Source: Candidatus Manganitrophaceae bacterium
Lineage (GTDB): Bacteria; Nitrospirota; Nitrospiria; SBBL01; JAADHI01
Direction: 5' to 3'
Length of the DNA: 35,527 bases
Assembly: GCA_013151935.1 (NCBI GenBank)
Contig: JAADHI010000016.1
Location: 1-35,527, forward strand
The notes beneath the pieces were generated by a model. The model worked only from the letters and a program-made list of their open reading frames with translations. It ran no database searches and was not told the DNA's origin. Made by a program: the position numbers and the translations under genes. Positions 1 through 35,527 of this stretch are shown here, piece after piece; within the stretch, counting starts at the first letter, position 1, and each line of letters begins with the position of its first letter.

Positions 1-779
1 CAATTTCAACTCAAAAACAAGCCCTCAATGCATTGGTTTTTCTCTATCGCGAAGTGCTGGATTTGCCTCTAGAGGGCAAATTGGCTCCTATTCGTGCAAA
101 ACGCAGGCAAAAACCTCCGACGGTGCTCACGCAAGAAGAGGTTCAGCGTCTTTTCCAAAAAATGGATGGCACACATGCCCTGATGGCAAAGTTGCTGTAT
201 GGCTCCGGTTTGCGACTGATGGAATGTATTCGGCTGCGCATTCAGGATATTGATTTTGGGCAAAATAAAATATTTGTCCGCGGCGGTAAAGGTGGGAAGG
301 ATCGGGTCACGCTGCTTCCTCACAATATCAGCCCTTTGTTGGCATCTCACGTTGCCGATGTGGTTCAGCTTCATGGTCGAGATAAAAAAGCCGGTTTTGG
401 ACAGGTACATATTTCGGAAGCTCTCTCTCGAAAATGGCCAAAAGCCGCTCTGGAGACAGGGTGGCAATATGTTTTTCCTTCAAAAAAACGATCAATTGAC
501 CCGAGATCGGGACAGGAGCACAGACACCACGTCTTGGAATCGGGTTTGCAAAAAGCGGTGAAGCTGGCGGGTTTCCGGGCGGATATTCTAAAACGCGCGG
601 GCTGCCACACCTTGCGTCATAGTTTTGCCACGCACATGCTGGAAAATGGAGTGAATATCAGAACACTGCAAACCCTCTTGGGGCATGCAGATGTTAAAAC
701 AACTGAAATATATACTCATGTGATGCAACACAAGCTCAACGAGCTACAAAGCCCACTCGACAATCTTATTGAGAATTAG
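1..779 (+). CDS. intI: Integron-type tyrosine recombinase IntI (5' end outside window)
   Basis: Site-specific tyrosine recombinase of the integron integrase group, which moves gene cassettes between attC and attI sites. The reading frame is open from base 3 at the window edge, so the N-terminus is missing (about 258 residues seen; complete IntI proteins are about 320-340). The first visible residues, STQKQALNALVFLYREVL, match the N-terminal SAM-like domain of IntI. The catalytic set is present: Arg in GSGLRLMEC, Lys in GGKGGKDR, HTLRHSF, LGHADVKTTE and the nucleophile Tyr at 711-713 (YTHV). The insert that separates IntI from XerC/D is present around 400-520 (ISEALSRKWPKA, GWQYVFPS, DPRSG). 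The C-terminus SPLD is also IntI-like. In usual integrons attI and the cassettes lie beyond the intI start, so any array should be left of this window. Downstream is gltX, convergent. Confidence 0.92.
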   Translation, partial: ISTQKQALNALVFLYREVLDLPLEGKLAPIRAKRRQKPPTVLTQEEVQRLFQKMDGTHALMAKLLYGSGLRLMECIRLRIQDIDFGQNKIFVRGGKGGKDRVTLLPHNISPLLASHVADVVQLHGRDKKAGFGQVHISEALSRKWPKAALETGWQYVFPSKKRSIDPRSGQEHRHHVLESGLQKAVKLAGFRADILKRAGCHTLRHSFATHMLENGVNIRTLQTLLGHADVKTTEIYTHVMQHKLNELQSPLDNLIEN

Positions 780-835
780 GAAGTCTCTGAACTTGGGTCG
801 GCTTTCTTCTCTCCATTGCCTTTTCTTTCTCAATT

Positions 836-893
836 TGACGTGCTAAGAATATTTTAATGAGGTTTTGATAAGGGAACACGTCATCCAAAATGA
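836..893. repeat. Spaced 7-bp inverted repeat in the intI-gltX spacer
   Basis: TGACGTG at 836-842 is mirrored exactly by CACGTCA at 887-893, with 44 bases between. It lies in the A/T-rich, gene-free spacer 780-979 between the convergent intI and gltX genes. The overall length resembles a short attC site, but the RYYYAAC/GTTRRRY core boxes are not present, so function is unknown and chance is possible. Confidence 0.4.
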
Positions 894-947
894 GGTAAAA
901 GCTTGGAATAAAATAAAAATAGAATTTTTTCATCAATCAATGACTTG

Positions 948-978
948 CCCCACTTTGAAAAAGGGGGGCAAGGGGGGA
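948..978. repeat. C/G-run hairpin repeat downstream of gltX
   Basis: CCCC-A-CTTT (948-956) pairs with AAAGGGG (960-967) around a GAA loop, followed by more G runs up to 978, directly next to the gltX stop codon. From memory, closely similar C-run/CTTTTTCAAAG/G-run elements recur between genes in many bacterial genomes. It may act as a terminator or mRNA-end hairpin for gltX on the minus strand, but there is no strong U tract after it. Whether it is dispersed in this genome cannot be judged from one copy. Confidence 0.5.
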
Positions 979-979
979 T

Positions 980-2401
980 TTAAACCGACTTCAACAAGGC
1001 AATCTGCTGATCAATGCGTTTGAGCGATTTTTCTTTGCCCAAAATTTCCAGTACATCAAAGATACCGGGACTGACCGTTTTTCCCGTCACCGCGGCTCGA
1101 ATGGGCTGGGCGATTTTTGCAAGCTTCTTTTCCAATTTTTCACAAATACCCTGAAAAGCTTCTTTTAAGGGATCGTGCTCAAAAGGCGTCTCGGCCAAGG
1201 TATTACGTACGGTCTCTAAAATGGGCAGGTTTTCTACTTTTAGAAATTTTTTTGTTTTTTCGTCGTAGGGGATTTCATCCTGAAAATAACAAGCCGTCGA
1301 TTCTGCCATTTCTACGATGCTGCGAGAGCGCTCGCGCAGGGCCAGGATCACCTGATTTAGTTTCTCGAGGTCGATCCCCTCTTTTTGGATGCCGAGCTTT
1401 GCAAGATGCGGCAATAAGGGTGGGGTTAAAAATTCGGGGGTCCCGGTTTTGATGTAGTGGGCGTTGATCCAATTGAGTTTTTCAGGATTGAAAATGGCGG
1501 CAGAACTGCCCACATCTTCAACGGAAAATTTTTCAATCAATTCCTGTAAGGAAAAAATTTCCTGATCCTGATACGACCAGCCCAGACGTACAAGATAATT
1601 GATCATTGCCTCCGGTAAATAGCCTTCTTCACGATATTGCTGCACGGCCGTCGCGCCGTGACGTTTGGAAAGACGGGCTTTATCCGCACCCAAAATCATC
1701 GGCACATGTGCAAATTTGGGCACCGGATAGCCAAAGGCCTCATAAAGCTGGATCTGACGCGGGGTGTTATTGAGATGGTCATCGCCCCGAATCACATGGC
1801 TTATTGCCATCGCGACATCATCCACAACCACAACGAGATTGTAGGTGGGGGTGCCATCGGAACGTGCGATAATCAAGTCGTCCATCGTGCTGCGATCAAA
1901 AACAACCTCACCTTTCACGAGATCATTCACCACAATTTTGCCTTCAGCTTGCGCTTTAAATCGGATGGCGAAAGGCAAATCTGGCGTAAGCCCACTGAGC
2001 TTGCGGCAACGCCCATCGTAGCGCGGCACGCGTTTTTCTTTCATCGCCAACTGACGCCGTTCTTTCAATTCGTCTGCGGTGCAATAACAGGGATAGGCCA
2101 AACCTTTTTCAAGTAACTCGGCCACCTTTGATTTATAAAGATCAAAGCGCTCACCCTGACGTAAGACATCCCCCGCGCCGCCTTCCCATTGATCCCAATC
2201 CAGACCCAGCCAGCGCATGCCGTCTAAAATGGCTTCGACGGCTTCATCCGTGGAGCGCGCTTGGTCGGTGTCTTCAATACGAAGAAAAAATTTCCCGCCA
2301 TGATGACGCGCATACAACCAATTAAAAAGGGCGGTTCTGGCCCCGCCGATGTGTAAAAAACCCGTGGGACTGGGGGCAAAACGAACACGTACTTCAGACA
2401 T
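980..2401 (-). CDS. gltX: Glutamyl-tRNA synthetase
   Basis: Class I aminoacyl-tRNA synthetase that charges tRNA-Glu with glutamate in the cytoplasm. The 473-residue length is normal for the bacterial enzyme. The N-terminus RFAPSPTGFLHIGGART carries the HIGH-type signature (HIGG at residues 17-20), and KARLSK at residues 241-246 is the KMSKS-type loop. CYC followed by YDGRC around residues 105-135 fits the zinc-binding motif of bacterial GltX. The C-terminal part is the helical anticodon-binding domain. The ATG at 2399-2401 has a GAGG ribosome-binding site shortly upstream. The gene is convergent with intI and divergent from the small secreted protein at 2651. Whether it also charges tRNA-Gln (non-discriminating) cannot be read from the sequence here. 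Confidence 0.97.
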   Translation of the reverse strand: MSEVRVRFAPSPTGFLHIGGARTALFNWLYARHHGGKFFLRIEDTDQARSTDEAVEAILDGMRWLGLDWDQWEGGAGDVLRQGERFDLYKSKVAELLEKGLAYPCYCTADELKERRQLAMKEKRVPRYDGRCRKLSGLTPDLPFAIRFKAQAEGKIVVNDLVKGEVVFDRSTMDDLIIARSDGTPTYNLVVVVDDVAMAISHVIRGDDHLNNTPRQIQLYEAFGYPVPKFAHVPMILGADKARLSKRHGATAVQQYREEGYLPEAMINYLVRLGWSYQDQEIFSLQELIEKFSVEDVGSSAAIFNPEKLNWINAHYIKTGTPEFLTPPLLPHLAKLGIQKEGIDLEKLNQVILALRERSRSIVEMAESTACYFQDEIPYDEKTKKFLKVENLPILETVRNTLAETPFEHDPLKEAFQGICEKLEKKLAKIAQPIRAAVTGKTVSPGIFDVLEILGKEKSLKRIDQQIALLKSV

Positions 2402-2446
2402 CTAAAGACCTCACTTTATTTTCTTTATTCAAAACCAAAGGGAAAA

Positions 2447-2476
2447 ATTATGACATTTCCAAGATCAGATTGTAAA
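2447..2476 (-). promoter_or_regulatory. Predicted sigma-70 promoter of gltX
   Basis: On the minus strand, TTTACA (2471-2476) and CATAAT (2447-2452) are separated by 18 bases, 46 bases upstream of the gltX start codon. The match is decent (4/6 and 5/6) but unproven. Confidence 0.5.
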
Positions 2477-2547
2477 GAAACACAGCTTGGATTAAAAACA
2501 ATACCTGATATGTCATTTTCGAGTGGTTTATTGTTGTTCTCTAAAGT

Positions 2548-2576
2548 TTGTTTTAATGGATTAAATCCGATATAGT
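2548..2576 (+). promoter_or_regulatory. Predicted sigma-70 promoter of the small secreted protein
   Basis: TTGTTT (2548-2553), 17-base spacer, TATAGT (2571-2576). The start site would be near 2583, giving a leader of roughly 65 bases before the ATG at 2651. The -10 box is strong and the -35 box is partial. Confidence 0.6.
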
Positions 2577-2650
2577 CGGCGAACGTTTCTCAAAACCCAG
2601 TTAAATATGAGAAATGCCACCTTAACACCCACGTAATAGGAGTCCCTTCT

Positions 2651-2935
2651 ATGAGAACACTTGGTTTATTTGTTGTTGCACTCTCTATGGTCTTTAGTTT
2701 TGCTGTCGCAGGTTTTGCAAGCGGCGAGCACCCCGGTGGTCATGGCGATGTCGTTGTTGGTGAAATCGTAAAAGCTGAAGGCGCATTTGTGACCGTCAAA
2801 GACGATCACGGAAAATCACACAAATTTCATGTCGATAAGTCCACCCACCTTAAGGGAAAAATCAAAGCGGGTGCGAAAGTGGAGGTCGAAGCAACCGACG
2901 GTGGTCACGCCATCTCCATGACAGTCAAAGAATAG
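2651..2935 (+). CDS. Small secreted protein of unknown function, likely beta-barrel (OB-like) domain
   Basis: A 94-residue protein with a classical signal peptide (MRTLG, hydrophobic core, cleavage probably near FAS-GEH around residue 25). The mature part (about 70 residues) has a beta-rich pattern: GEIVKAEGAFVTVKDDHGK, then HVDKSTHLKGKIKAGAKVEVEATDGGHAISM. This resembles small periplasmic proteins with an OB- or DUF5666-like fold, but I cannot assign a family with certainty. His-rich stretches (GEHPGGHGD, GGHA) could bind metal; that is inference. The start is supported by AGGAG about 10 bases upstream. The gene stands alone, with its own promoter at 2548-2576 and a strong terminator at 2961-2999, so it is probably a monocistronic mRNA. 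Confidence 0.85.
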   Translation: MRTLGLFVVALSMVFSFAVAGFASGEHPGGHGDVVVGEIVKAEGAFVTVKDDHGKSHKFHVDKSTHLKGKIKAGAKVEVEATDGGHAISMTVKE

Positions 2936-2960
2936 CACCCGGACAAGACTTAGCTTTTTT

Positions 2961-2999
2961 AAAGCCCCGCCTTGCATGGAAGCAGGCCGGGGCTTTTTT
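2961..2999 (+). terminator. Rho-independent terminator
   Basis: AAAGCCCCG (2961-2969) pairs perfectly with CGGGGCTTT (2988-2996), the stem continues inward with small bulges, and six T follow (2994-2999). It ends the transcript of the gene at 2651. The stem lies immediately next to the stop of the convergent HAD gene and may serve it too, although its U tract on that strand is short. Confidence 0.93.
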
Positions 3000-3001
3000 G
3001 C

Positions 3002-3721
3002 TTATAAAGGCTTATCAAGAAAGACACCAATCTCTCGTAGATCTCTAATGCATTCTGCTTGATCAGCCTCCGAAGCATGAGCGCCCCGCTCAATCAAGAG
3101 TGCGCTCATTCCCACCGATTCTGGCCCCACAACATCATTTTGATAGTGATCACCGATATACAGGGACTCAGAAGGCATCAGACCTGAGGTTTTCAAAGTT
3201 TTTTCAAATATTGCAGGGTGGGGTTTTGCGACCGAGTTTTGGCTCGAAAAGACGATGGGATCAAAATAGTCGTAGATTCCCAAGTGCCGACAAATGGGAA
3301 TAAGGCGAGAGTCAAAGTTTGAAATAATACCCAGCGTGAATCCCGATTTTTTTAATGATGCTAAGACAGATTGAGTCTCAGGAAAAAGTCTCCAGGGCGC
3401 TTCACTTGCAAAAAAACCATATAACTCTTCAAAAAAAGCATCGAAGCGCGGAAAATCAATCTTCAGAAACACATCGCGCACAAGCGTATACCACCATGCA
3501 TATTCCAATTGCGACAGGGTCTCTTTGTCAGCATCGGGAAAAGCCAAGGGTGGCGCTTTTTTGAACGCATTTTTAAATCGTTTATCAAGGGTTTCAACTT
3601 CAATTTTCACCCCATATCGTGCTGCGGTTTGGCTGTAATAAAATCCAATCGCCTCTTTTGCTTCAAATAAGGTATCCCCTGCATCAAAAAATATGCCTTT
3701 GATGGACGTGTTTTTCTTCAT
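3002..3721 (-). CDS. HAD-superfamily hydrolase (HAD-IA type)
   Basis: A 239-residue cytoplasmic haloacid-dehalogenase-like hydrolase with an alpha-helical cap between motifs I and II. Motif I is FFDAGDTL (nucleophile Asp13), motif II LGIISNFDSR, motif III Lys in SVAKPHPAIF, and motif IV YIGDHYQND. The Asp normally two residues after the nucleophile, the general acid/base of phosphatases, is Gly15 here, with an Asp one position later. Such variants occur in dehalogenase-like and HDHD3-like branches, so a simple phosphomonoesterase role is uncertain. The ATG overlaps the TGA of panE by four bases (ATGA at 3718-3721), so the two are translationally coupled and share a transcript. The substrate is unknown. 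Confidence 0.9.
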   Translation of the reverse strand: MKKNTSIKGIFFDAGDTLFEAKEAIGFYYSQTAARYGVKIEVETLDKRFKNAFKKAPPLAFPDADKETLSQLEYAWWYTLVRDVFLKIDFPRFDAFFEELYGFFASEAPWRLFPETQSVLASLKKSGFTLGIISNFDSRLIPICRHLGIYDYFDPIVFSSQNSVAKPHPAIFEKTLKTSGLMPSESLYIGDHYQNDVVGPESVGMSALLIERGAHASEADQAECIRDLREIGVFLDKPL

Positions 3722-4683
3722 TTTAGATTCTCTTTGAGCCGATTTTTCATCTGCAAACCCTTGACCAAGGCATAAAGCATCTCGTTTACAGGTGTGGGCA
3801 CGCCGTTCTTTTTGCCACGTCTTAACAAATCGCCATTTAAGTATTCAACTTCGGTCTCTTTGCCCTGTCGATAATCCTCGTACATTGAGGTGTAATAATC
3901 TTTCAAATCATACGAGGCCTCAATCGTCTGCTCTATTATTTTCTGTTTTATGAAAATCCCTTCTGACGCAGCAACTGCAATGATTTCAGCAATGCCTTTG
4001 CGAACGATTTCTTTGAGTTCTGTATGCCCTAATACCAAAGAGATGGGGTAATCTAAAATCACCGAAAGTGGGTTAAAAGTGGCATTCCAGCATAATTTTT
4101 TCCACTTGTCACGGCGAATATCGGTCGAAAGACGGCAGTGAATCCCGGCCTCAGATAAAAGATGATGAACGGCTTCGGCACGTGGACTTTGTTCTCCCGA
4201 CAACTCACCCAGGGTAATCATGCCACGACGGGCATGCTCAACGACACCCAATTGATTTAATCGCGCCGTAATGAAAGCCACTCCCGCAAGCACACAAGGT
4301 TTTTCATAATAGTTCAGAATATCATCTTCGGCCCCTACCCCATTTTGAAGCGTTAGAATCACAGCGCCTTTTTCAACAAGCGGTACAAGTTGAGGCAAGA
4401 GCGGCGCAAGATCTTGACATTTAACGGCGAGTATAATCAGATCAACTGCCTCGATTTTATCAAGAGACTTGAGCAGAGTCGGTTGCACGACAAAATCCCC
4501 CTCAGCACTTACAATTTTCAGCCCATTTTCAGAAATGACCTGAAAGCGATTTTCTCTCACCAGGAAACACAAATCCACACCCGACTTGATGAGCAGCGCA
4601 CCAAAATATCCTCCAACGGCACCCGCCCCGACCACAAGCACTTTTTGTATTTTACTGATCTGCGGCAAAACATCTTCCCCCAT
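3718..4683 (-). CDS. panE: 2-dehydropantoate 2-reductase (ketopantoate reductase)
   Basis: NADPH-dependent reduction of ketopantoate to pantoate in pantothenate/CoA synthesis. The 321-residue protein has an N-terminal Rossmann fold, VLVVGAGAVGGYFG (about residues 15-28), and the family signatures LTLQNGVGAED and DIRRDKWKKLCWNATFNPLS, whose Lys is the catalytic residue of the ApbA/PanE C-terminal domain. The family includes paralogues acting on other 2-keto acids, so pantoate synthesis is likely but not certain; no panB or panC is nearby. Start ATG at 4681-4683 has a purine-rich AAGAGAG directly upstream. It is the first gene of the two-gene unit with the HAD hydrolase and is divergent from the gene at 4878. 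Confidence 0.88.
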   Translation of the reverse strand: MGEDVLPQISKIQKVLVVGAGAVGGYFGALLIKSGVDLCFLVRENRFQVISENGLKIVSAEGDFVVQPTLLKSLDKIEAVDLIILAVKCQDLAPLLPQLVPLVEKGAVILTLQNGVGAEDDILNYYEKPCVLAGVAFITARLNQLGVVEHARRGMITLGELSGEQSPRAEAVHHLLSEAGIHCRLSTDIRRDKWKKLCWNATFNPLSVILDYPISLVLGHTELKEIVRKGIAEIIAVAASEGIFIKQKIIEQTIEASYDLKDYYTSMYEDYRQGKETEVEYLNGDLLRRGKKNGVPTPVNEMLYALVKGLQMKNRLKENLK

Positions 4684-4877
4684 CTCTCTTGTACTTCTAC
4701 ATCAACAAAAAGAATGATACTCGAAACAAAACACAAGAACAATTGAAAGCTTTCTCTCCAAAAAAGAATCAAAATCATCCCTTACATTTATACTGTCTTG
4801 CTCATTTTTATTGGATAAAGCATGATTTTTCATGCCTTTAGTCGGTCTGTTGACAAAGATGATGTGAAGGTTTAGAT

Positions 4878-5174
4878 TTGTCGAAAATTAAACCAAGCGA
4901 GGCGCAAATGGAACTGGAATATTTAGGGATATTAGAGAGTCGCATTCAAGAAATAATCGGACTACTCCACACCACAAAAGAGGAAAACCGTATTTTGGAA
5001 GAACGGCTTTCCGAGCAGACTGAAGCTTTTCAGGCCCTGCAAGCAGAGCGAGAAGAAGTACGGCAGCGGGTTGAACGTATTTTAGGCAACTTAAGCCATA
5101 TCAATAATGAGAAAGAAAATGTCATGGCTGAACAAAGAGTGGAGCCGGAAGATGGACACGAAACTCCATATTGA
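4878..5174 (+). CDS. Small coiled-coil protein upstream of zapA
   Basis: A 98-residue soluble protein, almost entirely one long coiled coil (about residues 8-75, rich in E, Q, L and R in heptad-like order: LESRIQEIIGLLHTTKEENRILEERL). It starts at TTG 4878 with GAAGG about 7 bases upstream; no better ATG precedes the conserved-looking part. Its last 23 bases overlap the start of zapA, so the two are coupled. Short coiled-coil proteins encoded just before zapA are common in proteobacteria and are usually annotated as hypothetical or ZapB-like. A role in Z-ring assembly is inferred from position and shape only. Confidence 0.8.
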   Translation: MSKIKPSEAQMELEYLGILESRIQEIIGLLHTTKEENRILEERLSEQTEAFQALQAEREEVRQRVERILGNLSHINNEKENVMAEQRVEPEDGHETPY

Positions 5175-5448
5175 AATCTTCGGACGTCAATACACCCTGC
5201 GTGGCCAGTCGGATCAAAGTTACGCCGATGAGCTGGTCGCCCTTGTGGATAAAAAGATGCGCGAGATCTCAAAACATTCCCCCGGTAGCCCTTTCTCAAA
5301 ACTTGCGGTACTGGCGGCGATTAACATTGCCCACGAGCTGGTGCAAGCCAAGAACACGGCGCAGGTCACGGAAACGGCCCTAAATGGCAAAACCCAAGAG
5401 ATGATCAAAAATATCGAAGCAATACTCAAACCCTCCCCTCCAGAATAA
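5152..5448 (+). CDS. zapA: Cell division protein ZapA
   Basis: FtsZ-ring-associated protein that binds and bundles FtsZ filaments at midcell. The 98 residues from ATG 5152 are the normal ZapA length: an N-terminal globular part (LHIEIFGRQYTLRGQSDQSYADELVALVDKKM) followed by a coiled-coil helix (LAVLAAINIAHELVQAK through the C-terminus). The start at 5152 rather than the in-frame ATG at 5107 is set by GGAG at 5141-5144 seven bases upstream and by alignment to the family. It overlaps the upstream coiled-coil gene and lies 80 bases before the 6S RNA gene, the same order as zapA-ssrS in many proteobacteria. Confidence 0.93.
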   Translation: MDTKLHIEIFGRQYTLRGQSDQSYADELVALVDKKMREISKHSPGSPFSKLAVLAAINIAHELVQAKNTAQVTETALNGKTQEMIKNIEAILKPSPPE

Positions 5449-5528
5449 ATCCTGATTTATATCTTCTGGCCCCATCGTTTTCTTGATATTCAAGACCATC
5501 TTTGTTAGTCTTATTTTCACTTAAATAT

Positions 5529-5705
5529 ATCCCTGCTTTGTGCGTGGGCGGGTAATCCTCGAACCTAACTTTTGTGCAAGGGAGCTGAGTCCAAGGCGGT
5601 TGTGAGCATGTTCCAGCGTGACCGGAAAAGCCTAATGCCACCATCTCGGTGCCCACCTGGTGACCCAGGTTTGATTTGATCTCCTTCTCACGGCAAAGTG
5701 GGGAT
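5529..5705 (+). ncRNA. ssrS: 6S RNA
   Basis: RNA that mimics an open promoter and sequesters sigma-70 RNA polymerase. The ends form a 12-bp closing helix (5529-5540, ATCCCTGCTTTG, with 5694-5705, CAAAGTGGGGAT, two G-U pairs). The conserved 3' side of the central region, GGCGGTTGTGAGCATG (5595-5610) then CCGGAAAAGCCTAATGCC (5622-5639), closely parallels E. coli 6S RNA (GCGGTTGGTGAGCATGCTC and CCGAGAAGCCTTAAAACTGC). The length of about 177 bases is typical. A T run directly after the closing helix (5705-5711) could act in termination. Location after zapA is the classic place for ssrS. The small pRNA start site in the central bubble cannot be placed without folding. Confidence 0.93.
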
Positions 5706-5805
5706 TTTTTTCCCCAAAATATCAATGTCTTTTAGAACGCCACATACAAACCCTTCCCTCAGTAATCCCTCTGGACAGTTAAAAATAAGGTCTTAAAACT
5801 ACATC

Positions 5806-7152
5806 ATGGATCTTTTTAAAGATCAAAACAGTCCTCTTAAGCCTTCAGCCCCTTTAGCCTGGCGTATGCAACCCAAAGATTTTTCGGAATACAGTGGACA
5901 AAAACATTTGCTTGGGCCCGGTCAATTTCTTCGTCGGGCCATTGAAGCCGACCGAGTTTCATCCCTCATCCTCTACGGCCCGCCGGGTTGTGGGAAAACC
6001 GCGCTCGCCCACCTCATCGCAAACTACAGCCAATCCATTTTCACTGACTTAAATGCAGTCACCGCAGGCATAACAGAAATCCGACAAGTCATCTCAAATG
6101 CCCAAAAAATAAAAATGCGCTCTGGACAAAAAACCCTTGTACTCATTGATGAAATTCACCGTTTTAATAAAGTCCAACAATCGGCCCTGCTACCCGATGT
6201 GGAACGCGGCACCATCACCCTCGTGGGTGCCTCCACACAAAATCCCTTTTTCAGTATCATTCCCGCACTCTCTTCACGGTCTCAAATCGTAGAGCTCCAG
6301 CCTTTAAGACCCGAAGATCTCTCATTTTTGTTAGATCGGGCCATTTCCGACCCTGAACGTGGATTGGGAAAATTAAAACTCATCGTCACGGAAGCTGCGA
6401 AAAGCCACCTCATTGAAACAAGCGATGGCGATGCCCGAAAACTTTTAAATACCCTTGAAATTGGCGCAAGCACGACCCCAGCCGATGCAGAAGGGGTCAT
6501 TCATTTTGACCGTGCAGTTGCAGAGTCCTCCATTCAAAAAAAGGCGCTCCGCTACGAAAATAAGGACGATCATTACGATACGATTTCAGCCTTCATTAAA
6601 AGCATCCGAGGTTCTGACCCCGATGCCGCGATTTATTGGCTGGGCAAAATGATTTATGCAGGAGAAGACCCCCTTTTTATCGCCCGGCGTTTGATTATTG
6701 CGGCCGCCGAAGATATCGGCAATGCCGACCCACAAGCCCTTGGTATTGCAATCTCCGCTCATCAGGCCATTGAAGCCATCGGGATGCCCGAAGGCCGTAT
6801 TCCGCTCGCAGAAGCCGTGACTTATCTCGCATCTGCCCCAAAAAGCAATGCCGCGTATCTGGCGATTGATACCGTACTCAATGAGATTGAAAGTGGACGC
6901 ATCATGGAAGTGCCACAACACCTCAAAGACGCCCACTACAAAGGCGCCTCACAACTCAACAGAGGAAAGAATTATCTCTATCCTCACGATCATCCGGGAC
7001 ATTTTGTCGCACAGGATTATTTACCCGAAAAACGTGTTTTTTATTCTCCCACTCAGCAGGGCTATGAAAGGGAAATCGCAGCACGGCTTAAAAAGTGGCG
7101 CGAAATCCGACAAGGCTCAAAATCCAATCCTTCTCCCAAAGAAAAAGACTAG
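5806..7152 (+). CDS. rarA: Replication-associated recombination protein RarA (MgsA)
   Basis: AAA+ ATPase of the RarA/MgsA/WRNIP1 family that acts at stalled replication forks with SSB and RecA. The 448-residue length is normal. It begins [23 protein letters not shown], has Walker A GPPGCGKT (residues 58-65), Walker [13 protein letters not shown] (Asp115-Glu116), the sensor-1 region [11 protein letters not shown], the arginine-finger region SSRSQIVEL, and the C-terminal tetramerisation domain with [16 protein letters not shown] and [10 protein letters not shown]. It follows the 6S RNA gene by 100 bases, and xseA begins 12 bases after its stop, so the two DNA-maintenance genes are probably co-transcribed. 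Confidence 0.96.
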
Positions 7153-7164
7153 AGGGTTTTCTTG

Positions 7165-8538
7165 ATGGAAAATGCGACGGGCACAAAACAAGTTGGACGC
7201 AAGATACTAAAAGTTCATGAACTGACCGGGACAATCCGGGCACTTCTTGAAACGCAATTTGTAGACCTCTGGATTGAAGGAGAGATTTCCGATCTCAGAA
7301 CACCCCATTCGGGACATCTTTATTTCACGCTAAAAGATACAAAAGCCACATTAAAAACAGTCATCTTCAAATCACATGTGCGTTTTCTCCGTTTTCTGCC
7401 AAAAGCCGGAGCCCATGTCCTCATCCGAGGACATTTGAGCGTGTACGAACCAAGAGGAGAATATCAGCTCATTTGTGACTACATTGAACCCAGAGGCGCG
7501 GGCGCACTTCAGGCTGCATTTGAAGCTTTAAAAGAAAAACTCCGTCTCGAAGGACTTTTTGATCAGAGCCGGAAACAAGAGATGCCGATACGACCTTCAA
7601 GGGTGGGCATCATTACCTCGGCAAGTGGTGCGGCCATTCAGGACATGATTAAAATTATTCGGCAGGGTGATTTCAGATGCCACATCCTACTCCACCCCGT
7701 CGCCGTACAAGGGGGAAACGCAGGCAGAGAAATCGCGGCGGCATTAGACACCTTCAATATGAATGCAAACGATAAGGCTCTGGGTGTGGATCTCTTGGTG
7801 CTGACACGCGGTGGGGGCTCGCTCGAAGACCTTTGGGCTTTTAATGAAGAAGTGCTCGCATATGCCATTGCTCATTCAAAAATCCCGGTGATCTCTGCCG
7901 TCGGACATGAAAGTGACACCAGTATTTCAGATCACGTTGCCGATCTGCGTGTGCCCACACCCTCCGCCGCTGCCCATTTCATCGTTCAAAGCGGCACGGA
8001 AGCCGAAAAGACCTACCATAATCTCCAAGAACGGCTCGTCACGGAAATAAGGCGACTTAAAGATGAAAACCAATCCAGACTAGACAGCGCACTGCAACGA
8101 CTCAGGGCTCCCAATCGACAGACCACTTTTCTCCGGGAAGAATGCACTCATTTAGGCATTCGACTGGTTCAATCCATCCAGCATCACCTAAGTAAAAAAC
8201 AAAACAAGATGCATCAGGCACAGCAAGGACTTCAACTCCTGAACCCCGTCAAACGCATCACCTTGTTACAGAAACAACAGCGCGCATCACAAAACCGACT
8301 GGCCCAGGAAGGCCGACGATTGATTCAAAACAAAAAAAAGCATTTTCTGGCGGTACTGGAACAACTTAATCTCGTGAGTCCACTCAACATTCTTTCACGC
8401 GGCTACAGCATCTCACAAAAGGAACCGGAGCTTTCGCTGATACGGGATGCCTCTGAAGTGGCTGTCGGCGACCACGTCAAAATTAAACTCTACCGCGGGG
8501 CCTTGCGTTGTAAAATTGAGGAGAAAAAAGACCAATAA
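7165..8538 (+). CDS. xseA: Exodeoxyribonuclease VII large subunit
   Basis: Catalytic subunit of exonuclease VII, which degrades single-stranded DNA from both ends. The ATG at 7165 (457 residues) is preferred over TTG 7162 because GAGGG at 7152-7156 then lies 8 bases upstream. The N-terminal OB-fold (VHELTGTIRALLETQFVDLWIEGEIS, about residues 14-110) is followed by the catalytic core: RVGIITSASGAAIQDM, LTRGGGSLEDLWAFNEE, ISAVGHESDTSISDHVADLRVPTPSAAA. A long coiled coil (about 275-400) follows, and the C-terminal tail (LSRGYSISQKE) is typical. It sits 12 bases after rarA. The small-subunit gene xseB, often the next gene, is not present downstream. Confidence 0.97.
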   Translation: MENATGTKQVGRKILKVHELTGTIRALLETQFVDLWIEGEISDLRTPHSGHLYFTLKDTKATLKTVIFKSHVRFLRFLPKAGAHVLIRGHLSVYEPRGEYQLICDYIEPRGAGALQAAFEALKEKLRLEGLFDQSRKQEMPIRPSRVGIITSASGAAIQDMIKIIRQGDFRCHILLHPVAVQGGNAGREIAAALDTFNMNANDKALGVDLLVLTRGGGSLEDLWAFNEEVLAYAIAHSKIPVISAVGHESDTSISDHVADLRVPTPSAAAHFIVQSGTEAEKTYHNLQERLVTEIRRLKDENQSRLDSALQRLRAPNRQTTFLREECTHLGIRLVQSIQHHLSKKQNKMHQAQQGLQLLNPVKRITLLQKQQRASQNRLAQEGRRLIQNKKKHFLAVLEQLNLVSPLNILSRGYSISQKEPELSLIRDASEVAVGDHVKIKLYRGALRCKIEEKKDQ

Positions 8539-8609
8539 GTTAATCGAAAAAAAAGAAAACAGTGTTTGTTTTTTTGAAGATGTTTAGGGGGAGTATGTTT
8601 TAAGAAAGT

Positions 8610-8632
8610 GGCCGAGGCCGAATAATCGGCCA
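8610..8632. other. Perfect 6-bp hairpin between convergent genes
   Basis: GGCCGA (8616-8621) and TCGGCC (8626-8631) close an ATAA loop between the convergent stops of xseA (8538) and the zinc-ribbon gene (8651). No U tract follows on either strand, so it may be an mRNA 3'-end hairpin rather than a canonical intrinsic terminator. Confidence 0.45.
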
Positions 8633-8650
8633 TAAGCAGGGAGCGCGGTT

Positions 8651-9091
8651 TTAGCGGTTTTGCACAAGCAATTTCGGGCCGTCTTTAAAAAGGATTTCTA
8701 CTTTTTTTGATTCTGGGACGTTTAAAATAAACCCGATACCGAAGTCCGAATGTTCAATGATCTGTTCTTTTTTGAAATTGCCTTTCATGCTGTATTTTTT
8801 TGCTTTGGAAAAGTCATACCCTTCTTCCAGCTTGGCCATCTGATTTTCAAAATCTGTTTTTTTGGTTCTTCGTGTACCGCCCGGGGTCTTTGCCTTCGGC
8901 TCTTCACTTCGGTAGTTATGATTACCGTTACAGGTTTTACACTTCGCTTTTTTTGGAAACTCATCAACCAATGCAACGATGGTGTGATTCAACATCAATT
9001 TGCACTTGGTACACCATGAGATAATATCCCCACCTACAATATATTCAATTGTCGTTTCTTCCGTTGTTTCCTGCGTCGTCTCTTGCGTCAT
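8651..9091 (-). CDS. Zinc-ribbon protein with C-terminal SH3/tudor-like segment, function unknown
   Basis: A 146-residue soluble protein in three parts. Residues 1-16 are a Thr/Glu-rich tract (TQETTQETTEETT). Residues about 24-56 hold WCTKCK and CKTCNG, two CxxC pairs 22 residues apart, a likely zinc ribbon. A basic linker with KAKTPGGTRRTKK follows. The last 40 residues, HSDFGIGFILNVPESKKVEILFKDGPKLLVQ, resemble the small beta-barrel seen at the C-terminus of UvrD-like helicases and in CarD-type proteins (H-FG-G-V, then V-V-F-DG-K-L). Binding nucleic acid or RNA polymerase is an inference from this. It is convergent with xseA and divergent from lysS. Confidence 0.8.
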   Translation of the reverse strand: MTQETTQETTEETTIEYIVGGDIISWCTKCKLMLNHTIVALVDEFPKKAKCKTCNGNHNYRSEEPKAKTPGGTRRTKKTDFENQMAKLEEGYDFSKAKKYSMKGNFKKEQIIEHSDFGIGFILNVPESKKVEILFKDGPKLLVQNR

Positions 9092-9300
9092 CTTTATGTC
9101 TTTCTCAGCCTAAAAAAATGAATTTTTATAAATTCGGACAGGGGCATGATCCTCTAGTTAGGTGGATTAGTCAAGAAATCCTTGAAAGAAAACAGTCTCT
9201 GAGTTGACAGATACAGAGGGTGACTCGATACGAATCTTGTGCCTCGAAGGCTCTGATTTTTAAAAATTAAAAAGGAAATACTTTCATCGTAAGCACTTCC

Positions 9301-9329
9301 TTGACCGGATTCGGTGATTCTCCTATAAT
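9301..9329 (+). promoter_or_regulatory. Near-consensus sigma-70 promoter of lysS
   Basis: TTGACC (9301-9306), exactly 17 bases, TATAAT (9324-9329). Transcription should start near 9336, about 40 bases before the TTG start codon of lysS at 9376. The TTG at 9301 is in frame with lysS but is the -35 box, not a start codon. Confidence 0.88.
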
Positions 9330-9375
9330 GCGGAATTTCGGATTACACCCATGTCTGTACAATGAGAGGAATGTT

Positions 9376-10887
9376 TTGAGCGAAGAAAATAGCCAAGTCA
9401 CACAACGCGCCAACAAGGTGCGTGCCCTTCGAGAAGCGGGCATTGAGCCTTATGGAAGTCGTTTTGAGGGAAAAACCCCGCTTTTTGAGATTACAACAGC
9501 ATATGCTGAGACACCCAAAGAAGCATTAGAGGAAAAAAATCTGTCTTATCGCATTGCGGGACGTGTGATTGCGCTGCGTCGTTTTGGCAAGGCGGCCTTT
9601 GCTCATCTTCGAGATGCCTCAGGTCAATTACAGGTCTATTTCAAAAAGAATCTTTTGGATGAAACTGGCGTGACGATTTTTGAAAAGCTGGATATTGGCG
9701 ATACCTTAGGTATTTCAGGACGGCTTTTTCGAACCAAAACAGACGAGCTCACCCTTGAAGCAAAGGAGCTGACCTTCCTTTCCAAATCGCTGCACCCTTT
9801 ACCAGAAAAATGGCATGGATTGACTGATATCGCGCTACGCTATCGCATGCGTTATTTGGATTTGATTGCAAATCCTGAAGTAAAACGCGTTTTTGAACGT
9901 CGTAGCCAGATTATTAACGTAATCCGGCAATTTTTGACCGAACGTCATTTTTTAGAAGTTGAAACCCCCATGATGCACCCGATTCCGGGGGGTGCAGCGG
10001 CACGACCCTTTATTACCCATCACAATACTTTAGGCATGGATCTCTACCTCCGTATTGCCCCTGAACTCTACCTAAAACGCCTCATTGTCGGCGGGTTTGA
10101 ACGTGTTTTTGAAATCAACCGTAATTTTAGAAATGAAGGCATTTCAACCATTCACAATCCTGAATTTACCATGCTCGAATTCTACATGGCTTATGCCGAT
10201 TACAATGACATGATGGATTTGACTGAAAGCTTGTTCACAACAATTGCTCAGGAAACCCTTGGAAAACTTCAGTTTGAATATCAAGATCAGCAGATCGATT
10301 TTAGTGGTTCCTGGCAACGCCTTCCCTATACAGAAGCGGTTTCACAGCATTATGACATCCCGCTGCATGATCTTTCAGATGCCGAAAAAACAGCCACACA
10401 CATGAAGCGTTTGGGTCTTGCCTTGGATGAAAAAACCTCTCTGGGTAAAATGCTGGAGCATCTTTTTGAAACCGGAGTTGAACCGACACTCGCAGGCCCC
10501 GTGTTTATCACCGATTTTCCGACAGAGCTTTCACCATTGGCCAAACGCAAACCGGATGCGCCGCATTTAACCGAGCGTTTTGAACTTTATGTGGTGGGCC
10601 GTGAGATTGCCAACGCGTTTTCGGAGCTCAATGATCCCGTAGATCAACGGGGTCGTTTTGAGACCCAGGTCGCACAGCGAGCGAGTGGCGACTTGGAAGC
10701 CCATGAAATGGATGAGGATTATTTGCTCGCCCTAGAATACGGCATGCCGCCCACTGCGGGGGAAGGCATCGGGATTGATCGATTGGTGATGTTACTCTGT
10801 AATCAAAGCTCCATTCGAGATGTGGTTCTTTTTCCCCAAATGAAGCCTGTGCCTGCTGCACCTGCATCAAAAACAGAAGAAAGCTAA
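9376..10887 (+). CDS. lysS: Lysyl-tRNA synthetase (class II)
   Basis: Charges tRNA-Lys with lysine. The start is TTG 9376 (503 residues, normal for LysS), with GAGAGGA at 9364-9370 just upstream; extending to 9301 would run into the promoter. The N-terminal anticodon-binding OB-fold covers about residues 50-150 ([32 protein letters not shown]). The class II core follows: motif 1 region [18 protein letters not shown], motif 2 [26 protein letters not shown], motif 3 [13 protein letters not shown]. It is the first gene of the lysS-lolC-lolD group, an order known from deltaproteobacterial genomes, with lolC 69 bases downstream. Confidence 0.97.
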
Positions 10888-10902
10888 AATACAATTTATC
10901 AA

Positions 10903-10936
10903 AATATTTGTCTCAACTTAATATTTGTCCCAACTT
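10903..10936. repeat. 17-bp tandem duplication upstream of lolC
   Basis: AATATTTGTCTCAACTT (10903-10919) is followed directly by AATATTTGTCCCAACTT (10920-10936), one mismatch. It occupies half of the short lysS-lolC spacer and ends 20 bases before the lolC ATG. It could be a recent slippage duplication or a paired binding site. Confidence 0.9.
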
Positions 10937-10956
10937 AAAAGAAGAGTTCGTATTAA

Positions 10957-12285
10957 ATGTCCCTGCCTTATGAATTATTTATCGCCCTTAGGTATTTAAG
11001 GGCAAAACGTCGAAAAAAGGTTATTTCACTCAACACCCTCGTTTCCATTGGAGGCGTTTGTATTGGGGTGGCGGCTTTAATTGCGACGCTTGCGGTAATG
11101 ACGGGTTTTACGGAAGACCTGCGTGATAAAATCCTGGGAACGACTTCCCACATCGTGGTCAGTGACCGCACGAGTAATACCCTCGAACACTATGATGCCC
11201 TTGTTGAGGACATCCTCAAAATACCCCATGTCGTGGCTGCAACACCTTTTATTTTTAAACAAGTCTTGCTGTCTTCACCCTCAAGTGCTTTTGGTGTTGT
11301 GTTGCGTGGCATTGATCCTGAAAAAGAAGGCACAGTGACAAAGCTTGGGGAAAATATGGTCGAAGGAACACTCAAGTTTCTGAGCACACCCCCGCCCAAT
11401 CTTCCATTACAAATCGACCCGATGCAAATGGACCCGAAACAGAAGACGGAGGAAAACAAGCCTGAGAAAATCTTGCCGGGCATTGTCATGGGGATGGAAT
11501 TGGCCAATCGTTTGGGAGTGTACTGGGGCGATGTCATTCATGTCATCTCTCCGATGCTCAAACAAGGCGCCTCTATCGGTCAGGCTTTGGGTGGACCCGG
11601 TGGTTTTACCCCGAAAATTCGGAAATTTTCGATTGTAGGACTTTTTGACTCGGGCATGTACGAATACGATTCTTCTCTGGCCTATATTTCGCTCGTTGAA
11701 GCCCAGAAGTTTTTTAATCTTGAGAATGTGGCAACGGGCATTGAAGTAAAAGTGGATGACATTTTTTTAGCAGATGAGGTCGCAAAAGATATCGAAACAG
11801 CACTTGATTTCCCCTATCAGGCACGCGATTGGAAAGCGCTGAATCGAAATCTTTTTTCAGCACTCGAATTAGAAAAAGACATGATGTTTGTCATTTTAAT
11901 TCTCATTATCTTGGTGGCCTCTTTTAATATTGTAGGGACTTTGACCATGACGGTTGCAGAAAAGGCGCGGGAAATTGCCATTTTAAAAGCCATGGGAGCA
12001 ACAAAACAGTCCATTACACGGATCTTTATGTTTGAAGGTTTGATTATCGGGGGCATCGGTGTGGCTGTAGGGCTTCCCTTGGGGCTTGCAGTTAGTTTTG
12101 CCCTGGAAACTTTTTATAAATTGCCGGGGGATGTGTATTACATCAGCTCTTTACCCATGCGCCTCCATTTTTTCGACGTTATGCTTGTGACCGGTTCGGC
12201 ATTTTTTATTACCTTGCTGGCAACACTTTATCCCTCACGACAGGCTGCCAAAATGGAACCCATAGAAGGACTCCGTTATGAATAA
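10957..12285 (+). CDS. lolC: Lipoprotein-releasing ABC transporter permease LolC/LolE
   Basis: Inner-membrane subunit of the complex that extracts outer-membrane lipoproteins and hands them to LolA. The 442-residue protein has the LolC/E layout: an N-terminal membrane segment (about residues 24-48) after YELFIALRYLRAKRRKKVISLNTLVSIGG, a large periplasmic domain (about 50-300), then three C-terminal segments forming the FtsX-type permease domain with EKAREIAILKAMGATKQSI, and GLRYE at the end. Only one such subunit is encoded here, so it may form a homodimer (LolF-like naming is also used) or pair with another elsewhere. lolD starts 32 bases downstream. Confidence 0.94.
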   Translation: MSLPYELFIALRYLRAKRRKKVISLNTLVSIGGVCIGVAALIATLAVMTGFTEDLRDKILGTTSHIVVSDRTSNTLEHYDALVEDILKIPHVVAATPFIFKQVLLSSPSSAFGVVLRGIDPEKEGTVTKLGENMVEGTLKFLSTPPPNLPLQIDPMQMDPKQKTEENKPEKILPGIVMGMELANRLGVYWGDVIHVISPMLKQGASIGQALGGPGGFTPKIRKFSIVGLFDSGMYEYDSSLAYISLVEAQKFFNLENVATGIEVKVDDIFLADEVAKDIETALDFPYQARDWKALNRNLFSALELEKDMMFVILILIILVASFNIVGTLTMTVAEKAREIAILKAMGATKQSITRIFMFEGLIIGGIGVAVGLPLGLAVSFALETFYKLPGDVYYISSLPMRLHFFDVMLVTGSAFFITLLATLYPSRQAAKMEPIEGLRYE

Positions 12286-12317
12286 ATGGGGGGAAGTGAA
12301 GCGGTGCTGAACCCCTT

Positions 12318-12995
12318 ATGATTCAAGTGATTGATCTTCATCGATCCTTTCGCATGTCCGATGAATCTCTGCATATTTTAAAAGGCGTCACCTTTGATAT
12401 TAAGGCTGGTGAGATGTTAGCCATCGTAGGGCCTTCAGGGGTGGGTAAAAGCACGCTTTTGACCTTGCTCGGGGCTTTAGATCGACCGACCTCAGGAAAA
12501 GTTTTCTTTGAAGACATTGACCTTTTTGCCCAGACAGATCTGGAATTGGCCCAGTTTCGCAATCAAAAAATTGGATTTATTTTTCAATTTCATCATCTCC
12601 TACATGAATTTACTGCGCTTGAAAATGTCATGATGCCCGGTTTGATTTCCCGCAGGTCTCAAAAAAAATTAAAAACCGCAGCCCTGGAATTATTAGACGG
12701 TGTGGGTTTGTCTCATCGTGTACATCATAAACCCGGTGAACTCTCCGGTGGAGAGCAGCAGCGTGTTGCGATTGCAAGGGCTTTGGTGCTTAATCCCAAA
12801 CTGATTCTGGCCGATGAGCCGACGGGAAATTTGGATACCCACACCAGCGACGAGGTTTTTGAACTTTTGAGAACCCTCAATCGAGAACGTGGCATGACCT
12901 TTGTGCTGGTCACACATAATGAAAAACTCTCACTTCAAGCGGATCGCCTGATTACAATGGTCGACGGCAATATCCGCCCTATTTCATCACTTTAG
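12318..12995 (+). CDS. lolD: Lipoprotein-releasing ABC transporter ATPase LolD
   Basis: ATP-binding subunit that powers LolC/E. The 225-residue protein has every ABC motif: Walker A GPSGVGKST (about residues 37-45), Q-loop FIFQFHHLLHEFTALENVMMP, signature LSGGEQQRVAIARAL, Walker B LILADEPTGNLD, and the switch His in VTHNE. The LLHEFTALENVMMP stretch is typical of LolD. The ribosome-binding site is weak, and translation may depend on coupling to lolC. Confidence 0.95.
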   Translation: MIQVIDLHRSFRMSDESLHILKGVTFDIKAGEMLAIVGPSGVGKSTLLTLLGALDRPTSGKVFFEDIDLFAQTDLELAQFRNQKIGFIFQFHHLLHEFTALENVMMPGLISRRSQKKLKTAALELLDGVGLSHRVHHKPGELSGGEQQRVAIARALVLNPKLILADEPTGNLDTHTSDEVFELLRTLNRERGMTFVLVTHNEKLSLQADRLITMVDGNIRPISSL

Positions 12996-13091
12996 CCTCT
13001 TTCTTTCAAAACAAGCCTCTAAGGTGTTTCGATACCTCTATTATCGAACCTTGATCATTCCCTTAAGAGACCCGCCGTTCTGCCAATCTCC

Positions 13092-13100
13092 TGATATACT
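13092..13100 (+). promoter_or_regulatory. Extended -10 promoter of the MORN/C13 lipoprotein gene
   Basis: TGATATACT is an extended -10 element (TG, one base, TATACT at 13095-13100). No good -35 box is seen at 17 bases, as is usual for this class. The start would be near 13107, 28 bases before the ATG at 13135. Confidence 0.6.
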
Positions 13101-13134
13101 TAGAAGGAAGTATTTCCTCGGGAGGGGCTCTAAC

Positions 13135-14454
13135 ATGAAACAGAAATGGACAATAAAAACACTCTTTCCTCTGATTTTATTACCGATTTTTGCCGCGTGC
13201 TCAACGCTCAGCGGCCAGAGTTCAACACAAGAATTTTCGGTCATCCAGGGCAATGTGTGTGAAGGAAGCTGCCAAATAACCTTGATGGATGGTTCGCTCT
13301 ACGAAGGCACCTTTGAAGGCGGTATCCCGCATGGGGAAGGGACCTTGATGACAGTCAATGGCGACCGTTATGTGGGCGACTTTGCCAATGGGCTTATTCA
13401 TGGGGAAGGGGTCTACTCGTTTTCCGGAGGGGCAAAATACACAGGCGATTTTAGAGCAGGTTCATTTTATGGTTATGGCGTACTGACACGAAACAATGGG
13501 GATAAATATGTCGGCGAATTTGAAAACAACGAATTTCACGGCAAAGGGATTCTTTCATTTGTCGACTCCAAAGGCAATGTAAAAACCCTGGCAGGCGAGT
13601 GGAATTACGGTTTATTGGATGAAGATACGCAGGTGCTCAGTGAACCAAAAGATGGGGACATCGTAAATCCTGAAGTCGTGTTATTTTATCAATACCAGTT
13701 GCTCAGTGAGTCCATGGGGCATCTCGCGGCTTCAAGACCAGGGGTAACAGATCTCTACCTCTTGGCCTTTGGTGGAGACAGTCATCAAGACGTTTTTATG
13801 AATGAAGCCCTCTACACCACAGCACTCTTTGAAACAAAGTTTAGTATGCAAAATCGCACGATGTATCTTATCAATCATCCGGCAATTGTAAATGAAGTAC
13901 CGATTGCCAGCGTCACCAATTTACGTGTGGCTTTGCAGTTTATTGCCACACGGATGGATATAGAAGAAGACATCCTTTTTCTTTATCTCACCAGTCATGG
14001 CTCGAAGGAGCACACGCTCTCTGTTTCCTTAGGCGGTGTACCCCTAGGGGATTTGTCTGCAGAAACGCTTTCAGAAGTGATTGAAGAATCGGGAATTAAA
14101 TGGAAGGTCATCGCTATTTCTGCCTGTTATTCGGGGGGGTTTATTAAGCACCTCAAGGACGATTACACCATGGTCATTACCTCTGCGCGTTCGGATCGTA
14201 CTTCATTTGGTTGTAGTGATGATTCAGAAATGACTTATTTCGGACGTGCTTTTTTCCAATACGCGATGGATCAGACCCCAACCTTTGTGGATGCATTTTC
14301 AATGGCAAAAGAAATCGTGAGTGGTTGGGAAAAGGAGAGTAATTTTTTGCACTCAGAGCCGCAAATTCACCGTGCCCCCTTGCTTGAAGAAAAGCTCAAA
14401 TCCTGGCGGCGCACCGTAGATCAAAGACTTGCCGTCCATCAGACGACAGATTGA
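13135..14454 (+). CDS. Lipoprotein with MORN repeats and a C13-family cysteine protease domain
   Basis: A 439-residue predicted lipoprotein. The ATG 13135 is chosen because GGAGG lies just upstream and a signal peptide begins there (KTLFPLILLPIFAAC, lipid-modified Cys22). Residues about 45-165 hold four to five MORN repeats (YEGTFEGGIPHGEGTL, YVGDFANGLIHGEGVY, YTGDFRAGSFYGYGVL, YVGEFENNEFHGKGIL). Residues about 200-420 match the legumain/caspase-like C13 family: LYLLAFGGDSHQDVF, catalytic His288 in LTSHGSKEH and Cys331 in AISACYSGGF, then ITSARSDRTSFGCSDD. It is probably anchored in the envelope facing the periplasm or outside. Joining of MORN repeats to a caspase-fold protease suggests targeting to a membrane or another protein; the substrate is unknown. 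It has its own promoter and follows lolD. Confidence 0.9.
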   Translation: MKQKWTIKTLFPLILLPIFAACSTLSGQSSTQEFSVIQGNVCEGSCQITLMDGSLYEGTFEGGIPHGEGTLMTVNGDRYVGDFANGLIHGEGVYSFSGGAKYTGDFRAGSFYGYGVLTRNNGDKYVGEFENNEFHGKGILSFVDSKGNVKTLAGEWNYGLLDEDTQVLSEPKDGDIVNPEVVLFYQYQLLSESMGHLAASRPGVTDLYLLAFGGDSHQDVFMNEALYTTALFETKFSMQNRTMYLINHPAIVNEVPIASVTNLRVALQFIATRMDIEEDILFLYLTSHGSKEHTLSVSLGGVPLGDLSAETLSEVIEESGIKWKVIAISACYSGGFIKHLKDDYTMVITSARSDRTSFGCSDDSEMTYFGRAFFQYAMDQTPTFVDAFSMAKEIVSGWEKESNFLHSEPQIHRAPLLEEKLKSWRRTVDQRLAVHQTTD

Positions 14455-14584
14455 TTTTTCTACAATACTCCCTTAGACATTTTCAAGCTCACTTTCAGTG
14501 CTACATTTTTTCAAAATAATCAAAGCAGAGAGAGACTTTCACATCTAGCACTCCTGATGCGAAAAGGGTCGTATTTTGATCGCT

Positions 14585-15151
14585 TTAATTTAGGCTTGGG
14601 TCGGACGGCATGGTCGCATAAAAGGCCCAGCGGTCACCCAAACGACGCATCATTTGTGACCAGAGAAATGAGGGATCTGCGTCAAAAACCAGTGTGGGGT
14701 CAGAAGGCAATAAACTCCAAGCCCCTTCGGAGAGTTCGATTTCAAGCTGACCGGGAGCCCAACCCGCGTAACCGAGATAACAACGGACTTCGCCACTTTC
14801 GCCCAAGGCCCCGGCGGTTTTGATGCGATCCAGATCTTTGGGGACAAAAACGCCGTCAAGAATATTATGTCCGTCTCCCATCATTTCATCACTCCGGCAA
14901 AGCACCAGCATCCCATTTCTGGCCACAGGACCACCGGCATAGACCTTTTTTTCTCCGGAGACATCTTGAAAACCATCCATCAGCATCGAAACAGCCATTT
15001 CCGTTGGGCGATTTAAAACAACGCCCAAGGCACCGTCCTCGCTGTATTCACAGAGTAAAATAACGGTCTGACGGAAATTAGGGTCGTTTAGTTTTGGCAT
15101 GGCAACCAAGAGCTTCCCCTTAGAGACGGCCTGCACGACTTCTTTACTCAT
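14585..15151 (-). CDS. yqgE: YqgE/AlgH family protein
   Basis: A 188-residue cytoplasmic protein of the UPF0301 (YqgE/AlgH) family, biochemical role unsettled. Family hallmarks: GKLLVAMPKLNDPNFRQTVILLCEYSEDGALGVVLNRPTEM at residues 12-52, VYAGGPVARNGMLVLCR, and a C-terminal YLGYAGWAPGQLEIELSEGAW. The ATG at 15149-15151 is preceded by GGAGG at good distance. It is convergent with the C13 lipoprotein gene. The 223 bases between it and elbB hold no gene I can support. Confidence 0.95.
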   Translation of the reverse strand: MSKEVVQAVSKGKLLVAMPKLNDPNFRQTVILLCEYSEDGALGVVLNRPTEMAVSMLMDGFQDVSGEKKVYAGGPVARNGMLVLCRSDEMMGDGHNILDGVFVPKDLDRIKTAGALGESGEVRCYLGYAGWAPGQLEIELSEGAWSLLPSDPTLVFDADPSFLWSQMMRRLGDRWAFYATMPSDPSLN

Positions 15152-15374
15152 CTATCCTCCAAAACAGCCCGCAGCAATGCACGCACTGCGAACAAGATTA
15201 CGTCTCTAGTCTATCAAAAAGACACGCGTAAGATTCTAAGCGATGCTCTTATATTTTAACGCGAGACCGAGACATTGGCAAGCAAGACACGAGGAGAAAC
15301 TCTGGATCATTACAGTTCACAGTATTTTTTATAGGGTGGTCATTTGAGGGATCGAGGTGTCTTTTTTGCGCAGA

Positions 15375-16040
15375 CTATTCGATCATCTCAATGACGGCGT
15401 GAACAAGCTTGCTAATCCCTTCTTCTATCTTTGAAATGCGATCAGGGAGCATATAAGCAGGGCTAGAGACAATTTTGTGTGTTTTGTCGATCACAATTTC
15501 ATCAACAGGGCTTTTGATATGTTGTACGCCCATTTCTTCAAAGGCCGCCGCAGTCTCAGCATCGGAGCCGATGGTCAATGTGATGCGATCTCCCGCTTCT
15601 TGTGCTACTTTTGCCATGACGGCAGGTGCGATACAGATAACACCAATGGGTTTGTTCGATTTTAAAAAGTCGCGGAGCAGAGGAAGCACATCTGCTTGGA
15701 CCGTACAGTTCGATCCTTCCAGAGCAAAATTAGAAAGGTTTTTTGCAGCACCGAATCCACCAGGGAGAATGAGGGCATCTAAATCAGAAGCAGAGATTGT
15801 TTTGATATCTTGTATCTGACCTCGGACAATTCGGCTGGCCTCGACTAAAACATTGCGTCGCTCCGGCATTTCTTCTTGGCTGATGTGATTGACCACATGC
15901 ATTTGCTCAATATTGGGAGCCATGCAGACCGCCTCTGCTCCTTCCCGGTCAATGGCCAACAAGGTCAAAACAGATTCTTGTATTTCAGCACCGTCTAAAT
16001 AACCGCAGCCTGATAAAATAACGCCAATTTTTTTTGACAT
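15375..16040 (-). CDS. elbB: Isoprenoid biosynthesis glyoxalase ElbB
   Basis: DJ-1/PfpI-superfamily protein of the ElbB type (221 residues), a cytoplasmic enzyme with glyoxalase activity in E. coli that has been linked to isoprenoid production. Visible family features: KIGVILSGCGYLDGAEIQESVLTLLAIDR at the N-terminus, ALILPGGFGAAKNLSNFA, the nucleophile-elbow Cys in IGVICIAPAVMA, and HIKSPVDEIVIDKTHKIVSSPAYM. The start ATG has a strong AAGGAGG upstream. It is divergent from the CysZ-like gene; the 16041-16214 spacer carries the promoters of both. Confidence 0.95.
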   Translation of the reverse strand: MSKKIGVILSGCGYLDGAEIQESVLTLLAIDREGAEAVCMAPNIEQMHVVNHISQEEMPERRNVLVEASRIVRGQIQDIKTISASDLDALILPGGFGAAKNLSNFALEGSNCTVQADVLPLLRDFLKSNKPIGVICIAPAVMAKVAQEAGDRITLTIGSDAETAAAFEEMGVQHIKSPVDEIVIDKTHKIVSSPAYMLPDRISKIEEGISKLVHAVIEMIE

Positions 16041-16137
16041 TGTGCCCTCCTTATCCCAACTGAACGTTTTTGCATTTAGATATTCATCCTTGAGATGACA
16101 CTAGCAGAAAGGGTGGACAAAATTCAATCGAAGGGCT

Positions 16138-16166
16138 TTTCCAAAATTTTATGATTACGATATACT
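16138..16166 (+). promoter_or_regulatory. Predicted sigma-70 promoter of the CysZ-like gene
   Basis: TTTCCA (16138-16143), 17 bases, TATACT (16161-16166). Transcription from about 16173 would exclude the TTG at 16179 as an efficient start and supports GTG 16215. Confidence 0.55.
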
Positions 16167-16214
16167 GGCACTTATTTTTTGTACACTCTTTTATCTGGAT
16201 CGGAGGCTTGTGAA

Positions 16215-16955
16215 GTGAAGGGAAATCCATTTCTGGGGGCGGGCTACTTATTGCGTGGTTTTTCCTTAATTTTTAAACCCGGTTTGCGTTCTTATGTGGT
16301 CGTGCCACTTTTGATCAATATCGTACTATTTTCGGTTCTGATCGTTGTTGGAGCGCAGCAGTTTAACCGCTTAATGCTTTGGTTGCTTCCAGAATGGCTT
16401 GCCTGGCTCAGTTGGCTGCTTTGGCCGCTTTTTGCCCTGACGATTTCTGGGATCGCATTTTTCACCTTTCTTTCTGTCTGTAATTTAATTGGCGCACCCT
16501 TTAATAGTTTGCTGGCGGAACGTGTGGAGGAAAGACTTCGTGGGCATGTGAAAAAAACACCTTTTCAGCTCGCACAAATCTTACGCACATTTATCCCTAC
16601 CCTGATTTCTGAAATCAATAAGATTCTGTATTTTGCACTACGCGCACTCCCTTTATTGGTGCTTTTTCTGATTCCCGGGGTGAATATCATTGCCTCAGTG
16701 CTCTGGATGATTTTTAGCGCCTGGATCCTGGCCTTAGAGTATGCAGATTTTCCCATGGCAAATCATGACATAGGGTTTGCGGAGCAGCGTATTTTGCTTC
16801 AAAAAAAACGGCTCATGGTTTGGGGTTTTGGGGCGGCGATTTTGCTCTTGCTCATGATTCCTGTGGTGAATTTTCTGGCCATGCCAACTGCTGTTGCGGG
16901 GGCCACGGCGATGTGGCTTGAGCAGTTTGAGAAAACGTCAGGGAAAAACAAGTGA
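16215..16955 (+). CDS. EI24/CysZ-family integral membrane protein
   Basis: A 246-residue inner-membrane protein of the EI24 (CysZ-like) family. Start GTG 16215 is chosen because GGAGG (16202-16206) lies 8 bases upstream and the family begins near GNPFLGAGYLLRGFSLIFKPGLRSYVVVPLLINI. There are about six hydrophobic stretches, with the conserved cytoplasmic segment NLIGAPFNSLLAERVEERLRG in the middle. CysZ is a sulfate permease in E. coli, but many family members are of unknown substrate, and no cys genes are near, so sulfate transport is only possible. It is followed 91 bases later by the SHOCT lipoprotein gene. Confidence 0.88.
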   Translation: MKGNPFLGAGYLLRGFSLIFKPGLRSYVVVPLLINIVLFSVLIVVGAQQFNRLMLWLLPEWLAWLSWLLWPLFALTISGIAFFTFLSVCNLIGAPFNSLLAERVEERLRGHVKKTPFQLAQILRTFIPTLISEINKILYFALRALPLLVLFLIPGVNIIASVLWMIFSAWILALEYADFPMANHDIGFAEQRILLQKKRLMVWGFGAAILLLLMIPVVNFLAMPTAVAGATAMWLEQFEKTSGKNK

Positions 16956-17046
16956 TGGTTGATCAAAGCAGTCCTTCCCACTACAATGCTGAAAAGTGTT
17001 GTTGCCCTACACTTAAGAAATAATCTAAATATTTTGGAGAAAATCT

Positions 17047-17838
17047 ATGCGAATTCTTGTTGTTTTGGGTCTTTTAATCGGGATGAGTGCTTGTGCTGCA
17101 CCCTCTCATTTACAGCGTGTTGCCTATCAAGAGGATGACCTCCTTATTGTTTTGGACCAGCAAGTGCTTTCAGATGTTCCAGGTTTTGCAGGACCTTATT
17201 CGCATCCGGCAAATATTCCAAGTGCTGAGATGAAAAAAATTCTTGAATCCCTCAAAGTTGGCCCACAGACAGGCATGCTGATGTCCCTTTTTTCAAAAGA
17301 TGAATTAAGTCCACTCTTTGACGCAGAGACGACCGATAGATTGTCCGAGCAATTTTCTCAGGCTTTGGCCAATGCCACGCCGCTTGAAAAGATTAATTTC
17401 TATCAGATGAAAACACGTGATGCGACCCATGTTGCAGTAACCTCTGGCTTTATCTTGGTCAAAACAGGGAAGCTTCATCTTAAAGTCAATCAATACAATA
17501 TGCCCCTTCGCAAAGGTCGCCATCCTTCAAGGGCCGGTCTTGGTTTAAAGCAGTCTGAAAAAGGACGTTATGCTTTTGAATTGCTTGAAGGCAAACAAAT
17601 GGCTTACCGTCGCTATAAAAATGTCTTGGGACTTCCCGGTTCTGATTCCCATTGGCTTGTTATCGACTATACAGACTTTCCCGATCCGGCTTTGCAAACC
17701 CCTGGCACTGCATCCTCTCAAGATAGCGCAATGACACTTGAAAAACGCCTGCGCACTTTGAAACATCTTCGGACTGAAGGTTTAATTACGGAAGAAGAGT
17801 ATTCAGAGAAAAAACAATCCTTGTTAAAGGATTTTTAG
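17047..17838 (+). CDS. Putative lipoprotein with C-terminal SHOCT domain
   Basis: A 263-residue predicted lipoprotein. The signal peptide MRILVVLGLLIGMSAC gives lipidation at Cys16. The middle (about 25-220) is not a family I recognise; it has FAGPYSHPANIPSAEM, HVAVTSGFILVKTGKLHLKV and a run of short beta strands. The last 30 residues, LEKRLRTLKHLRTEGLITEEEYSEKKQSLLKDF, are a SHOCT domain, a short helical hairpin often found at the ends of oligomeric membrane-linked proteins. The start has GGAG 8 bases upstream. DUF1653 begins one base after its stop, so the two are coupled. Confidence 0.85.
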   Translation: MRILVVLGLLIGMSACAAPSHLQRVAYQEDDLLIVLDQQVLSDVPGFAGPYSHPANIPSAEMKKILESLKVGPQTGMLMSLFSKDELSPLFDAETTDRLSEQFSQALANATPLEKINFYQMKTRDATHVAVTSGFILVKTGKLHLKVNQYNMPLRKGRHPSRAGLGLKQSEKGRYAFELLEGKQMAYRRYKNVLGLPGSDSHWLVIDYTDFPDPALQTPGTASSQDSAMTLEKRLRTLKHLRTEGLITEEEYSEKKQSLLKDF

Positions 17839-17839
17839 C

Positions 17840-18061
17840 ATGGCCCATTCAGTCAAACCGGGGATTTATCGTCACTACAAAGGACACGATTACGAAGTCT
17901 TAGGTGTTGCTCTGCATACAGAAACGGAAGAGCCTCACGTTGTTTACCGTGCACTCTATGGCGACTACACACTCTGTATCCGCCCCTTAAACATGTTTAT
18001 CGAAGAGATCAAAAAAGCGGATTACACAGGTCCTCGCTTCAAGCAGACGAAGGTCTTTTAA
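17840..18061 (+). CDS. DUF1653 domain protein
   Basis: A 73-residue cytoplasmic protein consisting of one DUF1653 domain: KPGIYRHYKGHDYEVLGVALHTETEEPHVVYRALYGD, then CIRPLNMFIEEI. The fold is a small beta-barrel and the function is unknown. It starts one base after the stop of the SHOCT lipoprotein, implying coupled translation. The 281 bases that follow contain no gene but carry the nitrate operon control region. Confidence 0.93.
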   Translation: MAHSVKPGIYRHYKGHDYEVLGVALHTETEEPHVVYRALYGDYTLCIRPLNMFIEEIKKADYTGPRFKQTKVF

Positions 18062-18218
18062 GCACTGAATCAATAAAAACTCCCACGCTATTTTGTTAGG
18101 AGACAGACAAAAATGTCGTATCAATATTTGTCGGCCCACAGATCTCTTATAAAGATAAAACGCTTTAAATGGTTATAAAATAAGGGTATTTTATGGCAGG
18201 CACTCTTTTTCTGAAACC

Positions 18219-18234
18219 AGGCACGGACATTGCT
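18219..18234 (+). promoter_or_regulatory. Sigma-54 (RpoN) promoter of the nitrate assimilation operon
   Basis: AGGCACGGACATTGCT matches the -24/-12 consensus TGGCACG-N4-TTGCW in all but the first base. The invariant GG (18220-18221) and GC (18232-18233) are exactly 10 bases apart. Transcription should start near 18245, giving a leader of about 98 bases. Sigma-54 use fits nitrogen control through NtrC, but I see no convincing NtrC binding pair upstream. Confidence 0.88.
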
Positions 18235-18252
18235 ATATCGTCAAATAATTAA

Positions 18253-18317
18253 AAAACACAGCGTCGTGTTTTCCCTGGCGAACTGGCTTGGATGTTTGAG
18301 GGCCGACTTGCTTTTTT
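18253..18317 (+). promoter_or_regulatory. Leader with hexaloop hairpin and attenuator-like terminator (ANTAR/NasT-type candidate)
   Basis: AAAACAC (18253-18259) pairs perfectly with GTGTTTT (18266-18272) around the six-base loop AGCGTC, which has A at loop position 1 and G at 4, the key bases of ANTAR-protein target loops. A second, weaker hexaloop, ACTGGC (18282-18287, again A1 and G4), is closed by only 3 bp, with CCCT/AGGG further out. It overlaps an alternative hairpin, GCGA..TGGC (18278-18287) with GCCG..TTGC (18302-18311), followed at once by TTTTTT (18312-18317). This is the layout of nas leaders in which NasT/NasR prevents termination when nitrate is present. The second loop is the weak point. 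Confidence 0.6.
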
Positions 18318-18342
18318 ATCCCAAAGTTCAGGATAAAGACTG

Positions 18343-20523
18343 ATGCTGTTTGGACGTACACACAAAAATGAAATTCATTTGCCGGTTAAGCCAGTAGACA
18401 AGTGGGTTTATACCACCTGCGGTTATTGTTCTACGGGTTGCTCGCTTGAGGTGGGAGTGAACGCCGCAGGCAAGGCCGTGACAGCACGGGGTGTTGAGGA
18501 TGCGGCTGTAAATCGTGGCAAGCTGTGTCTAAAAGGGATTTATGAGTATGAAGTTTTTGAGTCTCAAAACCGCGGAACCGTTCCGCTCATTCGGAAAAAT
18601 CATAAAAATGCTTTTGAAGAAAAATCCTGGGATGAGGCTTTAGACCAAACAGCAGCAGAAATCAGTCGGATTCAAGCCGTTTATGGTCGTGATAGTTTTG
18701 CAATCGTTTCAACCGGCCAGATCTACACCGAAGAGTTTTATACCTTAGGTAAACTCGTACGCGGTGTCATTCGCACCAATAATTATGACGGCAATACCAC
18801 GCTCTGTATGGCGTCTGCCGTTTCCGGTTACAAACGCTCTTTTGGCAGTGACGGCCCCCCCGGCTGTTACGACGATTTTGAACACACCAACTGTCTTTTT
18901 GCCATTGGCTCCAACCTGCCGGAGCAACATCCCATTATCTATTACCGTCTGCAAGAAGCACGGACACGTCGTCCTTTTCCCATGATTGTGGTTGATCCAC
19001 GTGTCACCATGCTAGCCCAGATGGCGGATATCCACTTGCCCATCACGCCCGGAACCGACTTGGTGCTTTTGAATGCCATGGCCCATGTCATTCTCAAAGA
19101 AGGTCTACAAGATGAGGACTATATTCGTTTGCACACCAATGGTTTTGAAGGATTTAAAAAGCTTGTAAACGAATACAGCCCCGAAAAAGCCGAAGGGATT
19201 TGTGGCATCGCAGCAGACATGATCCGTAAGGTGGCGCGTATCTATGCCGAAGCCAATGCGGCCATGACGATTTGGACAATGGGCATCAACCAGTCCACCC
19301 ATGGCTCCGATGGTGTTGTCGCGATCAATAACCTCAATTTGATCACGGGCAATATCGGAAAACCGGGCGGCACCGCCCTTTCGATTACGGGACAATGTAA
19401 TGCCATGGGGACCCGTGAATTTTCGTCCTGTTCTGGCTTGCCGGCTTATCGCACTTTGGAAAATGAGGCTGATCGAGCCTTTGCCGCAGATTTTTGGGGA
19501 GTCGATACCCGTCATTTTCCCGATAAACGGGGTCTGACTGAAACCGATATCTTTCCGGCAATTGAACGCGGTGAAATCAAGGGCCTCTGGCTTATTGGCA
19601 CCAACCCCATGACCTCTATGCCCAATACGCCACAAATCCGTAAGATACTGGATCAACTCGAATGTCTTGTGGTTCAGGATGCCTACACCGATGTAGAAAC
19701 GGTTCAATCCGCAACAATTTATCTTCCCGCCGCACTTTGGGGAGAAAAAACGGGGGTCTTCACTAATACCGAGCGTCGTGTAAATCTGGTACGAAAAGTG
19801 GTTGCCCCGCCGGGAAAAGCCAAATCGGATCTTTGGATTTTCACCCACTTAGCCAAACGCTTTGATCGCGCAAAAGAGATAAAATTCGCCGAAACCGCGG
19901 CCGAAGTTTTTGATGAGATTCGTGAAATTTCTAAAGGCCGACTTTGTGATTATTCCGGGATGACACATGAAAAAATTGAAGCGGCACGAGGGATTCAATG
20001 GCCCTGCAACACCGACAACGAAGCGGGCAGTGCCAGGCTTTATACCGACGGCCATTTCCAATATCCGGATGGCAAAGCAAAACTGATTGCCTTGCCATTT
20101 GTGGACAACAACGAAGTCCCTTGTCAGGAATATCCTTTTTGGCTCAATTCGGGGCGGGTCGTAGAACATTGGCATACACGCACCAAAACCGGAAAAATTG
20201 GCAATCTCAATAAATTTAGTCCAACCCCTTTTATGGAAATGAATCCACGCATGGCCGCTAAAATGGGGATTGCTGCGATGGATTATGTTCGGGTGATCTC
20301 GCGTCGTTCTTCGGCAATTGTCCTGGTGCAATTGACTGAACGTGTCGCAGAAGATGCCGTTTTTATCCCGATGCACTATTATAATTGTGTCAACCGATTG
20401 GTCAAAGGTCTCTTGGACCCCTACTCCAGACAACCCGCCTATAAACAGTCTGCTGTCCGTATTGAATGTTTGATGGATCAGGACGAAGCCGCCAAAACGG
20501 CTGCAAGCTTACGCGATTATTAA
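18343..20523 (+). CDS. nasC: Assimilatory-type nitrate reductase, molybdopterin catalytic subunit
   Basis: Reduces nitrate to nitrite at a molybdenum bis-MGD centre. In the 726-residue protein Cys26, Cys29, Cys33 and Cys62 (CGYCSTGC, KLCLKG) bind a [4Fe-4S] cluster, and Cys155 in TLCMASAVSGYKRSFGSDGPPGCYDD is the predicted Mo ligand, as in Nas/Nap enzymes. Further typical segments are VDPRVTMLAQMADIHLPITPGTD, TGNIGKPGGTALSITGQCNAMGTREFS and SGRVVEHWHTRTKTG. There is no Tat signal peptide, so it is cytoplasmic, and the extra C-terminal [2Fe-2S] domain of Klebsiella-type NasA is lacking. It is the first gene of the sigma-54 operon, 7 bases before the ferredoxin-anchor gene, its likely electron donor. 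A related formate dehydrogenase or other oxidoreductase is unlikely given nirBD downstream. Confidence 0.9.
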   Translation: MLFGRTHKNEIHLPVKPVDKWVYTTCGYCSTGCSLEVGVNAAGKAVTARGVEDAAVNRGKLCLKGIYEYEVFESQNRGTVPLIRKNHKNAFEEKSWDEALDQTAAEISRIQAVYGRDSFAIVSTGQIYTEEFYTLGKLVRGVIRTNNYDGNTTLCMASAVSGYKRSFGSDGPPGCYDDFEHTNCLFAIGSNLPEQHPIIYYRLQEARTRRPFPMIVVDPRVTMLAQMADIHLPITPGTDLVLLNAMAHVILKEGLQDEDYIRLHTNGFEGFKKLVNEYSPEKAEGICGIAADMIRKVARIYAEANAAMTIWTMGINQSTHGSDGVVAINNLNLITGNIGKPGGTALSITGQCNAMGTREFSSCSGLPAYRTLENEADRAFAADFWGVDTRHFPDKRGLTETDIFPAIERGEIKGLWLIGTNPMTSMPNTPQIRKILDQLECLVVQDAYTDVETVQSATIYLPAALWGEKTGVFTNTERRVNLVRKVVAPPGKAKSDLWIFTHLAKRFDRAKEIKFAETAAEVFDEIREISKGRLCDYSGMTHEKIEAARGIQWPCNTDNEAGSARLYTDGHFQYPDGKAKLIALPFVDNNEVPCQEYPFWLNSGRVVEHWHTRTKTGKIGNLNKFSPTPFMEMNPRMAAKMGIAAMDYVRVISRRSSAIVLVQLTERVAEDAVFIPMHYYNCVNRLVKGLLDPYSRQPAYKQSAVRIECLMDQDEAAKTAASLRDY

Positions 20524-20530
20524 GGACATC

Positions 20531-22393
20531 ATGTCAAACCCGATATCATCTAATACAGAAAACCCTCAACTCAGCCAACACGGGACAAACATCGTGCTCG
20601 GAGAAAGCTATCCGCACTTAATGGACGCCCCCCTTGAAATCAATGGGCATTCCTGTGGTGCTTCTGAAGTACCGAACCTCAATCGCTTCAAACAACATGG
20701 CTTCCATTTTAATGCCGATAATTGTATCGCCTGTCATGCCTGTGAGTCGGCTTGTTCGGAAAAAAATGACTTACCTCCCCACATGGCTTATCGCTACGTT
20801 GGCAGTATTGAAGGCGGAGAATATCCCGATGTCACGCGGATCAATATTTCTATGGCTTGCAACCATTGTGAAGACCCCGTCTGTCTCAAGGGTTGTCCAA
20901 CACGAGCCTACACAAAATATTTAGAATATGGGGCGGTACTACAAGATCCTGAAATTTGTTTTGGTTGTGGATATTGTACTTGGGTGTGTCCCTATAACGC
21001 CCCTCAGTTGGATCCAGAAAAGGGGCAGGTCCAAAAATGTAATATGTGTGTGGATCGACTTGAGGTCGGCTTGCAGCCTGCTTGTGTAGATGCCTGTTTG
21101 AGTAATGCCTTGGACTTTGGGGTGATTGACGAAATCCCACTCAAACAGCAAGAGGCCAAACTCTCAATCCCTTCTTTTACAGACCCCAGTATCTCACGAC
21201 CCAATATTCGTTTTCAGTTGAATCAGCCTTTGCCCACGTCCTTTCAACGCATGGACGACGTGCCCATGACTTACGACCAGGTCGACGCTCAAAAACAGAC
21301 TGAAACACCAAATCCCTCCGCTCAGTCTGCGTTTAAAATCAAAGAGAAAAAACCGCAGACTTCGAGTGACTGGTCTTGGCACAAACTGAGATCCCGGGAA
21401 GATCCCTTGGTGTTTTTTACGCTTGTTTCCCAGTTTGCGGTCGGCGCATTTTTAATGCTTTTTTTGCTGCCAAAGTGGAGTCCCTTTTCGGAAACACTCT
21501 TTTTGTCTCAGGAGAACGCAACGGTCTTGGCCGGCACCCTTTTTCTCATTGTGGGATTACAGTCCTTTGCCTTGCTCTTATCGACCTTACATTTGGGAAA
21601 ACCACAATATTTTTACCGGGCGATGAATAACCTGCGTCATTCCTGGGTGAGTCGTGAGATTGCCACGATGGGGGCTTTTTATGGCCTGATCGTGGTCTAT
21701 AGCCTTGTCACGATTTTTCCCGTTTTAGTCTCATGGCTCCCTCTGCAACTGGCAAGCCTTCTTCCAACCTTTCTGGGCCTGGGGGCCTCTGTTTTAGGAC
21801 CACTGGGACTCTATTGCATGTACCGCTGTTATCGGATTCCGGCCCGTCCATTCTGGGATCATTGGCATTCCGGAGGGGCTTTTTTTTCCTCGGGGCTTAT
21901 CTTAGGCAGTAGCGTCATGGGTGTTATTTTTGGTCTGACCGGATTGGCCTCAGCACAGGAAATCGCCCCCGTTTTGCGTTTATTTGCAATTTTTTCTCTC
22001 TTTGGGTTGATTTTACAGCAGGTCGCCCAAACACAGCATTTGCGTTATTTGCTAGAGAGAGGAGAAGAAGCCTCGGTTTCCCGGATGCAATTGAAAACTG
22101 TTTTTAGGAAGATAGACACCGCGCGCACATGGAGCTTACGTTTACTCATAGGTGCAGCGATATTTTTTGTTTTATTTCCGCCTGCGGGTGCACTGGGCAT
22201 GACCGCGTGGAGTGCTATTTTTATCATCACTGTGGCCCATGAAGTCGTTGGTCGGGCACTTTTTTATGTGCTCGTGGTGCCAACGACGGTGCCGAGAGGA
22301 TTTTTCTGGGGCAATCAGACCTTTGAGTCACTTGCACGAAAAAGTGGTTTGGCTGAAAAACCTCAGGTCGGCGTCTTGTCCGATAAACACTGA
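20531..22393 (+). CDS. Fusion of four-cluster ferredoxin (DmsB-like) and DmsC-like quinol-oxidising membrane anchor
   Basis: A 620-residue electron-transfer protein. Residues about 60-195 form a DmsB/NrfC-type domain with four cysteine groups starting at Cys65 (CIACHACESAC), Cys110 (CNHCEDPVCLKGC), Cys143 (CFGCGYCTWVC) and Cys170 (CNMCVDRLEVGLQPACVDAC), enough for four [4Fe-4S] clusters. A Pro/Gln-rich linker (about 210-280) leads to a DmsC-type domain with about eight membrane segments (about 285-600), including STLHLGKPQYFYRAMNNLRHSWVSREIATMG, typical of DmsC. There is no signal peptide, so the clusters face the cytoplasm beside the nitrate reductase. Inference: it takes electrons from quinol and gives them to the catalytic subunit encoded 7 bases upstream. 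DmsB and DmsC are normally separate polypeptides. Confidence 0.9.
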   Translation: MSNPISSNTENPQLSQHGTNIVLGESYPHLMDAPLEINGHSCGASEVPNLNRFKQHGFHFNADNCIACHACESACSEKNDLPPHMAYRYVGSIEGGEYPDVTRINISMACNHCEDPVCLKGCPTRAYTKYLEYGAVLQDPEICFGCGYCTWVCPYNAPQLDPEKGQVQKCNMCVDRLEVGLQPACVDACLSNALDFGVIDEIPLKQQEAKLSIPSFTDPSISRPNIRFQLNQPLPTSFQRMDDVPMTYDQVDAQKQTETPNPSAQSAFKIKEKKPQTSSDWSWHKLRSREDPLVFFTLVSQFAVGAFLMLFLLPKWSPFSETLFLSQENATVLAGTLFLIVGLQSFALLLSTLHLGKPQYFYRAMNNLRHSWVSREIATMGAFYGLIVVYSLVTIFPVLVSWLPLQLASLLPTFLGLGASVLGPLGLYCMYRCYRIPARPFWDHWHSGGAFFSSGLILGSSVMGVIFGLTGLASAQEIAPVLRLFAIFSLFGLILQQVAQTQHLRYLLERGEEASVSRMQLKTVFRKIDTARTWSLRLLIGAAIFFVLFPPAGALGMTAWSAIFIITVAHEVVGRALFYVLVVPTTVPRGFFWGNQTFESLARKSGLAEKPQVGVLSDKH

Positions 22394-22419
22394 CATCGTT
22401 CAACAGAGGAGGACTCACA

Positions 22420-22761
22420 ATGCGTAAAGAAATTCGAATCAATTTAGGGCCGCTTGAAGGTATCCCGATGGGGCAGGGACACTGTTTCCGAATTGAGGGA
22501 GAAGATATTGCGGTCTTTCGTACACGGAATGGTGAGATTTTTGCGGTTGAAAATACCTGCCCACACATGAAAGGCCCCTTGGCCGAAGGTATTATCGGAG
22601 ACGGCAAGGTGGTTTGTCCTTTGCACGGACATCGTTTTGATCTTAAAACGGGTGAAGGCAGCGAGGCTTCGGAATGTGTCCGCTCGTTTGAGATGTCGAT
22701 TGAAAATGGAAATGTTTTTATTGCCTATGTACCTGCATCCGAAGAAAATGTCCCTTGTTGA
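22420..22761 (+). CDS. nirD: Rieske-type nitrite reductase small subunit
   Basis: Small subunit of the NAD(P)H nitrite reductase, or an associated Rieske ferredoxin. The 113 residues form one Rieske domain: CPH at Cys47/His49 and CPLHGH at Cys66/His69 bind a [2Fe-2S] cluster. NirD proteins of some enterobacteria lack these ligands; this one keeps them, so it is redox-active. RIEGEDIAVFRTRNGEIFAVENTCPHMKGPLAEG is typical of the NirD/Rieske group. The ATG has AGGAGG about 8 bases upstream. It lies between the ferredoxin-anchor gene (26 bases) and nirB (52 bases). Confidence 0.92.
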   Translation: MRKEIRINLGPLEGIPMGQGHCFRIEGEDIAVFRTRNGEIFAVENTCPHMKGPLAEGIIGDGKVVCPLHGHRFDLKTGEGSEASECVRSFEMSIENGNVFIAYVPASEENVPC

Positions 22762-22813
22762 TTTTTGAAAGCTTTAGGCCTGACTGTGATTGAACTTTCA
22801 TAAGGAGAGTTGT

Positions 22814-25312
22814 GTGAAAAAAAGATTGGTGGTTGTCGGAAACGGGATGGCGGGTGCGCGCATGGTAGAGGAAATCCTCAAACGTAAACGCGATATTTAC
22901 GAAATCGTGATGTTTGGTGCAGAGCCTTACGGAAATTACAATCGTATTTTGCTCAGCAATGTGCTGAATCAAAGCCAAGCGCCCGACGAAATATTTTTGA
23001 ATCCACTCGACTGGTATATTGAAAACAAAATTACCCTGCATACAGGGGTAAAAGTGACCCACATCGACCGAAAAGAAAAAAAGGTGTATGCCCTAAAACT
23101 TGCTGAAGGAGATGTGCCCTACACAACGGGGATTCCTGAAGAGGCCGACACAGATTTTATCTCGGTTCCTTATGATGAGGTGATTATTGCGACCGGGGCT
23201 CGCCCCTTTGTGCCACGGATCAAGGGTAGCGATTTTCCCGGGACCTTTTTATTTCGCACAATTGACGATTGCGATCTGATTGCGGAGTATGCAAAAAATT
23301 GCGAGAAGGCGGTTGTGATTGGTGGCGGACTTCTGGGGCTTGAGGCCGCACGTGGCTTGATGACACATGATTTAGAAGTTTCAGTTGTTGAAGCCGCAGA
23401 TCAGTTGATGCCTTCGCAATTGGATACCGAAGCGGGCAGAATTTTAGAACGGGCGATGGGCGCCATGGGCTTACGTGTACTAACAAAAACCATGACCTCT
23501 CAAATTGTGCAAAAAAGAGGGAAGGTCTCTCGTGTTGTTTTTAGTGATGGGGGTGTTTTAGATACCGACTTGGTTGTCATCAGTGCGGGCATCGTGCCGA
23601 TCACTGAAGTGGCACAAAGGAGCGGACTCAAGGTGAATCACGGCATTTTGTGTGATGATCAAATGCGTACCAATGATCCTGATATCTATGCCGTGGGTGA
23701 ATGTGTTGAACACAGGGGAGTGACCTACGGTTTGGTCGATCCCATCTGGCAACAGGTCAATGTGCTGGCGGATGTGCTGTGTGGCGTGAATATCGATGCC
23801 GTCTATACGGGGTCCATAACAGGAACGAAATTAAAAGTCATGGGCGTTGATTTGGCCTCGATGGGTGAAAAAGAGACGGAAGATATCGACGATGAGATTT
23901 TGATCTATCGGGATCCAAACCGAGGGATTTATAAAAAACTGATTGTACGGAACAATAAAATTCATGGGGCCATCTTATTGGGCGATGTCGATCTTAGTGA
24001 TGGGCTCATGCAACTTTTCATGAATGAAAAGACCCTGCCCGAAAACCGTGCCGAAATTTTATTTGGTGCTGTAGAGGGGACCAGTTTATTTGATGCCTCA
24101 GATTTGCCCAATTCTGCACAAATTTGCAACTGCAACGGGGTCTGCAAAGGGGACATTATTGCAGCCATTGAAAATAAAAACTGTAGCAGTGTGGCCGCAA
24201 TTGGCACAGAAACAAAGGCGGGGCAGGGCTGCGGTTCTTGTCGCGGCGCGATTGCCCAAATCATCTCTTCTGTGGTCGGCGAAGTCGCATATGACGCCAG
24301 CGAACACTATTATGTGCCAGGGGTTCCGCTTGAAAAATCACAGTTGGTCCGAGAAATTCGTTCGCAAAAATTAAAATCGGTGAGTAAGGTTTTGGCCATT
24401 TTGGGAGAGGGGATGGAAGATCCCACGACAAAAACGGGTTTGGCTTCCCTTTTGAAAACACTCTGGCCCAAGATGTATGAAGATCAGCGAGACGCGCGTT
24501 TTATCAATGACCGTGTGCATGCCAATATCCAAAAAGATGGCACCTTCTCCGTCATTCCACGTATTGTTGCAGGGGTAACAACACCTGAAGCATTGCTTCG
24601 TATTGCACAAGCCGCCGTCAAATATAAGGCCAAAATGATAAAGTTCACAGGCGGGCAGCGCATCGATTTATTGGGGATTAAAAAAGAAGACTTGCCGGCG
24701 ATTTGGAAGGATATCGGCCTGCCCAGTGGTCATGGCTATACCAAGGCGTTTCGCACAGTAAAAAGCTGTGTGGGTACAGATTTTTGTCGTTTTGGTCTGG
24801 GCAATTCGATCTCACTGGCAGAGCAGGTTGAGCTGAGATTCCAAGGCATTGAAGCCCCCCATAAAGTGAAAATGGCAGTGACAGGCTGTCCCAGGAATTG
24901 TGCAGAAGCTTATGTGAAAGATATCGGTGTTGTGGCCATTGAAGGCGGAAAGTGGGAAATTTATATCGGTGGCGCTGCGGGGGCGACGATTCGCAAAGGA
25001 GATTTACTCTGCACCGTGGGTAGCCACGAAGACGTGCTCAAATATACCAGCCGTTTTTTTGAATATTACCGAGAACACGCCAAGTATCTGGAGAGGACTT
25101 ATGGTTTTGTCGAACGCATTGGCATTGACCTCTTAAAGGGGATTCTAATCGACGATTCTTTGGGAATTTGTGCGAACCTTGAAGAAAAAATGCAGGAAGC
25201 CGTTGATGCCTATCAAGACCCTTGGAAGGAAGCGGAAGATCCGGTCTACCCTTTCCAGTTTGAAGGACCCAAGTTAATTGAAGTCCTTGAAAAAGCAGAA
25301 AATAACGGGTAA
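22814..25312 (+). CDS. nirB: NAD(P)H-dependent nitrite reductase large subunit
   Basis: Reduces nitrite to ammonium in the cytoplasm. The GTG at 22814 (832 residues) is chosen because AAGGAG lies 6 bases upstream and the FAD motif VVVGNGMAGARMVEEIL follows directly. Domains in order: FAD/NAD(P)-binding oxidoreductase (about 1-400, second nucleotide motif AVVIGGGLLGLEAARGL); BFD-like [2Fe-2S] domain with Cys438, Cys440, Cys473 and Cys476; nitrite/sulfite reductase half-domains with the sirohaem-[4Fe-4S] ligands Cys652, Cys658, Cys692 and Cys696 (CVGTDFC, CPRNC). Length and order are those of normal NirB. It completes the nitrate-to-ammonium route with the upstream genes. No nitrate transporter gene is in the operon. 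Confidence 0.97.
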   Translation: MKKRLVVVGNGMAGARMVEEILKRKRDIYEIVMFGAEPYGNYNRILLSNVLNQSQAPDEIFLNPLDWYIENKITLHTGVKVTHIDRKEKKVYALKLAEGDVPYTTGIPEEADTDFISVPYDEVIIATGARPFVPRIKGSDFPGTFLFRTIDDCDLIAEYAKNCEKAVVIGGGLLGLEAARGLMTHDLEVSVVEAADQLMPSQLDTEAGRILERAMGAMGLRVLTKTMTSQIVQKRGKVSRVVFSDGGVLDTDLVVISAGIVPITEVAQRSGLKVNHGILCDDQMRTNDPDIYAVGECVEHRGVTYGLVDPIWQQVNVLADVLCGVNIDAVYTGSITGTKLKVMGVDLASMGEKETEDIDDEILIYRDPNRGIYKKLIVRNNKIHGAILLGDVDLSDGLMQLFMNEKTLPENRAEILFGAVEGTSLFDASDLPNSAQICNCNGVCKGDIIAAIENKNCSSVAAIGTETKAGQGCGSCRGAIAQIISSVVGEVAYDASEHYYVPGVPLEKSQLVREIRSQKLKSVSKVLAILGEGMEDPTTKTGLASLLKTLWPKMYEDQRDARFINDRVHANIQKDGTFSVIPRIVAGVTTPEALLRIAQAAVKYKAKMIKFTGGQRIDLLGIKKEDLPAIWKDIGLPSGHGYTKAFRTVKSCVGTDFCRFGLGNSISLAEQVELRFQGIEAPHKVKMAVTGCPRNCAEAYVKDIGVVAIEGGKWEIYIGGAAGATIRKGDLLCTVGSHEDVLKYTSRFFEYYREHAKYLERTYGFVERIGIDLLKGILIDDSLGICANLEEKMQEAVDAYQDPWKEAEDPVYPFQFEGPKLIEVLEKAENNG

Positions 25313-25335
25313 TTTTTGTGCCGCGAAGCTAAAAA

Positions 25336-25713
25336 ATGGCAAAACGCTATCTGGTAAATTTAGCCCAATTGATCGAACGCACAGGTCTCGTTGATCACTA
25401 CGACATCAAATTTGAGTGCAAACACTTTTTCAGTGGGGCTGCGCTGTATGTGGATGAGCGCATCTGTCTTTCCTTGACTCCTTTGGGCCTGGCTCTAAAA
25501 CTACCAGAAAAAACACGAGCAAATTTGTTTGAAAACAAAACAGCCATCCCTCTGAGATATTTCCCAAAAGGCCCCATTAAAAAGGATTATGTGCTTTTTC
25601 AAAATGACCTTAAAACAACTGAGCACATATTTTATCCCTATATGCTAGAAAGCGTCCGTTACGTGCTCGGCTTGCCAAACACAAAAAAAGGAAATAGTGT
25701 TGTGCCAAAATAA
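25336..25713 (+). CDS. TfoX N-terminal domain-like protein
   Basis: A 125-residue soluble protein that resembles the TfoX N-terminal domain: FFSGAALYVDERICLSLTPLGLALKLPEKTRANLFEN, then LRYFPKGPIKKDYVLF. The TfoX name comes from competence regulation, but stand-alone TfoX-N proteins are widespread and mostly uncharacterised, so no competence role is claimed. It begins 23 bases after nirB and may be carried on the nitrate operon transcript as its last gene. The ribosome-binding site is weak. The spacer to the next promoter is A/T-rich, with no clear terminator. Confidence 0.75.
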   Translation: MAKRYLVNLAQLIERTGLVDHYDIKFECKHFFSGAALYVDERICLSLTPLGLALKLPEKTRANLFENKTAIPLRYFPKGPIKKDYVLFQNDLKTTEHIFYPYMLESVRYVLGLPNTKKGNSVVPK

Positions 25714-25763
25714 AGTAACCTTTTTTGTATTTTTTATATAATTACGAAAAATCCGTGTAAATC

Positions 25764-25792
25764 TTGAGCGAAACCAATTTTCGGGATATACT
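25764..25792 (+). promoter_or_regulatory. Sigma-70 promoter of the Spy-like gene
   Basis: TTGAGC (25764-25769), 17 bases, TATACT (25787-25792). Transcription should start near 25799, 46 bases before the ATG at 25845. A TTG codon in the -35 box lies in frame with the gene and could be mistaken for a start. Confidence 0.82.
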
Positions 25793-25844
25793 GTACTTTA
25801 ACTTGATGGCTGCGAAAACCTTCACAAGGATAAGGGAGATCAAA

Positions 25845-26681
25845 ATGAATTTGAAAAGAATTTTTTTCGGTGGGATGTATTCACTGTCTTTGATGGCTTT
25901 GCTATTCTCAAATGGCATTTTACATCCTTCAGAAGCAAAGGCACTCACCGCAAGCGAATTACCGAATAAAATAGAGCAGGGATCAGCCATACAAGTCTCT
26001 GAACCACACGCTGGCAAAAAAGATCCCCACGCCAAATTTAGAGATGGTTCCATGGGCAGTATGATGGATGCCATGATGGGTGACAACCCACATGCTTCAT
26101 CCAAAAAGAAATCACCCCATTCTAAAAAAGGCATGCATTCCCCTTTTTCCGCACAAGGTATGAAAGAAAGCCTGGGTCTTGATGACGCACAAGCAAAAAA
26201 AATAAAACACGTCATTTCAAGTTATCGTAAAGAGAGCATCCGCAAAAATGCCGACCTTAAAATCGCACAAATCGAATTTGATGAATCTGTTGCAGATAAA
26301 GGCTTCAATGTAAGTGATGTTGAAATGAAAGCAAAAAATCGCGAAGCAGTTGCCACTGCACTCACCATGGTCCGCGTCAAAGCCATGGCCGATGCACGAG
26401 ACATCCTTTCAGCAGAACAATTCGATAAATTTATGACCATGATCACTCACCGCATGAGCCGACACAAAGGTAAAGGCAAACACGGAATGTCCGGCGGCGG
26501 TCACGGGATGAAAAGTGGACATGGTGGAAAAAGTAGCCACGGGAGCTCCAAACACGGCAGCAGCTTTAGCCCGCATGGTTCAAAATCGGCACATGGCAAA
26601 AGCAGCAGTGCAAAAAACCACCACGGCGGCGGCACGCCCCACAGCAAATCAGGTGGCAGCCCCCACAACTATGAAGACTAA
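25845..26681 (+). CDS. Periplasmic Spy/CpxP-like protein with His-rich tail
   Basis: A 278-residue exported protein. The ATG 25845 follows AGGGAG and opens a signal peptide (MNLKRIFFGGMYSLSLMALLFSNGILHPSEAKA). A central helical region (about residues 100-205) resembles the LTXXQ/heavy-metal-sensor fold of Spy, CpxP and ZraP: LGLDDAQAKKIKHVISSYRKESIRKNADLKIAQIEFDE, then ARDILSAEQFDKFM. It is flanked by low-complexity segments. Seven Pro-His dipeptides are spread over both ends (EPHA, DPHA, NPHA, SPHS, SPHG, TPHS, SPHN), and the tail from about 210 is mostly Gly, Ser, His and Lys. Metal binding in the periplasm is a reasonable inference. It has its own promoter; no two-component or efflux gene is adjacent. 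Confidence 0.85.
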   Translation: MNLKRIFFGGMYSLSLMALLFSNGILHPSEAKALTASELPNKIEQGSAIQVSEPHAGKKDPHAKFRDGSMGSMMDAMMGDNPHASSKKKSPHSKKGMHSPFSAQGMKESLGLDDAQAKKIKHVISSYRKESIRKNADLKIAQIEFDESVADKGFNVSDVEMKAKNREAVATALTMVRVKAMADARDILSAEQFDKFMTMITHRMSRHKGKGKHGMSGGGHGMKSGHGGKSSHGSSKHGSSFSPHGSKSAHGKSSSAKNHHGGGTPHSKSGGSPHNYED

Positions 26682-26752
26682 GATCAATCAGGGAACAGAC
26701 AATCCGTTCTCTATAAAATGGGATGGGGCTTATTAAGGTCTTAAGAATGTGA

Positions 26753-26839
26753 TGGTGCCGAAGGGGGGACTCGAACCCCCACGGGGTTGCCCCCACTAGA
26801 CCCTGAACCTAGCGTGTCTACCAATTCCACCACTTCGGC
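26753..26839 (-). tRNA. tRNA-Leu, anticodon CAG
   Basis: An 87-base cloverleaf on the minus strand with encoded CCA at the 3' end (26753-26755). The acceptor stem pairs GCCGAAG with CTTCGGC. The D-arm region holds GGTGGAATTGGTAGACAC, typical of class II leucine tRNAs. The anticodon stem CTAGG/TCTAG closes the loop TTCAGGG (anticodon CAG, reads CUG). A long variable arm follows (TGGGGGCAACCCCG), then the T arm GGGGGTTCGAGTCCCCC. It lies between the Spy-like gene and sthA and opposes their direction. Confidence 0.97.
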
Positions 26840-26910
26840 TTGCGAAACAGGCGGGTTATATCAGATCACATGACTTGTGGTCAAGATGAGAGCATCTCTG
26901 TGAGGATAGC

Positions 26911-28341
26911 ATGATGAACGCTGATTTTGACTATGATTTGATCTGTATTGGAAGCGGTCCGGCAGGACAAAGAGGTGCCATTCAAGCGGCAAAACTGGGA
27001 AAAAAAGTCGCCGTCATCGAAAAACGGCGCTGTGTCGGCGGGGTGTGTCTAGAAACAGGCACGATTCCCTCGAAAACCTTTCGGGAGGCCATCAACACCT
27101 TTGTTTCACACCAACAACAATCCAAAGGACTTGGCTTCACCCCCCGAACAAAGGTCGATATCACTACGCTCTTGAGCCGCGTGAACCGGGTTATTCAAGA
27201 AGAGTCCGAAATTCAGCAAGATCAACTGCAACGCAACGACGTTAATATCATCCTGGGCACGGCGACCTTTAAAAATGCTCACAAGATTGAGGTCAAAACC
27301 GACGAGGGAGTACAGACACTCAGTTCAAAATATTTCTTGATTGCGGTGGGAACACAACCTTCAGTCCCCAAAGGCATTCAGCTCGACAATGAAACCATCA
27401 TCCTATCCGACGGCATTTTAGATCTGAATAGCTTGCCACGTACCATGGCAGTCGTTGGCGCAGGTGTTGTCGGCATGGAATATGCCACCATGTTTGCAGC
27501 ACTTGGCATTCAGGTCACTGTCATCGACAAACGAGACAAGCCCCTGGGTTTTCTGGATCACGAAATTATTGATGAGTTGATGTATCAGATGCGAGACAAA
27601 CGCGGAACATTTCGCCTAGGAGAAGAGGTCACCCACCTTGGCATCATTGAAAATGGCAAAAAGAAACAAGGACTCATCCAGCTTGAATCCGGTAAACACA
27701 TCATCGCAGACCTGATCCTCTATTCTGCAGGCCGCGTGGGTGCCATCGAACAACTCAAGCTCAAACAAGCTGGCCTCAAAGCCGATAGTCGAGGACGACT
27801 CAAAGTCGATAACAGCTATCGCACATCCGTCAAACATATCTATGCCGCAGGGGATGTGATTGGTTTTCCAAGTCTCGCTGCAACCTCAGCAACACAGGGC
27901 CGACTTGCGGCCTGTCACATGTTTGGCGTAAAAAGTAAACCCATGGGCGAATACTTTCCCTTTGGGATTTATTCGATTCCAGAAATTTCAATGGTCGGCG
28001 CAACAGAAGAAGAACTCACCCGGGCAAAAATCCCCTACGAAACAGGCATCGCACGTTATCGTGAGATCGCGCGGGGGCAAATTATGGGCGACAACACAGG
28101 GCTACTTAAAATCATCGTGCATCGAGAAACAGAGAAATTGCTGGGCGTTCACGCCATCGGCACAGGGGTGACCGAGTTAATCCATGTCGGACAAGCCGTC
28201 ATGCAACTCAACGGCAAACTAGATTATTTTATGCAAACTGTTTTTAATTATCCGACATTGGCTGAGTGTTACAAAGTTGCAGCTCTCAATGTTTCCAATA
28301 AATTGCAATACAGTTCTCTGGCCAAAGCCATCGCAGTTTAA
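26911..28341 (+). CDS. sthA: Soluble pyridine nucleotide transhydrogenase
   Basis: Flavoprotein that moves reducing equivalents between NADPH and NAD+. The 476 residues form the pyridine nucleotide-disulfide oxidoreductase fold: FAD motif LICIGSGPAGQRGAIQAAKLGK, NAD motif MAVVGAGVVGMEYATMFAALG, second FAD motif HIYAAGDVIGFPSLA, and the C-terminal interface domain with HAIGTGVTELIHVGQ. At the redox site the segment reads GGVCLETGTIPSK: the second Cys of the disulfide pair (CNVGC in lipoamide dehydrogenase) is Thr, which marks SthA. GAGG precedes two adjacent ATG codons (26911, 26914); either may be used. It is convergent with the LuxR-type gene. Confidence 0.93.
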   Translation: MMNADFDYDLICIGSGPAGQRGAIQAAKLGKKVAVIEKRRCVGGVCLETGTIPSKTFREAINTFVSHQQQSKGLGFTPRTKVDITTLLSRVNRVIQEESEIQQDQLQRNDVNIILGTATFKNAHKIEVKTDEGVQTLSSKYFLIAVGTQPSVPKGIQLDNETIILSDGILDLNSLPRTMAVVGAGVVGMEYATMFAALGIQVTVIDKRDKPLGFLDHEIIDELMYQMRDKRGTFRLGEEVTHLGIIENGKKKQGLIQLESGKHIIADLILYSAGRVGAIEQLKLKQAGLKADSRGRLKVDNSYRTSVKHIYAAGDVIGFPSLAATSATQGRLAACHMFGVKSKPMGEYFPFGIYSIPEISMVGATEEELTRAKIPYETGIARYREIARGQIMGDNTGLLKIIVHRETEKLLGVHAIGTGVTELIHVGQAVMQLNGKLDYFMQTVFNYPTLAECYKVAALNVSNKLQYSSLAKAIAV

Positions 28342-28436
28342 AATAGCTTAAGCGTTAAAATAAAACGATTAATTAGATACCCATCTTTTCCAAATCTCCC
28401 TTTTCTGCAAAATAACCTTGCATAAGAGTATTTAAT

Positions 28437-29012
28437 CTAGGTTATTGCAAGTTTCCCCACAACACCCGAACGGGTGTGAATGTCCATTTTTTTCATGATG
28501 TGCTTGATGTGGTCCTTGACTGTATGGAGACTAATCTCTAGTGCTGTGGCGATTTCCTGATTGCTTAGGCCTTTTTTCATGGATTCTACAATCGTCCATT
28601 CTCGTGGTGTAAAAATATAAGCCGCCTTTTTATTTTTAGAAGCCATTTTTCTTAGAGGTTTTAGGGAATCAGCCATCTGGCTTAGTTGTTTTAGCCCCAT
28701 TTTTTCAGACAACAACCCGCCTAGACTAAAATGACGAAAAAATTGCATCAAGCCCTCGGAGAGCATTCCGGTCTCACCGCCGGATACATTCTGCATCCCT
28801 TTCGGGGTCGAAAATTCAGAGGAGATACCTTTTATGGAATACATTGCTCCATTTTTTCCAATGACAATAACATCAACAATGTCCTGAAGTGTCTCCGGAA
28901 AATCCACGGACAACGGAGCTCTTCGTTTTAAAGACTGCCTGAGCTTTCGTCCATCCCAAGCGGCGTGTAAAGAAAAAACATCCGAGTTATTGTTTTGTGT
29001 CGCGATCTCCAT
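28437..29012 (-). CDS. LuxR-type transcriptional regulator
   Basis: A 191-residue DNA-binding protein. The last 65 residues are a LuxR/NarL helix-turn-helix: FTPREWTIVESMKKGLSNQEIATALEISLHTVKDHIKHIMKKMDIHTRS. The N-terminal 120 residues do not show a receiver domain (no phospho-acceptor Asp pattern). They include DVIVIGKNGAMYSIKGISSEF, which might be a small sensory domain of unknown kind; I cannot name it. The ATG has GGGAGG upstream. The CRP-type box at 29154-29169 and a TATACT -10 box at 29104-29109 lie upstream, so it is probably controlled by the CRP-like regulator encoded just behind it. Targets are unknown. Confidence 0.9.
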   Translation of the reverse strand: MEIATQNNNSDVFSLHAAWDGRKLRQSLKRRAPLSVDFPETLQDIVDVIVIGKNGAMYSIKGISSEFSTPKGMQNVSGGETGMLSEGLMQFFRHFSLGGLLSEKMGLKQLSQMADSLKPLRKMASKNKKAAYIFTPREWTIVESMKKGLSNQEIATALEISLHTVKDHIKHIMKKMDIHTRSGVVGKLAIT

Positions 29013-29103
29013 TATTCCCTCCCTGTATTGTGCTCAAAATCAATCTATCGGCAAATGCCTGTTTCGGCGCACGATCCAAAACACACTTCCATGCTCAAAA
29101 AGA

Positions 29104-29169
29104 AGTATAGGGATTTAAGTGATTCAAGTCGGTGACATGGCTTACGCGAAACATGTGATTGAGATCACA
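29104..29169 (-). promoter_or_regulatory. CRP-type box and -10 element of the LuxR-type gene
   Basis: TGTGATTGAGATCACA (29154-29169) has both TGTGA/TCACA half-sites with the canonical 6-base spacing. On the minus strand it is followed by TATACT (29104-29109). With a start near 29097-29100 the box centre (29161.5) lies about 61-65 bases upstream, the position of class I CRP activation. No good -35 box is present, as expected of an activator-dependent promoter. Confidence 0.8.
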
Positions 29170-29238
29170 GTTTATTTGGGAATATTGCCGGATTGAGAAA
29201 CAGTGAGGCATCAAAAAAGAAAAAAAGGAACAACTTTT

Positions 29239-29955
29239 TTAGTAGAAATGATCGGACAAAACCTCAAGATAGTGTTTAAGGCTTTTATGCACAATCAAGG
29301 TTTTGCCCTCAGCCACGATATGCCCCTGTTGTTTGAAATCATTCAAAACACGGGTAACGGTTTCACGGGTGGCCCCGACCATTGAGGCAATATCCTGATG
29401 GGTTAAGCGTTTTGAAATACGCCACTTTTCGGCACGCGGTAAACCGCCTGCCGTTTGTGCCAGGGTGAGCAAAATTTTGGCGACACGCCCCTGAACATTC
29501 AGCAAGGCCAAATCACCCAATCGCTCATCCGTCTTTCTGAGGCGTTTTGAAAAGGTCGATAAAAACTTGGTCAAAAGCATGGGCAGATGGGAGATATGAT
29601 TCAAAAAAGCCTGCCGCGGAATGACTAAGAATTCGGCATCTGCTGTCGTCACCACGCTGGCCGATCGCGCTTCGCTGTCGAAGAGAGCCATCTCTCCAAA
29701 AAAATCTCCCTTTTTTAGAAAACTAAGAATGTACTCACGACCATCAGCTCCCAGGAGTACCACTTTCACCTCGCCGTTCAGAATAAGGTAAAACGCGTCC
29801 CCCGAATCGCCCTGCAAAAAGATAATATTTTCTTTCGGATAGCGTCGCGTTTTTGAAAGCGCGTAAAGCATCTCAATCTCATCATCGTCCAAAGCCGAAA
29901 AAAGGGGAACCGTTTTTAGATACGTGCTTATCTCTGAATAAAAGATTTGTTTCAT
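29239..29955 (-). CDS. CRP-like transcriptional regulator
   Basis: A 238-residue CRP/FNR-family regulator. ATG 29955 is preferred over GTG 29964 because AGGTGAG then sits at proper distance. The N-terminal cyclic-nucleotide-binding barrel (about residues 15-125) has GEMALFDSEARSASV, which retains the Gly-Glu and Arg-Ser that hold cAMP in E. coli CRP. There is no Cys set for an iron-sulfur cluster, so it is not FNR-like. The dimer helix (RLRKTDERLGDLALLNVQGRVAKILL) leads to the winged helix with LTHQDIASMVGATRETVTRVLNDFKQQG; RETVTR matches the Arg-Glu-x-x-x-Arg pattern by which CRP reads TGTGA. It lies 21 bases behind the unknown protein gene and is likely the third gene of that operon. Confidence 0.93.
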   Translation of the reverse strand: MKQIFYSEISTYLKTVPLFSALDDDEIEMLYALSKTRRYPKENIIFLQGDSGDAFYLILNGEVKVVLLGADGREYILSFLKKGDFFGEMALFDSEARSASVVTTADAEFLVIPRQAFLNHISHLPMLLTKFLSTFSKRLRKTDERLGDLALLNVQGRVAKILLTLAQTAGGLPRAEKWRISKRLTHQDIASMVGATRETVTRVLNDFKQQGHIVAEGKTLIVHKSLKHYLEVLSDHFY

Positions 29956-29976
29956 CAATCTCACCTAAAGAAAATC

Positions 29977-31347
29977 CTATGACAAGAGTGCTGCCGGGAC
30001 CGCAGACTGAATATCACACACGCTCGTTTCAGCAGAACGTTTTTCAAGGACATAAGCCGGCAAACGACTCAAACAGGCATCCATTTCATCCACAAGCGCA
30101 AGATAGCGTGTCCCTTCCACATTCACAAAATATGCTTCAAAACGGGCCTGGGATAAACCTTCTGGAAGCGCTGAAATATCGGGAAAAAACTGCGTTTCGG
30201 CTTCATTTTCCGAAAGACGGCGCTGAATCAATCCCGCCATTTTGGGATCCGTTGCCACTTCGGCAAAACGCACGCCCGCGCGATCTGCCGCAAGATCGGC
30301 AAAACTAAAGCCACTGCCACCTCTTCGCGCATCATACAGCTCTTTAAATTCTCCAATCGAATGGCTGATCCCACTTTTGGCTGCAATCTCAAGTGCCGCA
30401 GAAATAATGAAATGTAACCTCAAATCGCGACGTCCCGCAAGTCCCACACCTTTTGTGAGACGTTCATGTGCCAACATTTCCGTTGTGCGCACCGTGCCAA
30501 TCATTTGCTCGACCCGCCAGGATCCGAAATAAATACCCAAGGCCAGAATGGCCGAACGATTTTCATCTGCCGCATCCTCACCCGTTTGGGAGGCAATTTT
30601 GAACAAACGAGAGATATAATAAGCCAGTGAAAGAGCCTCATCACGCGGGGCATATTCAGAAAGTGCCATGATACGACGATAATAAACCCGAACCCCTGCC
30701 GGATCCCCCATGGGACGTACCTCATCCCGAACCACCCGAATCCGACCTCTCATTTGTTGCACCAGTTGATTCATTCTTGGGATCGGCTTCAAATCCACAT
30801 CAATACGTTTATCTGTCAGACGGACAGATTTCACCGCATCCAAAAGATAATCTCCTTCGCCCTGACCAAAAATGAGATCAAGCCCCAAACGCATTAAAAA
30901 ACGGGCAGTCGTATCCGACAAAGAGATCGTCCCCAACTTTGCCTGAGCAATATGAAAGCCCTGCGCTGAAGGGCTCAGGATCAGCTCAACATTGATATAA
31001 TTTCCAAACGGATTTTGAGGGAGCCGAAAAGTTCCCGACAATTCAAGCCCCTGCGCTGAAATGACCGCGCGCCCCCGGGCACGGCGCACAGAGCGATGGG
31101 CAATTGAAAAAGCACCGTTTAATTCGTCCTCTGTCGCCGAGATCAAAATAGGGCGATCATTTTCCTGCAAGAACTGCTGGAGCACTTGCTTGGCAAAGGC
31201 ACGCGTCTTTACGGCATTGTCGGTATTCATCACCTCGACATCAGAAACCATCGGAACACGCTCAAGGACAAGGAAAACAAAGAAAATTGGAAAAATAAAA
31301 AAAAGCGTCAATAAACCCCAGAAGAAAACACGCTTCAAATACTTCAT
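29977..31347 (-). CDS. Membrane-anchored protein of unknown function
   Basis: A 456-residue protein that I do not recognise. The ATG 31347 is preferred over upstream in-frame starts because it overlaps the TGA of the cytochrome c gene (ATGA, 31344-31347). One N-terminal membrane segment (about residues 8-33, RVFFWGLLTLFFIFPIFFVFLVL) anchors a large, probably periplasmic region. Residues about 60-200 look beta-rich (ISAQGLELSGTFRLPQNPFGNYINVELILSPSAQGFHIAQAKLGTISL), somewhat like lipid- or polymer-binding domains. Residues about 235-420 are mainly helical and include FADLAADRAGVRFAEVATD. No catalytic motif is evident. Tight linkage to a cytochrome c and a CRP-like gene is the only functional hint. 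Confidence 0.85.
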   Translation of the reverse strand: MKYLKRVFFWGLLTLFFIFPIFFVFLVLERVPMVSDVEVMNTDNAVKTRAFAKQVLQQFLQENDRPILISATEDELNGAFSIAHRSVRRARGRAVISAQGLELSGTFRLPQNPFGNYINVELILSPSAQGFHIAQAKLGTISLSDTTARFLMRLGLDLIFGQGEGDYLLDAVKSVRLTDKRIDVDLKPIPRMNQLVQQMRGRIRVVRDEVRPMGDPAGVRVYYRRIMALSEYAPRDEALSLAYYISRLFKIASQTGEDAADENRSAILALGIYFGSWRVEQMIGTVRTTEMLAHERLTKGVGLAGRRDLRLHFIISAALEIAAKSGISHSIGEFKELYDARRGGSGFSFADLAADRAGVRFAEVATDPKMAGLIQRRLSENEAETQFFPDISALPEGLSQARFEAYFVNVEGTRYLALVDEMDACLSRLPAYVLEKRSAETSVCDIQSAVPAALLS

Positions 31348-31709
31348 TTTACTGACCTCAATACTGAAACCAGTTGCAGCCAATCAATGATGAGTTTGAT
31401 GTCTTTTTCTGAGAAAACACGCTGATACGCAGGCATTCCGTCGCCCCGCCCGAAAGTCACCGCAGAATAGAACTTAAAATAGGAAATAGATCGTCCATCT
31501 GTTGCCAGAGCAGGGGCATGGATAGACCCTTCTCCCAGCCAGCCGTGACAGCCGTGACAGTTAATATCCATTCGGACTTTGCCCTGATAAAGCTGCCCAC
31601 CACGATGCCCTGGCAATGGCGTTTCTTTTGTTTGACAGCCCCCACTTAAAAGCAAAAAACAAGTGCAAAAAAAGAAACCAATTGAACGACGCATCATGCT
31701 TACTTTCAT
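31344..31709 (-). CDS. Class I cytochrome c, predicted lipoprotein
   Basis: A 121-residue monohaem cytochrome c. A signal peptide with lipobox-like LLLSGGC (Cys25) suggests membrane attachment in the periplasm. CHGCH (in DINCHGCHGWLGEG) binds haem, and Met in GDGMPAYQ is the likely sixth ligand. The start is uncertain: ATG codons occur at 31709, 31697 and 31694, none with a strong ribosome-binding site. Its TGA overlaps the start of the unknown membrane protein, and the CRP-like gene follows, so the three form one unit. It could carry electrons to a terminal reductase or oxidase not present in the window. Confidence 0.9.
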   Translation of the reverse strand: MKVSMMRRSIGFFFCTCFLLLSGGCQTKETPLPGHRGGQLYQGKVRMDINCHGCHGWLGEGSIHAPALATDGRSISYFKFYSAVTFGRGDGMPAYQRVFSEKDIKLIIDWLQLVSVLRSVK

Positions 31710-31870
31710 AAACCCATCTTACTGCGAGACAGGGATTGAGGTAAAGCGCATTGAGACCGAAACAAAATACTTGCACTTCACAATAAAAACCATGCAAACT
31801 CCCCCAGCAAATACATCGCCATGACCCGCTTTTTAGACGACTGGGGATATAACGCTGGATACCGATAAAG

Positions 31871-32683
31871 ATGATTCATATCGTTGTGGCATTGATCCAT
31901 GAAGCCTTAACCCTCATCACCCACTACAAGATGAAAACCCTGAGGGGAAAACATCCCTTCATCATTTACAAGAGTGGGGAAATCACACTCATCGTATCGG
32001 GCATCGGAAAATCTTCAGCCGCCGCAGCCGTCGGCTATTTGCAAGCCTTAAACCGAGAAAATGGCCCAAGTGCCTGGCTGAATATTGGGATTGCAGGACA
32101 CCAACAGCTTCCAATCGGGCAGGGCTTCATCGCCCACCGCATACAAGATCGGGCCAATGGACGAACCTATTATCCGCCGCAGGTACTGCCCTTTTCCCTG
32201 CCCTCCAACAATTTAATCACCGTGGATTGTGTCGAAAAAGACTACAGAGAAAACAGTGCTTACGACATGGAAGCTGCGGCGTATTACAGTGCTGCGATAC
32301 GCAGCAGCACGGCAGAATTTGTTCAATCCTATAAAGTCGTTTCCGATAATCCGCAAGCACCTGTGACAAAAATAACAAAAACTTTTGTAAATACACTGAT
32401 TGAAAACCGAATACATGAAATTAAAAACCTCATTGCAACACTTCGCTCAGCAATCAAGCCCTACCGGGAAATTCACGCACCGCACCCTCAGTTTGACACG
32501 CTGATACAGCGTTGGCATTTTACCGAAACACAAAAGGTACAACTCAAACAATTGTTACAACGAACACAAGTCCTTTTTGGAAACCCCTTGCCATGCCAGG
32601 CGCAAACCACAAACCATACAAGTGCAAAAACATTTCTAAAAACACTTTCAGACACACTTGTCACACATCGACTAAGTTTCTAA
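31871..32683 (+). CDS. Phosphorylase-superfamily protein, MTAN-like nucleosidase
   Basis: A 270-residue protein whose first 200 residues match the purine nucleoside phosphorylase/nucleosidase superfamily, most like MTA/SAH nucleosidase. Glu11 in VALIHEALTLI, the SGIGKSSAAAAVGYL segment, GIAGH, Glu134 in YDMEAAAYY and Asp159 in KVVSDNPQ line up with the three acid/base residues of E. coli MTAN (Glu12, Glu174, Asp197). The protein is shorter in the middle. A C-terminal extension of about 70 residues (EIHAPHPQFDTLIQRWHFTETQKVQLKQLLQRT) is not part of the family. It starts the cluster with the radical SAM gene four bases downstream. Inference: it may cleave 5'-deoxyadenosine released by that enzyme, or a nucleoside product. 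Confidence 0.82.
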   Translation: MIHIVVALIHEALTLITHYKMKTLRGKHPFIIYKSGEITLIVSGIGKSSAAAAVGYLQALNRENGPSAWLNIGIAGHQQLPIGQGFIAHRIQDRANGRTYYPPQVLPFSLPSNNLITVDCVEKDYRENSAYDMEAAAYYSAAIRSSTAEFVQSYKVVSDNPQAPVTKITKTFVNTLIENRIHEIKNLIATLRSAIKPYREIHAPHPQFDTLIQRWHFTETQKVQLKQLLQRTQVLFGNPLPCQAQTTNHTSAKTFLKTLSDTLVTHRLSF

Positions 32684-32687
32684 GACC

Positions 32688-33701
32688 ATGCCTGCATTTT
32701 CAGCACTTTATATTGAAAACCAATGCCGTCACCTGCCACGGGTGCAAGATATATTAAAAAAATGTGAAGCACTTCCCCATATTTCATGTGAACGTTACGG
32801 AGAAGTCTTTAATCCAAAAGCCCAAAATTTTCGTTTGCAAAAAAAACGACCGGCTTTGGTGCTCGCAAAAAAACACCAGCATTTTGTTTTACCGGCCCCG
32901 GCGGGTTATGGTTTTGGCAATAAAAACAGCTACTACTTTTCTCACCTACTCAACTGTCCCTACGATTGTCGTTATTGTTTTTTACAAGGCATGTATCGCT
33001 CGGCCCACTATGTGCTTTTTGTAAACTACGAAGACTTTGGAAAGAAAATTTCTGAAACAATCGAAAAATGCGGTCATGAGCCGTCTTATTTTTATGCAGG
33101 CTACGACAGCGATAGCTTGGCCTTGGAACAATATAGCCAATTCGCCGACTATTTTCTGCCCTTTTTTAAAAACGTCCCACAAGCGACACTTGAACTGAGA
33201 ACAAAAAGCGCCCAAATCCGCAGCCTGCTCAAACACAAGGCCACAAAAAACGTCATCATCGCGCTCAGCTTCTCACCTGATCAGGTCTCAAAACAATTGG
33301 AGCACCGTGTCCCCACGTTCTCAAAGCGCATCGCCGCCGCAAAAAAATTGCAGGAAGCCGGCTGGTCACTGGCACTGCGTTTTGAGCCCTTGATTTATCA
33401 CAAAGATTATAAAACGGATTATCAAGACTTATTTCAGCGTATTTTTAGCATATTGGACGCCAGCAAGCTCCACAGCGTAAGTACCGGATTATTTCGAATG
33501 CCTCAGACTTTTTTTCGGAATATTGTTAAGCTCTACCCTGACGAAGCCCTTTTTGCAGGCCACTATGATACACAGCAAGGCCTTAGTACCTATGCAAAAG
33601 AAATAGAGACTGAAATGCTTAAACATTGCGAAACCGCTCTTTTTGATTACATCCCAAAAGAAATTTATTATCGTTGTGGCACAGGCTGCGAAACGACATG
33701 A
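32688..33701 (+). CDS. Spore photoproduct lyase (SPL)-family radical SAM protein
   Basis: A 337-residue radical SAM enzyme. CPYDCRYC (Cys90, Cys94, Cys97) is the CxxxCxxC site for the SAM-binding [4Fe-4S] cluster. Around it, ALYIENQCRHLPRVQDIL at the N-terminus, CFLQGMYRSAHYVLFVNYEDF, and KRIAAAKKLQEAGWSLALRFEPLIYH follow the layout of SplB. In SplB a cysteine (Cys141 in Bacillus subtilis, in the SCTSD segment) donates hydrogen in thymine-dimer repair; the matching segment here reads AGYDSD with Tyr139 in its place. The bacterium shows no sign of spore formation. The substrate is therefore probably different. It is coupled to the SDR gene by an ATGA overlap (33698-33701). Confidence 0.88.
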   Translation: MPAFSALYIENQCRHLPRVQDILKKCEALPHISCERYGEVFNPKAQNFRLQKKRPALVLAKKHQHFVLPAPAGYGFGNKNSYYFSHLLNCPYDCRYCFLQGMYRSAHYVLFVNYEDFGKKISETIEKCGHEPSYFYAGYDSDSLALEQYSQFADYFLPFFKNVPQATLELRTKSAQIRSLLKHKATKNVIIALSFSPDQVSKQLEHRVPTFSKRIAAAKKLQEAGWSLALRFEPLIYHKDYKTDYQDLFQRIFSILDASKLHSVSTGLFRMPQTFFRNIVKLYPDEALFAGHYDTQQGLSTYAKEIETEMLKHCETALFDYIPKEIYYRCGTGCETT

Positions 33702-34411
33702 AACGCAGCATCCTTGTCACAGGTGCATCTTCCGGCATCGGGCTTGAAACCACACGAAAATTACTTTCGGAGGGACATCATGTCATCGGCATTGCCCGAG
33801 GTTTCGACCGTGTAAAAATTGGAAACCCGAATTTTAACCCTGTATCACTCGATCTCTCCCAACTTGCAACACTTCCACAAGCCTTCTCCAAAATTTGCCG
33901 GGAGCATCCTGAAATCAGCGCACTTATCGCCTGTGCTGGGCAAGGCCGTTTTGGCATGCTTGAAACCTTTTCTTTTGAGCAAATCAAAAACCTGATGGAT
34001 CTCAACTTTATGAGTCATGCCTATCTCGTAAAAACCCTCATGCCTCAACTCAAACAATTAGAACACTCAGATCTCATCTTTATTGGGTCGGAAGCCGCAT
34101 TGGAAGGCGGTCAACAAGGGACGATTTATTGTGCGAGCAAGTTTGCACTCAGAGGCTTTGCCCAATCTCTACGAAAAGAGGGTGCAAAATCGGGTGTGCG
34201 TGTCACAATGATCAATCCGGGCATGGTCAAGACCCCTTTTTTTGAGAGACTCCATTTTAAACCCGGCCCAGCAGACGAAAATTACATCGAAGCACGCGAC
34301 GTCGCACAAACCATTTTATCCGTACTAAAAATGCGCCCGGAAACCGTCATCGACGAAATTAACCTCAGTCCTTTGAAAAAAGTCATTGCCCGTAAAACAA
34401 AAGAAAAATAA
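33698..34411 (+). CDS. Short-chain dehydrogenase/reductase
   Basis: A 237-residue classical SDR. The ATG 33698 overlaps the stop of the radical SAM gene and directly precedes the Rossmann motif TGASSGIG (residues 8-15). ACAGQGR is the NNAG-like segment, and Ser131, Tyr144 and Lys148 (GSEAA, YCASK) form the catalytic triad. The Arg following the coenzyme region (GIARGFDRVK) suggests NADP(H) preference, which is uncertain. The substrate is unknown. Tight coupling to the radical SAM gene implies that they act in one pathway or process. Confidence 0.93.
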   Translation: MKRSILVTGASSGIGLETTRKLLSEGHHVIGIARGFDRVKIGNPNFNPVSLDLSQLATLPQAFSKICREHPEISALIACAGQGRFGMLETFSFEQIKNLMDLNFMSHAYLVKTLMPQLKQLEHSDLIFIGSEAALEGGQQGTIYCASKFALRGFAQSLRKEGAKSGVRVTMINPGMVKTPFFERLHFKPGPADENYIEARDVAQTILSVLKMRPETVIDEINLSPLKKVIARKTKEK

Positions 34412-34475
34412 AGAGATCAAAAAGCATTCGCTTCTCCTTGCCTTTCCGCTTCGTCTCTTTTAAACTCCCCCACAA

Positions 34476-35527
34476 ATGATAATGGACTGGACAAAAGAAA
34501 AACTCGTTACAGAGATAGAAGCACTCGCACAAATTGCGGCACAGCCCGATGGTCGGGAGGTTGATGCAACTTTTTTTCGACGGATTGAAGGCTTGCGCGA
34601 AATCTATCGTGGCACACCGGAGCTTTTTGACCCACCCTTAGTCAAATGGATACGTAGGCTCGCTGAAGTCAAACCGCTTCGTGAAACACCCAAAGCGGTC
34701 CTGGAAACCATTTTTGGTTACGACAGTTTTCGTGCCGGACAAGAAGAACTCATCGCAGCCGTGCTTGCCGGGCACGATGCCGTCGGCATCATGCCGACGG
34801 GGGCAGGGAAATCACTGACGTATCAGATCCCGGCCAAAATCCTCCCTGGCACCACATTGGTCATCTCCCCTTTGATTTCGCTCATGAAAGACCAGGTCGA
34901 TGCCTTAACAGAATTTGGCATGGAAGCCACCTTTATCAACTCAAGCCTGGATGCTGATGAGCGTCGCAGCCGGACAGCACGACTCATCTCCGGTCAATAT
35001 AGCTTGGTCTACATCGCCCCTGAAGGATTAGATGGCAACCTCTTTGACCTGCTTTCCCGTGCAAAAATCAATCTCATTGCCATCGACGAGGCCCATTGTA
35101 TCAGTCAGTGGGGACACGATTTCCGCCCAGCCTATCGCAATCTTTCTAACCTGAAAACCCATTTTGGTCACGTGCCTGTTTTGGCCCTGACCGCCACGGC
35201 GACCGACAAAGTCGCCGACGACATCGCACAACAAATGAGCATGCTCAGGCCCTTTCGCTACCGAGGTTCTTTTTTCCGACACAACCTGCATCTACATGCT
35301 TACAAAAAAGGAAATGGCCGGCATACAAAACAAGACATCCTTCACTTGGTGCAATCCAGAAAAGGACAGTCAGGGATCATTTATTGTCTCAGCCGAAAAG
35401 GAGTCGAGCAGACGGCCACTTATTTAGCCAAAAATGGCGTGGGTGTCATGTGCTATCACGCGGGCATGCCCCACGAACGACGCGATGAAGCCCAGGAAAT
35501 GTTTCGACGCGACGAAGTCGATGTCAT
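34476..35527 (+). CDS. recQ: RecQ-family ATP-dependent DNA helicase (3' end outside window)
   Basis: The reading frame runs open to the window edge (350 codons seen). Motif 0 (FGYDSFRAGQEELI), motif I (MPTGAGKSLTYQIP), motif Ia (LVISPLISLMKDQVDAL), motif II with the RecQ aromatic loop (IDEAHCISQWGHDFRPAY), motif III (LALTATAT), motif IV (GIIYCLSRKGVEQ) and motif V region (CYHAGMPHERRDEAQEMF) are all present. Unusually, about 78 residues precede motif 0, where typical RecQ has about 10-20. This extension is predicted helical (KEKLVTEIEALAQIAAQPDGREVDATFF). The start could be ATG 34476 or ATG 34482. It lies 64 bases after the SDR gene in the same direction. Confidence 0.95.
   Translation, partial: MIMDWTKEKLVTEIEALAQIAAQPDGREVDATFFRRIEGLREIYRGTPELFDPPLVKWIRRLAEVKPLRETPKAVLETIFGYDSFRAGQEELIAAVLAGHDAVGIMPTGAGKSLTYQIPAKILPGTTLVISPLISLMKDQVDALTEFGMEATFINSSLDADERRSRTARLISGQYSLVYIAPEGLDGNLFDLLSRAKINLIAIDEAHCISQWGHDFRPAYRNLSNLKTHFGHVPVLALTATATDKVADDIAQQMSMLRPFRYRGSFFRHNLHLHAYKKGNGRHTKQDILHLVQSRKGQSGIIYCLSRKGVEQTATYLAKNGVGVMCYHAGMPHERRDEAQEMFRRDEVDV

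Follow-up and report, generated by a model that had tools for sequence, protein, structure and literature searches.

The window, that is, the whole 35,527-nucleotide stretch of DNA analysed here, belongs to a genome of 2.5 Mb, the closest named relatives being metagenome-assembled genomes of Nitrospirota, and it carries near its end three closely packed genes (Table 1) for a nucleosidase (NUC), a radical SAM protein resembling spore photoproduct lyase (SPL) and a short-chain dehydrogenase/reductase (SDR). A gap of 4 bases (32684-32687) separates NUC from SPL and a 4-base overlap, ATGA (33698-33701), joins SPL to SDR, exactly as the earlier note on this DNA had placed them. That note also put recQ behind the cluster and suggested a functional link; the gene (TIGR00614, 319.6 bits) does start 64 bases past the SDR stop and runs beyond the window, but the association is not conserved, recQ being found near SPL in just two genomes of one genus, the window genome and a congener, and RecQ was rejected as a partner. 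In the congener, a 518-aa protein with no Pfam match is encoded between SPL and recQ, at the SDR's place (L017:7129-8685).

Table 1. Genes of the cluster, the neighbouring recQ, and residues assigned within NUC and the SPL-like protein
Feature	Position	Strand	Basis
NUC, MTAN/futalosine-hydrolase-like nucleosidase, 270 aa	31871..32683	+	PF01048 24.9 bits, predicted fold, conserved family
SPL-like radical SAM protein, 337 aa	32688..33701	+	PF20903 77.9 bits, above cut-off; structure TM 0.82-0.84
SDR, classical short-chain dehydrogenase/reductase, 237 aa	33698..34411	+	PF00106 (adh_short) 141.5 bits; alignment
recQ, incomplete at window end, neighbour only	34476..35525	+	near SPL gene only within genus
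NUC Glu11, equivalent of E. coli MTAN catalytic Glu12	31901..31903	+	invariant in alignment with E. coli mtn
NUC Met133-Glu134, equivalent of E. coli MTAN Met173-Glu174 (ribose binding)	32267..32272	+	alignment
NUC Asp159, equivalent of E. coli MTAN Asp197 (adenine protonation)	32345..32347	+	alignment
SPL-like CX3CX2C, C90/C94/C97, for [4Fe-4S] cluster	32955..32978	+	kept in 81/81 family members
SPL-like Tyr139, at SPL catalytic cysteine position (Bs C141 / Gt C140)	33102..33104	+	Tyr 81/81

Other parts of the window hold arrangements of separate interest. The genes next to NUC (29977-31709), for a 468-aa protein that fits no family clearly and for a small c-type cytochrome, are kept as a block within the genus, a single bacterial protein joins a Peptidase C13 (legumain-like) domain to MORN repeats (13024-14454), and a row of genes (18343-25713) encodes a molybdopterin oxidoreductase, an iron-sulfur plus DmsC-type anchor protein and a nitrite/sulfite reductase family protein.

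The predicted structure of the SPL-like protein (pLDDT 85.5) matches spore photoproduct lyase structures over its whole length at TM 0.82-0.84; PFL-activase, MqnE and lipoyl synthase follow at a wide distance, MqnE being among the first non-SPL matches. Its scores of 95.7 bits for TIGR04070 (cut-off 400) and 61.1 for TIGR03886 (cut-off 437.55) fall short of both models. With SplB (TIGR04070 / PF20903) it shares the fold, the CX3CX2C motif, Lys173, Ser194 and the first member of the tyrosine pair (Y97 and Y99 in Bs), kept as Tyr96, these three residues being invariant in 81 SPL-like relatives. The second tyrosine is replaced by Phe98 in all 81, and Tyr139 stands where B. velezensis SplB has a cysteine, whereas in SPL this cysteine is the H-atom donor and the tyrosines have roles in the radical chain (PMC5368176). 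Judged from these replacements, the known SPL radical relay cannot run as in Bacillus, which makes spore-photoproduct repair by this protein unlikely, and true SPL repair was disfavoured as a candidate. The loss of the cysteine is by itself no proof of a new reaction, since the SPL of Clostridium acetobutylicum uses a cysteine at a different site (PMC5368176), and an alternative H donor is possible. Two residues past Tyr139, in the same loop, 69 of 81 relatives have a cysteine (Ser in the window, Gly or Ala elsewhere), and near the C-terminus almost all members of the SPL-like clade and almost all distant SPLs have Cys330. A further difference from SplB is that the SPL-like genes accompany NUC, SDR and a GT2 glycosyltransferase and are hosted by Gammaproteobacteria and Nitrospirota, neither of which, to our knowledge, forms spores. 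When 38 SPL proteins were placed in a tree, the window's family came out as a clade (100/99) inside Gammaproteobacteria, a placement consistent with a single transfer of SPL into this Nitrospirota family, and the Fusobacterium and fecal contig proteins form a separate branch.

The nucleosidase is a divergent member of its superfamily. Its PNP_UDP_1 match lies slightly under the cut-off when NUC is searched alone and amounts to 26.3 bits with in-frame neighbours in a whole-genome search, and the fold predicted for it (pLDDT 90.6) agrees with those of MTA/SAH nucleosidases, MTA phosphorylase and futalosine hydrolase. Futalosine hydrolase is also its best NCBIfam model, weakly so, at 23.5 bits against a cut-off of 124.7; for MTAN the score is 17.2 against 169, and NUC stays far short of every curated nucleosidase threshold. 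The equivalents of Glu12, Glu174 and Asp197, the established catalytic residues of E. coli MTAN, are invariant across the NUC family in the alignment with E. coli mtn, and the glycine motifs are shared as well. From these three residues and the predicted fold, nucleosidase activity is probable, and the earlier suggestion that the enzyme could act on 5'-deoxyadenosine or on a product of the radical SAM protein agrees with the retention of the MTAN residues. NUC differs from MTAN and futalosine hydrolase in a shortened core, with about 36 residues missing at MTAN positions ~110-150, including part of the 5' pocket, in a C-terminal extension of about 70 residues, and in being fused in some lineages to SPL, or to GT2 in the case of a divergent relative. 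The NUCs of genomes with distant SPLs lack the extension, their matches stopping near profile position 191-205, and the extension may contact the close type of SPL. The window genome also encodes an ordinary MTA phosphorylase, and NUC is not its sole enzyme of the superfamily.

In the SDR, the Gly-rich nucleotide-binding motif and YxxxK are intact, with G9, G13, G15, S131, Y144 and K148 invariant in the alignment. A DSDD motif is preserved in the GT2, whose C-terminal part is conserved and particular to it; its nearest matches are polysaccharide and other GT2 enzymes, with scores under all curated cut-offs.

The nucleosidase, SPL-like and SDR genes recur together across many genomes, and more widely than the earlier note had seen. 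Adjacency was counted by hand in the best 80 of 357 SPL relatives from a pattern search of GTDB genomes, a sample in which close relatives are over-represented and which is mostly Gammaproteobacteria, Methylococcales being prominent. Among these best 80, SDR lies directly downstream of SPL in 73 and NUC directly upstream in 24, and in about 18 of the loci, one of them in a Nitrospirota genome, a GT2 gene lies directly upstream of NUC. The neighbourhood thus recurs in dozens of genomes, beyond chance. The GT2 of the window genome is encoded on a separate contig (G000:C50:4974-5798; 62% identity to the GT2 of the Nitrospirota relative) and was therefore out of the earlier note's sight.

This observation is further strengthened by co-occurrence in 229 Gammaproteobacteria genomes, the same set being used for SPL, NUC, GT2, SDR and HpnH. 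An SPL-like protein is present in 37 of them (30 close, 7 distant); NUC and GT2 each occur in 33 of these 37 and in none of the 192 genomes without SPL, a distribution with a hypergeometric probability of 9e-36 for NUC or GT2 (33/33 within the SPL set), which ignores phylogeny and serves as a guide only. The negative control HpnH (29/229 genomes) is shared with SPL in 5 of the 37 against 4.7 expected, and hopanoid synthesis was rejected as the setting on this count. SDR was found in 23 of the 37 genomes and in 0/192 without SPL; the SDR family is absent from the other 14, so that this enzyme is system-specific rather than universal, as is expected where another reductase can substitute for the step. 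All seven SPL-bearing genomes of the window's family encode NUC, which adjoins SPL in just three, and six of the seven encode GT2, while one genome of the family without SPL (G006) lacks both NUC and GT2. Likewise, the Methylococcales without NUC beside SPL encode it elsewhere in the genome in 14/14 tested. Methylomonas sp. LW13 encodes SPL, NUC and SDR, and no GT2 was detected in it. As a separate observation, of the four SPL-bearing genomes that lack GT2, three (G058, G137, G269) carry HpnH, against 2 of 33 with GT2, an excess that is probably due to lineage but could mean a replaced step.

NUC is also joined physically to two different partners. Fusobacterium vincentii encodes a single 623-aa protein (NUC at residues 2-272, SPL at 299-622) followed by SDR (L274:5107-7907, NZ_CP084075.1, a record labelled plasmid yet 2.1 Mb long), and the fecal contig MT835770.1 carries NUC, SPL and SDR in series; no close GT2 match was found in Fusobacterium at E 1e-30. 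Among the Nitrospirota and Gammaproteobacteria that carry distant SPLs, GT2 has a nucleosidase-like domain (PNP_UDP_1 E 9e-9) fused at its N-terminus; this domain matches the NUC profile weakly, as a divergent relative, and two of the four SPL-bearing genomes seemingly without NUC (G146, G274) carry this kind of fusion. The near-perfect co-occurrence of the families in the 229 genomes, together with the NUC-SPL fusion, upholds the earlier proposal that the three enzymes form a functional set, and the co-functioning of NUC, SPL, SDR and GT2 is strongly supported.

Several variant loci were encountered. One Nitrospirota locus with a distant SPL (L296) has an aldo/keto reductase gene after SPL and no adjoining SDR. 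At this and related Nitrospirota loci (L296:2187-6633, L295, L297, L298, L299), a protein of 323-329 aa is encoded beside SPL and the nucleosidase-GT2 fusion is often present; the 323-aa protein looks ParB/Srx-like from a DGRKR motif, with no Pfam match, and was not found near SPL loci of the window type. In two related Gammaproteobacteria, a tRNA dihydrouridine synthase gene overlaps SPL at the SDR's place (L267:4908-5870, L269:4445-5401). None of the four proteins matched a PADLOC family when anti-phage defence was considered, and for a viral origin no relative was confirmed in IMG/VR; the two 'phage' records that contain relatives, MT835514.1 and MT835770.1, are unverified fecal scaffolds that may be bacterial DNA.

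Taken together, the gene set suggests a small metabolic route not yet described. A literature search of partial coverage found no published account of the NUC-SPL-SDR-GT2 set, and the pathway appears undescribed in the literature searched. We tentatively favour, with rather less than even confidence, a dedicated four-enzyme pathway to which the cluster genes contribute, and we infer in which order its steps occur, that the radical is added rather than abstracting hydrogen, and what SDR and GT2 do. In this pathway, the SPL-like enzyme would cleave SAM at its [4Fe-4S] cluster and couple the 5'-deoxyadenosyl radical to an acceptor. NUC would then hydrolyse the N-glycosidic bond of the resulting 5'-substituted adenosine to give adenine and a ribosyl product whose anomeric carbonyl is free; this carbonyl would be reduced by SDR, or by a different NAD(P)H reductase in genomes lacking SDR, before GT2 attaches a sugar to the reduced product. 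The aldo/keto reductase gene in the SDR-less variant fits the carbonyl-reduction step, and the lack of a close GT2 in Fusobacterium and of SDR in 14/37 genomes indicates that the later steps are not universal. Counting against the proposal, we know of no SPL that adds an adenosyl group, NUC scores far under the curated nucleosidase models, and hopanoid genes show no association with the set.

The strongest competitor, though a somewhat unlikely one, is that the SPL-like enzyme takes a hydrogen atom from its substrate, a glycoside or something else (as in diol dehydration to a ketone), with SDR reducing the product, GT2 making the glycoside substrate and NUC clearing 5'-deoxyadenosine. H abstraction is the reaction of SPL and thus the ancestral one here (PMC5368176), 5'-deoxyadenosine is a known inhibitor of radical SAM enzymes (PMC8102628), the NUC-SPL fusion would set removal beside production, and AprD4/AprD3 offers a known pair of a radical SAM enzyme and an NADPH-dependent reductase (PMC5461906). 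The last system resembles ours in this partnership with an NAD(P)H reductase but employs a different radical SAM family. What speaks against mere clearance is that the window genome holds a separate MTA phosphorylase, that NUC has diverged from ordinary MTAN and its 5' region is remodelled, and that a NUC-like domain is fused to GT2 too, beyond the radical enzyme. A nucleosidase fused both to the radical enzyme and to the glycosyltransferase is more easily explained by an in-line step than by clearance of a by-product, and the separate MTA phosphorylase likewise favours an in-line role. For AprD4/AprD3, no nucleosidase partner is known to us.

The nucleic-acid repair or modification pathway suggested in the earlier note does not hold up well. 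Action of the SPL-like enzyme on a modified DNA or RNA base such as dihydrouridine, with NUC and SDR as helpers, is improbable; it can draw on the SPL homology, on the tRNA dihydrouridine synthase gene overlapping SPL in two related genomes and on recQ downstream in the window and one congener, but recQ and dus adjoin SPL in particular lineages only, none of the recurrent partners is a nucleic-acid gene, the regular fourth member is the GT2 glycosyltransferase, and the donor cysteine and second tyrosine are Tyr and Phe in 81/81. Biosynthesis of a small molecule or lipid agrees better with the data than nucleic-acid repair does. That the four genes are merely a horizontally moved block without a shared pathway is very improbable: the nesting of the Nitrospirota SPL clade inside Gammaproteobacteria is consistent with horizontal transfer, but co-inheritance persists with the genes dispersed over different contigs, and NUC occurs in fusions with two distinct partners.

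The favoured adduct pathway has counterparts among known systems. In the futalosine menaquinone route, the radical SAM enzyme MqnE makes an adenosine derivative on which the MTAN-family hydrolase MqnB then acts. This pairing of enzyme types is the same as ours, with MqnE an early non-SPL structural match and futalosine hydrolase the best model for NUC, although neither the SPL-like protein nor NUC belongs to the corresponding family. In bacteriohopanepolyol synthesis, HpnH adds the 5'-deoxyadenosyl radical and HpnG then removes adenine; an as yet unassigned enzyme turns ribosylhopane into BHT, and HpnI carries out glycosylation (PMC12583986). The HpnH-HpnG-reductase-HpnI series thus has the same elements, namely a radical SAM enzyme, phosphorylase-type adenine removal, conversion of the ribosyl product and a glycosyltransferase, and this match of enzyme types to bacteriohopanetetrol glycoside synthesis favours an in-line role of NUC on an adenosyl adduct. 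HpnH, however, belongs to another radical SAM family, is not SPL-like and does not co-occur with SPL.

Extending this comparison, it is possible, though doubtful, that an SPL-fold enzyme has turned to adenosyl transfer, its product being depurinated, reduced and glycosylated to a ribose-derived glycoconjugate (a lipid, cofactor or cell-surface compound) in Gammaproteobacteria and Nitrospirota, with a simpler NUC-SPL-SDR form in Fusobacteria and, probably, in gut bacteria. Distant SPL-like proteins are at present labelled 'spore photoproduct lyase family', a name that implies DNA repair. A large SPL-like subfamily in which two known radical-chain residues are missing now has defined partners, making its function testable, and if the adduct model is true, these enzymes would add to the hopanoid and menaquinone routes a further example in which adenosyl is transferred and adenine is then removed.
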